Positions 1-64,000 of a DNA stretch of 64,000 nucleotides are shown piece by piece. Position numbers and translations under genes: made by a program. The notes beneath the pieces are model-generated. The model was given only the letters and a program-made list of their open reading frames with translations. It was not told the origin of the DNA and did no database searches. The stretch is from contig JAFGSG010000145.1 of the NCBI GenBank assembly GCA_016934735.1, forward strand, positions 32,231 to 96,230, read 5' to 3'. The stretch is from Spirochaetota bacterium (GTDB taxonomy: Bacteria; Spirochaetota; UBA4802; JAFGDQ01). How positions within the stretch are numbered: position 1 is the first letter of the stretch; each line of letters opens with the position of its first letter.

Positions 1-176
1 AATACCGCATGGTATATTTCAAATTTATTTGATTGCTGTTCTTCTTTCTTATCGATTACAGGATCCATTGGAATTTTTTTTAATTCTTCAAATGATCTGT
101 CCCAGAAAAGATCAAAGTCTTTTTCTTTGTCCATAGGAGGAAGATTGAGGAAAAATCTGTCGAAGTCGTTTATCAC
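1..176 (-). CDS. Partial CDS (C-terminus outside window), acetylxylan esterase-like N-terminus
   Basis: Minus-strand reading frame from GTG at 176: VINDFDRFFLNLPPMDKEKDFDLFWDRSFEELKKIPMDPVID..., resembling the N-terminus of AXE1-type esterases (FDxFWxxxxxELKKxPxDP); open through base 1. Confidence 0.5.
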   Translation of the reverse strand, partial: MINDFDRFFLNLPPMDKEKDFDLFWDRSFEELKKIPMDPVIDKKEEQQSNKFEIYHAV

Positions 177-185
177 GTTTTTTAT

Positions 186-596
186 TTACAAATTTATTAT
201 GGAGTATAACAGATAATAATTTTTTTGAAGAATAAAATTAATGATTATAATTATTATTAAAATAATCATTAATAATAAAAATAGAAACAATAGAAAAGAC
301 AACGGACGTAAAATAATTTTTTTTATAATTTGGGAATTGGGAAGCTCATTCTTTTTATAGAATATAATTTTTTTCGTTAAAAAATATGCCATTGATGCAA
401 GTATTGTAATCACAAATAGATTTTTCACAACAGATGTGAAGATTGCTTTCTGGCTGACTGAAAAGAGCGCTATCGGAAATATCAGTATATTCATTATGAT
501 TAGGGAAGAAATCAAGGCGATAAAAATAAAAATAAAAATTGAGCCCGATTCTTTTAGCCTGTTAATTAATCCACTTTTTTCATAAATATTATTCAT
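186..596 (-). CDS. Small hypothetical integral membrane protein
   Basis: 136 aa ORF with several hydrophobic segments. Confidence 0.6.
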   Translation of the reverse strand: MNNIYEKSGLINRLKESGSIFIFIFIALISSLIIMNILIFPIALFSVSQKAIFTSVVKNLFVITILASMAYFLTKKIIFYKKNELPNSQIIKKIILRPLSFLLFLFLLLMIILIIIIIINFILQKNYYLLYSIINL

Positions 597-620
597 CGTT
601 ATACGTTAAGAAGGCCGGTT

Positions 621-2063
621 TTAGTCATTACCTGAGTCATCCCTGGCTTCTTCTTTTTTCTCATCTTCGTTTTTTAAATTATACTTACTGTCCTGTTCAA
701 TTTTTGTTTTATCTTTATTAACCGATTCCACGTCAACACCTAATTCTTTTAGAGCATCTTTGGCAGCGCTCTGAACCTTCGGGCTTGGATCATAATTCAT
801 CTTATATTTCAGTATGTCAATCGTTCTTTTGTCGTTTATCCCTTTAACAAGTGAAACCGCCTTAAGCCTTACTACGGCATTGTCGCTCCTCAACATGTTT
901 AAAAACAACGGAAATGCATTTTCATATCCCAACTTTGCGAGAGCTGATACACAATAGATATATAAATTATTATATTTTTTCTTTTTATTAAATGAATACG
1001 AATCTATTGTTTTTACTACTTTTTCAATATCCGGTATTGCCTCCGTTATCTGAAGATTACCAAGAGAGTTCGCGGCAAATGCTCTAATCTGTTCGTTTTC
1101 GTCTTCGTCTTTAAGCAGTTCGAGAAGCGTATCTTTCGGTTCTTTTGATTCGATTTTTCCGAGAAATAAAACAAACAACTCACGTATTATTTGATGAGTC
1201 TTTGTGCTTTTAATAGATTCTGAAGCAAAACCTGATAGTTCTGTGGCTTTAAATTCGCCAAGGGTATCAATAAGTGCTTCAATAAAATTGGTGGTGTTTT
1301 CCAGTTTTTGTTCTTTTATTTTTGTGATTAAATTCGCTTTTGTTGAGATATCGCCTATTCTTTTTATTGCGTATACGGCAGCTACTTTTACATCGTCAGT
1401 TTCATCATCAAGGGAGGTTATCAAAACAGGTATGGCTTCTTTTGTTTTTATTTCGCCTGACACAGTAATGGCTTTAACTTTTACTTCAAGCTCGACTTCA
1501 TTCTGTATTACCTCAATGAGTTTTTCCCCGAGGTTCTTTTTTAAATTTTTATCTTTTATTGTCAGGATCTGATTAATAGCGCTTTTCCTGTCCTTATGGG
1601 TTCCGCTTTCAATTGTAGTAATTATCCATTCAGCTTTTTTCTTTTCTGCTGCGTATTCTTTATTTATGGTAGCTTCCGGTTTTGTATCAGTTTTTTTATC
1701 TTTTGAAGTTTTCTGTATCTCTGCTTTGTCGGTTTTATCGATTTTCTTTTTGTTGTTTCTTGTTTTGATATCATTATCTTTCAGATCAGTATTTTCTGCT
1801 TCATTTTTGCTATTACTCTTTTGATCATTATTCATCGCGGCAATAGAAGCGTTTAATTGATTTAATTTTATATTCAGTTCGATTAGTTGACTATTTTTGC
1901 TGATATCCGGTTGGGCTGTTTCTGCATGAATTATTTGTATGGCACAAATATAACAAAGCAGGAATAAAAGCAGATTTAAACACATAAGTAAGAATATCTT
2001 AATAAATTTTTCATTTTTATTAAAAATACGTGGGAGACGGTCATTTATATTTCTTATTGCCAT
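621..2063 (-). CDS. HEAT-repeat protein with N-terminal membrane/signal segment and Lys-rich linker
   Basis: 480 aa; repeated ALxxLGxxxAxPxLxxxLxxxxxxVRxxAxxAL HEAT/PBS-type units. Confidence 0.75.
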   Translation of the reverse strand: MAIRNINDRLPRIFNKNEKFIKIFLLMCLNLLLFLLCYICAIQIIHAETAQPDISKNSQLIELNIKLNQLNASIAAMNNDQKSNSKNEAENTDLKDNDIKTRNNKKKIDKTDKAEIQKTSKDKKTDTKPEATINKEYAAEKKKAEWIITTIESGTHKDRKSAINQILTIKDKNLKKNLGEKLIEVIQNEVELEVKVKAITVSGEIKTKEAIPVLITSLDDETDDVKVAAVYAIKRIGDISTKANLITKIKEQKLENTTNFIEALIDTLGEFKATELSGFASESIKSTKTHQIIRELFVLFLGKIESKEPKDTLLELLKDEDENEQIRAFAANSLGNLQITEAIPDIEKVVKTIDSYSFNKKKKYNNLYIYCVSALAKLGYENAFPLFLNMLRSDNAVVRLKAVSLVKGINDKRTIDILKYKMNYDPSPKVQSAAKDALKELGVDVESVNKDKTKIEQDSKYNLKNEDEKKEEARDDSGND

Positions 2064-2349
2064 TTTGATGTTTTTCTCTATTTAATGTAGTAAACAGTTA
2101 ACTTATATTTTAATTATCGGATTTATTGGGAATAGATAAAATATGTAGGTGTAAAAAAAGAATTAAGAACAGATATTTTTCATAATATCTAATTTTTTTG
2201 TTGAAATAATTAAGGAAAATGATAAATAAAATACCGAAAGTATAATTATTAGACAGCTCGATTAAATATTATGAAGCTGAATTAAAAATAAAAGTATTTT
2301 TTACAGCAGGTTAATTTTTACTGTTTGCTAATTCAGTGGAAATAAACGG

Positions 2350-3681
2350 GTGAAAACAATGAATTATAGTAAATCTTTTTTTTATTCTAAAATATTTGTG
2401 CTAAATTTTCTGCTTGTTTTGGTTTCTTTTTCGTGCAGACTTGAAGTCCCGGTAAAAGAAATGGCTGCCGCTAAGTCAGAGATCACAAGAGCTGTTGAAG
2501 TTAAGTCGGAAAAGTATGCTCCCGAAGACTTAAAAAAGGCTAAGGACGAACTTATAAAAAGTCATGATGCTATGAAAGCCGAAGATATTAAAGCTGCGAA
2601 GAAATCCGCAGAGGACTCTTTGAAAAATTCCAAGGAAGCTATTGCTAAATCACTGCCTTTACTGGCGGATGATAATTTAAAAGATGCAAGGAATATTTAC
2701 GAAGAAGCTGACATGGCTTTTGCAGAAAAATACGCATCCGAGGAATTTTCGCTTGCTGGCGCAAAGATTGAAGAAGCCGAGGCATTGTTTTCCGAAAAAG
2801 AATACTGGGAGTCATATCTGAAATCGGGCGAGGCAATAATTCATGCTTCTGATGCGAAAGATAAGGCACTTTCGAATATTTCGGCCCTGGAGGACAGAAT
2901 AAAGAGCATTGAAGAGGAAGTGCAAAATCTCGAATCAATGGGCTTACAGGAGTATGCGCCTGATGAGATGAAGGCAATCGATACCGCTCTTACTGATGCA
3001 GGGGATTGTCTGGGAAAGAAAAATGTAAAGGACGCATCAGATAAGATTGCGGAAGCCGAGGTCGCCTTAGAAGACGCAAGCTTAAAAACATGGAAGGGAT
3101 TTGCCGCGGCAAAAATCAAAGCTGCGGAAGATGCAAAACAAAAATTGGAGTCGTCGCCTTCAAAGCAATTCTATACCGATGATCTGCAGAAAGCAGGAGA
3201 TCTTATCGAAGAAAGTAAAGGTCTCTATGATAAAGATGCATATATGGAATCCAATTCCAAATCAGAAGAGGCTCTTGAAGTTCTGAACTCGATTGCCATC
3301 GCGATGGAAAAAAAGACAGAAGAGGGCAGGATAGACGAAGTAATTAAAGACAGTGATGGAAAAACGGCAGCTGCATCGGAATATATAGTAAAATATAATC
3401 CAAAAAACAGGGACTGCCTGTGGCGAATAGCAATGTATGTATATAAAGATGCGAGGTTATGGCCGATCATTTATGTTGCTAATAAAGATCAGATAAAGGA
3501 CCCGGATTTAATTTTTCCCGGGCAAAAATTGATAGTCCCGGCCGTACCTGCGAATATAGACAACCTTAGAGATAATGTAGGGATAAAAGAGGAAAAGTCC
3601 GAAGAACAAGCGGAAGTTAAGACAGAATATGATTCAGATGAAGAATCGGGAAATGAAAGTGAATCAGATGGATCAGAATGA
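2350..3681 (+). CDS. LysM-domain lipoprotein with DUF4398-like alpha-helical repeats
   Basis: Lipobox LVSFSC; repeats of YAPxxLxxAxxxL; C-terminal LysM-like YIVKYNPKNRDCLWRIAMYVYKDARLWPIIYVANKDQIKDPDLIFPGQKLIVP. Confidence 0.8.
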   Translation: MKTMNYSKSFFYSKIFVLNFLLVLVSFSCRLEVPVKEMAAAKSEITRAVEVKSEKYAPEDLKKAKDELIKSHDAMKAEDIKAAKKSAEDSLKNSKEAIAKSLPLLADDNLKDARNIYEEADMAFAEKYASEEFSLAGAKIEEAEALFSEKEYWESYLKSGEAIIHASDAKDKALSNISALEDRIKSIEEEVQNLESMGLQEYAPDEMKAIDTALTDAGDCLGKKNVKDASDKIAEAEVALEDASLKTWKGFAAAKIKAAEDAKQKLESSPSKQFYTDDLQKAGDLIEESKGLYDKDAYMESNSKSEEALEVLNSIAIAMEKKTEEGRIDEVIKDSDGKTAAASEYIVKYNPKNRDCLWRIAMYVYKDARLWPIIYVANKDQIKDPDLIFPGQKLIVPAVPANIDNLRDNVGIKEEKSEEQAEVKTEYDSDEESGNESESDGSE

Positions 3682-3753
3682 GTAAATTTCTGCTGCGGAT
3701 AATACTGTGAAAAAATTTATCGCGAGAGAATAATATTTTAAAGTAAAAAGATA

Positions 3754-4959
3754 TTGGAAAAATTTTTAAAGCTTATTTTATTTGCTGCCTGCTGTATATT
3801 TCCTTCCGCTTTAACGGCAAGAGATATTAATCTTGATGAGATTTATATAAAAAAAACATCTGCATTCCATAAAAAACTGGCATTAGAAAAACTGGAAACA
3901 TATCAAATAGTCGATGCTGTTTTTGTCGACAGGGATGTTATTTTTGCCGTCTGGATAACGGGTAATGAACTTATATATATAAAAGAGAGCGATTCGTTAA
4001 GGACTAACTATATTTATAAATTCAGATTAAGAGACAGGAAAATTGTCGAGCTATGCAAAGTGAACGGTGTCATTACCATCGCGCGGGTTACGCATAGCGG
4101 GAGATATCTTGTTACAAAAAGATTAACGCAGGGGAATGGCATCATTCCGCGCGGCGAAACCGTGGTTGTGGATTTAACATCAGGAAAATTAAAGACACTA
4201 TCATCAGCTTATGCTTTTCTTGATTTTACAGTTCCATGTGAAGGAAGTTCAATTATCATGGAAAAAGGCAATGGAATTGTGGAATTATCCTTGGAAACAA
4301 ACATTCAAAGGTCATTAATAGGGAAAAATAAATATAAGGATATTATTATTTCTTCCACTCCTTCCATGGGTTACCTTTCCCCTGATAAACAAAAGATATT
4401 ATTATTAAATGGAAGCGGCGGAAATTACAAGGCAAAGATATCCGGTTATGGCAGTAATCAGATACCAGTTAAGGGTATAAGTTCGTCTTCAGAAATCTTC
4501 TGGCTTGATAATTTTACATTTGTGTATAGAACAGGTTATGCTGGTAATTTTGCTGTTGTACTGCGCACAATAAGAGACAATAAGACGACAACCCTTTTAA
4601 GAAGTTCCTATAATACAAATATTAATTATTCCATACATTCCGGAATTATTTCTTTTTTAAAAGAGCAGATTATATTTTATTATAAGAGATCCGAAAATAA
4701 TATTTTAAATACCGGCCTTGAAGGAGAGGATGTTTCTTTCGCGCCAAATGGAAGTTTTATTTCTATTTTATATAAGAAGCTGTTTATTGTTAAGTCCGGC
4801 ATTTTGCAAAAAAGACATATAGAACTTAAAAGGTCATGGAAATCAATTTTTCAAATGTATAAAGCCGTCTATAATAAAAAAGATGAATTTGAAAATGAAC
4901 ATTCGCAGTTATTTATCGGCCGGAAGGTAGAACTTTATGGTAAATTGTGCGGTTTTTAG
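3754..4959 (+). CDS. Hypothetical exported protein, possible beta-propeller-like repeats
   Basis: 401 aa ORF with TTG start and N-terminal signal peptide LILFAACCIFPSALTA. Confidence 0.6.
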   Translation: MEKFLKLILFAACCIFPSALTARDINLDEIYIKKTSAFHKKLALEKLETYQIVDAVFVDRDVIFAVWITGNELIYIKESDSLRTNYIYKFRLRDRKIVELCKVNGVITIARVTHSGRYLVTKRLTQGNGIIPRGETVVVDLTSGKLKTLSSAYAFLDFTVPCEGSSIIMEKGNGIVELSLETNIQRSLIGKNKYKDIIISSTPSMGYLSPDKQKILLLNGSGGNYKAKISGYGSNQIPVKGISSSSEIFWLDNFTFVYRTGYAGNFAVVLRTIRDNKTTTLLRSSYNTNINYSIHSGIISFLKEQIIFYYKRSENNILNTGLEGEDVSFAPNGSFISILYKKLFIVKSGILQKRHIELKRSWKSIFQMYKAVYNKKDEFENEHSQLFIGRKVELYGKLCGF

Positions 4960-5081
4960 TAAAATATATATCTTATATGTGGTTTCTCAGTGTAACAATA
5001 TTGATTTTTTTGTAATTAAAAATTTGACAAGCGGGATTTGTTGATATTTTCTGGTTTTAGATTATTGATTGGAGCTCTATT

Positions 5082-6035
5082 ATGGAAAGAAATCTTGCAT
5101 TAGAGGTTGTCAGAGTAACGGAAGCGGCCGCGCTTTTTGCGAGCAGATATGCAGGCAGAGGAGATAGCGTTAAAGCCTTAAATTCAGCAATTGATGCAAT
5201 GATAAAAGTATTTGCCTCTGTGTCGGTTGAGGGAAGAGTTGTAATAGGCAAGGCCGAACCTGCGGATACACAGTTATCGACAAATTCAGAAATAGGAAAT
5301 AAGAACGGCCCGGAAGTGGATATTGTAATAGATCCGCTTGACGGCGGGATGACCTGCGCAAGAGGAGGGCAGAACTCGATTTCTGCAGTTGCGATGGGGG
5401 AAAGAGGGGCTTTCTTTATTCCTCCTACATTATATATGGAAAAAATTGCTGTAGGCAGCGATGTTAAAGGTGTTGTCGATATTACTGAAATGCCCGAAAT
5501 TAATATTAAAAGAGTTGCGAGAGCAAAGAGAAAATATATTGAAGATGTAACAGTATGCGTACTGGACAGGCCGAGACATGCCGAACTTATTGAAAGGATC
5601 AGGTCAGTAGGTGCAAGAATCATTCTGATTACCGATGGAGATATTTCGGGCGCTGTTGCTGCTGCAATGGATGAAAGACCTATTGATATTCTTATGGGAA
5701 TCGGCCGGTCAATGGAAGGCGTGCTTGCTGCTGCTGCAATTAAATGTCTAGGCGGTGATATCCAGGCCAGGCTTGTTTATAAAGACGATAATGAAATTGA
5801 GACCGCTAAGAAAAACGGTATAACGGATCCGGGCAAGATATTTATGCTTAGTGATCTTATACCCGGGAAAGATCTTATGTTCTCTGCTACCGGCATTACA
5901 GACGGGGAATTTTTAAAAGGTGTTCGTTTTTTATCCGGCGGCGCAAAAACGGATTCAATAGTTATGCGTTCAAAAACGCATACTATAAGATATATAACAG
6001 CAATGCATCAGTTCGATTATAAACCAATGTATTGA
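5082..6035 (+). CDS. glpX: Fructose-1,6-bisphosphatase class II
   Basis: Family-typical NLALEVVRVTEAAALFASRYAGRGD and VDIVIDPLDGGMTCARGGQNSISAVAM. Confidence 0.92.
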   Translation: MERNLALEVVRVTEAAALFASRYAGRGDSVKALNSAIDAMIKVFASVSVEGRVVIGKAEPADTQLSTNSEIGNKNGPEVDIVIDPLDGGMTCARGGQNSISAVAMGERGAFFIPPTLYMEKIAVGSDVKGVVDITEMPEINIKRVARAKRKYIEDVTVCVLDRPRHAELIERIRSVGARIILITDGDISGAVAAAMDERPIDILMGIGRSMEGVLAAAAIKCLGGDIQARLVYKDDNEIETAKKNGITDPGKIFMLSDLIPGKDLMFSATGITDGEFLKGVRFLSGGAKTDSIVMRSKTHTIRYITAMHQFDYKPMY

Positions 6036-6147
6036 TGTAAAAAATCAATAAACTTAAAAGCGCTGATGAAAGCAGAAATGTGTTTGCTTTAAAGACAAGA
6101 TCAGTGCTGACTTATTTAAAAATATATTTTATTAAGGGGGATGATAT

Positions 6148-6384
6148 ATGGATAATATTATGAGATATATCCAGCAGAATCCTGTTATAGCTGTGTGTGC
6201 TGCTGCAGTGCTTATATTTGTTGCCGGGTTCATTATACGCAGACTTAGAATTATCTCTCTTGTATTTATAATAATTGCTGCGTTTGCCTTCTATGTTATT
6301 TTAAAGGACGATAAAATCGGCAAAGTCAAAATTGAAGAGATTAAAAAGGATGTAAAATCCGAAGTAATGAAAAAGATAAAATAA
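6148..6384 (+). CDS. Small hypothetical membrane protein
   Basis: 78 aa, two hydrophobic segments; RBS-like aaggggg upstream. Confidence 0.55.
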   Translation: MDNIMRYIQQNPVIAVCAAAVLIFVAGFIIRRLRIISLVFIIIAAFAFYVILKDDKIGKVKIEEIKKDVKSEVMKKIK

Positions 6385-6394
6385 GGAGCTACTC

Positions 6395-7585
6395 TTGACG
6401 AAATTAAGACTTGTTGAAAAAAATAATATAGAATCACTGATCTCTGCAGCCGGGAAAGCCATACCTCCATCCGGGATAAGAGAATTTTTTGATATTGTAT
6501 ACACAACTCCCGGATGTATTTCTCTGGGTGTCGGCGAACCGGATTTTATTACACCGTGGAGGATATCCGATTCTGGGACATATGCGATAAAAGAAGGGCA
6601 CACTCATTATACTCCAAACAGGGGCCTGCCTGTACTTCTTGAGTTGATTTCCGCTTCATTGCTGAAAAAAATCGGGGTTGAGTATGATCCTGAAGATGAG
6701 CTGCTTATTACAATGGGCGTAAGCCAGGGGCTGGATATTGCTTTAAGAAGCATTGTAGATCCCGGAGACGAAGTAATAATTATTGAGCCATGTTATGTTT
6801 CTTATCCGGCGAATATCAGCCTGATTTTGGGCAAGCCTGTTGTAATCGAGACATCATCTGAAGAAGATTTTTCAATAGATATTTTAAAAGTTAAGGAAGC
6901 CGTTACGCCGCGTACCAAGGCAATTCTATTGAATTATCCTTCAAATCCAACCGGTATTTCAATCAATAAAGATACGCTTGAACTCATTGCCAAAATAGCA
7001 ATAGAACATAATCTTATTGTTATTTCTGATGAGATATATTCTTCGATAATTTTTGACGGCGAACACTTTTCGATTACATCGATACAAGGCATGAAGGAAA
7101 GAACTATTTATCTTAATGGCTTTTCAAAATCCCATGCGATGACAGGATGGCGGCTCGGGTATATTGCAGGGCCTTCAGCATTAATAGGGACTATGCTTAA
7201 GATTCATCAATATACAGCATTATGTGCGCCTTCAATCTCACAATACGCTGCTATTGAAGCTATAGAAAAAGCGGATAAAGATGTAGAGCGGATGAGACAG
7301 GAATATTTAAAGAGAAGAAATTTTATTGTTAACGAGTTCAACGACATTGGCTTGAAATGCGTTATGCCGAAGGGGGCGTTTTATGTGTTCCCGAATATCT
7401 CATCGACAGGAATGACATCCCGCGAATATGCGTTAGGATTGTTGAAAGCTGAAAAGGTCGCGGTTGTCCCTGGTGAAGTATTCGGGAAGTGCGGCAAGTC
7501 AAACATACGTTGCTCTTACGCTACATCAATGGAAGCCCTTAAAGAAGCGATGATCAGAATAAGAAGGTTTACACAAAGTCTATAG
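6395..7585 (+). CDS. Class I/II PLP-dependent aminotransferase
   Basis: PSNPTG and NGFSKSHAMTGWRLGY motifs; TTG start after ggagc RBS. Confidence 0.9.
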   Translation: MTKLRLVEKNNIESLISAAGKAIPPSGIREFFDIVYTTPGCISLGVGEPDFITPWRISDSGTYAIKEGHTHYTPNRGLPVLLELISASLLKKIGVEYDPEDELLITMGVSQGLDIALRSIVDPGDEVIIIEPCYVSYPANISLILGKPVVIETSSEEDFSIDILKVKEAVTPRTKAILLNYPSNPTGISINKDTLELIAKIAIEHNLIVISDEIYSSIIFDGEHFSITSIQGMKERTIYLNGFSKSHAMTGWRLGYIAGPSALIGTMLKIHQYTALCAPSISQYAAIEAIEKADKDVERMRQEYLKRRNFIVNEFNDIGLKCVMPKGAFYVFPNISSTGMTSREYALGLLKAEKVAVVPGEVFGKCGKSNIRCSYATSMEALKEAMIRIRRFTQSL

Positions 7586-7604
7586 TAGCTTAGACAAAAA
7601 CAAG

Positions 7605-8099
7605 ATGGCCATATTGATCGACGGATTTAATCTCATTTACAAATTTCCGGATCTTGAAGGATTGATGTATCAGGGCAGATTATCTGATGCAAGAACCGGC
7701 CTTTTGAATATATTAAAACAATACATTCTCATAACAAAAGCGAATATAACTGTTGTCTTTGATGGTAAAAAAGACCTTTCGGTTGAAATTAAAAAAGAAA
7801 ATATTAAGAGCATTGATGTATATTATTCGCTGGATTATTCCGCTGATTTTCTCATTAAACAATTTATAAAGCAGGATTTAAATCCCAGAATGACCACAGT
7901 TGTCACTTCTGACAGAGATATAATCGATTATGTAAGGCGTTTTAAAGCAAAGATAAAAACCAGTGAAGAATTTTTTAATGATATAAACGTAACAATTAAC
8001 ACATATTTTGATTCATTAGAACCTGAGAAAGATGACAATCCCATTATAGATGACAATGAGATTTTTTTCTGGGAAAAACAGTTTAATAAAAAAGCTTAG
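7605..8099 (+). CDS. NYN-domain (YacP/Rae1-like) putative ribonuclease
   Basis: MAILIDGFNLIYKFP..., VVFDGKKD, VVTSDRDIIDYVR. Confidence 0.75.
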   Translation: MAILIDGFNLIYKFPDLEGLMYQGRLSDARTGLLNILKQYILITKANITVVFDGKKDLSVEIKKENIKSIDVYYSLDYSADFLIKQFIKQDLNPRMTTVVTSDRDIIDYVRRFKAKIKTSEEFFNDINVTINTYFDSLEPEKDDNPIIDDNEIFFWEKQFNKKA

Positions 8100-8414
8100 G
8101 CTGTTTTTTAAACTCCAATGCAGCTTAAAGGAGTGTATAAATTACTATTATCTTTGCAGGCACATATTATCAATTATTTTAAGTTCCTGCAGAATTCAGG
8201 CTGCACCCTCAGACAGGCTCCTGAACTTAAAATATGACCCAAAGTCACTTATCAATTTTCAGTGATTTTGAGATGCATTCTTGATAAACTGACCTGATTT
8301 TATGGATTTTATTCTCCGAATAGCTATTGACAAAATATGCTTGTTATAATTTCTTTTCTTAATTATAATAATTATTATTATTCTCCCTTAAAAAAGCAAA
8401 AATTTATTAAATAA

Positions 8415-9485
<1,071 letters not shown>

Positions 9486-9531
9486 TATTAAGTGAATATA
9501 ATTTAATATGATTTTTTAAGGTTTTAACAGG

Positions 9532-9569
9532 GGAGACACAGAGAACAGATATCGGAGCTTTGTGTCTCC
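9532..9569. other. Intergenic hairpin between gapA and tpiA
   Basis: Perfect 9-bp arms GGAGACACA (9532-9540) / TGTGTCTCC (9561-9569). Confidence 0.5.
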
Positions 9570-9626
9570 ATAATTTTAGACATAATATCATACTAATTGT
9601 GAAATATATTAATTTGGGAGACTACC

Positions 9627-10385
9627 ATGTCAAGAAGACAGATTTTTGCCGGCAATTGGAAAATGTATAAAACATACAATGAAGCTGTTGATCTGGTAAA
9701 AGGTATCATGAAGGATATTGCAGATATAGGAAGTAAGGAGGTAGTTGTATTTCCACCCGCAGTTTATTTGAGAGACATAGTCTCTTTATGCAAAAATTCC
9801 GGGATTGATGTCGGAATCCAGAACATCCATTTTGAAAAGGAAGGGGCTTTTACAGGTGAAATTTCTCCGCTTATGGCAAAGGATGTTGAAGTAAGATATG
9901 CATTGATTGGACATTCGGAAAGAAGGCATGTTTTTCACGAGACAGACGATGAAGTTAATAAAAAAGTAAAAGCTGCTCTTGAGGCCGGGCTTGAACCGGT
10001 TGTATGTGTCGGGGAATTGCTGGAAGAGCGTGAAGCCGGCAAATCCGAGGATGTCGTAAGACGACAGACGGAAGTTGCTTTCAAAGATATAGATATAAAA
10101 TTCGTGCAGAAAATAATAATAGCTTATGAACCGGTATGGGCCATAGGTACAGGTAAGGTCGCAACTCCGGATATTGCGGATACAATGCATAAATCAATCA
10201 GGGAAACTGTTAAAAAAAAGTATAATGAAAAGACAGCGGATGGAATTTCTATCCTATACGGAGGTTCCGTAAAACCGGAAAATATCGCGGAATTATATGC
10301 GAAGGATAATATTGACGGCGTACTTGTCGGTGGGGCAAGCTTAAAAATTAAATCTTTTCTTGACATTATTCACGTGGCTCAATAA
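9627..10385 (+). CDS. tpiA: Triosephosphate isomerase
   Basis: AGNWKMYK, GHSERR, AYEPVWAIGTG, LYGGSVKPEN, DGVLVGGASL. Confidence 0.97.
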   Translation: MSRRQIFAGNWKMYKTYNEAVDLVKGIMKDIADIGSKEVVVFPPAVYLRDIVSLCKNSGIDVGIQNIHFEKEGAFTGEISPLMAKDVEVRYALIGHSERRHVFHETDDEVNKKVKAALEAGLEPVVCVGELLEEREAGKSEDVVRRQTEVAFKDIDIKFVQKIIIAYEPVWAIGTGKVATPDIADTMHKSIRETVKKKYNEKTADGISILYGGSVKPENIAELYAKDNIDGVLVGGASLKIKSFLDIIHVAQ

Positions 10386-10423
10386 TAATTGGTATCGTTT
10401 TTCTAATAAGGAGGTTTTTATAA

Positions 10424-10798
10424 ATGACAGTTTTAATATCGGTCGGTACTGTTCTATTTTTAATCCTATCGGCTTTGTTGGTTATATTAATTTTACTGCA
10501 GTCTGATAAAAGCGCTGGAATGGGAATTCTTGGCGGATCAAGCCAGTCGACATTCGGATCCTCAACAGCTGATATAATAACCAAAATTACCGGAGTTATG
10601 GTTGGTATTTTTATGCTGGGTTCTCTCGGTCTGGCCGTGCTTGAATCGTACAGGGTTAGTTCAATTGAGAGAGAATTCATTTCATCGGATTCAGATATAT
10701 CCGGGATTGATAAAGATAAATTAGACGCAGATAAAAAGCAGAATACAGGGATAAATGACACTGGAACGCCAATAGAGGCAGGTAAAGAAAACAAGTAA
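10424..10798 (+). CDS. secG: Protein-export membrane protein SecG
   Basis: LILLQSDKSAGMGILGGSSQSTFGSSTADIITKIT. Confidence 0.88.
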   Translation: MTVLISVGTVLFLILSALLVILILLQSDKSAGMGILGGSSQSTFGSSTADIITKITGVMVGIFMLGSLGLAVLESYRVSSIEREFISSDSDISGIDKDKLDADKKQNTGINDTGTPIEAGKENK

Positions 10799-10845
10799 TA
10801 AATATCAGATCCATTTCTTGAAAATATTATAAGGAGGATATCTGC

Positions 10846-11037
10846 ATGGCAAGAGAGGTGTATGTTGACGAAAATGAATGTACCGGATGCGAACTGTGCG
10901 TTGATACGCTTCCGGAAGTGTTTGAGATAAGTGACGATGGTGTAAGCCATGTCCATAACCCGAATGGTGCGGATGAAGATAAAATTCAGGAAGTAATAGA
11001 TAATTGTCCGGCTGAATGCATTCATTGGAAAGAATGA
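10846..11037 (+). CDS. Ferredoxin (single 4Fe-4S type)
   Basis: CTGCELCVDTLPEVFEI...NCPAECIHW. Confidence 0.88.
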   Translation: MAREVYVDENECTGCELCVDTLPEVFEISDDGVSHVHNPNGADEDKIQEVIDNCPAECIHWKE

Positions 11038-11075
11038 CCAACCAAAGATTGATCTTTTAGTATTTGGTAAAATAT

Positions 11076-11119
11076 AAAGCGCAATTTTTCTTCGGAGAAG
11101 AGGGATTGCGCTTTTTTTG
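11076..11119 (+). terminator. Rho-independent terminator after ferredoxin
   Basis: AAAGCGCAAT (11076-11085) / ATTGCGCTTT (11105-11114) followed by T-run. Confidence 0.8.
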
Positions 11120-11205
11120 AAAGAAGCCGGCGATTTATTTGAACGGATATGAATAATTAGTGAATTTAATTGTTATGTTTTATTAAATGATAGGTTTTAT
11201 AATTA

Positions 11206-12738
11206 ATGGAACAAATTGGCCTGATGAACAGATATATATTTATTCTCATTGCAGCCGGTATATTTATATTCTGGAATCTGATTTTCCCATGCATATCGTA
11301 TTCCGAGGAGTATTTTTTAAAACTTCCGGTATTTTCGGAAGATATTACGAATGGCGATAATGATTCAGATAATTATGCCGGAGAAAGCAGTAAATTAAAA
11401 AATATAAATTTGGATATACAGGGTTTATATGGAATCCAGTATAACCAGATGTTCGCCGGTTTCAGCCTATCGCAGGAAAAAGATGCCTTTGTGTATCTTG
11501 TGAGTTCCAAATTTAACAGATCAGGTGATTTCGGTTACAATGATGAGATATTTGACAATTCGGGTTTTAATGAGAATACAGTAGGGCTAACGGTAAATTA
11601 TAACTGGACAGACGTAAAATGGATATTTGAAGCAGAAGCGGACAACGAATCAAGAGGCATGTTTAATAATGATGTATATAGCCGTGAAGAGAAAGGTAAT
11701 AATAAAATATCTTCCAAAACAATATTCAAATTAAGCCCTTCAACCGAATTATTTTTCTCAGCAGGCGGAGCCTGGTATAAGCACAGTCTGATTGCTGTTG
11801 ATGCAGCAGACTTTACGAAAAGCAGGGTGCTTCAGGGCAATGCTGAAATCGGAGGCGAGTATGTCTGGTCAGCTTCAAACAGAATGAGACTGAATGCTGA
11901 TCTGCTTTATTATGATTATGTACCGGAAGAATTCGACAATGACAGGCATTTTAAGGGTGAAATAATCGATGATTTCAGTTTCAGCAGGAATGTCGGGATA
12001 AGTTTTGGATTTGGTTATGTTAATAATAAAGACGAAAAGGATGTAAAATTTCCGATTCCTATAAATGCAAGTCTGTCTCTTAAGGGATATAAATATTTTT
12101 CTGCTGTTGTTATGTATAAATATGATTTAGTCCCTTTCCAGCCGGAAGACTTTTATTTAAAACAAAAATATATTAATCCAAATTATAATCTTCCCCCGGG
12201 CCTGGTCCATGCAGGTGAAATAAGGACCGATTTAAAAGTGAACAATATTTTGAATATTAAGGGAAATTTTAAAATCGAGAAAAATAATAACTATTATAAT
12301 TATTTTCCGGCACTGGGGAATGTTTTAAGGGCAGAAACTCTTGAGATTGTTTCATATAATCCCGGTATAGAAGCAATCTTTACGTTTTATAACAAGATTT
12401 GGGGAATGGCCTTGACTTATAATTATATTTATTTTGACGCACCGAAAAAAATAACATATATTCCGGAGCATGAAGCTTCATCTGCAATAAGATATAACGG
12501 GAAAAACTGGAAGTTTGAATGGAATAACAAACTGCGCGGAAAAGTTTATACTGATCCTGATACTGATAAAACTCTCCCGGAATCACTAATCGGATCTTTG
12601 GGAATACAAAGGAGAATGCTGGAGGGATCATATTTGTATTGCAAGGTGGAAAATTTATACAATAACAGATATACGCTGAGAAGCGGTTATCCTGAACCAG
12701 GGCTGTCGGTACTGATAGGATTAAGGATTTTAATTTAG
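11206..12738 (+). CDS. Outer-membrane beta-barrel protein, TonB-receptor-like C-terminus without an evident plug
   Basis: Signal peptide; alternating amphipathic strands; C-terminal CKVENLYNNRYTLRSGYPEPGLSVLIGLRILI typical of TonB-dependent receptor barrels. Confidence 0.7.
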   Translation: MEQIGLMNRYIFILIAAGIFIFWNLIFPCISYSEEYFLKLPVFSEDITNGDNDSDNYAGESSKLKNINLDIQGLYGIQYNQMFAGFSLSQEKDAFVYLVSSKFNRSGDFGYNDEIFDNSGFNENTVGLTVNYNWTDVKWIFEAEADNESRGMFNNDVYSREEKGNNKISSKTIFKLSPSTELFFSAGGAWYKHSLIAVDAADFTKSRVLQGNAEIGGEYVWSASNRMRLNADLLYYDYVPEEFDNDRHFKGEIIDDFSFSRNVGISFGFGYVNNKDEKDVKFPIPINASLSLKGYKYFSAVVMYKYDLVPFQPEDFYLKQKYINPNYNLPPGLVHAGEIRTDLKVNNILNIKGNFKIEKNNNYYNYFPALGNVLRAETLEIVSYNPGIEAIFTFYNKIWGMALTYNYIYFDAPKKITYIPEHEASSAIRYNGKNWKFEWNNKLRGKVYTDPDTDKTLPESLIGSLGIQRRMLEGSYLYCKVENLYNNRYTLRSGYPEPGLSVLIGLRILI

Positions 12739-12959
12739 AGTACGTTTGAAAATATTTTTTCAAAAGTAATTATTATCAAACTGTCCCCTCATTTTTTAAT
12801 TTATATATTTTCTTGACATTAGCCGGTATGTAAAGTAAAGAGAGCAGAAAAAACAGCTGACAACCGGGTAGTTTCACCTGTAGTTAATTTTAATTAAAAT
12901 ATAACTATTATATTCTTTGCCTACGCGGACGTTCATATTATGAGGTTGATTTACTATTA

Positions 12960-15506
12960 ATGAAAAATGCGCTTATATACTTTTTTATTGCCAACTTCCT
13001 TTTAATGTTCAATGGAGGTTTTACAGCTCCTTCGAAATACGAAGGCATGATAATAAGAATGATTGAATTTGAAGGCTTAAAGAATGTTGATGCTGAAGAC
13101 TTGCTTGTTGAACTGGAACAAACATATATTGATAAAGGATTTCCGCTTAAAGCATCTGAAGTGAGAAAGGCCATTAAACTGATTTTTGCCAAAGGCCAGT
13201 TCGAAGACGTTACAGCTGAAGTAGCAGAGCACGGAGATGGAGTTAAACTCAGATTCGTCTGCAGGGAAAGGCCGCTCATTTCAAAGATCACATTTAAAGG
13301 TCTTAAGGAAAAAAGCAATATTGATTTAGAGGGTATTATACCGGTTAAAGAAGGAGATGTATTGAAAGTAGATCTCCTTGAAAACAGTATTAATCTAATG
13401 AAAAACAAATACAAGGAAGATGGTTTTTATAGTGCGGTTATTAATTATAAATTAAATAAAAATGAAAAGGAAAATACCGTAGAAGTCTATTTTATTGTGG
13501 ATGAAGGTGAGGAGATAAAAGTAGAAAAAATTTCTATACTGGGTTCCAGGAAGGTAAAGGCAGACAAGCTTCGAAGTGTTATGGAAACAAAGGAAAGCGG
13601 ATGGCTGGACGACGGCAAGTTTAATAAAGATATTTATGAACAGGACAAAGGCAAAATAATAGCCTATTTAAAAGAACTTGGTTATAATGATGCGCAAATA
13701 ATTGAAGACAGAGTTGAATATGAGTGGAAAGATCCGGAAGAGGAAAAAGACAGGGCCATCTACATTACGATCAAAGTTGTCGAAGGCGAGAAATATTATT
13801 TTGATAAATATACAATATCCGGCAATAAGATATTTGATACAAAGACATTAGAATCCAAATTTCAGCTAACGAAAACAGGTGAAGAGTTTAACAATACTTC
13901 TTTTCAGATGGACCGGCAGTCTATTAGTTTTACATATGCATCAAAGGGCTATATATTCGCAAGAGTTACTCCGAAAAGGACTGTGGAAGAACGGGAAGTT
14001 AAAGTTAAAGAGGGTACAGAAAAACGAAAATTTGTCAGGATTGATTTTGAAATACAAGAAGGCAGCCAAGCATACATTGAAAATATTATAATAAAAGGAA
14101 ATAAAAAAACTAAAGATAAAGTAATCAGAAGGGAAATAGCCGCAAAAGAAGGAGAACTCTTTAATTCTGCTAAAATACAGATTTCCAGAGAAAAGGTTTT
14201 TAATCTGGGCTATTTTAAACAGGTTAATTTTGATATCAGGCCCGGCAGCAAGGAAGGCTTAATGAATCTAATCGTTGACGTTGAAGAACAGCCGAGCGGT
14301 ACGATCTCACTTGGCGGCGGATACGGCACCCAGTCCGGATTTTCAATTTTCGGCGATATAGCCGAAAACAATCTTATGGGAAACGGACAAAGAGTAGGGC
14401 TGAGACTGCAGTATGGGCCTACTCAAACTGAAATTACACTAAGTTTTCATGAGCCATGGCTTATGGATAATTACCCACTTGGTTTTTCCTCCAGTATTTT
14501 TTATAAATTATATACAATTAAAACAGACTCAATGTTCAGTAGTTCCAGCGACGATGATGAAGCCGAATATCAACTGCAAAAGATTGGATACACGCTTGGA
14601 TTACATTATCAGTTCTGGTATCATTATACTGTAGGTGCTATATGGGGGCATGCGTTTAAAACCATATTAAATGCCTCGGGAAACTGCGATGATGATATTT
14701 TTTTAGAGCAGTCATATGAAAGACAGGAAACCAGAACAATAAGCTACTATATTTCGAGAAATACGAAAGATAATTATTTGAATCCGACAAGAGGAACGTA
14801 TGCGAAGTTCAGAGTTGATCTTACCGGCGGTACCGTTCTCCGCGGTGATGATCATTTTATAACATATACTCCTGAAACATATGCATATTTCAATCCATTC
14901 GGTATTCATCTGCCCTTTCTTAAAACACACCCGATTGTTATTGAACTCAGGGCAAATGGAACTTTTAACACGCCTCCTTTTGATAAACGCAGACTTGAGA
15001 AGATACAGTCTCAGGATGATAATGCATGGCTTGAATCAGAAGATATGCTTTATTTAGGAGGAGCGGAAACTTTGAGGGGATGGGATGCATACGATGATTT
15101 GTTTCCTGAATCGTGGCAAAACAGGCTCTATCATAGAATAACTTACGGTGCAGAGCTAAGGATCCCTGTCCATCCGCAAATGTTCTGGTTGGCATTATTC
15201 TTCGATGCAGGCTCTTTGTGGACGGACAGTTTTTGGGAAAAGACAGCATCAGCATCAGATCGTAGGGATATAAATAATGACAGAGCAAATAAGCAGTTAT
15301 ATGATATAAGAGATTTTTTTAATGCTGACAAGATGAGTTATTTTAAATACTCATGGGGATTTGGATTTAAAGTGCAAATACCAATGATGCCTCTCCGGTT
15401 CTGGTTCGGTAGAAAAGTGGAATGGGTAGGGATGGATAAAGGATTTTTCCATGAATTAAGTCAGGATTTCAACTTTCAGTTCTCTATAGGAGACTTCAGG
15501 TTTTAA
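12960..15506 (+). CDS. bamA: Outer membrane assembly factor BamA (POTRA repeats plus barrel)
   Basis: Multiple POTRA units; NPTRGTYAKFRVDLTGG; LGGAETLRGWD; C-terminal FSIGDFRF. Confidence 0.93.
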   Translation: MKNALIYFFIANFLLMFNGGFTAPSKYEGMIIRMIEFEGLKNVDAEDLLVELEQTYIDKGFPLKASEVRKAIKLIFAKGQFEDVTAEVAEHGDGVKLRFVCRERPLISKITFKGLKEKSNIDLEGIIPVKEGDVLKVDLLENSINLMKNKYKEDGFYSAVINYKLNKNEKENTVEVYFIVDEGEEIKVEKISILGSRKVKADKLRSVMETKESGWLDDGKFNKDIYEQDKGKIIAYLKELGYNDAQIIEDRVEYEWKDPEEEKDRAIYITIKVVEGEKYYFDKYTISGNKIFDTKTLESKFQLTKTGEEFNNTSFQMDRQSISFTYASKGYIFARVTPKRTVEEREVKVKEGTEKRKFVRIDFEIQEGSQAYIENIIIKGNKKTKDKVIRREIAAKEGELFNSAKIQISREKVFNLGYFKQVNFDIRPGSKEGLMNLIVDVEEQPSGTISLGGGYGTQSGFSIFGDIAENNLMGNGQRVGLRLQYGPTQTEITLSFHEPWLMDNYPLGFSSSIFYKLYTIKTDSMFSSSSDDDEAEYQLQKIGYTLGLHYQFWYHYTVGAIWGHAFKTILNASGNCDDDIFLEQSYERQETRTISYYISRNTKDNYLNPTRGTYAKFRVDLTGGTVLRGDDHFITYTPETYAYFNPFGIHLPFLKTHPIVIELRANGTFNTPPFDKRRLEKIQSQDDNAWLESEDMLYLGGAETLRGWDAYDDLFPESWQNRLYHRITYGAELRIPVHPQMFWLALFFDAGSLWTDSFWEKTASASDRRDINNDRANKQLYDIRDFFNADKMSYFKYSWGFGFKVQIPMMPLRFWFGRKVEWVGMDKGFFHELSQDFNFQFSIGDFRF

Positions 15507-15512
15507 AACTGC

Positions 15513-16019
15513 ATGAAAAATTATAAATGCATATTGTTGCTGTTTTTTATTTTTTCCTGCGCTTCGATCGGAGAGAAAAATAAGGATAATGCATCACAAA
15601 CGACTGCAGGTAAATTCCGCTATATAAATCTGAATATCATTTTTGAATACATAAGCGGCAATGACATTGAAGCTAAAGATCTAAAAAAACGCAGGGAAGA
15701 AATCATACAGAAAATTGACAGCATATCCGGACAACTGGACAGCATTAAGGATGAAAAGTACAGGAATGAAGTATTAGAGAAGCAAAAAGAATATAAAACA
15801 GAGCTGGCCGGGATAAAAAGTGATGAAGAACGCTATAAAATTAAAATTTATACCAGAATAGACCGGGCGCTGGAAGGTATAGCAAAAAAATCGGATATTG
15901 ATTTTGTGTTTAATATCGGAGAAGGCACAGTGTACGCGAAAAAGGAATATGATATTACGGAAGAGTTGATAAGAGAGATAATAAAACAAAAAGAACGAAG
16001 CGCTCCGACAGTAAGATGA
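15513..16019 (+). CDS. Skp/OmpH-like periplasmic chaperone with lipobox
   Basis: Position immediately after bamA and before lpxD; coiled-coil OmpH-like body; IFSCAS lipobox. Confidence 0.7.
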   Translation: MKNYKCILLLFFIFSCASIGEKNKDNASQTTAGKFRYINLNIIFEYISGNDIEAKDLKKRREEIIQKIDSISGQLDSIKDEKYRNEVLEKQKEYKTELAGIKSDEERYKIKIYTRIDRALEGIAKKSDIDFVFNIGEGTVYAKKEYDITEELIREIIKQKERSAPTVR

Positions 16020-16082
16020 AACAGAAGTTAAATTAAACAAAATATTTCTGTATAAATAATCGAAATCTGTCAAGGATAACTA

Positions 16083-17111
16083 TTGATAATGAAACTATCC
16101 AGGATATCTCAACTGCTGAACGAACAATATCATGGAGAGGATATAGATATTGAAAGAGTCGGAAGTCTGGAGGCCGATTGTAAAAAAGCCATCCTCTATG
16201 TTGAAAACAGCAAATATCTTGAAAAAGCCAAAGCTAGGAAACCCGCCGCACTTGTAATCCCCCCAGGCCTTAACACCGGAGGGATCCCTTTTATTGAAGT
16301 TGAAGATCCTAAACTTGTTTTCATTAAACTCCTTGAAATATTCAATCCTTCCAGAAACAAACCGGATAAAGCCTATATTGATAAAGACGTTAAAATAAGC
16401 ACGGAAGCTGATGTGAAGCCTGACGTAACTGTTATGGCGGGCGCTGTGATTATGAAAGGCGTACGGATAGGGGCAGGTAGTGTTATATATCCGAACTGTG
16501 TCCTGGAAAAAGACTGCTCGATCGGGACAGGCACAATCCTTTATTCAGGTGTAATAATAAGAGAAAGATGTACTGTCGGCAATGACTGCATAATTCATTC
16601 CGGTACGGTTGTCGGTTCTGATGGATACGGATTTTATGAGAAGGAAGGAAAGATAATCAAGATCCCTCAGATTGGTATTGTTGAAATAGCCGACCGTGTG
16701 GAGATAGGCGCCAACTGTGCTGTCGACAGAGCAACAGTTGATAAGACCGTGATAGGCAGCGACACAAAACTTGATAACATGGTCCACATAGCGCATAATG
16801 TCAGGATTGGAGAGAGATGTCTTATCGCAGCTCAGGCAGGAATTTCAGGATCAGTAAATATAGGTAATCACGTAATAATTTTAGGGCAGGCCGGCATTGC
16901 AGATCATGTATCCATTGCCGATAATACAATTATTTTAGCACAGAGCGGCATTCCCAGCGATGTTAAAAAAGCAGAAGTGCTGTTCGGCACAATTGCCAGA
17001 CCGATAAAGGAACATCACCGGATACATGCAGCGCTTAAATATTTGCCTGACCTTTTAAAAAGAGTTAAAGATCTGGAAAGTAAATTGGAAGGCAGGACAG
17101 ATAAATATTAA
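16083..17111 (+). CDS. lpxD: UDP-3-O-acylglucosamine N-acyltransferase LpxD
   Basis: Left-handed beta-helix hexapeptide repeats; HSGTVVGSDGYGF; KLDNMVHIAHNVRIGERCLIAAQAGISGS. Confidence 0.93.
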   Translation: MIMKLSRISQLLNEQYHGEDIDIERVGSLEADCKKAILYVENSKYLEKAKARKPAALVIPPGLNTGGIPFIEVEDPKLVFIKLLEIFNPSRNKPDKAYIDKDVKISTEADVKPDVTVMAGAVIMKGVRIGAGSVIYPNCVLEKDCSIGTGTILYSGVIIRERCTVGNDCIIHSGTVVGSDGYGFYEKEGKIIKIPQIGIVEIADRVEIGANCAVDRATVDKTVIGSDTKLDNMVHIAHNVRIGERCLIAAQAGISGSVNIGNHVIILGQAGIADHVSIADNTIILAQSGIPSDVKKAEVLFGTIARPIKEHHRIHAALKYLPDLLKRVKDLESKLEGRTDKY

Positions 17112-17165
17112 AATTCCTGCAGAACCGTTTTGCGGATAATTATTAACATTTAAGTGTTATTGGAT

Positions 17166-17182
17166 TTCTCCCTTCGGGAGAA
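17166..17182. other. Short intergenic hairpin
   Basis: TTCTCCC/GGGAGAA with TTC loop. Confidence 0.35.
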
Positions 17183-17270
17183 CTGATATTAAATATTTTC
17201 AACAAGTATTCTGAGAAGCTAAGATTTTAAAAGCCTGTTTATTGCTTTTTGAAGTTTCTTCAGGATCTAT

Positions 17271-17289
17271 CCCCGCCTGTTGGGCGGGG
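17271..17289. repeat. REP-like GC palindrome CCCCGCC-tgttg-GGCGGGG
   Basis: 7-bp perfect inverted repeat; core CCCCGCCTG...GGCGGGG also present at 50031-50047. Confidence 0.6.
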
Positions 17290-17325
17290 TGAATTGCTGA
17301 TAAACAGATCGATTAAGGGAAAAGA

Positions 17326-18102
17326 ATGGGTTCAGAATTGATACATAAAACTGCCATTATTGAAGGAAATGTTTCCATCGGGAATAATGTGAAGGTCGGA
17401 CCTTATGCATATCTGTCCGGAGAAATTCAGATTGGAGACAACACAGAGATCGGCCACTGTGTCCAGATTGAAGGCAATGTTATAATAGGCAATTATAACA
17501 AGATAGGACATTCAGCGCACATAGGCGCTCCACCTCAGGATGTTGCCTACAATGGCAGTAATACTTCAGTTACGATTGGTAATGATAATATTATCCGGGA
17601 ATTTGTGCAGATACACAGGGGCACAAAAGAAGGTACGTCAACTGAAATCGGGAGCAGCTGTTTTTTAATGGGCGGCGTTCATCTGGCGCATAATACGAAA
17701 CTCGGTAATAACGTTACCATAGCAAACAATTCAATGCTTGCCGGTTATGTGGAAATCGACGATTTCGCTTTTGTATCCGGGTTATGCGGTTTTCATCAGT
17801 TTGTACGGGTAGGCAAATATGCTATGATAGGCGGACTGTCCAGGATCACTAAAGATTGCCCTACATTCATGACAGTTGAAGGCAATCCGGCAAGAGTGGC
17901 AGGCGTTAATGTGATCGGATTAAGAAGAAGAGAATTTACACCTGAAAGACGCAAGTCTATTAAAGACGCTTACAGAATATTATATAGATCAGGTTTAAAT
18001 GTGTCGCAGGCAATAGATGAGCTATTGCCTTCTAAAGATAATGCAGATATCGGGGAAATCATAAACTTTATTAAATTATCTGACCGCGGTATAATTAAGT
18101 AA
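17326..18102 (+). CDS. lpxA: UDP-N-acetylglucosamine acyltransferase LpxA
   Basis: IHKTAIIEGNVSIGNNVKVGPYAYLSG, GAPPQDVAYNG, NVIGLRRREF. Confidence 0.95.
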   Translation: MGSELIHKTAIIEGNVSIGNNVKVGPYAYLSGEIQIGDNTEIGHCVQIEGNVIIGNYNKIGHSAHIGAPPQDVAYNGSNTSVTIGNDNIIREFVQIHRGTKEGTSTEIGSSCFLMGGVHLAHNTKLGNNVTIANNSMLAGYVEIDDFAFVSGLCGFHQFVRVGKYAMIGGLSRITKDCPTFMTVEGNPARVAGVNVIGLRRREFTPERRKSIKDAYRILYRSGLNVSQAIDELLPSKDNADIGEIINFIKLSDRGIIK

Positions 18103-18164
18103 ATAAATATTAAATATATATTTTTAGAAAATGATAAATAATTCATAATTTTTTATCTTATAAT

Positions 18165-18857
18165 ATGAGAACTAATATTACATTAAATATATTTTGTTTG
18201 TTGTTTGTTGTTTTATTTCGGTTGCCCGGATCTGGTTCGGAAATAAACTCTGAAGTTGAATCTCAAATAAAAATTATTTTCCAGAATAATAAAGCCGCGC
18301 ACCTAATTTATATCAATAAAAAAAATTTTATGCTTTATGTTTATAACCGGGATTTATCCGCTGTAGTAAATTTTAAAATCGGTTATGGATTGAATTTGGA
18401 TAAAAAAGCAAAATTATACGCAGGGGATAACAGAACACCCGAAGGTATTTATAAAATTACTGAGATTTTAAGCTTGGATTCGGATGAGAAAACAACAGCA
18501 TATAAAAAATTGAGAGATATGAACAGTATATACTTCAAAGCGAAGGACGGGCATTACAAGTTCGGTCAAAAAGATGCTGATCTTGGATATAATGCCTATG
18601 GCCCCCGTTTTTTTAGAATTGATTATCCGAATTCTGATGATATAAAAAAATACAATGAAGCACTCTCCATGGGAATGATCCCGAAGTATAAAGGAAAAAG
18701 GCTTTCAATCGGTGCAGGTATAGCAATTCACGGAACATGCGACGAGCCTTCTATAGGTAAGCTCGCCTCCAGCGGATGCATAAGGATGCATAATAAAGAT
18801 ATTTGCGCTCTTGACAAGTATATCGAATTAGGTATGCCTGTATTGATTACTAATTAG
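18165..18857 (+). CDS. L,D-transpeptidase (YkuD family)
   Basis: IHGTCDEPSIGKLASSGCIRMHNKDICAL catalytic motif. Confidence 0.9.
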   Translation: MRTNITLNIFCLLFVVLFRLPGSGSEINSEVESQIKIIFQNNKAAHLIYINKKNFMLYVYNRDLSAVVNFKIGYGLNLDKKAKLYAGDNRTPEGIYKITEILSLDSDEKTTAYKKLRDMNSIYFKAKDGHYKFGQKDADLGYNAYGPRFFRIDYPNSDDIKKYNEALSMGMIPKYKGKRLSIGAGIAIHGTCDEPSIGKLASSGCIRMHNKDICALDKYIELGMPVLITN

Positions 18858-19030
18858 GACCGGAGCGTGTTCCAAAACCCAAATTTGCATAAGTCCGTAA
18901 AATAGAATATGTCGGATTTTTATTGTTATTGATAAATGATAATTATTTCTATTGATTAAAGATTAAAGTATTGACATATTTATTTTGTTTTTAAAAATTC
19001 CATATATTAAAAATTAATTGGAGGAATAAA

Positions 19031-19354
19031 TTGTTACAGCTAATTTCAAACGCGTATGCTCAAGGGCAGGGTGCCCCCTCACCGCAGTCGGGCGGAGGAT
19101 TAAGTATGCTTATTTTACCTGCCGCAATACTTGTTATTTTTTATTTTTTACTGATAAGACCTAACCAGAAAAAGGAAAAAGACAGGAAAAAAATGATTGA
19201 AGCACTTCAAAAAGGTGATAAGGTCATAACAACCGGCGGTATGTATGGTGTTGTTGTAAATATAAAAAAAGAAGAAGATATCGTAGTTTTAAAGATAGCA
19301 GACGGAGCCAAGGTCGACTTTGCCAAATCGGCAATACAGGTAAGGCTGCCATAA
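19031..19354 (+). CDS. yajC: Preprotein translocase subunit YajC
   Basis: FYFLLIRPNQKKEKDRKKMIEALQKGDKVITTGGMYGVV; TTG start after ggagg. Confidence 0.93.
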   Translation: MLQLISNAYAQGQGAPSPQSGGGLSMLILPAAILVIFYFLLIRPNQKKEKDRKKMIEALQKGDKVITTGGMYGVVVNIKKEEDIVVLKIADGAKVDFAKSAIQVRLP

Positions 19355-19392
19355 TATCTGGTTAAAGACTCATTATACTAATTTTTGCAAAA

Positions 19393-19425
19393 ACTCGATA
19401 ACTCTTTATTCGAGTAAATTTTTTA
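19393..19425 (+). terminator. Possible terminator after yajC
   Basis: ACTCGA/TCGAGT stem followed by TAAATTTTTTA. Confidence 0.45.
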
Positions 19426-19467
19426 TATAAGCTAGCTTAATTAGAGTCAGGTTGCCAAACTAATAAT

Positions 19468-20106
19468 ATGAATAAAAAGATATTAATAGAAGTAATTATT
19501 TTAGTATTTTTTATCTTTAACAATATTTATGGACAGCAGGATATAATCAATACTGAAAATGCCGCAAAGACTGACTCTATTGTTGATCAGGTGAAGCCGG
19601 GGAGTATAAATGGTACAAATTCAGTACCAAATGGTTCCAAAGAGGCAGTTAAAGATAAACCCGGGAATTTGATTAAAGAATCTCCTGATATCCAGCAAAC
19701 GCAAACTATTGTTGATGCTAAAGACGCTTATCAGGAAAGTGAAAAGGATACAAAAAAGACTGAGCAGAAACAATTAACAATTATTAAGCCGACGCCGGGC
19801 AGCCCGGCAAACAGCATCGGGCTCATGGAAATAAACGACGGGGATTTTAAATATAAAAGGATTCCCGGGATATCTTTAAATGTTGAAAAACCTGCAGTTG
19901 AAAAGTATGCTGAAATTAAAGTTAATGACGACAAAGAATTGCCTGCTGCAAATGATAACAAGGAAACAGGTTTATTCGGGATCAGTAAAAGTACTGCAAT
20001 AATATTATTGTTGATAGTATTAATAGTAGTTATAATTGTTTTTAAGGTCAAGTCAAAAGGTCCGGGAGGTAAGAACGTCCTGAGAAGATTTCCTGGTATG
20101 AAGTGA
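19468..20106 (+). CDS. Hypothetical exported protein with C-terminal TM segment
   Basis: Signal peptide plus TM TAIILLLIVLIVVIIVF; lies between yajC and secD. Confidence 0.6.
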   Translation: MNKKILIEVIILVFFIFNNIYGQQDIINTENAAKTDSIVDQVKPGSINGTNSVPNGSKEAVKDKPGNLIKESPDIQQTQTIVDAKDAYQESEKDTKKTEQKQLTIIKPTPGSPANSIGLMEINDGDFKYKRIPGISLNVEKPAVEKYAEIKVNDDKELPAANDNKETGLFGISKSTAIILLLIVLIVVIIVFKVKSKGPGGKNVLRRFPGMK

Positions 20107-20171
20107 TAAATAAGAACGATTTTAAGGACTGGTGTTTTTTTCACGGGCAAGGCGTGGGCCGCCGGGAAGAG

Positions 20172-20200
20172 GACGCATCAAAATGCGTCTTTATTTTTGT
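20172..20200 (+). terminator. Rho-independent terminator-like hairpin
   Basis: GACGCAT (20172-20178) / ATGCGTC (20183-20189) followed by TTTATTTTTGT. Confidence 0.65.
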
Positions 20201-20298
20201 GTGTACTTTACGTATTTAGACAAAATTAAAATATACTAATGAAATGTTATGTCTGAATCTGTTTTTATCGAGATTTTACTGATTTAAATGAGGATAAG

Positions 20299-22110
20299 AT
20301 GAATAGAGGAATGGTTTATAAGGGAATATTTATTTTTATAATAATTCTTTTTTCAATAATGTTAATTCTGCCGAGCGTAGGCACAAAGAAAATGGAGATT
20401 ATACTGACAAGCGATGCTTCTCCTCAGGATATTCAAAGTATAATGAACCGATTCCCTGTTGATAAATTTAATGTTACAAAAGCTGAAGGTAAATTTATAA
20501 TGCAGGCATCCGGTTTTAAAATTACTGATGCGGTAATGAATGAGGTTAAGACATACAATGGAGTTAAGGATGTAAAAATGCTTCCGCATTGGGCAGAAAA
20601 AGCTATTCTGGCAAAGAAAGTCAATTTCGGTCTTGATCTTCAGGGCGGAATGGATTTAGTCATGATGGCAAATTTTGATAAGATTAAAAAGCAGTATGCA
20701 AATGAAAAATATCAGCTGACTGAAAAAAAGAGAACGCTCGAAACAAGTTTAACAGACAAGGGCAATACGGATAAGGACGCTGTAAATAACGAGATAAAAG
20801 AAATCGATTACCAATTGAAAGATATCAATGACAATAAATTACATGAAAGCGGAGAACTGAGAGATCATTTTAAGGATGAAATTACCCAGCAGGCCCTTGA
20901 AATGCTCCGTAACAGAATTGATAAGTTCGGTGTCGCGGAGCCTTCGATTCTCCAAAGAGGAAATGAAGCAATAGAAATTCAGCTGCCGGGCGTAAAAGAT
21001 CCGAAGGCGGTAAAAAATATTATCGGTACTACGGGAAGCGTACAATATAGACTTGTCGATGACGCATACACGCTTAAGGCTGGAGGCTGGCTTGCGGCAA
21101 ACAATAAAAATAAAATTCTGCCGGAATCAGCAGATGCACAGGATGCATTGCTATCCAGCATTGCCAGAGATATTAAGCTGCCGAATAATCTTGAATCGTT
21201 GTTTCTATATAACAGGGACGAAAAAACCAAGAAAATTTTTCCGGCAGATATACTGGTTCTCCAGAAGGCCGTTGCTTTGTCCGGAAATGATATTAACAAA
21301 GCATATGTCGGCCGTGATGAATATGGTTCGTTGATTGTTCAGTTCACAACGACGACGGAAGGAGCTTCCAAATTCGCAAAGGTAACTGCTCAGGAAAACA
21401 AAGGCAAAAGGCTGGCGATCATTATCGATAATAAAATCAGAAGCGCACCCAGAATAAATGATCCTATTGTAACCGGCAATGCGCAGATTACTGGAGATTT
21501 TACTGTGGACGAAGTTAACGCGCTTGCAAGGATCATCCAGGAAGGCGCCCTGCCTGTAGACCTGACTATTGTACAGGAAACTACAGTCGGCCCTTCGCTC
21601 GGACAGGATTCAATCGAGGCGATGATAAATGCCATTCTTGTAGCGATAGCAGGAATTTTTATTTTCATGTTTGTTTACTATAAGGCGGCTGGTTTAATCG
21701 CTAATATAGGACTTATTTTAAATACCGTATTTTTATTCGCTATTTTGTCCTGGCTGGGATTCACTCTTACTTTACCAGGTATTGCCGGAATGATCCTTAA
21801 TATCGGTATGGCTGTAGATTCAAATATAATTATTTATGAAAGGATAAAAGAAGAGCTTAAAAGCGGCAAATCCGTAAGAATGGCAATTAGCAATGGTTTT
21901 GACAGGGCATTCTGGGCGATATTTGATGCCAATCTGACTACTCTGATAGCGGCTTTTGTTCTTTTTAATTACGGTACAGGCCCGATTAAAGGGTTTGCTG
22001 TTACGCTTTCCGTTGGTATTGTTGCTACTATGTTTGTCGCTCTGGTTATTACCAAGTATGTATTTAAAGTGATTTCTTTAAAGAAAGATATTAAAATGTT
22101 AAGCATATAA
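20299..22110 (+). CDS. secD: Protein translocase subunit SecD
   Basis: NFGLDLQGGMDLVM, GMAVDSNIIIYERIKEEL, FDRAFWAIFDANLTTLIAA. Confidence 0.95.
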   Translation: MNRGMVYKGIFIFIIILFSIMLILPSVGTKKMEIILTSDASPQDIQSIMNRFPVDKFNVTKAEGKFIMQASGFKITDAVMNEVKTYNGVKDVKMLPHWAEKAILAKKVNFGLDLQGGMDLVMMANFDKIKKQYANEKYQLTEKKRTLETSLTDKGNTDKDAVNNEIKEIDYQLKDINDNKLHESGELRDHFKDEITQQALEMLRNRIDKFGVAEPSILQRGNEAIEIQLPGVKDPKAVKNIIGTTGSVQYRLVDDAYTLKAGGWLAANNKNKILPESADAQDALLSSIARDIKLPNNLESLFLYNRDEKTKKIFPADILVLQKAVALSGNDINKAYVGRDEYGSLIVQFTTTTEGASKFAKVTAQENKGKRLAIIIDNKIRSAPRINDPIVTGNAQITGDFTVDEVNALARIIQEGALPVDLTIVQETTVGPSLGQDSIEAMINAILVAIAGIFIFMFVYYKAAGLIANIGLILNTVFLFAILSWLGFTLTLPGIAGMILNIGMAVDSNIIIYERIKEELKSGKSVRMAISNGFDRAFWAIFDANLTTLIAAFVLFNYGTGPIKGFAVTLSVGIVATMFVALVITKYVFKVISLKKDIKMLSI

Positions 22111-22120
22111 GGAGTTTACC

Positions 22121-23005
22121 TTGGAAAGAATAATAGATTTTCTAAAATATAGATACATAGCGCTGGGAATATCATTCTTATTATTTATAATTTTTTCATT
22201 TGGGACATATTTAAACAATGGGTTTAACTGGGGAATAGATTTCAACGGCGGTGTTAAGACAATAGTAAAATTTGAAAAGGGCGTGGATATTTCTCAAATC
22301 AGAAGTGTTTTAACTGAAAGTAAAATCAGCGCGACTGTTCAGCAAATTGGAAAGGATGAAAATAACAACTATATAATCGGAAGCAAACTGCATGGCGAGG
22401 GCGAGACCTCTGAAAAGAGTTATCAATTGGTTAAAGAAGCTTTAGATAAGGGATTTAAAAAAATAGAAGTTATCAGCATTGAGACTGTCGGGCCTGCTAT
22501 AGGGGCTTATCTTAGAAAATCTGCAATTTACGCCCTGATAATTGCACTCGTGCTTATGATGCTTTATTTAGCATTCAGATTTGAGTTCAAGTATTCCGTA
22601 GGCGTAATAGCTGCGATTATTCATGATGTTATTCTTACAATGGCTTTTTGCGGTATAATGGGAATAGAAGTAGATGTACCTGTTATTGCAGCGATTCTTA
22701 CATTGGCAGGCTATTCAGTCAATGATACTATAGTAATTTTTGACAGAATAAGGGAGAATATTAATATAGAATCCAAACAGACTTTCGCTGAAATAATCAA
22801 TAAATCAGTAACTCAAACACTCGGCAGAACTATAATTACATCCTTGCTGACTCTGTTCGCGGTTGTCGCCATTTTTATTTGGGGCGGAGATACCCTCAGC
22901 AGTTTTGCACTGGTTTTAATATTTGGATTGTTTGCCGGATCATATTCCACTATATATATTGCATCTCCAGTAGTACTGTGGTGGGAGAAATTAACATCAA
23001 AATAG
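22121..23005 (+). CDS. secF: Protein translocase subunit SecF
   Basis: GIDFNGGVKTIV, GYSVNDTIVIFDRIREN, SVTQTLGRTIITSLLTL; TTG start. Confidence 0.95.
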   Translation: MERIIDFLKYRYIALGISFLLFIIFSFGTYLNNGFNWGIDFNGGVKTIVKFEKGVDISQIRSVLTESKISATVQQIGKDENNNYIIGSKLHGEGETSEKSYQLVKEALDKGFKKIEVISIETVGPAIGAYLRKSAIYALIIALVLMMLYLAFRFEFKYSVGVIAAIIHDVILTMAFCGIMGIEVDVPVIAAILTLAGYSVNDTIVIFDRIRENINIESKQTFAEIINKSVTQTLGRTIITSLLTLFAVVAIFIWGGDTLSSFALVLIFGLFAGSYSTIYIASPVVLWWEKLTSK

Positions 23006-23013
23006 AATAAATT

Positions 23014-23961
23014 GTGATATTATATTTAAGATCAATTTTATTTGTTGTTATATTTTTTTTAATAAACATTCATACTGCAGTTTATTCAGATCAGAGACAA
23101 AAAATCCAATCTTTTATTTATAAAGAATACAGTGCCTCCTATATACTTGGTTTTACAAAATATCTGATTTCGATAGATGAATTTTACAGAGCATCTGTAG
23201 AATTAAAGCGCCTTGAGTCATATTATCCCGGATATATTAAAAATGACAATCTTTTGACAACTGAACTATTCCTTCTGTTTAACGGCCGCAGATATTCCGA
23301 AATTATTTTAACGGACTTTAATGATTCTTCTCAAGGTGTAAAGGCAATCCATACAATTTTTAAAACAGATGCTTTAATTCAAAAGAGAGATTTTATTAAT
23401 GCGAACATGATAATCAATTCGGGCAATATTTGCGGCAAAAATAAAGATATTGATTTATTTTTATATAAGCGGACAATTCTTTTGTATCTGCTTTTAAATA
23501 AAATCGATGAAGCCAGAAACATTTTTAATAATAGAATGACAGGATATCCGATTGCCGGTTTAAGTAATATGGAATTTATCGAGTCAATAGAATTCAGCGA
23601 ACATTGCTTTGCGTCCGTTAAGAAACCTTATGCAGCCATGGCTTTTGGTATCATTCCCGGCATGGGTTATGTTTACGCAGATAAGACTGCTACAGGCATA
23701 ATAGCGTTTTTGCTGATTTCCGCTTTGTCCACGCTGACTTATTATTCATTTAAAACAGATAATAAACCGGTCGGAATATTTGTAGGTACAGCGGCGACTT
23801 TTTTTTACGGCGGCAGTATTATCGGCGGCTACTTAACCTCCAAAAAGTATAATGATACTGCGATTAACGATTTGAGAGATTCTTTAACTCAAAGAATGCG
23901 TTTGGCCGAAGACAGAGAGGAAATATATAATAAATATGGCATCGGTAACATCGGAAAATAA
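23014..23961 (+). CDS. Hypothetical TPR-like membrane protein
   Basis: Signal peptide, helical body and C-terminal TM pair AMAFGIIPGMGYVYADKTATGIIAFLLISAL; GTG start. Confidence 0.6.
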   Translation: MILYLRSILFVVIFFLINIHTAVYSDQRQKIQSFIYKEYSASYILGFTKYLISIDEFYRASVELKRLESYYPGYIKNDNLLTTELFLLFNGRRYSEIILTDFNDSSQGVKAIHTIFKTDALIQKRDFINANMIINSGNICGKNKDIDLFLYKRTILLYLLLNKIDEARNIFNNRMTGYPIAGLSNMEFIESIEFSEHCFASVKKPYAAMAFGIIPGMGYVYADKTATGIIAFLLISALSTLTYYSFKTDNKPVGIFVGTAATFFYGGSIIGGYLTSKKYNDTAINDLRDSLTQRMRLAEDREEIYNKYGIGNIGK

Positions 23962-25201
23962 ACGCAAGCTTATGGAGTTGGCTCTCGAGATCGGATTTTC
24001 CCGAATGGGTAAAACCTCTCCGAATCCGCCCGTTGGAGCTGTTATAGTAAAGAACGGTGAGATAATATCTACAGGCGGCACATCCCCGTGCGGGTCAGAC
24101 CATGCGGAAGCGTGTGCCATCAAGAATGCGGCAGCAGACACAGCAGGCGCCGAAATGTACGTTTCTCTTGAACCGTGCTGTCATTACACAAAACGTACGC
24201 CTCCTTGCACGGACGCCATTAAGGCAGCGAGGATCGCGCGTGTGTATGTGCCCGTGCTTGATCCGAATCCGGAGGTGGCCGGCAAAGGAATCGAGACTTT
24301 GCGCAGCGCCGGCATAGAAGTCGTTTTTATGTCTGATATGTCCGGGAGGGCGTTTGATCTTATCAGGCATTTTAAAAAATATTTATTCAGTAAAACACCT
24401 TACATAATACATAAATCGGCAATCAGCCTTGACGGTAAGATAGCTACGAAAACAGGCGATTCAAAATGGATATCCTCGGAATATTCCAGATATGTTTCTC
24501 ATAAACTCAGATCAGTTGTGGATGGAATAATTATCGGGAAAAATACGATGATAAAAGATGATCCGGCACTGGATGTCCGGACTGATACATTCGGTAATAA
24601 TATCAAAGATTTTTTTAAAAGATCTGACCTCAGGATAGAAGGCAGAGAAAGTTTTTTTCTTGAAATGCTGACAAAATACGCTGAGACTGATTCAACAGTT
24701 TCGCCTTTAAGAATTGTCATTGGCGGACCGGAAAAAATTGAGTTTACAAAAAAATTATTTATAGATGATAATTATATTTTTTTTATAAACGAATCGGGCA
24801 AGGAAAGCCTGTTTAAACAGCACGGACACGATGAAATTAATAGGTTGATCGAATTAAAAAATTTAGTATTTGTCAAAGGGCGTTCGAAGAAAGAACAGGT
24901 CGGATTTATACTGAATGAATTATACAGCCTAGGAAAGATGATGTTAATGGTTGAGGGCGGGGGAACCGCGGCAGGTTCATTTTTCGATGCGGGTGAGATC
25001 GATCAGTTTATTTATTTTATTGCTCCAAAAATAATAGGTAACGGGACAGGTGTTGTTGAAGCGGAAGGGAAACAGACAATATCGGAATCGCGCATATTGT
25101 ATGATATCTCAACTGTCATGTTAAAAGAAGATATGCTATATAATGCTTATTCAGAACCTACATTGGGTATTTGCAGGGAAATGGAATGTTTACAGGATTG
25201 A
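23936..25201 (+). CDS. ribD: Bifunctional riboflavin deaminase/reductase RibD
   Basis: NPPVGAVIVKNGEIISTGGTSPCGSDHAE, VSLEPCCHYTKRTPPCTDAI; reductase domain; overlaps the upstream gene by 26 nt. Confidence 0.93.
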   Translation: MASVTSENKRKLMELALEIGFSRMGKTSPNPPVGAVIVKNGEIISTGGTSPCGSDHAEACAIKNAAADTAGAEMYVSLEPCCHYTKRTPPCTDAIKAARIARVYVPVLDPNPEVAGKGIETLRSAGIEVVFMSDMSGRAFDLIRHFKKYLFSKTPYIIHKSAISLDGKIATKTGDSKWISSEYSRYVSHKLRSVVDGIIIGKNTMIKDDPALDVRTDTFGNNIKDFFKRSDLRIEGRESFFLEMLTKYAETDSTVSPLRIVIGGPEKIEFTKKLFIDDNYIFFINESGKESLFKQHGHDEINRLIELKNLVFVKGRSKKEQVGFILNELYSLGKMMLMVEGGGTAAGSFFDAGEIDQFIYFIAPKIIGNGTGVVEAEGKQTISESRILYDISTVMLKEDMLYNAYSEPTLGICREMECLQD

Positions 25202-25848
25202 TTGAAGAAATCGGAATAGTCGAGTCAATTAAAGCTGCGGAAGAATCCGACGGGGAGATATATTTAACAGTATCTGCAAAAAAGATTCTTGATGACATTA
25301 AGATCGGGGATTCTGTTTCGATCGACGGCGCGTGCCAGACTGTAACTAAGCTTTCGCGCGGTTCATTCACAGTATTCGCCTCAAAAGTTACCTGCGAAGC
25401 AACGACGTTTGGGACATTCTTGTCCGGGAGAAGAGTGAATCTTGAGAGGGCAATGGCCGCAAACGCAAGGTTCGGCGGACATTTTGTTCAGGGGCATGTG
25501 GACGGCCGGGGGAAAATCAAATCAATTGTAAAAGACGCAAACGGTTTGAAAATTGAAATATCGGTCCCGAAGAGCATATCGAAATATATTGCTTCCAAGG
25601 GATCTATTGCAGTCGACGGAATATCGCTTACTGTAGTGTCATTAACAGCGGATGGTTTTATTCTATATATCATTCCTGAAACGATTAAAAACACGACCCT
25701 TTTTGAAAAAGTATCCGCTGTTGAAGTTAATATTGAAGTCGATATTCTCGCAAAATATGTTGAAAGAATAACAGGTAATGGTGAAGCCGGCCAACGAAAA
25801 GACGAAAAAGATCTTAAGCGTGCTTTGATGGAAGAAGGATTTATGTGA
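25186..25848 (+). CDS. ribE: Riboflavin synthase alpha chain
   Basis: MFTGLIEEIGIVESI, ATTFGTFLSGRRVNLERAMAANARFGGHFVQGHVDG; overlaps the ribD stop. Confidence 0.94.
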   Translation: MFTGLIEEIGIVESIKAAEESDGEIYLTVSAKKILDDIKIGDSVSIDGACQTVTKLSRGSFTVFASKVTCEATTFGTFLSGRRVNLERAMAANARFGGHFVQGHVDGRGKIKSIVKDANGLKIEISVPKSISKYIASKGSIAVDGISLTVVSLTADGFILYIIPETIKNTTLFEKVSAVEVNIEVDILAKYVERITGNGEAGQRKDEKDLKRALMEEGFM

Positions 25849-26948
25849 TTATGAAAAAGACCATAAGCATATTTATTTTTTTTCTTGTGTTTTACTCATT
25901 ATCTTGTGCATCTACTGAAACTATTCGTTTATACAACAAAGAAATCTCATATTCCTATTCTGATCCGGAATATGCTTTTATAAATTATGTTTCAAACGGC
26001 AATTTGATAATGGTCATGTCTTTTATTGAAGAAAAACTGGTTGATATAAACTGCACGGATTCTTCAGGTAAAACCGGATTGATATATGCTTCTCAGTATG
26101 GAAATTTAAATATTGCTGAATATTTAGTATCTAAAAATGCAGATATCGATATTCAGGATGAAAACGGCATGACTGCTTTGATGACAGCAGTTAAGTTCAA
26201 TAAACCTGATATGGTTCAGCGACTGTTAAATATAAATGCAAATGCTAAACTCCTTAATCCAGACGGCTATACTGCGATGAAGATTGCCGTTGAAGGGCGC
26301 TTGGATGGTATTATAAAAATGCTTTGTTCAAACATTGACTGCATCAGCACACCTGACGGCAATGGTGATAGTCCGCTTATCTTTGCTTTAAAAAATAAAT
26401 ATTATAATGCAGTGGAAATAATTGCCGCCACCGGACAGAATTTAAACGCAAAAGACAATATCGGACAGAATGCGCTTATGCTGGCCATATACTGGAAAAA
26501 TTATTCAATCGTTCAAACATTATTAAAAAATAAATGCGATCTTAATGAGCAGGATAACAGCGGCCAGACAGCGCTTATGCTGGCGGTATATTATAAATTT
26601 TACGATGCTGTTCAGCTGTTGTTGGATAATAAATGCGATGTAAATACACAGGATAACTGCGGCCAGACAGCGCTTATGCTGGCGGTATATTATAGATTTT
26701 ACAATGCTGTTCAGCTGCTGTTGGATAATAAATGCGATGTAAATACACAGGATAAAAGCGGACAAACAGCGTTAATAAAAGCAGTTGAATATAATTATTA
26801 TGATATTGCAGATCTTCTGCTTCAAAACGGAGCAGATATAGATATAATTGACAATAGACATAAAAATGCATTAGCAATAGCTAAAGAAAATGATAATGAA
26901 GAGATAATAAATCTATTATTCGATTATAGCCAGAAGCAAAATAAATAA
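25845..26948 (+). CDS. Ankyrin-repeat lipoprotein
   Basis: Lipobox YSLSCAS; multiple DxxGxTALMxAxxxxxxxxVxxLLxxxxxxNxQ ankyrin units. Confidence 0.88.
   Translation: MIMKKTISIFIFFLVFYSLSCASTETIRLYNKEISYSYSDPEYAFINYVSNGNLIMVMSFIEEKLVDINCTDSSGKTGLIYASQYGNLNIAEYLVSKNADIDIQDENGMTALMTAVKFNKPDMVQRLLNINANAKLLNPDGYTAMKIAVEGRLDGIIKMLCSNIDCISTPDGNGDSPLIFALKNKYYNAVEIIAATGQNLNAKDNIGQNALMLAIYWKNYSIVQTLLKNKCDLNEQDNSGQTALMLAVYYKFYDAVQLLLDNKCDVNTQDNCGQTALMLAVYYRFYNAVQLLLDNKCDVNTQDKSGQTALIKAVEYNYYDIADLLLQNGADIDIIDNRHKNALAIAKENDNEEIINLLFDYSQKQNK
26551..26748 (+). repeat. Two near-identical 99-bp tandem copies within the ankyrin gene
   Basis: 26551-26649 and 26650-26748 differ at about 4 of 99 positions by manual alignment. 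Confidence 0.85.
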
Positions 26949-26969
26949 TTTCAGCCAGAATAAAAATTA

Positions 26970-28232
26970 ATGAAAATTAAAACGGGGATAATTTATTCAA
27001 TTATAGTCAGTGCTTTTATATCATGCTCGTTTTTAAGCATAGACAACACCGATTCCATGCGTGTTAAACACAGTACTGTAATAGACGCTAAGGATTATCC
27101 TGAAAATAATACTGCCGTGATTTTAGGCTCTGTAACCTCCGTTCATGCTTTGGAACAACCGATCCTAATTACCGTTTGTTCGGCAAATCCCTTAAAAGAC
27201 GGGAAAAGCCGCTTCGCAGGCCATATATTGCTTAATCATACAAAAGAATTTATGATCTATCTGCCTGAAGGAGAGTATTTCTTATATGCGATTCTTGATT
27301 TGAATAATGATTACATTTTTGAAGATAAGGAAACCGCTGGCTTTTATGGAAAGCCGGATAAAATTTCACTTTTGAAAAATGAAATAAAATCAGGGATAAT
27401 TATTCCGGTAGGAGCCTTGGCACAACCGGAAAGTATTTTTCCGGAAAGACTTTCGGTACAGCATAAATATAACAGTGTTGAATATACCACATATAACGGT
27501 CAGGTGAGAAAGATTTACAGCGAAATCTTTTCTTCGGATAACGCAAAGATCGGATGGTGGCATCCTTCGCTATTTATGAAAGCTTTCGGCGCCAATATCT
27601 ATTTAACGGAAAAATATGATCCGGATAAGATGCCAGTGCTTTTTATCCATGGTGCCCAGGGTTCGCCGTATGACTGGGCTCATGTATATGTGCATCTTGA
27701 TAAAAATAAATTTCAGCCGTTATTTTTTTATTATCCTTCCGGGCTGCGGTTACCCATGCTTTCCGAACTTCTTTATATAAGGATGAAAGACCTTCAACAG
27801 AAATATAAATTCAAGGAAATTTATATGGCGGCGCACAGCATGGGCGGTCTTGTGTCGCGTTCCATGCTGACCAACTATTATAAGAAAAATGATAAATTGA
27901 TCAAGCTTTATGTAACATTCGCAACTCCATGGTCAGGATTCGAATTTGCAGACGCTGCTATGAAAACAGCTCCTTATGTCCTGCCAAGCTGGATCGACGT
28001 ATCGTCGCACAGTATGTTTATTAAAACTACTTTAGATAGAAGTATCCCCTTATCTGTTGATTACTATCTGTTTTTTGGAAAATACGACAAAACATCTAAA
28101 AACAGAGCGCTTGACAGCAGGGTCTATAAGGATGCCAAAGGTATTTTCGGGTTTAATGCCGATCACAACACTATCCTGACAGATAAAGAATCATTAGTGA
28201 AATTTAATGAAATTTTAAATCAAAAGATTTAA
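26970..28232 (+). CDS. Alpha/beta-hydrolase (lipase/PGAP1-like) lipoprotein
   Basis: Lipobox FISCS; PVLFIHGAQGSPYDW; AAHSMGGLVSR nucleophile elbow. Confidence 0.8.
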   Translation: MKIKTGIIYSIIVSAFISCSFLSIDNTDSMRVKHSTVIDAKDYPENNTAVILGSVTSVHALEQPILITVCSANPLKDGKSRFAGHILLNHTKEFMIYLPEGEYFLYAILDLNNDYIFEDKETAGFYGKPDKISLLKNEIKSGIIIPVGALAQPESIFPERLSVQHKYNSVEYTTYNGQVRKIYSEIFSSDNAKIGWWHPSLFMKAFGANIYLTEKYDPDKMPVLFIHGAQGSPYDWAHVYVHLDKNKFQPLFFYYPSGLRLPMLSELLYIRMKDLQQKYKFKEIYMAAHSMGGLVSRSMLTNYYKKNDKLIKLYVTFATPWSGFEFADAAMKTAPYVLPSWIDVSSHSMFIKTTLDRSIPLSVDYYLFFGKYDKTSKNRALDSRVYKDAKGIFGFNADHNTILTDKESLVKFNEILNQKI

Positions 28233-29311
28233 ATTCCGAATATTTTGTGCAGATTAACTTTGTTCGGCATTACCGGCAGTTCTATTTGTTTCCCAGCCAA
28301 ATATGAAGAAAGGTAAATCGCATGAACAGCTTCAAGCGCTTTATACCCATCGTAACCCGATGATGCTATATCGGTTTGGTTGTTTTTTAGTAATTTTTTA
28401 GCCTCAAGATATTCTTTTTTGAAATAATTTATTCCCTTAATATCCGGGAATGGCTTCTCCGAAAGATCCCTGAATCCAGTGTAATATTTCGATTTAGTAT
28501 TAAGATATAGATTCTGATACCCGTTCCCGATGACTATTTTGCCTTCAGTACCCGATATCTGAATTTCGAACACGAAGTAATTTCTGGCCCCCCCAGCTTC
28601 CAGAAAAATATCAACGCCGGATTTTGTCTTGAGCCATGCCACTGCTCTTTTCTCAAATCCCGCCCGCATTTTTTTCTGTATTTCGCCTCTGACACTGCTT
28701 ATGTCTCCGAAGAAATATCTGATTATGTCTATCATATGCGTTCCGTCATGAAGGAGCGGCCCTCCGCCCTGCGCTATGTCTGTGCTAATGCTACCGCTGC
28801 CTGCGGAAAGAACTGAAGCGTAAACTGTCTTTACTTCACCTATCCTGTTATTGGTCAGCATTTTTTTTACTGCGCGGTATCTGGCGTCGTATCGGCGTTC
28901 GTGATTGACAATAAGATTTACTTTGTGTTTTCTGCATTGCGAGAGAAATTCTCCAGCGTCCTTAAGATTTGACGCTATCGGTTTTTCGCATATGATAGCA
29001 GTTGCTCCATTCTTTGCGGCAAATATACCGATCTCTGCGTGTGAATTTGTCCATGTAGCAATGATAACCAACCACGGATGTTCTTTAACAATTAATTCAC
29101 GATAGTCCGTGTATAGATTCTTTTGATGCAAGCCCGCTGTTTCGGCAAATTTATTAAGCCTGTCTTTGTTTATATCGCAGGCGCAGTTGATTTTTATCCC
29201 AGCTGCCTTTGCGCCTCCGTAATGAGTGCACGGTTTAAAGCGCAACGGATCGTTCTCGAGTAAAAAGCCTATTCTTCCGCATCCTATGAGTGCTGTTTTT
29301 ATATTTTTCAT
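28229..29311 (-). CDS. Gfo/Idh/MocA family oxidoreductase
   Basis: MKNIKTALIGCGRIGFLLE, AIICEKPIASNLKDA, GGPLLHDGTHMIDIIRYFFGD; upstream in-frame start at 29410 also possible. Confidence 0.87.
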   Translation of the reverse strand: MKNIKTALIGCGRIGFLLENDPLRFKPCTHYGGAKAAGIKINCACDINKDRLNKFAETAGLHQKNLYTDYRELIVKEHPWLVIIATWTNSHAEIGIFAAKNGATAIICEKPIASNLKDAGEFLSQCRKHKVNLIVNHERRYDARYRAVKKMLTNNRIGEVKTVYASVLSAGSGSISTDIAQGGGPLLHDGTHMIDIIRYFFGDISSVRGEIQKKMRAGFEKRAVAWLKTKSGVDIFLEAGGARNYFVFEIQISGTEGKIVIGNGYQNLYLNTKSKYYTGFRDLSEKPFPDIKGINYFKKEYLEAKKLLKNNQTDIASSGYDGYKALEAVHAIYLSSYLAGKQIELPVMPNKVNLHKIFGI

Positions 29312-29635
29312 GATAATTTCCCGTATTCCTATAGAACGGAATAAATTTAATATCCAGTATTGATTATCGGCATAATAAATCTCGATTAATGGACTATGAT
29401 ATTTATACAATATCTTTTTTTGGATAAAATTTATTAATACAGAAATTGATGATTATTCTACCTTATCATCACTTTTATAAGCAAAGTCATAGTAAAAGTC
29501 AGACAGTATGAATAATTTTACTATTTTTAATCTTATTCTTTCATGTAGACTGTTTGTATAATCGGGTACTTTTCACTTGACATACGTTCAAGTCCATCCG
29601 TATATTTCTGTTTTACCCTAAATAAATAAAGCAAT

Positions 29636-30538
29636 ATGAGTAATAATATCCAAACATTATATAGTGAGCTGAAGGATAAAGTTAATCCCACCCGATTAAA
29701 AGAAATCAGCATTGATATAATCAGCAAATTTAAAAACAGGGATGATGAATATTTTGTTCAGTTTGCAAAATTAATTGGAGTCGATTCATTTAATGAAAAC
29801 ATCAATAGAATATTCGCGAAGATAATCCAGATTTATCATCCTGATAAATTTACTATAATAAATAATGAAATTGAATCAGTATATAAAAACAACAAATACG
29901 AGGATTTGCTGCGCTTAAAAAACATTTACCTTATCGATTATAAAAGTTTACAAACGATTATAACTTACGATTATATCCGAAAAGAAGATCGTGCTTATAG
30001 TGAAGATGATTTTGCATACGCTGAGTACGACTTTGACGGGGAAGATATTTTCAATGACGCAGAATATGATAATGCTATTGAAGATAGCGTTTATCCCCGC
30101 GAGTATGGCTTTGCTGAAGCGGTTAACCACCTTTTCTTCGGTAACCTTGATTATACTTTGTCAGCATCGGATTTGAGAAATATTGATGGCGAGCTGGATT
30201 TGTCGGATTATGAGATAAACGATTTAGCAGGCATAGAGAATTGTATTAATACGACTATTTTAAATCTTTCCGGAAATAATATTATTAAAATATATCAATT
30301 ATCCGCGTTATCAAGATTAAAGTCTTTATTCTTATCTGAAAACAGTATTGAAGATATATCCGGATTGAATTCCCTGGCATTACTTCAGGAAATAGATTTA
30401 TCTTTTAATAATATTGAAGACATATCAGTATTGCTCGAATTGCCGGAATTGAAATATGTAAATGTAATTCATAATCCTTTAAAAGATAAAACAGTTATTA
30501 ACAAACTATTAAAGAAGGGAGTAATTGTAATCTATTAA
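29636..30538 (+). CDS. J-domain-like (HPD) plus leucine-rich-repeat protein
   Basis: INRIFAKIIQIYHPDKF then EIESVYKNNKYEDLLRLKNIYL; C-terminal SDS22-type LRRs LNLSGNNI/LFLSENSIEDISGL/IDLSFNNIEDISVL. Confidence 0.7.
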   Translation: MSNNIQTLYSELKDKVNPTRLKEISIDIISKFKNRDDEYFVQFAKLIGVDSFNENINRIFAKIIQIYHPDKFTIINNEIESVYKNNKYEDLLRLKNIYLIDYKSLQTIITYDYIRKEDRAYSEDDFAYAEYDFDGEDIFNDAEYDNAIEDSVYPREYGFAEAVNHLFFGNLDYTLSASDLRNIDGELDLSDYEINDLAGIENCINTTILNLSGNNIIKIYQLSALSRLKSLFLSENSIEDISGLNSLALLQEIDLSFNNIEDISVLLELPELKYVNVIHNPLKDKTVINKLLKKGVIVIY

Positions 30539-30598
30539 AGGCGAATTAATTAAGCATATTGAAAAAAATTAAATTTTATTTATCCAACTGATCGAAAC

Positions 30599-31399
30599 AT
30601 GACATGGAAAAATTATACATGGAATTCCGGGGATTATCAAAAGCATTCGTCTGCTCAGTTCAAATGGGCACAGGAACTGATACATAAGCTTTCCCTTAAT
30701 GGAACGGAAACTGTTCTCGACATCGGTTGCGGAGACGGGAAAATCACCGCATTGATAAGCTCATATTTAAATGAGGGGAATATTGCAGGTATCGACAGTT
30801 CAAAAGATATGATTATGCTGGCTGAGAAAAATTTTCCGGTGGTGAAATATCCAAATCTAAATTTTTTTTTAATGAACGCTTCAAATCTCAATTTTACAGA
30901 TCAATTCGATATTGCATTTTCAAATGCCGCATTGCATTGGATAAAAGAACAGATCCCGGTTTTGAAAGGAGTAAGGAAAGCTTTAAAAAAATCCGGGAGA
31001 ATATTATTCCAAATGGGAGGAAAAGGGAACGCAAAGGATATTCTAAATGCAGTTGAAGAATCCATGAGAGCAAAAAAATGGCAAAAATATTTTAATGATT
31101 TTTCTTTTCCCTATTGTTTTTGTTCACCCGATGAGTATGAAAAATTTTTAGATGAAGCCGGTCTGGTTCCCAAGCGCCTGGAACTTATTCCGAAAGATAT
31201 GAATCAAAAGGGAAGGAATGGTCTTGCGGGTTGGATCAGAACAACCTGGCTGCCTTATACAGATAGAATCCCGATGGAATCCAGGGCAGATTTTATTGAT
31301 GAAATAATAGATTTGTACAGTAAAAGCTTCCCTGCCGATAATGCAGGCTTTTTCCACGTAAAGATGATCCGGCTGGAGGTGGAAGCAATTAATGCGTGA
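30599..31399 (+). CDS. SAM-dependent methyltransferase (trans-aconitate methyltransferase-like)
   Basis: VLDIGCGDGKITALIS, IDSSKDMIMLAEKNFP, DIAFSNAALHWI. Confidence 0.85.
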   Translation: MTWKNYTWNSGDYQKHSSAQFKWAQELIHKLSLNGTETVLDIGCGDGKITALISSYLNEGNIAGIDSSKDMIMLAEKNFPVVKYPNLNFFLMNASNLNFTDQFDIAFSNAALHWIKEQIPVLKGVRKALKKSGRILFQMGGKGNAKDILNAVEESMRAKKWQKYFNDFSFPYCFCSPDEYEKFLDEAGLVPKRLELIPKDMNQKGRNGLAGWIRTTWLPYTDRIPMESRADFIDEIIDLYSKSFPADNAGFFHVKMIRLEVEAINA

Positions 31400-31489
31400 C
31401 AGAACGGAAGCTGTTATTATTATTTGTTTTTTTATAATTTCAGGATCAAGGTAATTTATTATTAATAAATTTGTATTTTGAGGTATAAT

Positions 31490-32875
31490 GTGAAACGTTC
31501 GAGAATAGTCGATCTTCTTAAATCCGAGGGTTCTGGATTTGATGTGCTTGTCAAGGGATGGGTAAGAACAAAGCGCGTTTCAAAGGGTTTGTGTTTTGTG
31601 GAGATAAACGACGGATCGTGCTTGAAAAATATACAGGCAGTTGCGGATGAAAGCATGCCAAAGTATTCAATATTTGCTAATCTGACTACGGGTACAAGTG
31701 TTGCAATCATGGGCAGGCTTATCGATTCTCCGGCAAAGGGACAAAAGTTCGAGTTGCAGACAAAAGATGTCGAGATTTACGGCAAGGCAGATGCTGGCGA
31801 ATTTCCGTTGCAGAAAAAAGGACACTCGTTTGAGTTCTTACGGGAGATTGCACATCTGCGGCCGCGGACTAATACGTTCGGCGCTGTATTCAGGGTGAGG
31901 AACGCGCTTGCCTTTGCTATTCATAAATTTTTCCAGGAACGGGGTTTCCTGTATATCCATACACCTATTATCACAGGCAACGACTGCGAGGGCGCTGGAC
32001 AGATGTTCAGGGTCACTACTCTCGATGCAAAATCAGCGAACGACAGCCAGAACGCATCGGACTTCTCAGAAGATTTTTTCGGTAAAAAAACGGCTCTTAC
32101 AGTTAGTGGACAGCTCGAGGGTGAGCTCGTGGCAACAGCACTCGGGAATATTTACACGTTCGGGCCAACCTTCCGCGCCGAGAACTCGAATACGACCCGC
32201 CATCTTTCCGAGTTCTGGATGATTGAACCTGAAATGGCTTTTGCTACTCTTGAAGATAATATTGCTATAGCAGAAGAGTTCCTGAAATATATCTTTAAAT
32301 ACTGTCTTGAGAACTGCAAAGAAGACATGGAATTTTTTGACCAGAGGATACAGAAAGGAGTCATAGCTAATCTCGAAGGCATCATAAAATCGGAATTTAC
32401 TGCAATTACCTATACAGAGGCTGTAGATATACTTGTAAAATCCGGCGAGAAATTCGAATTTCCCGTTAAGTGGGGAATAGATATGCAGTCTGAACATGAG
32501 AGATATCTGACTGAAAAGAAATTTAAAAAACCAGTAATCGTAATAGATTTTCCTAAGGAAATAAAAGCTTTCTATATGAAAGTTAATGCTGACAATAAGA
32601 CTGTAAGAGCTATGGATGTTCTTGTCCCCGGCATAGGGGAGATAATCGGCGGCAGCGAGCGCGAAGATAATTATGATGTGCTTAAAAGCAGAATGGTTGA
32701 GCTTGGGCTTAATCCGGATGAGTACTGGTGGTATCTTGACACCAGAAAATTCGGTTCTGTCCCGCATGCGGGATTCGGGCTTGGTTTTGAGAGAACAATT
32801 CAGTTTATTACCGGAATGCAGAACATCAGGGATGTAATTCCTTTTCCGAGAACACCAAAGAGCGCGGAGTTCTAG
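31490..32875 (+). CDS. asnS: Asparaginyl-tRNA synthetase
   Basis: [82 protein letters not shown] start preferred over TTG at 31478. Confidence 0.94.
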
Positions 32876-32957
32876 CTCTATTTTTTTTAAATTAAAATGC
32901 CGATAACTGAACTATGATTCTTGTAATATCGGTATTAGAAAAATAACTATTTCCGCA

Positions 32958-34619
32958 ATGCAAAAATATAAATTTATAATAACATTAGTGTCGGTTTTGG
33001 TTCTGTCTGCGAGGAGTGATATTTCTGACATTGTGAAGATTCCTTCTGCTGAACATCCTTCGGCAAATATTGACAGACTAAACGCAATTATTACAACTGA
33101 TCCGACGGGTAAAGAAATATTCGCTGTTAAAGATTTATCCTACAAAGGTGAAAGTAATCCATTGATTACAGACATTCTTCTATCATTCAATACACCCTCT
33201 GCAAATCTGAGAAAAGATGATTCGGGAAAATATATAATACGAAATGCTTTATATAAATTTATAGATAGATACGGAGTATTAGGCGGAGGAGGGGCCGCGT
33301 TTTTCCGCAGAGATCATATTGTTGAAATTGAACCTTCCAGAAATTTATGGCTGGGAAGCGCGGGAGACCTGGGTTCATTCTCCCTGGAATTCAGAGTGTA
33401 TCCGTCAAATTTTAATAACGAAGGCATTCTTTTTTCCAGAGTAGGCTATTTTTCAGGAAAGAAAAACGGTATAGAAATTAAAATAAAAGATAGAAAAGTA
33501 ATAGTCCAGCTTTTCCGTTTATTCAAAGATGCAAAAGGGATCAGATATGATGCGAAATTAATAAGAGGCAGAGAACTTGACAATAAAAAATGGCATCATT
33601 TTATGCTGAGTTTTGACAGGGTATCCGGCAAGGTAGCGAAATATATAAACGGAATGGAAGAAGATGTGATATATGCAACAGCAACTGATAAGCCTTTTGA
33701 AGATGTTTATGAGCCTTCTTTTGAATCTGTAGATATGCCTGCGGCATTTATCGGGAAAAATTTTTACGGATATATCGATGAATTCAGAATAATGTATCGG
33801 CATATTGATGACTTAAAAAAAGAAACCGATATCGCGTATAATAATTATAAGAAGCTGGGGATAATTGACAGACTGCCACTGAACAAAAATGGAATTATAA
33901 CAAGTCCTGTATATGATTTCGCATCCACAGGGACGTCTGTGTCATTAGTAAAATGGAATGAACTATTAAATGATAACACATATATCTGGATGGAGTTCCG
34001 GATAAGCGATAATTTATTCGAAAAAGATGATAAAACACTTAAATGGTACAGGATTGTCAATAATCAGAAAAATATTTATTTAATGAAGGAAGCCGGTGAA
34101 TATTTAAGAGGAAAATACTATCAATGGAGGGCGTATCTGGTTCCGTCACCGGATGGTAAAACATCGCCGTATTTTTACGATGTCGAATTGACTTATCGGC
34201 TTGATCCGCCTCCTTCTGCTCCGCAGTTCCTTAATGTTGCCGGTACGGGCGATATGTCAGTGCGCCTCAGATGGAACAAGAATGTTGAGCATGATATTCT
34301 CGGGTACAGGATTTATTATGGTGTTGTTCCTGATAAATACGACGGTATTATTGGATATATAAACGGAAAAAGAATCACCAATGATTTTAATGAAAACAGA
34401 AAATATATTGAAGTTGAAATAACCAATAATATCATTGAAGAGAATAAAGACAAAGATACAACAGGCGTCCTGGAATATCCTTTGATGGAAAATACAGTTC
34501 TTTACTTTTTTACTGTCAGCGCTTATGATTCATACAGGCCTGACACCCCCTATAATCACGAATCTTTATTATCAGTCGAAGTGAAAGCCCGTCCATTTGC
34601 AGGCTCTGAAATAAAATAA
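32958..34619 (+). CDS. Exported LamG-like/fibronectin-III-like protein
   Basis: FSLEFRVYPSNFNNEGILFSRVGY and KKWHHFMLSFDRVSGKVAKYINGM (LamG/ConA-like); PPSAPQFLNVAGTGDMSVRLRWNKN...HDILGYRIYYG (FN3-like). Confidence 0.7.
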   Translation: MQKYKFIITLVSVLVLSARSDISDIVKIPSAEHPSANIDRLNAIITTDPTGKEIFAVKDLSYKGESNPLITDILLSFNTPSANLRKDDSGKYIIRNALYKFIDRYGVLGGGGAAFFRRDHIVEIEPSRNLWLGSAGDLGSFSLEFRVYPSNFNNEGILFSRVGYFSGKKNGIEIKIKDRKVIVQLFRLFKDAKGIRYDAKLIRGRELDNKKWHHFMLSFDRVSGKVAKYINGMEEDVIYATATDKPFEDVYEPSFESVDMPAAFIGKNFYGYIDEFRIMYRHIDDLKKETDIAYNNYKKLGIIDRLPLNKNGIITSPVYDFASTGTSVSLVKWNELLNDNTYIWMEFRISDNLFEKDDKTLKWYRIVNNQKNIYLMKEAGEYLRGKYYQWRAYLVPSPDGKTSPYFYDVELTYRLDPPPSAPQFLNVAGTGDMSVRLRWNKNVEHDILGYRIYYGVVPDKYDGIIGYINGKRITNDFNENRKYIEVEITNNIIEENKDKDTTGVLEYPLMENTVLYFFTVSAYDSYRPDTPYNHESLLSVEVKARPFAGSEIK

Positions 34620-34701
34620 GGAATATCTGTACACGATTTTTTTCTTGCAATCGATAATTTACTATTTGATAAATTATTAAAATTTTTTTTGATATAATTA
34701 T

Positions 34702-36096
34702 ATGAATAAAGAAAATATAAAAATATTAGATAAAAAACTTACTATACCCGGATCTGTAGAAAAAGAAATTACAGAAATAATCAATAAACTCTCAGATAAA
34801 GGATATGAATGCTATCTTGTAGGCGGATCTGTACGGGATCTTGTTCTTGGCCATGAAGTGCTGGATTTTGATTTTGCTACAAATGCGCGGCCGGAACACG
34901 TAATGAATCTTTTTCGAAGGGTGATACCTACAGGCATTAAACACGGCACTGTCTCAGTTTTGATGAAAGACAGACAATACGAGATAACAACATACAGGGC
35001 CGACGGAAAATACATTGACGGCCGCAGGCCTGATACTGTTTCATTTTCAGATACGCTGGAGCAGGATGTTAAAAGACGCGATTTTACGATTAACGGCCTT
35101 GCCTATGATTTGGCGAAGGAACAGATCATTGACTATGTTAACGGGCTTGAGGACATCGGTAAAAGGCTTATCAGGTCTATCGGCGATCCGATAGACAGAT
35201 TCAGCGAAGACGGACTCAGGCCTTACAGGGCATGCAGATTTGCCGCAAAGCTATACTTCAGCATTGATACGGATACTTTGTCCGCCATACCCAAAACTCT
35301 CGAAACAGCAAAGGCTGTATCGGCCGAGAGGGTGAGGGATGAGCTCTTAAAGATAATGGATACCGAAAAACCATCAATTGGATTGGAATATATGCGCGAG
35401 TCGGGTTTAATGGCTATTGTGCTTCCGGAACTTCTCGAAGGGTTTAATCTAAGACAGAATAAATATCATATTTATGATATTTATTATCACAGTTTATATT
35501 CCTGTGATGCGATACCGGGCGCAGACCGCATTATTAAATTTGCAGCTCTGCTTCATGATATAGGGAAACCCATTACCAGAAAGGAAGGGGAGGATGGTGA
35601 AGGCACTTTTTATAATCACGAGGTAGTTGGCACAAAGATAACCAGACGTATAATGAAAAGGTTAAAATTTTCCAATGAAGAAATCATAAAAGTCACGAAT
35701 TTGATAATAAACCATATGTTCCATTATGTGGATGACTGGACAGACGGAGCCGTGCGGAGATTTATGAGAAAAGTCGGGCTTGAAAACCTTGACGATCTTT
35801 TAATGCTCAGGCTGGCTGACAGAAGAGGCAATGGCCAGCGGGACGGCCTTCCGGCTCCGATTATGCAACTGCAGAGAAGGATAGCAAAAGTCATTGAAGA
35901 AGACAGCGCACTGACCGTAAGGGATCTAGATATAGACGGCCATGATATTATGACTGAATTCAACGTAAAGCCCGGGCCTGTCATAGGTAAAATACTGAAC
36001 GAACTTCTTGAAATGGTTCTTGACGATCCTGAAGCAAATAAGTGTGAAATCCTTCTTTCCAAAGCAGAGAAGATATACAACCGGCTTAGTGAATAA
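34702..36096 (+). CDS. Class II poly(A) polymerase / CCA-adding type nucleotidyltransferase with HD domain
   Basis: CYLVGGSVRDLVLGHEVLDFDFATNARPEHV, RRDFTINGLAYD, AALLHDIGKP. Confidence 0.9.
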   Translation: MNKENIKILDKKLTIPGSVEKEITEIINKLSDKGYECYLVGGSVRDLVLGHEVLDFDFATNARPEHVMNLFRRVIPTGIKHGTVSVLMKDRQYEITTYRADGKYIDGRRPDTVSFSDTLEQDVKRRDFTINGLAYDLAKEQIIDYVNGLEDIGKRLIRSIGDPIDRFSEDGLRPYRACRFAAKLYFSIDTDTLSAIPKTLETAKAVSAERVRDELLKIMDTEKPSIGLEYMRESGLMAIVLPELLEGFNLRQNKYHIYDIYYHSLYSCDAIPGADRIIKFAALLHDIGKPITRKEGEDGEGTFYNHEVVGTKITRRIMKRLKFSNEEIIKVTNLIINHMFHYVDDWTDGAVRRFMRKVGLENLDDLLMLRLADRRGNGQRDGLPAPIMQLQRRIAKVIEEDSALTVRDLDIDGHDIMTEFNVKPGPVIGKILNELLEMVLDDPEANKCEILLSKAEKIYNRLSE

Positions 36097-36288
36097 CAAT
36101 TGCAATATTAAATCTTATATCCCTGTATAAACAGTTCGGGGCTAATAGGCTGATTCAGTTTGTAACAGAAATTTTGAGATGCATTCTAAGTTTTAGAGAT
36201 TGCATAAATAATTATTAAAAATTTTGGGAAGAATTCAGTTGTATTTTATTAGTGTAATCTTAACTATATTTTAAGAAAACGAAATATA

Positions 36289-38238
36289 ATGACAAATAAC
36301 GGTTCAGAAAAATATCCCAATATATTTCAATCAGGCCGTATCGGCAGACTCATTTCAAAGAACAGGATAAAATACGCAGCAACTGAGACTAATTTTCCTT
36401 TCGGCGATGGATATGTGAGCGACAAAGAGGTCGCATACATGGAAGCGCAGGCAAGGGGAGGAGCAGGCATAGTGACCACTCAGGGAGCTTATCCGGATAA
36501 GCTCGGAGAGGGTAAGGGCTTTAAGGGTTCTATGGCTATTTACGATGACCGTTTTATTCCCGGGCTTGCTCGCATAGCGGATGTAATACGTAAACACGAT
36601 GCGCTTTCGTGCCTTCAGATTTTGCATTGCGGCAGGGAAGGCGGCGTTGAACTGGATTACTGCCTTATGCCGTCTATTGTTCCTCAGAAGCTTTCTTATT
36701 TTAAACCGCCTCGCGAAATGACAAAAGATGAAATAAAACAGGCTATTAGTGATCATATTGAAGCAGCAAGGCGGGCTAAAGATGCCGGTTTTGATATGGT
36801 CGAGCTTTCCGGAATAGTGGGTTATTTAATATCGACATTCATTTCAAGATATACTAACAAACGCACTGATGAATACGGCGGCGATCTGCGCTCCAGATGC
36901 AGACTGATGATAGAGATAATTCAGGGAGTAAAAGCACGCGTTGGCGATATTCCGGTGGGCATAAGGCTGTGCGGTCATGAACTGCTGGATGATCGCGGCG
37001 GCAACACGATGGATGAGAGCATAGAGACGTTCAGGATTGCGGAAGAAGCGGGGGCTGACTTTTTAAGCGTGACCGTCGGATGGCACGAGTCGTCGCAGTC
37101 TGTCATTACAAGGGATGTGCCCATGGGGCATTGGCTTCCTGTGGCCGAAGCAGTAAAGAAGAAAGTGAATATACCAGTCATGATGGCGTTCAGACAGTTC
37201 TTCCCGCATATTCCGGAGAAAGCTATCGCCGGAAACCGGATCGATTTCTGGGAATTGTGCAGGCCCATGATAGCTGACCCCGAACTGCCGGTTAAAATAA
37301 AAGAAGGACGTGAAAACGAAATCATACCATGCGTTGCATGCAATCTTTGCTTTTCCAGACTCTATTATCATCAGCCCATAATGTGTACAGTAAGGCCGAA
37401 CCTCGGACATGAGGCAGAGGAGGACTGGGGCTATTATAGATTTTATCCCGCAAAAAAAAATAAAAAGATTATTATTATCGGCGGAGGGCCGGCAGGTCTT
37501 CAATGCGCTGCTGTTGCTGCAGGCAGGGGCCATAATGTAATTCTCTATGAGAAGAAGAAGGAATTAGGCGGCAGCATGCTTCTTGCTTCTAAAGTGGATG
37601 AAGGAGCAATAGAGTTGTTAAGGCCTGTGAATACCCTGGAGGCTCTTTGCAGAAAAGCGGGTGTGGAATTCCGGCTCAGTAAGGAATATACGGGAGAGAT
37701 GCTTGAAGATATGCAAAAAAAGAAAGAAGTTGATGCCGTGGTAATTGCATCAGGATCTGTTTTTAAAGAATCGCATAATATCCTTACACCTCACAATATT
37801 ATTGCTGAAGAGAAAAAGCCAGGCCGTAATATTGTTATAATTGGCGGCAGCGGCACCGGTCTCGGGATTGCAGTATTTCTGCTGAGAAATAATGACTACC
37901 GGATTACGATAATCGAAGAGGGATCGAAGCCAGGCAGAGATGTGAATCCATTTTATTTATGGCAGTATATGGGTCTTATGAAAAAGAAGAATGTGATATT
38001 CTATACGCGTTCCAGGGTTATTGAAACAGGAGAAAAAACAGTTCGTTTTGCTTGCCCTAAAGGCGAAATAGTTTTAAATCCTGACAGCATCATTATGGCT
38101 CGATCAGAGCCAAACAAAGCATGGCATAATGCGTTTATTGATATAACCCCGGAAGTATATTTTATCGGGGATGCAAAAAAGCCGAGGCGTCTCCAGAACG
38201 CGATACACGATGGATATCGTACAGGGATGGCATTATGA
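36289..38238 (+). CDS. Old-yellow-enzyme family NADH:flavin oxidoreductase / 2,4-dienoyl-CoA reductase-like
   Basis: N-terminal OYE TIM barrel, CVACNLC...C cluster motif, C-terminal NAD/FAD GGGPAGLQCA. Confidence 0.88.
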   Translation: MTNNGSEKYPNIFQSGRIGRLISKNRIKYAATETNFPFGDGYVSDKEVAYMEAQARGGAGIVTTQGAYPDKLGEGKGFKGSMAIYDDRFIPGLARIADVIRKHDALSCLQILHCGREGGVELDYCLMPSIVPQKLSYFKPPREMTKDEIKQAISDHIEAARRAKDAGFDMVELSGIVGYLISTFISRYTNKRTDEYGGDLRSRCRLMIEIIQGVKARVGDIPVGIRLCGHELLDDRGGNTMDESIETFRIAEEAGADFLSVTVGWHESSQSVITRDVPMGHWLPVAEAVKKKVNIPVMMAFRQFFPHIPEKAIAGNRIDFWELCRPMIADPELPVKIKEGRENEIIPCVACNLCFSRLYYHQPIMCTVRPNLGHEAEEDWGYYRFYPAKKNKKIIIIGGGPAGLQCAAVAAGRGHNVILYEKKKELGGSMLLASKVDEGAIELLRPVNTLEALCRKAGVEFRLSKEYTGEMLEDMQKKKEVDAVVIASGSVFKESHNILTPHNIIAEEKKPGRNIVIIGGSGTGLGIAVFLLRNNDYRITIIEEGSKPGRDVNPFYLWQYMGLMKKKNVIFYTRSRVIETGEKTVRFACPKGEIVLNPDSIIMARSEPNKAWHNAFIDITPEVYFIGDAKKPRRLQNAIHDGYRTGMAL

Positions 38239-38426
38239 TACCGGTAATAGACAAAGATAAATGTACTGCATGCAGGAAGTGTATTGAAATTTGTCCTCCG
38301 CAGGCAATATCGCTGAAGGATGATGCAGCCTGTATAGAAGCTGATCTATGCGAAGAATGCGGCTTTTGTGCAGCCGAATGCCCTGTTAATGCGATTACAA
38401 TACCTTTCCCTATATCCGGCAGGTAG
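38235..38426 (+). CDS. 2x[4Fe-4S] ferredoxin
   Basis: CTACRKCIEICPP and CEECGFCAAECPV; ATG overlaps the upstream stop by 4 nt. Confidence 0.9.
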   Translation: MIPVIDKDKCTACRKCIEICPPQAISLKDDAACIEADLCEECGFCAAECPVNAITIPFPISGR

Positions 38427-38428
38427 CT

Positions 38429-39184
38429 TCACTTTTTCTTAAAAAATCCTTCCAGCCTCTCCTGAAATTCTTTTTTTCCTGCAAGTTCGGTTACAAATTG
38501 CCGTTCTTTATCCAGCTGGGAATCGAGGCCCGAATACAGGGATTGATTAACCAGTTCTTTAAAATAGATGATTGTCTCCATAGGAAGAGATTTTAATTCA
38601 TCTATCATTTTTTGCAGACGTTCTTCCAGTTCTTCCTCATCCACAACAAAATTGACAAGGCCGAGTTTCTGCGCTTCGTCCATCGAAATATTTTTTGAAA
38701 ATAGATATAGCTCATTAAATTTTTTTGCTCCGACTATACGTGAGATCAGAATGCTGCCTCCTCCGTCCGGCGTAAGTCCGATCCTGCGGTAACCAAGGTT
38801 CATGATTGTTTTCTTTGTGGCAATGGACAGGTCACATGCAGCAGCAAGCCCTGCGCCTGCTCCTATCACAACGCTTTCCAGAACAGCAATAACTATAGCG
38901 CTTGTATTTCTTATTATTTTAATGATCTTGTTAAACATGTCCGCTTCTTCATTTACGAGTGCCTTTTTGTCTTTTGCATCTTTAAAATCAATTAAGTCTC
39001 CGCCTGAACAGAAAACCTTGCCTGACCCTCTTAAGACAATAATTGAGGGTTTTTCGGCTTCCGCTTTTGTAAAGGATTCCAGCAGAGCCTTGAATAAATC
39101 ATAATTCATGGCATTTTTTTTGTCAGGCCTGTTAAGGGTGATTGTGCATATGTCATCTTGAAAAGTTTCAAACACTTCATTCAT
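38429..39184 (-). CDS. Enoyl-CoA hydratase/isomerase family protein
   Basis: ICTITLNRPDKKNAMN, SGGDLIDF, VIGAGAGLAAACDLSIA. Confidence 0.88.
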   Translation of the reverse strand: MNEVFETFQDDICTITLNRPDKKNAMNYDLFKALLESFTKAEAEKPSIIVLRGSGKVFCSGGDLIDFKDAKDKKALVNEEADMFNKIIKIIRNTSAIVIAVLESVVIGAGAGLAAACDLSIATKKTIMNLGYRRIGLTPDGGGSILISRIVGAKKFNELYLFSKNISMDEAQKLGLVNFVVDEEELEERLQKMIDELKSLPMETIIYFKELVNQSLYSGLDSQLDKERQFVTELAGKKEFQERLEGFFKKK

Positions 39185-39208
39185 GTGTTATCTCCAGTGA
39201 GCGGGTGC

Positions 39209-39736
39209 TTATCTGCCGGCAGCAGTAAGTTTTTGTTCTAATTTTTTTATGACCAGACTGAAATCCTTCGGGAATATTCCCGAAATCCTGATATCGCCTG
39301 GCAGTGATTCAAAGTAATTTATAGCGATCCTTTGAACTCTTGGATCATTGCTGTTTATTGCTGATTTTACAGGCCCTCCTATGAACGCGTTCGGCAGCAG
39401 TTTAATAGCTTCAGCAGCCATAATCGGTTCTATCGGAGTCGCGTAATTATAGGATGCTGTTTTATCGTGAATGCCTGTGTAATGTGATTCAATGATCTGC
39501 ATTATAGCGCGTGCTGAAGCAATATATAATTTTTTAAGAACCTCATTTGTCTCTTTATAAATTTTTAATTGTCTGCTTTCGCTGTCTCTGGGCAATTGAG
39601 GTATATCCTCCAGCATTTTAAGTGAATTCAATTTAATTTGAACTTCATCCTTTTGCAATAGCCGTATAATTTTTTCAGTTATAGATATTATTTCTTTGAA
39701 ATATTCAACATTATACTTATTGATTTTATTGGACAT
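39209..39736 (-). CDS. Hypothetical protein
   Basis: 175 aa ORF with RBS-like aggagg upstream. Confidence 0.6.
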   Translation of the reverse strand: MSNKINKYNVEYFKEIISITEKIIRLLQKDEVQIKLNSLKMLEDIPQLPRDSESRQLKIYKETNEVLKKLYIASARAIMQIIESHYTGIHDKTASYNYATPIEPIMAAEAIKLLPNAFIGGPVKSAINSNDPRVQRIAINYFESLPGDIRISGIFPKDFSLVIKKLEQKLTAAGR

Positions 39737-39784
39737 ACTTTTCCTCCTTGCTTTAATCTTTATAAAAAAAGTATTTACAATAAA

Positions 39785-40255
39785 TTAAAACTTTTTACAC
39801 GCGTAAAAATAATAACTTTGTTCATTTAAAGACTGTGCTTTTTTTTTATTGTTAGTTTCCATGGTGATCCACGCTTCGCGCACAGCAATCGCGGAGCTGA
39901 TTCCTAATGTGCCGATCAGGAGAGCAGGCCTGTAATCTTTCCAAACGCTTACCGCGGTGTTTTGCTTCTTTACAACGCCATAAGTATGGAGTGTTGCAAA
40001 TGTAAGAATAAAAACGAACGGCAATGAGATAAAAAACGTGATCTCAAATCTGCGTAAAGGGCTTTCAGTATCAGCGGTATTTCCGGCTTGTCCTGAATTG
40101 TCGGATAATTTGTCATTGAGTGCAACATAATCGGACCGGGCATATCGGATATATTCATCTGATATATAGTGCGAATATCGGACCTCCCCATATCCTGAAT
40201 GTATTAGTTGTAACACAATGAAAAAAGTTAAGAATGCAAATCTGATTATTTTCAA
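39785..40255 (-). CDS. Hypothetical exported/membrane protein
   Basis: 156 aa; N-terminal signal segment and two internal hydrophobic segments. Confidence 0.55.
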   Translation of the reverse strand: MKIIRFAFLTFFIVLQLIHSGYGEVRYSHYISDEYIRYARSDYVALNDKLSDNSGQAGNTADTESPLRRFEITFFISLPFVFILTFATLHTYGVVKKQNTAVSVWKDYRPALLIGTLGISSAIAVREAWITMETNNKKKAQSLNEQSYYFYACKKF

Positions 40256-40283
40256 AGATGTTGTTATTCCTTATCAATATTTT

Positions 40284-41144
40284 TTAAAAATAATCCGGAA
40301 ATATTTTTTTAAGCTTTTTTTTCTGCCCGGGATTCTGCTTCTGGGGTGCAGTCAGAATCGAACTTTTAATAGCATCTTTGCATCCGCATGTTCGCTCCTT
40401 CCCCATGTACGGCAGCAGAGACTTTATAAGATTTTTTGCATTGTCAGCGTTTTTGTTTAAGTTGCTGATCAGCATTTCAACTGTTACGTGTTCTTCATCC
40501 TCCTTCCAGCAGTCGTAGTCGGTGCTCATACAGATGATTGAGTAGCATATCTCTGCCTCTTTCGCCAGCTTTGCTTCCGGCAATGTGCTCATATTTATAA
40601 TTCCTGCTCCCCATGACCTGTACATGTGGCTTTCTGCCCTTGTCGAAAATGCAGGGCCTTCCATGCATATGACTGTTTCCTTTGTATGAAGCTTGAGGCC
40701 GTTTGCTTTTGCGACGGGTATAATAAGTTCATGAAGCCTCGCACAGAACGGATCAGCAAACGCTACATGAGCAGCAACTCCGTCCCCGAAAAAAGTACTC
40801 GGTCTGTTTTTTGTCCTATCGATTACCTGATAAGGAAGAATAAAATCAAGAGGCTTTATTTCATCTTTAAGGCTGCCTACAGCTGAAAATGCCAGTATCT
40901 CTTCAACTCCTATCATCTTTAAAGCGGCAATATTTGCCCGTGAATTTACTTCATGAGGAAGAATGAAATGTCCTTTGCCATGCCTTGGAAGAAAAGCAAC
41001 TAAAGCTTCATCAATCTTTGCAATGACTATTGAATCCGAGGGTTTTCCCCATGGGGTGTCCAAAGATAATTCATTTATTATTTGCGCCCCTTCTATTTCG
41101 TAAATACCTGAACCACCGATAACAGCAACCTTTACTTTTTCCAT
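40284..41144 (-). CDS. mtnP: S-methyl-5'-thioadenosine phosphorylase-like (PNP/MTAP family)
   Basis: VAVIGGSGIYEIEG, FLPRHGKGHFILPHEVNSRANIAALK, CMEGPAFSTRAESHMYRSWGAGIINMSTLPEAKLAKEAEICYSIICMSTDYDCW. Confidence 0.88.
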   Translation of the reverse strand: MEKVKVAVIGGSGIYEIEGAQIINELSLDTPWGKPSDSIVIAKIDEALVAFLPRHGKGHFILPHEVNSRANIAALKMIGVEEILAFSAVGSLKDEIKPLDFILPYQVIDRTKNRPSTFFGDGVAAHVAFADPFCARLHELIIPVAKANGLKLHTKETVICMEGPAFSTRAESHMYRSWGAGIINMSTLPEAKLAKEAEICYSIICMSTDYDCWKEDEEHVTVEMLISNLNKNADNAKNLIKSLLPYMGKERTCGCKDAIKSSILTAPQKQNPGQKKKLKKIFPDYF

Positions 41145-41380
41145 AGTGCTTTTCTTCTCCAGTTAATGAGTTTCGTAATTTAGTATTATAGAATTAAATT
41201 CATGTCAAGATAAAATCGATCGAAATATCGTCTCATGGTAATCCAATTCAGACGAAATATTATTCGAAAAACCGATTTAATAATTTAGTTAATATTCTGG
41301 AAAACTTTATAATTCCAATAAATTTCAATGCGTTATTTGTGTTATTATAGATCAATACACGTATTATTTATGATGTAATA

Positions 41381-41433
41381 TAGCGTTCATTACGCTCTAC
41401 GTAGCGTTCATTACGTTCTATGTAGCGTTCATG
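41381..41433 (+). repeat. 21-bp tandem repeat, two full copies plus a partial third
   Basis: tagcgttcattacgctctacg (41381-41401), tagcgttcattacgttctatg (41402-41422), tagcgttcatgac... (41423-); first copy contains AGCG-ttcatta-CGCT. Confidence 0.85.
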
Positions 41434-41499
41434 ACAATCCGCTTTACAGTAAGAATTTTTTATGATATTATTGAGAAAATAATTCTTAAGGATAGAAAC

Positions 41500-42306
41500 A
41501 TGAGAATCACGGCAGAAATTTGTTTTAAAGGCAAGCCTCCATTTTATATACCTGTTACTTACAGACGAAACATTGTGAGCCTTATAAGAGAGGCGATAAG
41601 GTCAGCTGATAACACTCATGAAATATATAGTAAATACTGGGGAAACACAAATACACATAGTGTAAAGCCCTTTACATTTTTTTTGTCCGTTCCGGATGTA
41701 AGCTATATTGATTTTAATGACAGAAGACTTATAAGATTAAATGACAAATATTTTAAACTTTATATTACATCCAGTGATTCAACTTTCCTTTCTATTCTGC
41801 ACAAATGGCTGTCGGATACTCCTAATAAATCATTTAATTTATTTAACTATAATGTGGAGATAAAGGGAATAATTTTAAAAGAAGTAAAAACAATACATTC
41901 CAGCTTTGAGCGTTTTAAAATACTGTCACCGGCCATTGTTAGGGATGTGGCAGTCGAAGGAAGAAAAAGAAAGAGCATGGGATATTTATCCTGCAATAAT
42001 CCGGATTTTGAGGATTCGCTTGCTTATTCAATTATAACTCTTTGCAGGAAATTTTTACATAGTAAAATATTAAATAGAAATGATATTGAATTAGATACGT
42101 CTCTATGCGTGAGTTCAATAATCTACCATTACATGGAAACTATTCCTGTTACTATAGGCATAATTGGAATTAAAGCAGATGATGAGGTACTTGAACTGAT
42201 ATACAATGCAGGGCTTGGAGCCAGACGCAGCCAGGGATTCGGTATGGTGGATTTACTGACTGAAGCTGATTATGATTCTATAACTGTAATGGAAGAACTG
42301 GCTTAA
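41500..42306 (+). CDS. cas6: Cas6-family CRISPR RNA endoribonuclease (orphan)
   Basis: KPFTFFLSVPDV, FKILSPAIVRD, and C-terminal G-rich loop NAGLGARRSQGFGMVDLL typical of Cas6; ATG 41500 with aagga upstream preferred to 41431. Confidence 0.83.
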   Translation: MRITAEICFKGKPPFYIPVTYRRNIVSLIREAIRSADNTHEIYSKYWGNTNTHSVKPFTFFLSVPDVSYIDFNDRRLIRLNDKYFKLYITSSDSTFLSILHKWLSDTPNKSFNLFNYNVEIKGIILKEVKTIHSSFERFKILSPAIVRDVAVEGRKRKSMGYLSCNNPDFEDSLAYSIITLCRKFLHSKILNRNDIELDTSLCVSSIIYHYMETIPVTIGIIGIKADDEVLELIYNAGLGARRSQGFGMVDLLTEADYDSITVMEELA

Positions 42307-42561
42307 AATCTTTAAGCATTTTCTTTAAATAAGAATTAAATGTCATAATTTAATTCCGGCATGAGTAGTAATTTTTTTAATTAAATTATAACTGTTTTTA
42401 TAGCCAACCCAAAATTTCAACTCTTTATTGTATAAAAATCAATCTATAATTTATATTTGACAAAATTTGTTTTATAATTACTTACTATTCTGTCTAAAAT
42501 AAAGAAGTTCAATAGCTTCATAAAAGGACATATTTATTAAAATAAAAACCAGGGAGGCTAT

Positions 42562-43878
42562 ATGTTTGAAAAACTTTTCAGGCTGAAAGAAAATAATACA
42601 AGCGTAAAAGTCGAGGTTTTAGCCGGAATTACGACATTTATGACAATGGCGTATATTATTGCCGCTAATCCGATGATCCTTTCGGCTGCGGGAATGGATA
42701 AGGGCGCGGTGGTGCTGGCGACATGTATTGTCAGCGGTATCATTACAATTGTAATGGGATTATTCTCCAACTATCCTATAGCGCTTGCACCGGGCATGGG
42801 GATAAATGCATTCTTTGCTTTTGCGATCTGCAAAGGCATGGGAATTGACTGGCGAGTAGGACTTGGCTTCTTTTTTATTGAAGGTATAATAATATTAATC
42901 ATAACAATGACAAAACTTCGTGAATTGGTGATCAATTCAATTCCAATGTCTTTAAAATGCGCCGTAAGCGTTGGTATAGGTCTTTTCCTTGCGTTTATCG
43001 GCTTTGAAAACGCGGGTTTTATCGCCAAGTCTGATGCTACATTAATAACTATAGCTCAGATCGGCAACCCGGATGTTTACCCGAAAATAATCCTTGTGGG
43101 AATTGTTTTAATATTAACCACGATCCTGCTTTTTAAAAAGGTAAAAGGCTCCATCCTTATAGGAATCATCGTCGGGACTTTGCTCAGCTTCATTCCGTTT
43201 TTCCATGCAAAAGGTGAAGCATTGCAGTTCCTTTCGCCATCCCTTGCGCCTACATTTTTTGAGCTGGATATCCTTGGAGCGTTCCAATGGTCATTTGCTG
43301 CATTGATCGTTACCCTGCTTTTTGTGGATTTTTTTGATACAGCAGGGACAGTTATCGGGCTTGCGGTAAAATCTAAAGTCGTGGGCAAAGATGGAAAAAT
43401 TCCAAGGATAGGCAGAGTATTAATGTCCGATTCATTCGGCCCGATTTTAGGTTCCCTCTTCGGCACCTCAACAGTCACTTCATATATTGAAAGCGCGGCT
43501 GGTATAGAAGAGGGCGGCAGGACCGGTTTGACTGCAGTTGTTGTCGGAGTATTGTTTTTAGTTTCGATTGTAGCTGCTCCTCTTGTTGGATTTGTCCCAT
43601 CGACTGCAGTTGCTCCTGCGCTTATAATTGTCGGAATAATGATGATGGAATCAGTAACAAGAATAAATTTTTCCGATTATTCTGAAGCAGTTCCGGCGTT
43701 TATTACCATCGCGGTTATGCCGTTTACTTACAGCATATCCAACGGAATATTTATGGGCTTTTTATCCTATGTTCTTATTAAATTGCTTTCGGGCAAAGCA
43801 AAAGAAGTATCTGTTGTAATGTATGTTCTGGCTGTATTCTTCCTGTTATTCTTTATTTTCAGCCCGGTTTATAAATAA
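42562..43878 (+). CDS. NCS2/AzgA-type purine permease
   Basis: EVLAGITTFMTMAYIIAANPMILS, APGMGINAFFAF, FFDTAGTVIGLA, GTSTVTSYIESAAGIEEGGRTGLTA. Confidence 0.92.
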   Translation: MFEKLFRLKENNTSVKVEVLAGITTFMTMAYIIAANPMILSAAGMDKGAVVLATCIVSGIITIVMGLFSNYPIALAPGMGINAFFAFAICKGMGIDWRVGLGFFFIEGIIILIITMTKLRELVINSIPMSLKCAVSVGIGLFLAFIGFENAGFIAKSDATLITIAQIGNPDVYPKIILVGIVLILTTILLFKKVKGSILIGIIVGTLLSFIPFFHAKGEALQFLSPSLAPTFFELDILGAFQWSFAALIVTLLFVDFFDTAGTVIGLAVKSKVVGKDGKIPRIGRVLMSDSFGPILGSLFGTSTVTSYIESAAGIEEGGRTGLTAVVVGVLFLVSIVAAPLVGFVPSTAVAPALIIVGIMMMESVTRINFSDYSEAVPAFITIAVMPFTYSISNGIFMGFLSYVLIKLLSGKAKEVSVVMYVLAVFFLLFFIFSPVYK

Positions 43879-43906
43879 ACTGATCTTTAAATTAGCATTA
43901 GTAAAT

Positions 43907-43943
43907 TACCGCGCCTGCCACTGGCTTGTGCGGTATTTTTTTT
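43907..43943 (+). terminator. Rho-independent terminator after permease
   Basis: TACCGC (43907-43912) / GCGGTA (43930-43935) followed by T-rich run. Confidence 0.7.
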
Positions 43944-44064
43944 ATTTTTTAGCTTGATTTCTCCGATTGTTGTGGCCGATGATAATCGGATAAATATTTT
44001 TTCTGGAGGCAGCACTTTGAAACTGGAATATTTACAAATCTGTAAAATAAATTTATTTTCTGCC

Positions 44065-45507
44065 ATGAAAAATTTATTAAAACGTAACCTGATAAATATT
44101 CTATTAATTTTTTCTCTTTTTATCGGAACCGGACTTCTTGAGACTGCTCATGGTGATACCGGAAATTCAACAAGCGGTTACACACAGAAAGGTAATTTCG
44201 AACTCGGCGGTGCTTTCGGCACTCCCTCCGGATTAAATGCGCGGTACTGGTTTACCGAGAGGTTCGGCCTGGACGTCAACGCCGGAGTATCGCTCGAAAA
44301 ACAGCTTGCATTCACTGTCGATTTTTTGGTTGAGGATTTTAAACTTTACAGATCGAGCACATTCGAAACAAGATTTTTTTACGGGATCGGCTGTCTTTTC
44401 TCAAAGGATGACGACGATAATAATAAAAATAATATACGCATACCTCTGGGATTATCCTTTCCAATGATGCAGTATCCTATTAATTTTTCAATCTATGCTG
44501 CCCCCGCTTATGTACTGAATCCGAAATCCAAATTTGAAATAAATTATGGTGTCGGTATCAGATACAATTTCAGCATGGCTTCGGATATAAGGGAAAGACA
44601 GTATAATCTGGAAAGGGAGCTTGGAAGACTGGAAAATGATATTGAATCCCTAAGGGAGGGATTGGATCTTACAAAGGGCAAGCTGGCTGAAACCGAAGGA
44701 AAGCTGTCCGATACCAAGGGGAAACTTACACAGAAAGAAGGAGAGCTTAATTTAACAAAGGAAAAGCTCGATGACCTGACGCAGAGGCTTGACACTTTAA
44801 AACATAAACTCGGAAAAACCGAAGGCGAACTTGACACTGCCAAAAACAAATTAGAGTTAACGACCAAACAGCTAGATGATACAAAAAACCAGCTTGATGA
44901 TGTTAAAAAAGAACTGAATGATACGAAAAAGAACCTGGATGATAAACAGCTTGAATTAACAAAAAAGCAGATCGAACTCAACAATGCCAGGATCATTATA
45001 GAGAATGCATACATCGGGAAGGAGAAGGAACAGGAAGAGGAAAAAATTGCCAGAAAGCAGAAAGAACTGGATGAACAAAAATCCAGATTAGATAATCAGA
45101 AGAAAGCATGGGAAAAGATAAAAGCTCACGAAGCCCGGAAGAGGGAAGATCTAAAGAAAAAATGCGAGGAACGAGGCGGGATTATAGATGAATATGGTTA
45201 CTGCGTCTGCCCTGAGAAACAGGAATGGGATCCGAGGACGGACAAATGCGTATGCATTAAGGGTTATTACAGGCTTCGGCCGTCTGATGAATGCAAGGCA
45301 TGCGAGGTAATAAAAGAGAGCGGTGAATGCACAACCGGATGCAGGGATGATCAACAGAAGGTCCAGCTTAAAAAGGGGCCGCACAAATATGTCTGCGTAA
45401 GGAGATGCCGTAAAAGTAATGAGTTGTGGTCGAATCGCAAAGGAGAATGTGTTTGCAGGGACGGTTACTATAGAAGCGACAGCGGCGAATGCGTTAAGAG
45501 GCAGTAA
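44065..45507 (+). CDS. Outer-membrane-type protein: N-terminal small barrel, long leucine-heptad coiled coil, C-terminal EGF-like Cys-rich region
   Basis: Signal peptide from ATG 44065; ELGGAFGTPSGLNARYWFTERFGLDVNAGV; 15 Leu at exact i+7 spacing; 14 Cys in the last ~115 residues with CVCxxGYYRxxxxxEC repeated. Confidence 0.75.
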   Translation: MKNLLKRNLINILLIFSLFIGTGLLETAHGDTGNSTSGYTQKGNFELGGAFGTPSGLNARYWFTERFGLDVNAGVSLEKQLAFTVDFLVEDFKLYRSSTFETRFFYGIGCLFSKDDDDNNKNNIRIPLGLSFPMMQYPINFSIYAAPAYVLNPKSKFEINYGVGIRYNFSMASDIRERQYNLERELGRLENDIESLREGLDLTKGKLAETEGKLSDTKGKLTQKEGELNLTKEKLDDLTQRLDTLKHKLGKTEGELDTAKNKLELTTKQLDDTKNQLDDVKKELNDTKKNLDDKQLELTKKQIELNNARIIIENAYIGKEKEQEEEKIARKQKELDEQKSRLDNQKKAWEKIKAHEARKREDLKKKCEERGGIIDEYGYCVCPEKQEWDPRTDKCVCIKGYYRLRPSDECKACEVIKESGECTTGCRDDQQKVQLKKGPHKYVCVRRCRKSNELWSNRKGECVCRDGYYRSDSGECVKRQ

Positions 45508-45610
45508 ATATATTTTTATTTGTAAGTAGATTATTGTGTAAGCCGGAGAAAAAATCCTTATAATATGGGTTATTGTCAAAGGCGTTTTTAATAAATAATC
45601 TTTGCTTCTT

Positions 45611-45677
45611 CGGCCCCCTAAATCCCGCTGAAGGAGGACTTGAAAATTTATAGTCTCCTTCAGGGGCGTGGGGGCGA
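45611..45677. repeat. Imperfect long inverted repeat (MITE-like or regulatory hairpin)
   Basis: cggccccctaaatcccgctgaaggaggact ... agtctccttcaggggcgtgggggcg. Confidence 0.6.
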
Positions 45678-45698
45678 ACGAGATATGGAGGAATTATA

Positions 45699-46478
45699 AT
45701 GAGTTTTGCAAAAAGGGAATGGATCGCGCTTGGAATATCTGCGATTGTTACAATAATATTTATCGCGCTTATGACGGTTTTTCTGGGAACCGGAACAATG
45801 GGCATTATGCTCTTTGGAACAGATTCTGCGTATTATCCTTTTACGCTCTATAATCTTATGTATTTTTTCTTTTTCATCGGACTCGGCCAGCTTTGGGTCA
45901 GATGGCTGAGCACCTATGAGGAAAAAGTATTCTTAAAAAAATCCGGTTTCCTTCCTGAAGACGATAAAGCAATGCTTAAAAGCGATGATGAGATCGAGAA
46001 AATAAGAGTAAATACAGCTAATGCTGCCATGAGAGGCGAGGCTTTCCTGCCCGGGCTGATAAATAACTGCATCAACCAGTATTTTAAATCGCACTCAGTG
46101 AGCGATACGATATCTGTCCTAAACAGCGACCTTGAACTCAATATTCACAGGCTAGATCTGCGTTATTCGATGTGCAGGTATATTATGTGGGCGATCCCGA
46201 CTTTCGGGTTTATCGGTACTGTAGCGGGAATAGCAAGCGCGCTGACCAAACTTGACATCGTCAAATTTATGGGGACGCAAAGTGATAAGGTTGTGCAGTT
46301 CAAGATGCTTGCATCCGATCTGGGATTCGCCTTCGATACAACAATAGTAGCGCTTGTCCTTAGCTCAATATTCGTATTCATCATGCACATTGTGCAGAGC
46401 GGGGAAGAGGAAGTACTGAACAGATCCGGCAAGTACGTGCTGACTAATTTAATAAATAAACTGGCAATAAAAAAATAA
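45699..46478 (+). CDS. MotA/TolQ/ExbB-like proton channel protein
   Basis: Four hydrophobic helices; TM3 YIMWAIPTFGFIGTVAGIASAL and TM4 LGFAFDTTIVALVLSSIFVFIM match TolQ/ExbB/MotA core. Confidence 0.85.
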   Translation: MSFAKREWIALGISAIVTIIFIALMTVFLGTGTMGIMLFGTDSAYYPFTLYNLMYFFFFIGLGQLWVRWLSTYEEKVFLKKSGFLPEDDKAMLKSDDEIEKIRVNTANAAMRGEAFLPGLINNCINQYFKSHSVSDTISVLNSDLELNIHRLDLRYSMCRYIMWAIPTFGFIGTVAGIASALTKLDIVKFMGTQSDKVVQFKMLASDLGFAFDTTIVALVLSSIFVFIMHIVQSGEEEVLNRSGKYVLTNLINKLAIKK

Positions 46479-46487
46479 TTTAAAAAC

Positions 46488-47531
46488 ATGAGACGGCCTA
46501 ACAGAGATTATAACATTTTTAATATATCAATGCTCGATACAATATCCGGAGCGTTGGGAGCTGTTATGGTCATTATGATCGTGCTCCTTACGCAGAAGAT
46601 AGGCCTTGAATCAATGTCGTGCCAGGATATTAAAGAAGAGCTTATATCGACATCAAATCAGTTAAATGAGACTACTGAGGAACTCAGACAGACAAGAAAA
46701 GAATTAAGTAAAAAAACAACAGAGCAGACTTCTATAATTGATAAAGTATTCAGCATTACGAAGATTGTGGATAATACGGTAGTCAAACTTAAGGAGACGA
46801 TCAATAAAATATATGAAGTAAATAAAGAGCTGTTCGAGAAGTCTCCCGAAAAAGGAATGTCTTTCCAGATACCAAAAAAGATAGTTATGCTGATAGATCT
46901 TTCCGGAAGCATGTCTCCTGAGAATAATAAATATAAAGAAGACAGGCTGTCCCAGCTGAAAGCCGCGATTAAAATGTTCATCGCAGGAATGGATCAGGAG
47001 TATTATATTGATATTGTTTATTTTCCCGCATTTCCGGAAAATATTGACAAAAAGTTGTATCCGAATTTTATAATTAAACCTGAACTTGATAATAAATGCA
47101 AAAATTTTGAGATGAGGGACGATGCTTACGATAATGCAGCCTTAATTTGCTATAAGTACGGTTACTTTGAAGGCGAATTAAAACAAATATTTTCCGAAGA
47201 GGATAAATTAAATTTTTATAATAAAATTGCCTGCCTTAAGGCATATCATGATACTCCTACTGAAACCGCTCTTGATTTTGTTTTAACTGACGGCAGATAT
47301 AAAGATGCGGAAGGGATCATACTTTTCAGCGACGGACAGCCGGATTCTATCAGGAAGAAAAAAACAACAACAGATGCTTTGCTTAAACTTATAAAAAATA
47401 AAAACAAATCAAATAAGAAAATTTTTACTGTGGGAGTAGGAACTGAATTCAGAAACAAAGAAGATACTCTTGCTGTAGACTTTTGTAAAAGACTCGCAAG
47501 TCAGAATGAAGGATTTTATATCGGTTTTTAA
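46488..47531 (+). CDS. N-terminal ExbD/TolR-like TM helix fused to coiled coil and VWA domain
   Basis: FNISMLDTISGALGAVMVIMIVLL with Asp17; MIDAS residues DLSGSMS, T in TPTETAL, SDGQPD. Confidence 0.85.
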   Translation: MRRPNRDYNIFNISMLDTISGALGAVMVIMIVLLTQKIGLESMSCQDIKEELISTSNQLNETTEELRQTRKELSKKTTEQTSIIDKVFSITKIVDNTVVKLKETINKIYEVNKELFEKSPEKGMSFQIPKKIVMLIDLSGSMSPENNKYKEDRLSQLKAAIKMFIAGMDQEYYIDIVYFPAFPENIDKKLYPNFIIKPELDNKCKNFEMRDDAYDNAALICYKYGYFEGELKQIFSEEDKLNFYNKIACLKAYHDTPTETALDFVLTDGRYKDAEGIILFSDGQPDSIRKKKTTTDALLKLIKNKNKSNKKIFTVGVGTEFRNKEDTLAVDFCKRLASQNEGFYIGF

Positions 47532-47557
47532 TTATAAATAAATTATGGAGTATTTTT

Positions 47558-48337
47558 ATGAGCTATAAAACGATCAAATACGAAGTTAAAGACGGCATCG
47601 CCGCGGTAACCATTAACCGTCCGGATGTTCTTAACGCATTGAGCCCGGACGTTCTTAATGATCTGCTTTCAGTAAGCGAAGAAGCGGAAAAGGATAAGAA
47701 TGTTAAGGTTGTCATCCTGACAGGCGAAGGCCGCGCTTTTGTTGCAGGAGCGGATATTGCCGCCATGAAAAATTTTACCACACAGGAAGCCCTCGCGTTT
47801 ACAAAACTGGGACACGGTGTAATGAATTCATTTGAGAGGATGTCTAAGGCCGTACTCGCGGCTGTGAACGGGTTTGCGCTCGGCGGGGGAATGGAACTTT
47901 GTCTTGCAAGTGATTTTATTTACGCGTCCAAAAAGGCGAAGTTCGGCCAGCCGGAAATGAATCTGGGTATAATGCCGGGCTTCGGGGCAACTCAAAGACT
48001 CGCACATGTCGTTGGAATTAATAAAGCCCGCGAACTGATATATACCTGCGATATGATAGACGCTGAGGAAGCAAAGCGTATTGGGCTTGTTGCTGAGGTT
48101 TACGAAGCTGAAGAACTGATAAGCAAAGTGACAGAAAAGGCTAAACTCATTATGTCAAAAGGCCCGTGCGGGATTGCGGCCACTAAGCGAATCATGAACA
48201 AAGGACTCGGCATTGCTATGGATTCGGCTCTTGAGCTTGAACAGCAGGGTTTCAGCGCCCTGTTCGGCACCGAGGATAAACTGGAAGGTATAAGCGCATT
48301 CCTTGAGAAACGGAAGGCGGATTTTAAAAACAAATAG
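47558..48337 (+). CDS. Enoyl-CoA hydratase (crotonase family)
   Basis: GIAAVTINRPDVLNALS, AFVAGADIAAMK, NGFALGGGMELCLASDF, KFGQPEMNLGIMPGFGATQRL. Confidence 0.93.
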   Translation: MSYKTIKYEVKDGIAAVTINRPDVLNALSPDVLNDLLSVSEEAEKDKNVKVVILTGEGRAFVAGADIAAMKNFTTQEALAFTKLGHGVMNSFERMSKAVLAAVNGFALGGGMELCLASDFIYASKKAKFGQPEMNLGIMPGFGATQRLAHVVGINKARELIYTCDMIDAEEAKRIGLVAEVYEAEELISKVTEKAKLIMSKGPCGIAATKRIMNKGLGIAMDSALELEQQGFSALFGTEDKLEGISAFLEKRKADFKNK

Positions 48338-48370
48338 ATATTATTGCAATTAGGGACAAGTACTTAATGC

Positions 48371-48440
48371 CTCACCCGGGAGACCCTGACGGCGGGCAGG
48401 ATGCATGTTTATGGCTGGCCGATAGCTCCGGCCGGGTGAG
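48371..48440. other. GC-rich intergenic hairpin element
   Basis: CTCACCCGG (48371-48379) / CCGGGTGAG (48432-48440) perfect 9-bp arms around GC-rich interior. Confidence 0.5.
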
Positions 48441-48473
48441 TGCACAAGTCAAAGTATAAAAATATTATCTGGT

Positions 48474-49862
48474 TTAAAATATTTTACCCGGGTTCAGTAT
48501 GCTGTTCGGATCGAATGCAGCTTTAATTCTTTTTGATAATTCTATTCCTTCTTTACTTACCGCGAGATTTAAATAATTCTTTTTAGTCAACCCGATTCCA
48601 TGCTCACCTGTAAGCGTACCGCCGTAGAAAATCGCTTTTTTAAATATGTATTTTTTTATTTTAGGGACAAGCTTATTCCATTTTTCAATGTTCATATCAC
48701 CTTTCAAAATATTAATATGAACATTACCGTCGCCTGCATGGCCGTAAATAATCGATCTTAGAGATTCGGTATTTAAATAAGTCTTTATATCCTTAATAAA
48801 AACAGGAACCTTTGATCTGGGTACGACAGTATCTTCTCCGAAAAAAATACTGCTTGCATTTTTTATAGATTCTCTGATGGATCTTCTTGTTTTCCATAAT
48901 CTTTCTTTTTGAATTTTTGTATTTGCTGCAATGATTTCGTATTTAGTGTTAATCAGATTGTTTAACCGGTCTAAATCCTTCATCAGGTCATCCTCGGAAT
49001 CACCGTCGATCTGGATTAGAAGATGAGCTCCTGCGTTGCCGAACGGGATCTCTTCTTTGAGGAATTCCTTAACGAGTTTAATGGCGTCTTCTTCCATAAA
49101 TTCAATAGTTGACGGGATGATCCTGTTCTGCAGCAGGAGAGGCACGATATTCAGTGCTTTATCTATTGAGTCAAACGGGATAAGTAGATCAATGACTGCA
49201 GGCGGAGCAGGAATGAGTTTTAAGTATATTTTTGTGATTACTGCGAGCGTACCCTCTGACCCGACTAATATGCCGATAAAGTTATAGCCGGTCGCGTTCT
49301 TAACGATCTTACCGCCTGTGTTTATTACGGCTCCATTGGGAAGCACGAATTCCAGACCTGTAACATAGTCTTTGGTTGTCCCGTACTTTACAGCTCTCGG
49401 GCCGCCTGCGCCTTCAGCCAGGTTTCCGCCGATTGAGCATGAATCAAGGCTGGCCGGGTCAGGGGGATACATAAGCCCGTGTTCCAGAGCTGCGTCCTGC
49501 AGGGTCTTTGTGATAACACCCGGCTCTACAACAGCGAACATGTTTTCCTTATCGATTTCGATTATATTATTCATTTGCTCAACAGAAAGCACTAGCCCGT
49601 GTTTTACAGGAATAGCGCCGCCTGTTACGCCTGTGCCTGCTCCTCGTGGTATCGCAGGTATATTGTATTTACTGCATATTGCGAGTGTTTTGCTTACGTC
49701 GGTTACGGATGTCGCCCTAACAACTATAGCGGGGAACTCCGAAATATCGGATGTCTCGTCCCTGGAAAATTGGTCGAGCATATACGGGTCTGTAATGACT
49801 TTATCTCTGCCAATAGATTTTCTCAGTGATAAGACCGCTTTGTTTAATGCCGTTTTATTCAT
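48474..49862 (-). CDS. FAD-linked oxidase (glycolate/lactate oxidase GlcD-like)
   Basis: PRGAGTGVTGGAIPVKHGLVLS, GGNLAEGAGGPRAVKYGTTKDYVTGLEFVLPNG, GHAGDGNVHINIL, GEHGIGLTKK. Confidence 0.92.
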   Translation of the reverse strand: MNKTALNKAVLSLRKSIGRDKVITDPYMLDQFSRDETSDISEFPAIVVRATSVTDVSKTLAICSKYNIPAIPRGAGTGVTGGAIPVKHGLVLSVEQMNNIIEIDKENMFAVVEPGVITKTLQDAALEHGLMYPPDPASLDSCSIGGNLAEGAGGPRAVKYGTTKDYVTGLEFVLPNGAVINTGGKIVKNATGYNFIGILVGSEGTLAVITKIYLKLIPAPPAVIDLLIPFDSIDKALNIVPLLLQNRIIPSTIEFMEEDAIKLVKEFLKEEIPFGNAGAHLLIQIDGDSEDDLMKDLDRLNNLINTKYEIIAANTKIQKERLWKTRRSIRESIKNASSIFFGEDTVVPRSKVPVFIKDIKTYLNTESLRSIIYGHAGDGNVHINILKGDMNIEKWNKLVPKIKKYIFKKAIFYGGTLTGEHGIGLTKKNYLNLAVSKEGIELSKRIKAAFDPNSILNPGKIF

Positions 49863-50017
49863 ATAATTTATTTTATTTTTAATATAGCTTCTAAGTAATT
49901 AAACCTTATTTTTAATCAATACTTTTTTAATTGCATTTTAACGCATTCCCAAAATAAAAGTATATATTAAAATGGATAGAGTTATTGCATAACTCAATAT
50001 AACACATGAGAAGTCCG

Positions 50018-50060
50018 GATAAATTCCCTCCCCCGCCTGCGGCGGGGGAGGGAATTTATC
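50018..50060. repeat. Perfect 20-bp inverted repeat hairpin (REP-like)
   Basis: GATAAATTCCCTCCCCCGCC-tgc-GGCGGGGGAGGGAATTTATC. Confidence 0.85.
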
Positions 50061-50123
50061 ATTATTTCTTAGTTTTGCAACAAGTCTAATTATTACTTTC
50101 TAATATTCCTTAAAAAATAATTT

Positions 50124-50804
50124 ATGAAGGATTTACTGAAAATATATAACTCTTTATTAAAGATATACGGGCCGCAGGGATGGTGGCCTCTGCTTTTCCG
50201 TAAAAGAACAAAGAGAGATAAGGAGAATTCATTTATAGGCTATCACTGCGGAGATTATTCCTATCCGAAAAATAATCAGCAAAGATTTGAGATTTGCGCA
50301 GGTGCTGTGTTAACACAGAATACAGCATGGACCAATGTTGAAAAAGCACTCATAAATCTTAACAATAATGATTTACTGAACGCAAAGGCTGTTAAAGAAA
50401 CGGATTTACAGGAATTAAAAAAAGCCATAATGCCGGCAGGGTATTATAATCAGAAAGCTATTTATTTAAAAAAAATTGCTGAATTCTGTTTATCAATTAA
50501 AGGCAGGACTCCTGCCAGAGAAGAAATTTTATCTGTTAAGGGAGTCGGCCCCGAGACAGCAGATTCAATTCTGTTATATGCGTATAATCAGCCGGAATTC
50601 GTTGTCGACGCCTATACGAGGAGAATGTTTACTCATTTGAATTTTTTCAATAAGAACGCGAAATACAACGAAATTAAGGAGATATTCGAGAACAGGCTTC
50701 CGAAAGATGTTATTGTTTATCAGGAATTCCATGCGTTGATTGTACAGCATGCTAAAAATCATTTTTCACGAAAAGTTAAAATAAATGAAAGCTCGTTCTT
50801 ATGA
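50124..50804 (+). CDS. HhH-GPD (endonuclease III-like) DNA glycosylase without FeS cysteine cluster
   Basis: GAVLTQNTAWTNVEKAL, EILSVKGVGPETADSILLYAYNQPEFVVDAYTRRM. Confidence 0.88.
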   Translation: MKDLLKIYNSLLKIYGPQGWWPLLFRKRTKRDKENSFIGYHCGDYSYPKNNQQRFEICAGAVLTQNTAWTNVEKALINLNNNDLLNAKAVKETDLQELKKAIMPAGYYNQKAIYLKKIAEFCLSIKGRTPAREEILSVKGVGPETADSILLYAYNQPEFVVDAYTRRMFTHLNFFNKNAKYNEIKEIFENRLPKDVIVYQEFHALIVQHAKNHFSRKVKINESSFL

Positions 50805-50905
50805 CAGCGTCCGATATTTTTATTAGTGCAAGCTCTTATAAGATTGACTAAAATAAAATTATAATTTATAGTTGATAAAATATTTGTATAATATCATAAA
50901 TAATT

Positions 50906-52597
50906 ATGAGTAAGGAAATTAGAATATTAATTGTTGATGATGACAGGCTGATCAGAGTCGCGGTTAAACGTATTCTGTCAAGGAGCGGACAGAATTTCAT
51001 TGTTGACGATGTTTCGAACACTTCATTATTACTGGAAGCGTTGAAAACGAAAAAATATGACTGCATTATCCTGGATTATGTATTGGCAGATGCAACCGGG
51101 ATTGATATACTAAAAGATCTGAATAATTTTGTTATAAATATTCCGGTGATTATGATGACAGGCCAGGGCGACGAACTTATTGCCGTAAAAGCCCTGAAAG
51201 CAGGAGCTTCTGATTATCTTCCCAAATCGATTCTTTCTCACAGCGACGCACAGGAAATACTTTCATATACAATACAAAATGCTATTGATGTATTTAAAAT
51301 AAAATATGAAAGGGAAAGAACTGCAAATGCTCTCCGGAAGAGCGAAGAGAGATACCGCAGTCTTGTTGAACACTCTCCGATGCTCATAATGCGTTTCTTC
51401 CCGGACGATAAGACCCTGTCCTTTGTAAACGACGGTTTTTGCGAATATTTTAATACTTCAAGGGAGGCAATGATCGGCGAAAGTGTTCTGCCTTATATCT
51501 TAAAAGAAAATGATGATAAATCGCTCAGTATCATCAATTCCTTAACCAGAGGGAATCCAGTTTTAAGTTTTGATCATTATATAGAAACGGGAAATGGAAC
51601 AAAGTGGCAGCTCTGGACGCTACAGGCTTTTTTTGATACACAGGGTAATATTCTTGAATATCAGTGTATTGGAGAAGACATAACTCCTTTAAAAGAAGCG
51701 GAAAAAGAGCTCTATAATCAAAAAGTATATTTTCAATCAATACTTGATTCTCAGGAAAACATTATTATCGTAACGGATAAAAAAGAAATAATTGAAGCAA
51801 ATCATAGCTTTTTAATTTTTTTCGGTTACAGGAATCTAGATGAATTCAAGAAAGAACATTCGGATGTCATTGATCTCTCTATAGATATACCGGGATATAT
51901 TTCAAAAAAGAATAATGGTCACTGGATTGACGCATTATTAAACGAATCAGATACGGAGAGATTGATTTCATTTAAGCCATACGGTTCCCATAATGCGAAA
52001 ATTTTTTCAGTAAATATAAATATATTATCCCTTGAACGTGAAGTGTATGTTGTAACATTTTCAGATGTAACTGCATTGGAACAGAAAAGCAAATCATTCG
52101 AAGAGAAAGCTTCGATTGACGCACTGACGGGTATTTTTAATAAGGATAAATTCTATGAAATGCTCGCCAATAGCATTGACGCTTCAAAAAGATATAAGAC
52201 CAGTTTATCTTTAATATTTTTTGATATTGATCACTTTAAAGATATCAATGATACTTATGGACATCAGACCGGCGATGAGGTGTTGCAAACACTTGTAAAA
52301 ATTATAAAGGGATGCGGCAGAGAATTGGATATCTTTGCCAGATGGGGAGGAGAAGAATTCGTTGTGCTCTTGCCACGTACTGATCTGAATAATGCTTTAA
52401 AAGCAGCAGAAAAATTCCGCAAGAGAGTCATGAATACCGAGTTTATGAATGTGAAACATCTGACATGCAGTTTCGGTGTTGCAGCATTAGTAAAAAATGA
52501 TGATGTGGATAAATTCGTCAGCAGAGCGGATAAAGCTCTTTATAAAGCAAAGGAAAGTGGGCGAAATCGTGTTGTGGGAATTAAAGCAAAATTGTAA
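50906..52597 (+). CDS. Response regulator receiver - PAS - GGDEF diguanylate cyclase
   Basis: Receiver domain IRILIVDDDRLIR with DYVLAD; PAS segment; FFDIDHFKDINDTYGHQTGDEVL and RWGGEEF. Confidence 0.93.
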   Translation: MSKEIRILIVDDDRLIRVAVKRILSRSGQNFIVDDVSNTSLLLEALKTKKYDCIILDYVLADATGIDILKDLNNFVINIPVIMMTGQGDELIAVKALKAGASDYLPKSILSHSDAQEILSYTIQNAIDVFKIKYERERTANALRKSEERYRSLVEHSPMLIMRFFPDDKTLSFVNDGFCEYFNTSREAMIGESVLPYILKENDDKSLSIINSLTRGNPVLSFDHYIETGNGTKWQLWTLQAFFDTQGNILEYQCIGEDITPLKEAEKELYNQKVYFQSILDSQENIIIVTDKKEIIEANHSFLIFFGYRNLDEFKKEHSDVIDLSIDIPGYISKKNNGHWIDALLNESDTERLISFKPYGSHNAKIFSVNINILSLEREVYVVTFSDVTALEQKSKSFEEKASIDALTGIFNKDKFYEMLANSIDASKRYKTSLSLIFFDIDHFKDINDTYGHQTGDEVLQTLVKIIKGCGRELDIFARWGGEEFVVLLPRTDLNNALKAAEKFRKRVMNTEFMNVKHLTCSFGVAALVKNDDVDKFVSRADKALYKAKESGRNRVVGIKAKL

Positions 52598-52759
52598 ATC
52601 TGACTGTTTTTATACAATAGTTTCCAATATCATTTAATTGATTCGTTGCTTTTGTGTTGACTGCAAATCAGTATTGTATTCAATTTTATGATCAGCAATC
52701 AATGTAAATTTAATTATTGAGAGGGCTTCCGGAATTTTATTCATCAATAGAGAATAATA

Positions 52760-53533
52760 ATGCAAAAGAAGAAAATACTTTCATGGAACGTAAACGGAAT
52801 AAGGGCTGTCCATAAAAAGGGAATGTTGCTGCCGTTATTCGACAATAAACCCGATATTGTCTGTCTCCAGGAAACAAAGGCCGCAGAGGATCAGCTGCCA
52901 AAAGAATTGCGAAATATCAATGGTTATCACTCATATTTTACTTCAGCTGAAAAAAGAGGATATAGCGGGGTATGCATCTATACAAAAGAAAAACCTGAGA
53001 AGATAGAAGCCGGGTTCGGTAAAGAAACTTATGACAGTGAAGGAAGGATATGTATTGCGTATTATCCGGATTTTGTTGTTTTTAATATATACTTTCCCAA
53101 CGGCAAGGCCTCAAAAGATAGACTTGATTATAAAATGAACTTTTATGACGCATTTCTGAAAATCGCTGACTTGCTTAAGAATACGGGGAAAAATATTATC
53201 GTTTGCGGAGATGTTAATACTGCGCATACTGAAATAGACTTAGCCAGACCGATAGAGAATGAAGGTACTTCCGGTTTTTTACCTGAAGAAAGGGCATGGA
53301 TCGATAAATTGATTTCACATGGATATACAGATACTTTCCGGATGTTTATAAAAGAAGGCGGGCATTATTCATGGTGGGATTATAAGACCCGAGCAAGGGA
53401 ACGGAACATCGGCTGGAGAATTGATTATTTTTTTGTGAGCAATAATTTTAAAGATAAAGTGAAGTCCGCTTTCATATTAAAAGACATAATGGGCTCCGAT
53501 CATTGCCCTGTGGGAATAGAGATAGATGGATAA
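52760..53533 (+). CDS. xth: Exodeoxyribonuclease III
   Basis: [63 protein letters not shown]. Confidence 0.94.
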
Positions 53534-53546
53534 GGATTAAGGACTT

Positions 53547-54200
53547 ATGACAGAGATCAGAGCATGGGATAAACATTACACAAAAGCTAAGTCTGTTTTA
53601 ACCTATCCCGATGAAAATCTTGTAAGAATGATTAAAACTTATCTTACCGGCAGGACAAGGAAAGAAGTTGAATCACTATGTTCTATTGATCTGGGATGCG
53701 GGACCGGCCGACATTTAAAATTTTTATCCGAGTGTGGCATTCAGAATATAATAGGGCTCGATACGAGCATGAATTCCCTGAAAATATGCAAAGAGCTTTA
53801 TCCTTATAATCTTGTTCGGGCAGATAATAAATCATTGCCGTTCAGGGACTCATCTTTTGATCTCGCAATATCCTGGGGGTCGCTTCATTATTGTACAAAA
53901 GACTTGTTGTATGAGCAGATCTCGGAAATATACCGCGTTATGAAAAACGGTTCGCGTTTTTTTGGAACTCTCCGCTCGGGGATGGATACATATCTTAAAA
54001 AAGGCAGACACATCGGAAATGATACATGGATCACAGATATTGAAGATCTTAAAAATTCTGTAGTATCTTTTTACAATGAAAAAGAACTTAAATTAGCTTT
54101 AAGAATATTCAGCGGATTTGAATACGGCATTATTGAAAGAACAATATTAGGTGATATTAATAAAAGGATTTCTCACTGGATATTCCGGGCTGAGAAATAA
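53547..54200 (+). CDS. SAM-dependent methyltransferase
   Basis: SIDLGCGTGRHLKFLSECGIQNIIGLDTS; SFDLAISWGSLHYC. Confidence 0.88.
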   Translation: MTEIRAWDKHYTKAKSVLTYPDENLVRMIKTYLTGRTRKEVESLCSIDLGCGTGRHLKFLSECGIQNIIGLDTSMNSLKICKELYPYNLVRADNKSLPFRDSSFDLAISWGSLHYCTKDLLYEQISEIYRVMKNGSRFFGTLRSGMDTYLKKGRHIGNDTWITDIEDLKNSVVSFYNEKELKLALRIFSGFEYGIIERTILGDINKRISHWIFRAEK

Positions 54201-54239
54201 CATAGTCTTTGCGCATAAAATAATTTCCGTCATATTATT

Positions 54240-55151
54240 ATGAGCAGTCATAATCAGTCAGAAATATTCAATATAGCACAGCTAACCTGCCCTTTATGCA
54301 GAAGTAAAAATATTAAACTTCATTATAATATTAAGAAATATACTCTCCAGTTTAAAGTCGATAAATGCGCTGATTGCGGGTTTATCTTTATGAATCCGCG
54401 GTTAAAAGACAGGGCGATGATAGATTTATATTCCGAGAATTATTACACCGGTAATGCGGAGTATTCATATTATGATGAAAGGCAGGCTTTGAAGCATTCT
54501 GAGTATGTATGGAAAAAGAGAGTAAAAAAGATAAGGCAATATACGGATTCCGGTAATTTTCTGGATGTTGGGTGCGCTTTCGGAGGATTGTTGAAAACAG
54601 CGTCGGATTATTTTACGCCGTTCGGGATAGAGCTTTCGAAATATTCCGGCAAATACCCGAAATCGCTGTTTGGAGACAATATACACATAGGAAGCCTTGC
54701 GGATCATTCTTTTAAAGCTGACTTTTTTTCAGTCATCACTATGATAGAGCTTATTGAACATCTTGCTGATCCCGCTGCAGCGGTCAGTGAATGTTTTCGC
54801 TTATTGAAAAATAACGGTCTTCTTGTTATTCAGACTGCAAATATGGACGCGCTTCAGGCTAAACTGTTGAAAGATAAGTACGCTTACTATATGCCGGGGC
54901 ATGTATCATATTTTTCCAAAAGTAATCTGGTGGACATGCTTCAACGGGCTGGTTTTAAAAAAATTAAAATATTTTATCCGGTTGAATTTGGTCTGCTGCC
55001 AAAGCTTTTAAAGTCGAGGTATCAATTTAAATCAGGCTTTGATTATCTGAGATGGGTCAGAATTGCATATTATCATTATATAAGTAAAATAAGATTCGGA
55101 AATTTTGCTGCGACAAGTTCTATGGTCGTTTATGCATTTAAGAAGGAGTAA
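54240..55151 (+). CDS. Zinc-ribbon class I SAM methyltransferase
   Basis: N-terminal CPLC...CADC; NFLDVGCAFGGLLKTA; VITMIELIEHLADPAAAVSECFRLLKNNGLLVIQTAN. Confidence 0.88.
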   Translation: MSSHNQSEIFNIAQLTCPLCRSKNIKLHYNIKKYTLQFKVDKCADCGFIFMNPRLKDRAMIDLYSENYYTGNAEYSYYDERQALKHSEYVWKKRVKKIRQYTDSGNFLDVGCAFGGLLKTASDYFTPFGIELSKYSGKYPKSLFGDNIHIGSLADHSFKADFFSVITMIELIEHLADPAAAVSECFRLLKNNGLLVIQTANMDALQAKLLKDKYAYYMPGHVSYFSKSNLVDMLQRAGFKKIKIFYPVEFGLLPKLLKSRYQFKSGFDYLRWVRIAYYHYISKIRFGNFAATSSMVVYAFKKE

Positions 55152-55286
55152 TACCCTCGTCCATACGAAGTGAGGCCAGGCCCAGGCTGGGCGGCCGACA
55201 AACACGGGATGCTTTAGTACTCTGGTCGGATGCGGGCAGAATATTAGTTTACACCAGTCTGTAAGGCCAGCCTGACTGAGCGTAGG
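55152..55286. other. GC-rich structured intergenic region between convergent genes
   Basis: GCCCAG-G-CTGGGC palindrome, CTGGT...ACCAG pairings; visibly GC-enriched relative to flanks. Confidence 0.35.
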
Positions 55287-55838
55287 TTATTTTATCAGTT
55301 TACTTATCGCCTTAAACTCATCAGTACCCGAGTATTCCATGAGTTGAAAGAGTATCATCTCTGTTGAAACGATGAAAGCGCCGGACTGCCTCATCCTTTC
55401 GAGAGCAATCGATTTATTTGCAGGTGTTCTGGAGGAGACGGCATCTGCAACCACGTGCACGCCTAAATTCAATTGTATAGCATCAAGCGCTGTTTTCAAA
55501 AGACAGACATGTGCTTCTATGCCGAATAGTACGACCGATTCCACGCCAAGTTCGTTGATTTTATTTCTGAATTCATTATTGCCGAAACAGCTGAAATGCA
55601 ATTTTTCTATTACAGGTGTGCCTGCAGGTAGTTTTATATTATTTACGGTCTTACCAAGTCCTTTCGGATACTGTTCGGTCACGATTACAGGAATGTTCAG
55701 GATTATTGCGGATTGCATTAATATTTCGGCATTCGATATAACTTCTTTTATTGCGGATATCGCGGGTACAAACTTTTCCTGAATGTCAATTAACACAAAA
55801 GCGGTTTTGTCCCTGTTGATTATTCCAAATGCACTCAT
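55287..55838 (-). CDS. Isochorismatase-family hydrolase
   Basis: TAFVLIDIQEKFVPAI, VVLFGIEAHVCLLKTALDAIQ, VHVVADAVSSRTPANKSIALERM. Confidence 0.9.
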   Translation of the reverse strand: MSAFGIINRDKTAFVLIDIQEKFVPAISAIKEVISNAEILMQSAIILNIPVIVTEQYPKGLGKTVNNIKLPAGTPVIEKLHFSCFGNNEFRNKINELGVESVVLFGIEAHVCLLKTALDAIQLNLGVHVVADAVSSRTPANKSIALERMRQSGAFIVSTEMILFQLMEYSGTDEFKAISKLIK

Positions 55839-55873
55839 ATTCTTCTCCTTGAAAATACTTATAAATAACTCCC

Positions 55874-55902
55874 TTGACTTAATTTTAAACTAAAATTATA
55901 AT
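55874..55902 (+). promoter_or_regulatory. Sigma70-like promoter upstream of ComFB-like gene
   Basis: TTGACT (55874-55879), 17-nt spacer, TATAAT (55897-55902). Confidence 0.65.
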
Positions 55903-55972
55903 TATGATATGATTCAGTGCAATCAATATTTCATTGCTCACGATTTTGTAATTTTTAAGGGGAGAAATATGT

Positions 55973-56632
55973 ATGATTAACATCATGGAGGATAAAATAA
56001 AGGCTGCTGTTAACGAAATTCTGTCAGTAAGGGAAGACAGGTTTATTTTAATTAAATTTATGGAGGATATAATCGCTTATGTCCTGAACAGAGTGCCCCC
56101 GAGATATGTTACAAGTGAGAGAGGCTATGTTCATAATGAAATTGATTTTTCGGTTAACACACAGCTTCATGCTGACATCCGTTTTTGCGTGAATGAGGCC
56201 ATCAATACATTATCTCACAGGAGAGAACCCGACCTGCATTCAATTTTATCTTTGGAAAATGTTGTCAGTAAACATTATTATTATCCATATATTGTAGGTG
56301 AAGTACTTGAAGAATCAACATTTTCAGTAATTCCTGATGTTGAAATAAACTTAATGTACAATGATTATCCTGTTCCAATGATAGATCCGGGTTGGAATAA
56401 TCCTTTTATTACATGTAAGGCTACCAGGGGCTTTTATCTTTTCTGGCCTGATTTTCTTAAAGGTGAAATGAGTACCGCATCGGATAATATTTTTAAGATC
56501 ATATTCCGGCATAAAAAATTTTATAAAAAAGAGATATCCTTTTCCATGAGAGCTCTTGAAAAGTTCAATTATAATAAATCACAAATTGTCCCGTTGGTAC
56601 TTATGCGTCTTCAGGATAGTGAAAATATATGA
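55973..56632 (+). CDS. ComFB-like domain protein
   Basis: MEDIIAYVLNRVPPRYVTSERGY...VNTQLHADIRFCVNEAINTLSHR resembles ComFB (D-x-A-x-x-LN-x-x-PPRYV). Confidence 0.65.
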   Translation: MINIMEDKIKAAVNEILSVREDRFILIKFMEDIIAYVLNRVPPRYVTSERGYVHNEIDFSVNTQLHADIRFCVNEAINTLSHRREPDLHSILSLENVVSKHYYYPYIVGEVLEESTFSVIPDVEINLMYNDYPVPMIDPGWNNPFITCKATRGFYLFWPDFLKGEMSTASDNIFKIIFRHKKFYKKEISFSMRALEKFNYNKSQIVPLVLMRLQDSENI

Positions 56633-56907
56633 TAATATTTTATATAGCTTTGCCTTGACTTTTTAAATGCTTTTTCTATATATGTAATAATACAAATACA
56701 AAAGTCATAATAACCGAAGAGTAAAGGCTGAATAGTTGAAAAGGAAATGCCTCTATCCCGGCAGAATATGATGAAAAAAACAGGGTTACCTTTAATAATT
56801 TAATATTAATGTAACCATTCGGAATAAATTACGGTAAAAATCATATTTTTCATTCAGCAGAATAATAAAAAATTTGATATTAAAATGTTCTCTTATACCA
56901 GTACAAT

Positions 56908-57996
56908 ATGAATAATATAAATAAATTATCCAGCCTTGGCGAAGAAGTAATTAATAATTTTCCAACCGGTATTTTTGTAATTAATCCTTCCGGAGATGTG
57001 CTAATCGAAAATCCTGCATTAAAGAATATTTTCGGTTCTGAAGCGGAACATGCAAATGTAGGATTGGAAATTTACAACTTCATTAAGTCAGATTCCCAAT
57101 TGCAGCAGTATATGGATATGGCAACTAGTATTAAAAAATCCGTTAAAATTGACCGGTTAAAATATTCACTGCATGATAATGAAAGTGAGAAAATACTCAC
57201 TATCTGGATCGTGCCCATATTGGATCAGTTAAAGTCAATTAAATATTATTTCTTTTTAGTTGAGGATATGACCGAGCATACTTTACGGGATAGTAAAATT
57301 CAGCGCGCTGAAAGGCTTTCGGTTATGGGAATATTGGCTTCAGGCATAGCGGAGGAGATCAAATATCCGCTGAGCCATATAATGATAAATCTTGATTTTG
57401 TAGAAAGGAATACAAGCGAAGACAGCCCGATGAGATCTTATATACAGGCCATTAAAGATGATCTTAGCAGAATAAAATTTGTATCCAAGCAGATCAGGGA
57501 TCTTTCGCTGCCGCATCGTGAAGATGATAAAGAAATATATGAAGTAACTAAATTATTTTCATCGCACCCCATTAAAGTAAAGTTAAATGTTTTGAAAGAG
57601 AGAGGGATCAGTATAAAAACTATTTTTCCGGATATTTCGCCAAAAATTAAGGCAAATGAGAATCAATTGATACAGGCTATGATTCACATTTTACAAAACG
57701 CTGCCGAAGCAATGCCGGAAGAAGGCACTCTTTTAATATCGGTAGATGCCCTTAATGAGAATGGAAATGATATAGTACTGATTACAATCGCGGATACGGG
57801 ATTCGGTATTTCTAAAGAGAATCTTGCAAATATATTTAAACCTTTTTTTACAACAAAAGGACACAGCGCAACAGGATTAGGATTAATGGTATCATATTCA
57901 ATTATAGATAATCTGGGCGGTGCGATAGGAATTAAAAGCAAACCGGGCGTCGGAACCTCGGTGCGTATAGCACTGCCTGCTTATAACGACAATTAA
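56908..57996 (+). CDS. PAS-histidine-kinase-like protein with H-box His replaced by Glu
   Basis: MGILASGIAEEIKYPLSHIMINLDF; HATPase N-box IHILQNAAEAM, DTGFGISKENLANIFKPFFTTK, GLGLMVSYSIIDNLGGAIGI. Confidence 0.85.
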   Translation: MNNINKLSSLGEEVINNFPTGIFVINPSGDVLIENPALKNIFGSEAEHANVGLEIYNFIKSDSQLQQYMDMATSIKKSVKIDRLKYSLHDNESEKILTIWIVPILDQLKSIKYYFFLVEDMTEHTLRDSKIQRAERLSVMGILASGIAEEIKYPLSHIMINLDFVERNTSEDSPMRSYIQAIKDDLSRIKFVSKQIRDLSLPHREDDKEIYEVTKLFSSHPIKVKLNVLKERGISIKTIFPDISPKIKANENQLIQAMIHILQNAAEAMPEEGTLLISVDALNENGNDIVLITIADTGFGISKENLANIFKPFFTTKGHSATGLGLMVSYSIIDNLGGAIGIKSKPGVGTSVRIALPAYNDN

Positions 57997-58041
57997 ATAT
58001 AAATTAATCAATATCAGCAATAAATTATCGGGAATTATAAT

Positions 58042-59574
58042 ATGAGTGAAATTGAAAACAGCGTTAATCCAAACGATATGTATTACACGATTGAGTCTAA
58101 ACTTAAGCATGACGGGTACTTTGTGTTTTCTCATAATGATTTAAGGACTCAATATGATGAGAATGTATTAAAACGTGTGCCGTATAAAACAAACTATAAT
58201 CTTCAACAGGAGCCATCCGAACAGAAAGAAAGCGCGGCCGAAGATATTTCCTCCCATATACAAAATTTAATGCTCGAAAAATTTAAAGACTTTGGAAGGT
58301 CGGTTGAAGAAGATTCACATTATGATATCTCTGAAATCATTTCATATTTACAGGCGCATATGCAGCGGATATCCCGTAATGTTGTAGGACGCGATGAAAT
58401 TATTGAGCAGTTGATGTATGCCATACTTACCGGAGAGCATATGCTTTTGATGTCAAGAACAGGAATGGCGAAATCGTATCTGGCCAATGAGGTGTTTAAC
58501 ACTTTTGAGAACATAAGGATTTTTTCTGCGCAGGCGAGCAAAGACCAGACTCCTGACAATTATTTTGGTCCTTATGACATTGAAGATTTTAAAAGAGGAG
58601 TAATCCGGCATAATATAAAAGGATCAATTATTGAAGCGAATTTAGTTCTGCTGGACGAATTTTTTGATGCGAGCGATGTGGTACTTCGGTCGCTTCTGTC
58701 TGTCTTAAACGAACGCAAATTCATTAATGGTGCAGAGCAGATTGACGTAGCTATTCATACGGCAATTGCAACTGCCAATTATTTAAGATTAAACGAAGTG
58801 ACCGAGGCGGTTCTGGACAGATTCCTATATAAAGCGATTATTCCCGAAGACGATGACATGTATAACAGTCTTCTTATAGATCAGGCTTATGCTGTCAGGA
58901 AAGGAAAACCTGAAGAGCCGCTTAGAAAACTGCCCTTTGAACAGATTCTGTATCTGCAGAATATAATTAAAAATAGCAATAAAAAAATACAGGTTGTCTT
59001 TCCCGATTCGGTGAAATTCATGAAGAACGTAGTCATTAATAAATTCGCTTCCGAAGTCAGAAAAAGCGAACCTGAATTTTTTATAAGCCCGAGAAAGCAG
59101 GCAAAGATGTCTGATTTTCTCAGAGCCTCCGCTATACTGGATAACAGATATGAGGTATCTCTTCAGGATCTGAGAAAAATGTACTTCGGCCTTGTCACAC
59201 TTAATAGATTTATCTCTGTTAAACAGAAGGACAAACAGTATAAAGACGTATTTATTGACGCGTATGAACAGACCATGTCTCATTTTAAGGCAACCAATGC
59301 TTTCCAACAGATAGATTTTCTTCTGAATATTAAAAATATTTTTCATGTTTTAAGAAATGATCCAAGCAAAAAGGACAAACTGCATGAAGAAAAAGGGCTG
59401 ATTCAGGGCGTAAGAAGCCTTCTGATGAAATTATTCCCATTAAAGACGCGTGATGACGATAATGCAATGACAATTGACTCCCTGAAAAAAAGCATCATTG
59501 ACATCAATCCCGCGGTTGAAGAAGTTAGAGAATTAAAACAGGGAATTCTTCGTGATTATAAGGATATATATTAA
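58042..59574 (+). CDS. MoxR-like AAA+ ATPase
   Basis: NVVGRDEIIEQLMYAILTGEHMLLMSRTGMAKSYLAN; NLVLLDEFFDASDVVLRSLLSVLNERKF. Confidence 0.85.
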   Translation: MSEIENSVNPNDMYYTIESKLKHDGYFVFSHNDLRTQYDENVLKRVPYKTNYNLQQEPSEQKESAAEDISSHIQNLMLEKFKDFGRSVEEDSHYDISEIISYLQAHMQRISRNVVGRDEIIEQLMYAILTGEHMLLMSRTGMAKSYLANEVFNTFENIRIFSAQASKDQTPDNYFGPYDIEDFKRGVIRHNIKGSIIEANLVLLDEFFDASDVVLRSLLSVLNERKFINGAEQIDVAIHTAIATANYLRLNEVTEAVLDRFLYKAIIPEDDDMYNSLLIDQAYAVRKGKPEEPLRKLPFEQILYLQNIIKNSNKKIQVVFPDSVKFMKNVVINKFASEVRKSEPEFFISPRKQAKMSDFLRASAILDNRYEVSLQDLRKMYFGLVTLNRFISVKQKDKQYKDVFIDAYEQTMSHFKATNAFQQIDFLLNIKNIFHVLRNDPSKKDKLHEEKGLIQGVRSLLMKLFPLKTRDDDNAMTIDSLKKSIIDINPAVEEVRELKQGILRDYKDIY

Positions 59575-59634
59575 CCGTTTAGTCTCACCGGATTTCTTGC
59601 ACGAATATAAAAACAAAGTATTGAAATAACTCCA

Positions 59635-61266
59635 ATGACAGCTGAAACAAAAAACCCGGAATTTTTTGAATATTGGGAAACCCTCGGATTTTTTGATGAT
59701 TTAAAAACGTCACTCCCCAGAGAGTTTTTTATCCTTTTTGAAATTGCCCGTTTAATTGCGTCACCGGAAGGCAGTTCAGAAGCCATGAATGCCATCGAAG
59801 AGTTATCCAAAAAAAATCCCGAGCAGATTTACGATAGAAACAAAAGCATTGCAATTAACAGATTGGAAAAAAATGCAGCCTTAAGCGATAAAATGGACAT
59901 TAAAAATTATAAAACTATTTATGATCTTAAAAAGGCCGTGCCCAGGGAGCTATTCTGGGAAAAACAAATCTTTAATATTAAGCTGTTTACAAAGACACTC
60001 CTGGTTCAGAAATATTATGAATCGGATGCGGATAAATTTGTACAGATATCTCCGCTTAAGGACAATAAAGGACGCAATAAAGCCAGATTCGATCAGAAAT
60101 TTTATCTTCTTCTCGATAGATCCCGCTCAATGGAAAACCGGATGAGATCATTTTATTCCAAAACTATTGTTGTTGAGTTTTTAAGAAGGAAGCTGGAAGG
60201 CAACGCGAAATTGTTTTACAGGGCATTCGATTCAAAGCCCGGATCACTTGTGAAAATTGAAAAAAAAGAGGACTTTTCATCTTTAATAGAAAAGGTTATC
60301 TTTACTGCAACCGGAGGGACAAGCACAAACATGCAGGAGGCAATTTTTCAGGCAATTGATGATATTACCTATGACAAGGAAATGTCGGATGCTGAAATAC
60401 TGGTTGTTACAGACGGCCTTGTGCATGATTTAAATATAGATAAAATGAAAGACCGTCTGAAGGATATCAGGCTTAATATTTTCAAGATAGGACTGGATCT
60501 GGCTGAACCGAACAACTATGAGATAGAGCGCTTATTATCGGAAGCCGGCTATAAATTTGATCCGTTTTCAGTCAGCATAAAGGATATTAAAAAGAAACTT
60601 ACGGCCGGTGATAACGGGAAATCCAATCCTTTAACGCCCGTTGAACAGCGGATTTATGAATATATGCTGGACTGTTCAGAAAAGATCATCAGGGATATAA
60701 AAGAAATATCATACAGATTTATTGAAATTGATGATATAAAACCGAAAGACATCCCCGTTTTAAATGAGGAATCTGAGAAACTTATTGAGCAGGCGGTTAA
60801 TTCATTTTCAAATATTGATTTTAATAATCTAACTATTGAGGAACTGTCTGTATTATATAAAAAAGCGTATTTTTTAAGCCAGTATATTGAATTCCTTTTA
60901 AAGTCGGCTAAAGGCAGAAATAATCCGATACTTTTAAAAGCGGCAAAGGATCTTGCTTTAATAAAGCAAGAAATGTTAAGCGATCCCGGTCTTTTTAAAA
61001 TGATAATGAAAACAAAAGGTTTTGAAGATGATAAAAAATTATTAAAATCCGCCAAGAAAAAGGCAAAGGCCAAATCCAAAGAAATGATGCTTGAAAACAG
61101 GACGTTATCAAAAGAAGAAATAAAAAATGCTCAACTCATTTTTTCTACAGGTTCTGTCGGCGAGTCCGGCAATATAGGACAATTTTTACGTGTACTGTTC
61201 ATCAAATTTTGGGAAATGATCAGGACAATTATTAAAAAGATATTTAGACCCGGAAACACTGTATGA
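59635..61266 (+). CDS. VWA-domain protein (ViaA-like partner of MoxR)
   Basis: FYLLLDRSRSMENRM, TGGTSTNMQEAI, ILVVTDGLVHDL MIDAS motifs; directly downstream of MoxR-like gene. Confidence 0.85.
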   Translation: MTAETKNPEFFEYWETLGFFDDLKTSLPREFFILFEIARLIASPEGSSEAMNAIEELSKKNPEQIYDRNKSIAINRLEKNAALSDKMDIKNYKTIYDLKKAVPRELFWEKQIFNIKLFTKTLLVQKYYESDADKFVQISPLKDNKGRNKARFDQKFYLLLDRSRSMENRMRSFYSKTIVVEFLRRKLEGNAKLFYRAFDSKPGSLVKIEKKEDFSSLIEKVIFTATGGTSTNMQEAIFQAIDDITYDKEMSDAEILVVTDGLVHDLNIDKMKDRLKDIRLNIFKIGLDLAEPNNYEIERLLSEAGYKFDPFSVSIKDIKKKLTAGDNGKSNPLTPVEQRIYEYMLDCSEKIIRDIKEISYRFIEIDDIKPKDIPVLNEESEKLIEQAVNSFSNIDFNNLTIEELSVLYKKAYFLSQYIEFLLKSAKGRNNPILLKAAKDLALIKQEMLSDPGLFKMIMKTKGFEDDKKLLKSAKKKAKAKSKEMMLENRTLSKEEIKNAQLIFSTGSVGESGNIGQFLRVLFIKFWEMIRTIIKKIFRPGNTV

Positions 61267-61493
61267 TGTTTTATTTCCGGAAGATATGAGTATTTTTATA
61301 TTATATTTTTTTGTTGCCCAATCAATATACTGCTTTAAAAAATTATACCAAAGTAATTATTCAACTTGGCCGATTTTAATCAGAACCCACCTCAAAAATT
61401 TTGTAATGTATTTTTATTTATTTGCATTTACTCATCTTTATGTTAAGATAATATTATTATTAAATATCTAAAATTTTTTAATATGGTGTTCAA

Positions 61494-61928
61494 ATGATCA
61501 AAACTTTAATTCCTGCAATTTTATTATTGTTGTTATTCTATTCAGGCTGCAAGAGTGTTGAAACCACACAGAAGCAGACGGATAAAGGCAAAACTGCTAC
61601 GGTATATGGCTGCGTTGAAGGCAACTGTGTTAATGGTTCCGGTATTTACACATGGGAAAACGGCAGCAAGTATATCGGTGAATTTAAAAACAGCAGTATG
61701 CACGGACAGGGGACATTTTACTTCAGCGGGAGCCGTCAAGGCGCAAAATATGTCGGGGAATTCAAAAACGGATTCATCGACGGTTTCGGCACCTGGACAT
61801 GGCCGAACGGCGATAAATACATCGGAGATAGTAAGTACAATAGTATGCATGGTAACGGCACTTACTATTTCAGCGACGGTACAATTAAAAAAGGCAAATG
61901 GTTTAATGATAAATATTTTGAAGAATGA
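61494..61928 (+). CDS. MORN-repeat lipoprotein
   Basis: Lipobox LFYSGCKS; repeats GxYTWENGSKYIGEFKN / AKYVGEFKNGFIDGFGTWTWPNGDKYIGD. Confidence 0.85.
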   Translation: MIKTLIPAILLLLLFYSGCKSVETTQKQTDKGKTATVYGCVEGNCVNGSGIYTWENGSKYIGEFKNSSMHGQGTFYFSGSRQGAKYVGEFKNGFIDGFGTWTWPNGDKYIGDSKYNSMHGNGTYYFSDGTIKKGKWFNDKYFEE

Positions 61929-61950
61929 AATATAAAGATATGTTAATATA

Positions 61951-61985
61951 AAAGCGGGACTTATTATTAAGCCCCGCTTTTATTT
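61951..61985. terminator. Bidirectional terminator between convergent MORN gene and acs
   Basis: AAAGCGGG (61951-61958) / CCCGCTTT (61973-61980), flanked by A and T runs. Confidence 0.75.
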
Positions 61986-62019
61986 TCAAATTATTTTGAA
62001 CAAGTAAAAATTTAATTAA

Positions 62020-64000
62020 CTATTTACCCTGTACTTCTTTTGCTCCGCTGATCATTGTATCAACTACAGTAGGATCTGCAAGGGTTGAAGTGTCGCCCAT
62101 ACCTTTCCTGTCAAAGTCGCCTGCTGCAACTTTCTTTAAAATTCTTCTCATGATCTTTCCTGATCGTGTCTTGGGAAGAATATCTGCCCATTGGATCAAT
62201 TCCGGTGTGGCGATCGGACCAATATCCTTTCTAACCTGAGCAATCAGGTCCTTTTTAAGCTGATCGGTCTTTTCAACACCTGTCTTCAGTGTTACGAAGG
62301 CATAAATTGAGGTTCCTTTTATTGCATGAGGATATCCGACAACTGCGGCTTCAGCCACGTTAGGATGAGCAACAATAGCTGATTCAATTTCAGCTGTTCC
62401 CATTCTATGTCCGGATACGTTTATAACGTCGTCAACACGGCCTGTTATCTGATAGTATCCGTCCTTGTCTCTCTTTGATCCGTCACCGGTGAAGTAGTAG
62501 CCGGGGAACTGTGCAAAGTATGTATTAAAGAATCTTTCATTGCCTTTATCTCCGTATACGCCTCTCATCATTCCGGGCCATGCCTGTCCTATGCAGAGGT
62601 TGCCTGTGCAAACTCCCTGAAGTTCCTTTCCATCGTCATCAACTATCAATGGTTTTACTCCGAAGAAAGGCACTGTTGCCATAGCAGGCTTAATATCTAT
62701 TGCACCCGGGAGAGGAGTGATCAGGATACCGCCTGTTTCTGTCTGCCACCATGTGTCAACTATCGGGCATTCGCCTCTTCCGATTTTATTGTAATACCAG
62801 TTCCATGCTTCGGGATTAAGAGGTTCGCCTACAGAGCCCATAAGCCTTATAGAGGATATATCGTGTTTTTCCACCCATGAGTCGCCTTCTTTCGCTATAG
62901 CTCTGATAGCTGTAGGGGCAGTATAGAAAATATTAACTTTATATTTTTCGACAACTGCCCAGAATCTGCCCGGATCCGGATAGTTCGGAACGCCTTCGAA
63001 CATTATTGATGTGGCTCCATTGGCGAGCGGTCCGTATACTATGTAGGAATGTCCGGTTACCCAGCCTACGTCAGCTGTACACCAGTATATGTCTCCTTCA
63101 TGATAGTCAAAAATCATTTTATGTGTATATGCGACAAATGTGAGGTAGCCCCCGGTTGTATGCATAACGCCCTTCGGCTTTCCGGTTGATCCTGATGTGT
63201 AAAGTATGAATAACGGATCTTCTGCATCCATCTGCTCGGGTTCGCAGTTCGCATCAACCTTTGACATTTCTTCGTGATACCATTTATCGGTTTTAGGGTT
63301 CCAGTTGCATTTTATTTTGTCTTTTCCCACTCTTTCAACAACTATGTGGACTTTTACATTAGGACATTCGGTAAGCGCTTTGTCCGCGTTATCTTTTTGA
63401 GGAACAGCCTTCGCTCCCCTGAATGTTCCGTCACACGACACAAGGAATTTGCTGTCTGCGTCTAATATTCTGTCCCTCAGGGCTTCTGCGGAAAATCCGC
63501 CGAATACAACCGAATGGATCGCTCCGATTCTTGTACAGGCGAGAATACCAATCGCAAGTTCAGGGATCATAGGCAGGAAGAATGTTACTCTGTCGCCTTT
63601 CTTAATCCCGTTTGCTTTTAAAACATTAGCGAATTTGCAAACCTGCTCATGAAGCTCTTTATACGTAAATTTTTTAGCTTCACCTGGTTCATTGCCTTCC
63701 CAGATTATTGCAGTCTGATTTCCTCTTTTCTCTAAATGTCTGTCCAGGCAGTTGTATGAGACATTTAATTTGGCATTCGTAAACCATTTAACCTGTAAAT
63801 CTTTGGGCTCTTTGCCGAATTTGCAGTCCATTACCTTGTCCCATTTTTTGTACCATGTTACATATTCGTCCGCTATTTTAGCCCAGAAACCATTTGGATC
63901 ATCGATAGATTGCTTCCACATCTTTTCGTAATCCGCGCGGCTTTTTATATATGCCTTATCTCTGAACTTTTCCGGAACTTTGTAAATTTCTTTAAGAGTA
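62020..64000 (-). CDS. acs: Acetyl-CoA synthetase (N-terminus truncated by window end)
   Basis: [55 protein letters not shown]; frame stays open past 63921 ([30 protein letters not shown]). Confidence 0.95.

Follow-up and report, generated by a model that had tools for sequence, protein, structure and literature searches.

A conserved three-gene cassette of spirochaetes that may encode a proton-driven, VWA-tipped trans-envelope machine

Results

Gene content of the locus

The window, by which we mean the whole 64,000-nucleotide stretch of DNA that was analysed, belongs to a spirochaete MAG of 3.55 Mb. In an earlier note, made from the sequence alone, two open reading frames separated by 9 nt had been recognised, which we designate B and C, and both the frames and the gap between them were found where they had been placed (Table 1). 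The B/C pair is real, but the note had overlooked a third gene, A, which lies upstream and was linked to the pair wherever it occurred.

Table 1. Positions in the window of the genes and features of the A-B-C locus
Feature	Coordinates	Strand	Description
Gene A	44065..45507	+	480 aa from the ATG at 44065; the mechanical ORF starts at the TTG at 43954
Gene B	45699..46478	+	259 aa; MotA/TolQ/ExbB-type proton channel subunit; Pfam PF01618
Gene C	46488..47531	+	347 aa; TM helix, coiled coil and VWA domain; from the ORF, the alignment of seven orthologues and AF2/Foldseek
Asp17 codon of C	46536..46538	+	candidate proton-carrying residue; sole charge in the TM segment; invariant in seven orthologues
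MIDAS motif 1 of C, D137-L-S139-G-S141	46896..46910	+	invariant in seven orthologues
MIDAS Thr256 of C (HDTPT)	47253..47255	+	invariant; assigned by comparison with canonical VWA domains
MIDAS Asp282 of C (FSDG)	47331..47333	+	invariant in seven orthologues
RNA hairpin between A and B	45613..45675		strong; single copy
cas6	41431..42306		lone gene; Cas_Cas6_C, E=8e-19
Segment between oxidase and phosphorylase genes	41144..48474		about 7.3 kb

Conservation of the cassette

Besides the window protein, C had six full-length orthologues in the same order, 55-71% identical over all 347 residues, and the genomes carrying them were scattered over three families within that order. B (at E<=1e-20) and C occupied exactly the same 7 of 296 genomes and were neighbours in every one, which supports the pairing made in the earlier note. 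Full-length A was confined to these seven genomes (7 of 59 relatives), weak relatives of its barrel alone being found in other genomes as well. The gene order A-B-C was kept at all seven loci, each locus, and each genome, having a single C gene, and the flanking genes were common to the window genome and one other (G002) and different at the remaining five loci. When the genomes were compared in pairs, the identities of A, B and C agreed in rank (Spearman 0.90-0.92), as is expected if the three genes travel together.

In a genome of the same family (G001; L133 14319-16747), the genes for an FAD-linked oxidase and a phosphorylase are adjacent, whereas in the window they are separated by a segment carrying cas6, a permease gene, A-B-C and an enoyl-CoA hydratase gene, suggesting that the segment was gained or lost as a block. 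In two further genomes (G039 and G040; loci L052 and L053), the A-B-C proteins were about equally distant from those of their own family (f7) and from those of another (f1), and the phosphorylase gene, unlike these proteins, grouped with f7. This pattern hints at horizontal transfer of the two cassettes.

The region between A and B (45600-45698) was predicted to fold with -40.2 kcal/mol (z -3.8), and its hairpin matched no Rfam family. A genome-wide repeat was considered for this hairpin and ruled out, as it is present in a single copy; it may separate the expression of A from that of B-C. Both the window genome and G002 carry the cas6 gene near the cassette; a search of window positions 38000-44100 revealed no CRISPR array. 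Searches of viral contigs and phage sequences returned no relatives, and those of the cassette with PADLOC and PHROGs gave nothing informative, the matches to A reflecting coiled-coil similarity.

The channel subunit B

B matched the Pfam family MotA_ExbB (PF01618) with E=1e-9 and 38.7 bits, over the curated cut-off of 22.9. When it was aligned with six ExbB-type proteins and one MotA of the same genome, its T174 (in GTV) and T215 fell on the conserved threonines of ExbB, and both of these pore threonines, located in two C-terminal TM helices, were invariant across the orthologues. The Pfam match and the conserved threonine positions uphold the TolQ/ExbB/MotA-type identity proposed for B in the earlier note. 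The four helices also ascribed to it are likely, although the hydropathy scan left the second segment (about residues 47-68) under its threshold.

The window genome contains eight MotA/ExbB-type channel genes, six with an ExbD neighbour, one with a MotB neighbour and one, B, with neither, its only neighbour of this kind being C. No ExbD gene was found on the contig of the window genome, and no ExbD-like genes were seen beside the cassettes in the other six genomes.

The Asp helix and VWA domain of C

C begins with MRRPNRDYNIFNISMLDTISGALGAVMVIMIVLL, and its best hydrophobic segment in a hydropathy scan spans residues 16-34. The codon of Asp17 lies where the earlier note had placed it, and this residue was invariant in the seven orthologues. 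Arg/Lys residues precede the TM helix and four cysteines beyond it (Cys45, 204, 221 and 249) were invariant (n=7), a charge pattern and cysteine conservation that fit a predicted N-in/C-out topology. The TM helix is followed by a coiled-coil stalk (about residues 35-116) and the VWA domain (about 128-347). AF2 modelled the latter with a VWA fold, at pLDDT 74-92 over most of residues 131-347 and weaker around 211-220, and the TM part at low confidence (pLDDT 31-48); in Foldseek the model matched the VWA domain of CLCA1 with a TM score of 0.74 by target length. The Pfam match of this domain was below the cut-off (VWA_2, E=4e-5), and a crystal structure annotated as a 'hypothetical membrane spanning protein' (4rck) matched it weakly (E=0.005). 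Together with this fold, the invariance of D137, S139, S141, T256 and D282 (n=7) corroborates the VWA domain with complete MIDAS that had been read from the sequence earlier; judged by these residues, the MIDAS of C is intact and a candidate metal site. Weak matches to C across the phylum did not extend over the whole protein and were rejected as relatives; they were coiled coils or different secreted VWA proteins.

The earlier note had aligned the N-terminus of C by eye with the TM motif of ExbD/TolR. Whole C gave no Pfam match to ExbD/TolR (PF02472) up to E=10. In hhalign comparisons with ExbD and MotB profiles built from the same order, in which sensitivity was low because the C query profile was shallow, neither the relation to ExbD/TolR (E=0.17) nor that to MotB (PF13677 plug; E=0.08) was significant, while the positive control, ExbD versus MotB, gave 3e-4. 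With the single N-terminal sequence of C as the query, the score was no better than those of unrelated TM helices. Both alignments nonetheless put D17 on the catalytic Asp. Context and motif support C as the putative functional motor partner of B, whereas these comparisons did not place it in the ExbD/TolR family.

The barrel, rod and knob of A

The A protein has a signal peptide followed by an 8-strand OmpA/OprF-like barrel (about residues 44-168), a rod (about 169-367) and a knob (367-476). Foldseek gave OmpA as the top match to the barrel and a TM score of 0.61 with OprF, and the strands number eight if the split strand at 120-134, which DSSP breaks in the AF2 model, is counted once. As the model of whole A had a pTM of 0.33, only its local elements were usable. 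Matches of A to PDB sequences were generic coiled coils.

The rod, taken as the stretch between F206 and C404 (numbered as in the rod-length measurement), was 185-220 aa long in the seven A proteins, and all differences in length from the window protein were multiples of 7; its hydrophobic period was 3.5. At 0.15 nm per residue, a helix of 200 residues would extend for approximately 30 nm, enough to span a periplasm. The knob contains 14 cysteines, invariant in all seven proteins. Even-stranded, OmpA-like barrels have their C-terminus in the periplasm, so the rod and knob of A should be periplasmic, and the invariant cysteines of A and those beyond the helix of C fit an oxidising compartment.

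Distant relatives of the B-C pair

Among the relatives reached, the nearest to B outside the spirochaetes was a TolQ-like protein of the Rhizobium leguminosarum plasmid pRlBT01d (L033), which was 38% identical to it. The protein encoded next to it on its downstream side, its partner, matched the N-terminus of C (tblastn E=7e-6 over 61 residues), the first 35 residues being ungapped and Asp17 aligned. The C-terminal domain of this partner is not a VWA domain, its neighbours differ from those of C, and the domain had no Pfam match and appeared DUF2135-like by eye. That the helix is shared while the C-terminal domain is not points to the helix as the module that faces the motor. Kinase-, FHA- and PP2C-like genes, recognised by eye, lie near the channel and the transpore-helix protein (L033 1265-7738), and this cluster apparently encodes another, uncharacterised 5:2 motor.

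In plasmids of Anabaena (L073 5530-8109) and Sagittula (L074 5449-7427), a TolQ-like gene is followed by genes for two different short TM proteins, apparently heterologous pairs of motor partners; the first of these in Anabaena was weakly ExbD-like (E=0.0036). The Anabaena pair has type III-B CRISPR genes on one side and a viperin gene on the other.

Discussion

A proposed trans-envelope machine

The earlier note had put B and C forward as a candidate new complex. A complex of this kind had already been predicted in 2025: that study (Mol Biol Evol 2025;42(6):msaf138, June 2025; PMC12204202) deals with VWA proteins whose transpore helix is TolR-like and has a conserved Asp (TPH-vWA), their genes being tightly linked to tolQ in the absence of tolR, and presents an AF3 prediction of a TolQ-like protein with such a VWA partner. 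As described there, the family is found in Proteobacteria and Verrucomicrobia, its members are mostly heterologous vWA pairs, an arrangement that is predominant and not universal, and its function is uncharacterised. In the literature searched, we found no experimental work on such VWA motor proteins.

We consider the chance slightly better than even that the three proteins work together as a single proton-driven machine spanning the envelope, in which a B5:C2 motor would place the VWA domain of C on the knob of A. In this machine, B would be an inner-membrane pentamer with two C helices in its pore, where Asp17 would act as the proton carrier facing a threonine ring formed by T174/T215. C would take the role of ExbD/TolR/MotB as a homodimer, as is expected from its being a single gene, unlike most of the published family, and its coiled-coil stalk would hold a pair of VWA heads out in the periplasm. 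The OmpA-type barrel of A would anchor this protein in the outer membrane, its rigid heptad rod would extend across the periplasm, and the MIDAS of the VWA domain would most likely bind the disulfide-rich knob. Driven by proton flow, the dimer of C would turn against B and so pull or twist the rod, bringing the outer membrane under force, and the link between A and C would stand in for the peptidoglycan anchor used by MotB/TolR.

What the sequences and models show directly is the linkage of the genes, the conserved catalytic and metal-site residues, the VWA and barrel folds, the heptad phasing of the rod and the lack of any other partner gene next to B. We infer the 5:2 stoichiometry, the proton coupling, the force on the outer membrane and its direction, and the cellular role. 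The putative contact between VWA domain and knob is suggested by linkage and topology only, seven orthologues being too few for an analysis of coevolution. More tentatively, with somewhat less than an even chance of being right, we suggest that the three genes make up a self-contained motor, in which a homodimeric Asp-helix/VWA partner would turn in a TolQ-like pentamer while holding on to the disulfide knob of A through its metal site, transmitting force to the outer membrane with neither TolA/TonB nor a peptidoglycan-binding domain. No peptidoglycan-binding domain was recognised in A or C, which counts against the machine proposed here. As regards the earlier reading of B and C as a proton-driven machine, the linkage of the two genes, the lack of an ExbD or MotB neighbour, the invariance of Asp17 and the threonines, the fit of the topology and the matching N-terminus of the Rhizobium partner speak for it, whereas the expected profile homology to ExbD/TolR/MotB was not obtained.

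Alternative explanations

It is possible, although fairly unlikely, that B and C make up a 5:2 VWA motor like the one predicted in PMC12204202 and that A is an outer-membrane protein which shares their regulation but has no contact with C. The VWA domain would then have another ligand, for example an envelope enzyme, a lipoprotein or peptidoglycan. VWA domains bind many ligands, and the B-C linkage alone would be sufficient for a motor. Furthermore, the available part of PMC12204202 mentions no A gene for the TPH-vWA family. However, A was never absent from the cassette and always lay directly upstream, and the exact heptad phase of its rod is expected of a mechanical link.

We regard as quite improbable a sensor in which the VWA domain and rod would detect the state of the outer membrane or envelope and ligand binding would gate proton entry via B. 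The signalling context of the Rhizobium relative, in which Ser/Thr-kinase-like, two FHA-like and PP2C-like genes (by eye) adjoin the B-C counterparts, would suit such a role, and the 5:2 complexes of Zorya can act as sensors, but no directly adjoining kinase or effector gene is common to the seven spirochaete cassettes.

A Zorya-like phage defence module seems very unlikely: the patchy presence of the cassette (7 of 59 relatives), the lack of the whole segment at the G001 site and a weak match of B to PADLOC ZorA2 (E=0.001) might point in this direction, but PADLOC gave no match at all to C, there is no ZorB-type OmpA domain, no ZorC/D/E-like gene was seen by eye in the neighbourhoods inspected, and no defence island surrounds the cassette, the only CRISPR-type gene nearby being the lone cas6 in two genomes of one family. 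Equally hard to credit is the adjacency of an ordinary membrane-anchored VWA protein and an orphan channel that form no complex, for which the non-significant ExbD/MotB profile match of C could be cited, given that B and C co-occur perfectly and are adjacent in differing neighbourhoods, that the TM-helix Asp is invariant, and that the same helix is found beside the nearest non-spirochaete relative of B.

The 'adhesion' function given to the VWA domain in the earlier note was overstated, as its likely partner is the periplasmic rod protein A and not a surface. The barrel of A is small and the cassette encodes no other secreted protein, so an internal role in the envelope, such as tethering or stabilising the outer membrane, appears more likely than surface adhesion or gliding.

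Comparison with known systems

The cassette shares its type of channel subunit with TolQR-Pal and ExbBD-TonB, and the model for it, as for them, is force exerted across the envelope by means of the proton-motive force; it differs in that C lacks the periplasmic domain of ExbD/TolR and that no TolA/TonB, TolB or Pal is encoded. The two N-terminal hydrophobic segments of B before a cytoplasmic loop resemble MotAB/PomAB, as does the combination of an Asp helix and a periplasmic domain in one partner, but the VWA domain replaces the OmpA-type peptidoglycan-binding domain, and the window genome has a separate motAB. Zorya ZorAB is a non-flagellar 5:2 motor, as B-C would be, and B is weakly similar to its ZorA; in contrast, the long ZorA tail, the OmpA domain of ZorB and effector genes are absent here. 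A TolQR-type motor is linked to a VWA protein in the gliding machinery of Myxococcus (AglRQS and CglB). CglB, however, is a surface lipoprotein of the outer membrane and not the Asp-bearing subunit, whereas in the A-B-C cassette only the barrel loops would be expected outside.

The vWA force transducers with TolA/TonB-like topology (PMC12204202) also place an inner-membrane-tethered vWA domain beside a motor, but as described there they bind the side of a complete TolQR-type motor through an SHLS-type helix, whereas C itself carries the Asp and no TolR is adjacent. The comparison of C with TPH-vWA (the Idiomarina family; PMC12204202) was made by described features. C resembles this family in having a single N-terminal TM helix that bears the VWA domain (AF2, Foldseek and hydropathy), a conserved Asp in that helix (D17, invariant) and no SHLS motif in it (absent in 7/7), and B and C do so in the pairing with a tolQ-like neighbour, with no tolR/exbD adjacent and with threonines in the channel. 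It differs in that a single C gene replaces the predominant heterologous pairs, and in that the cassette belongs to spirochaetes and includes the invariant barrel-rod-knob gene A, no outer-membrane partner being named in the available part of PMC12204202.

New here are the use of one VWA gene where most of the family has two, the lineage, and the invariant gene for an outer-membrane rod protein. The build of A suits the missing end of the 2025 TPH-vWA family, for which the available part of the paper (PMC12204202) names no outer-membrane partner, and the cassette would be a minimal version of such a motor, with one channel and one VWA helix. The Rhizobium relative further points to modular use of the Asp helix, in combination with different periplasmic domains. 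If A does bind C, the target of a VWA-tipped 5:2 motor, and the way in which force can cross the envelope independently of TolA/TonB, would become directly addressable.
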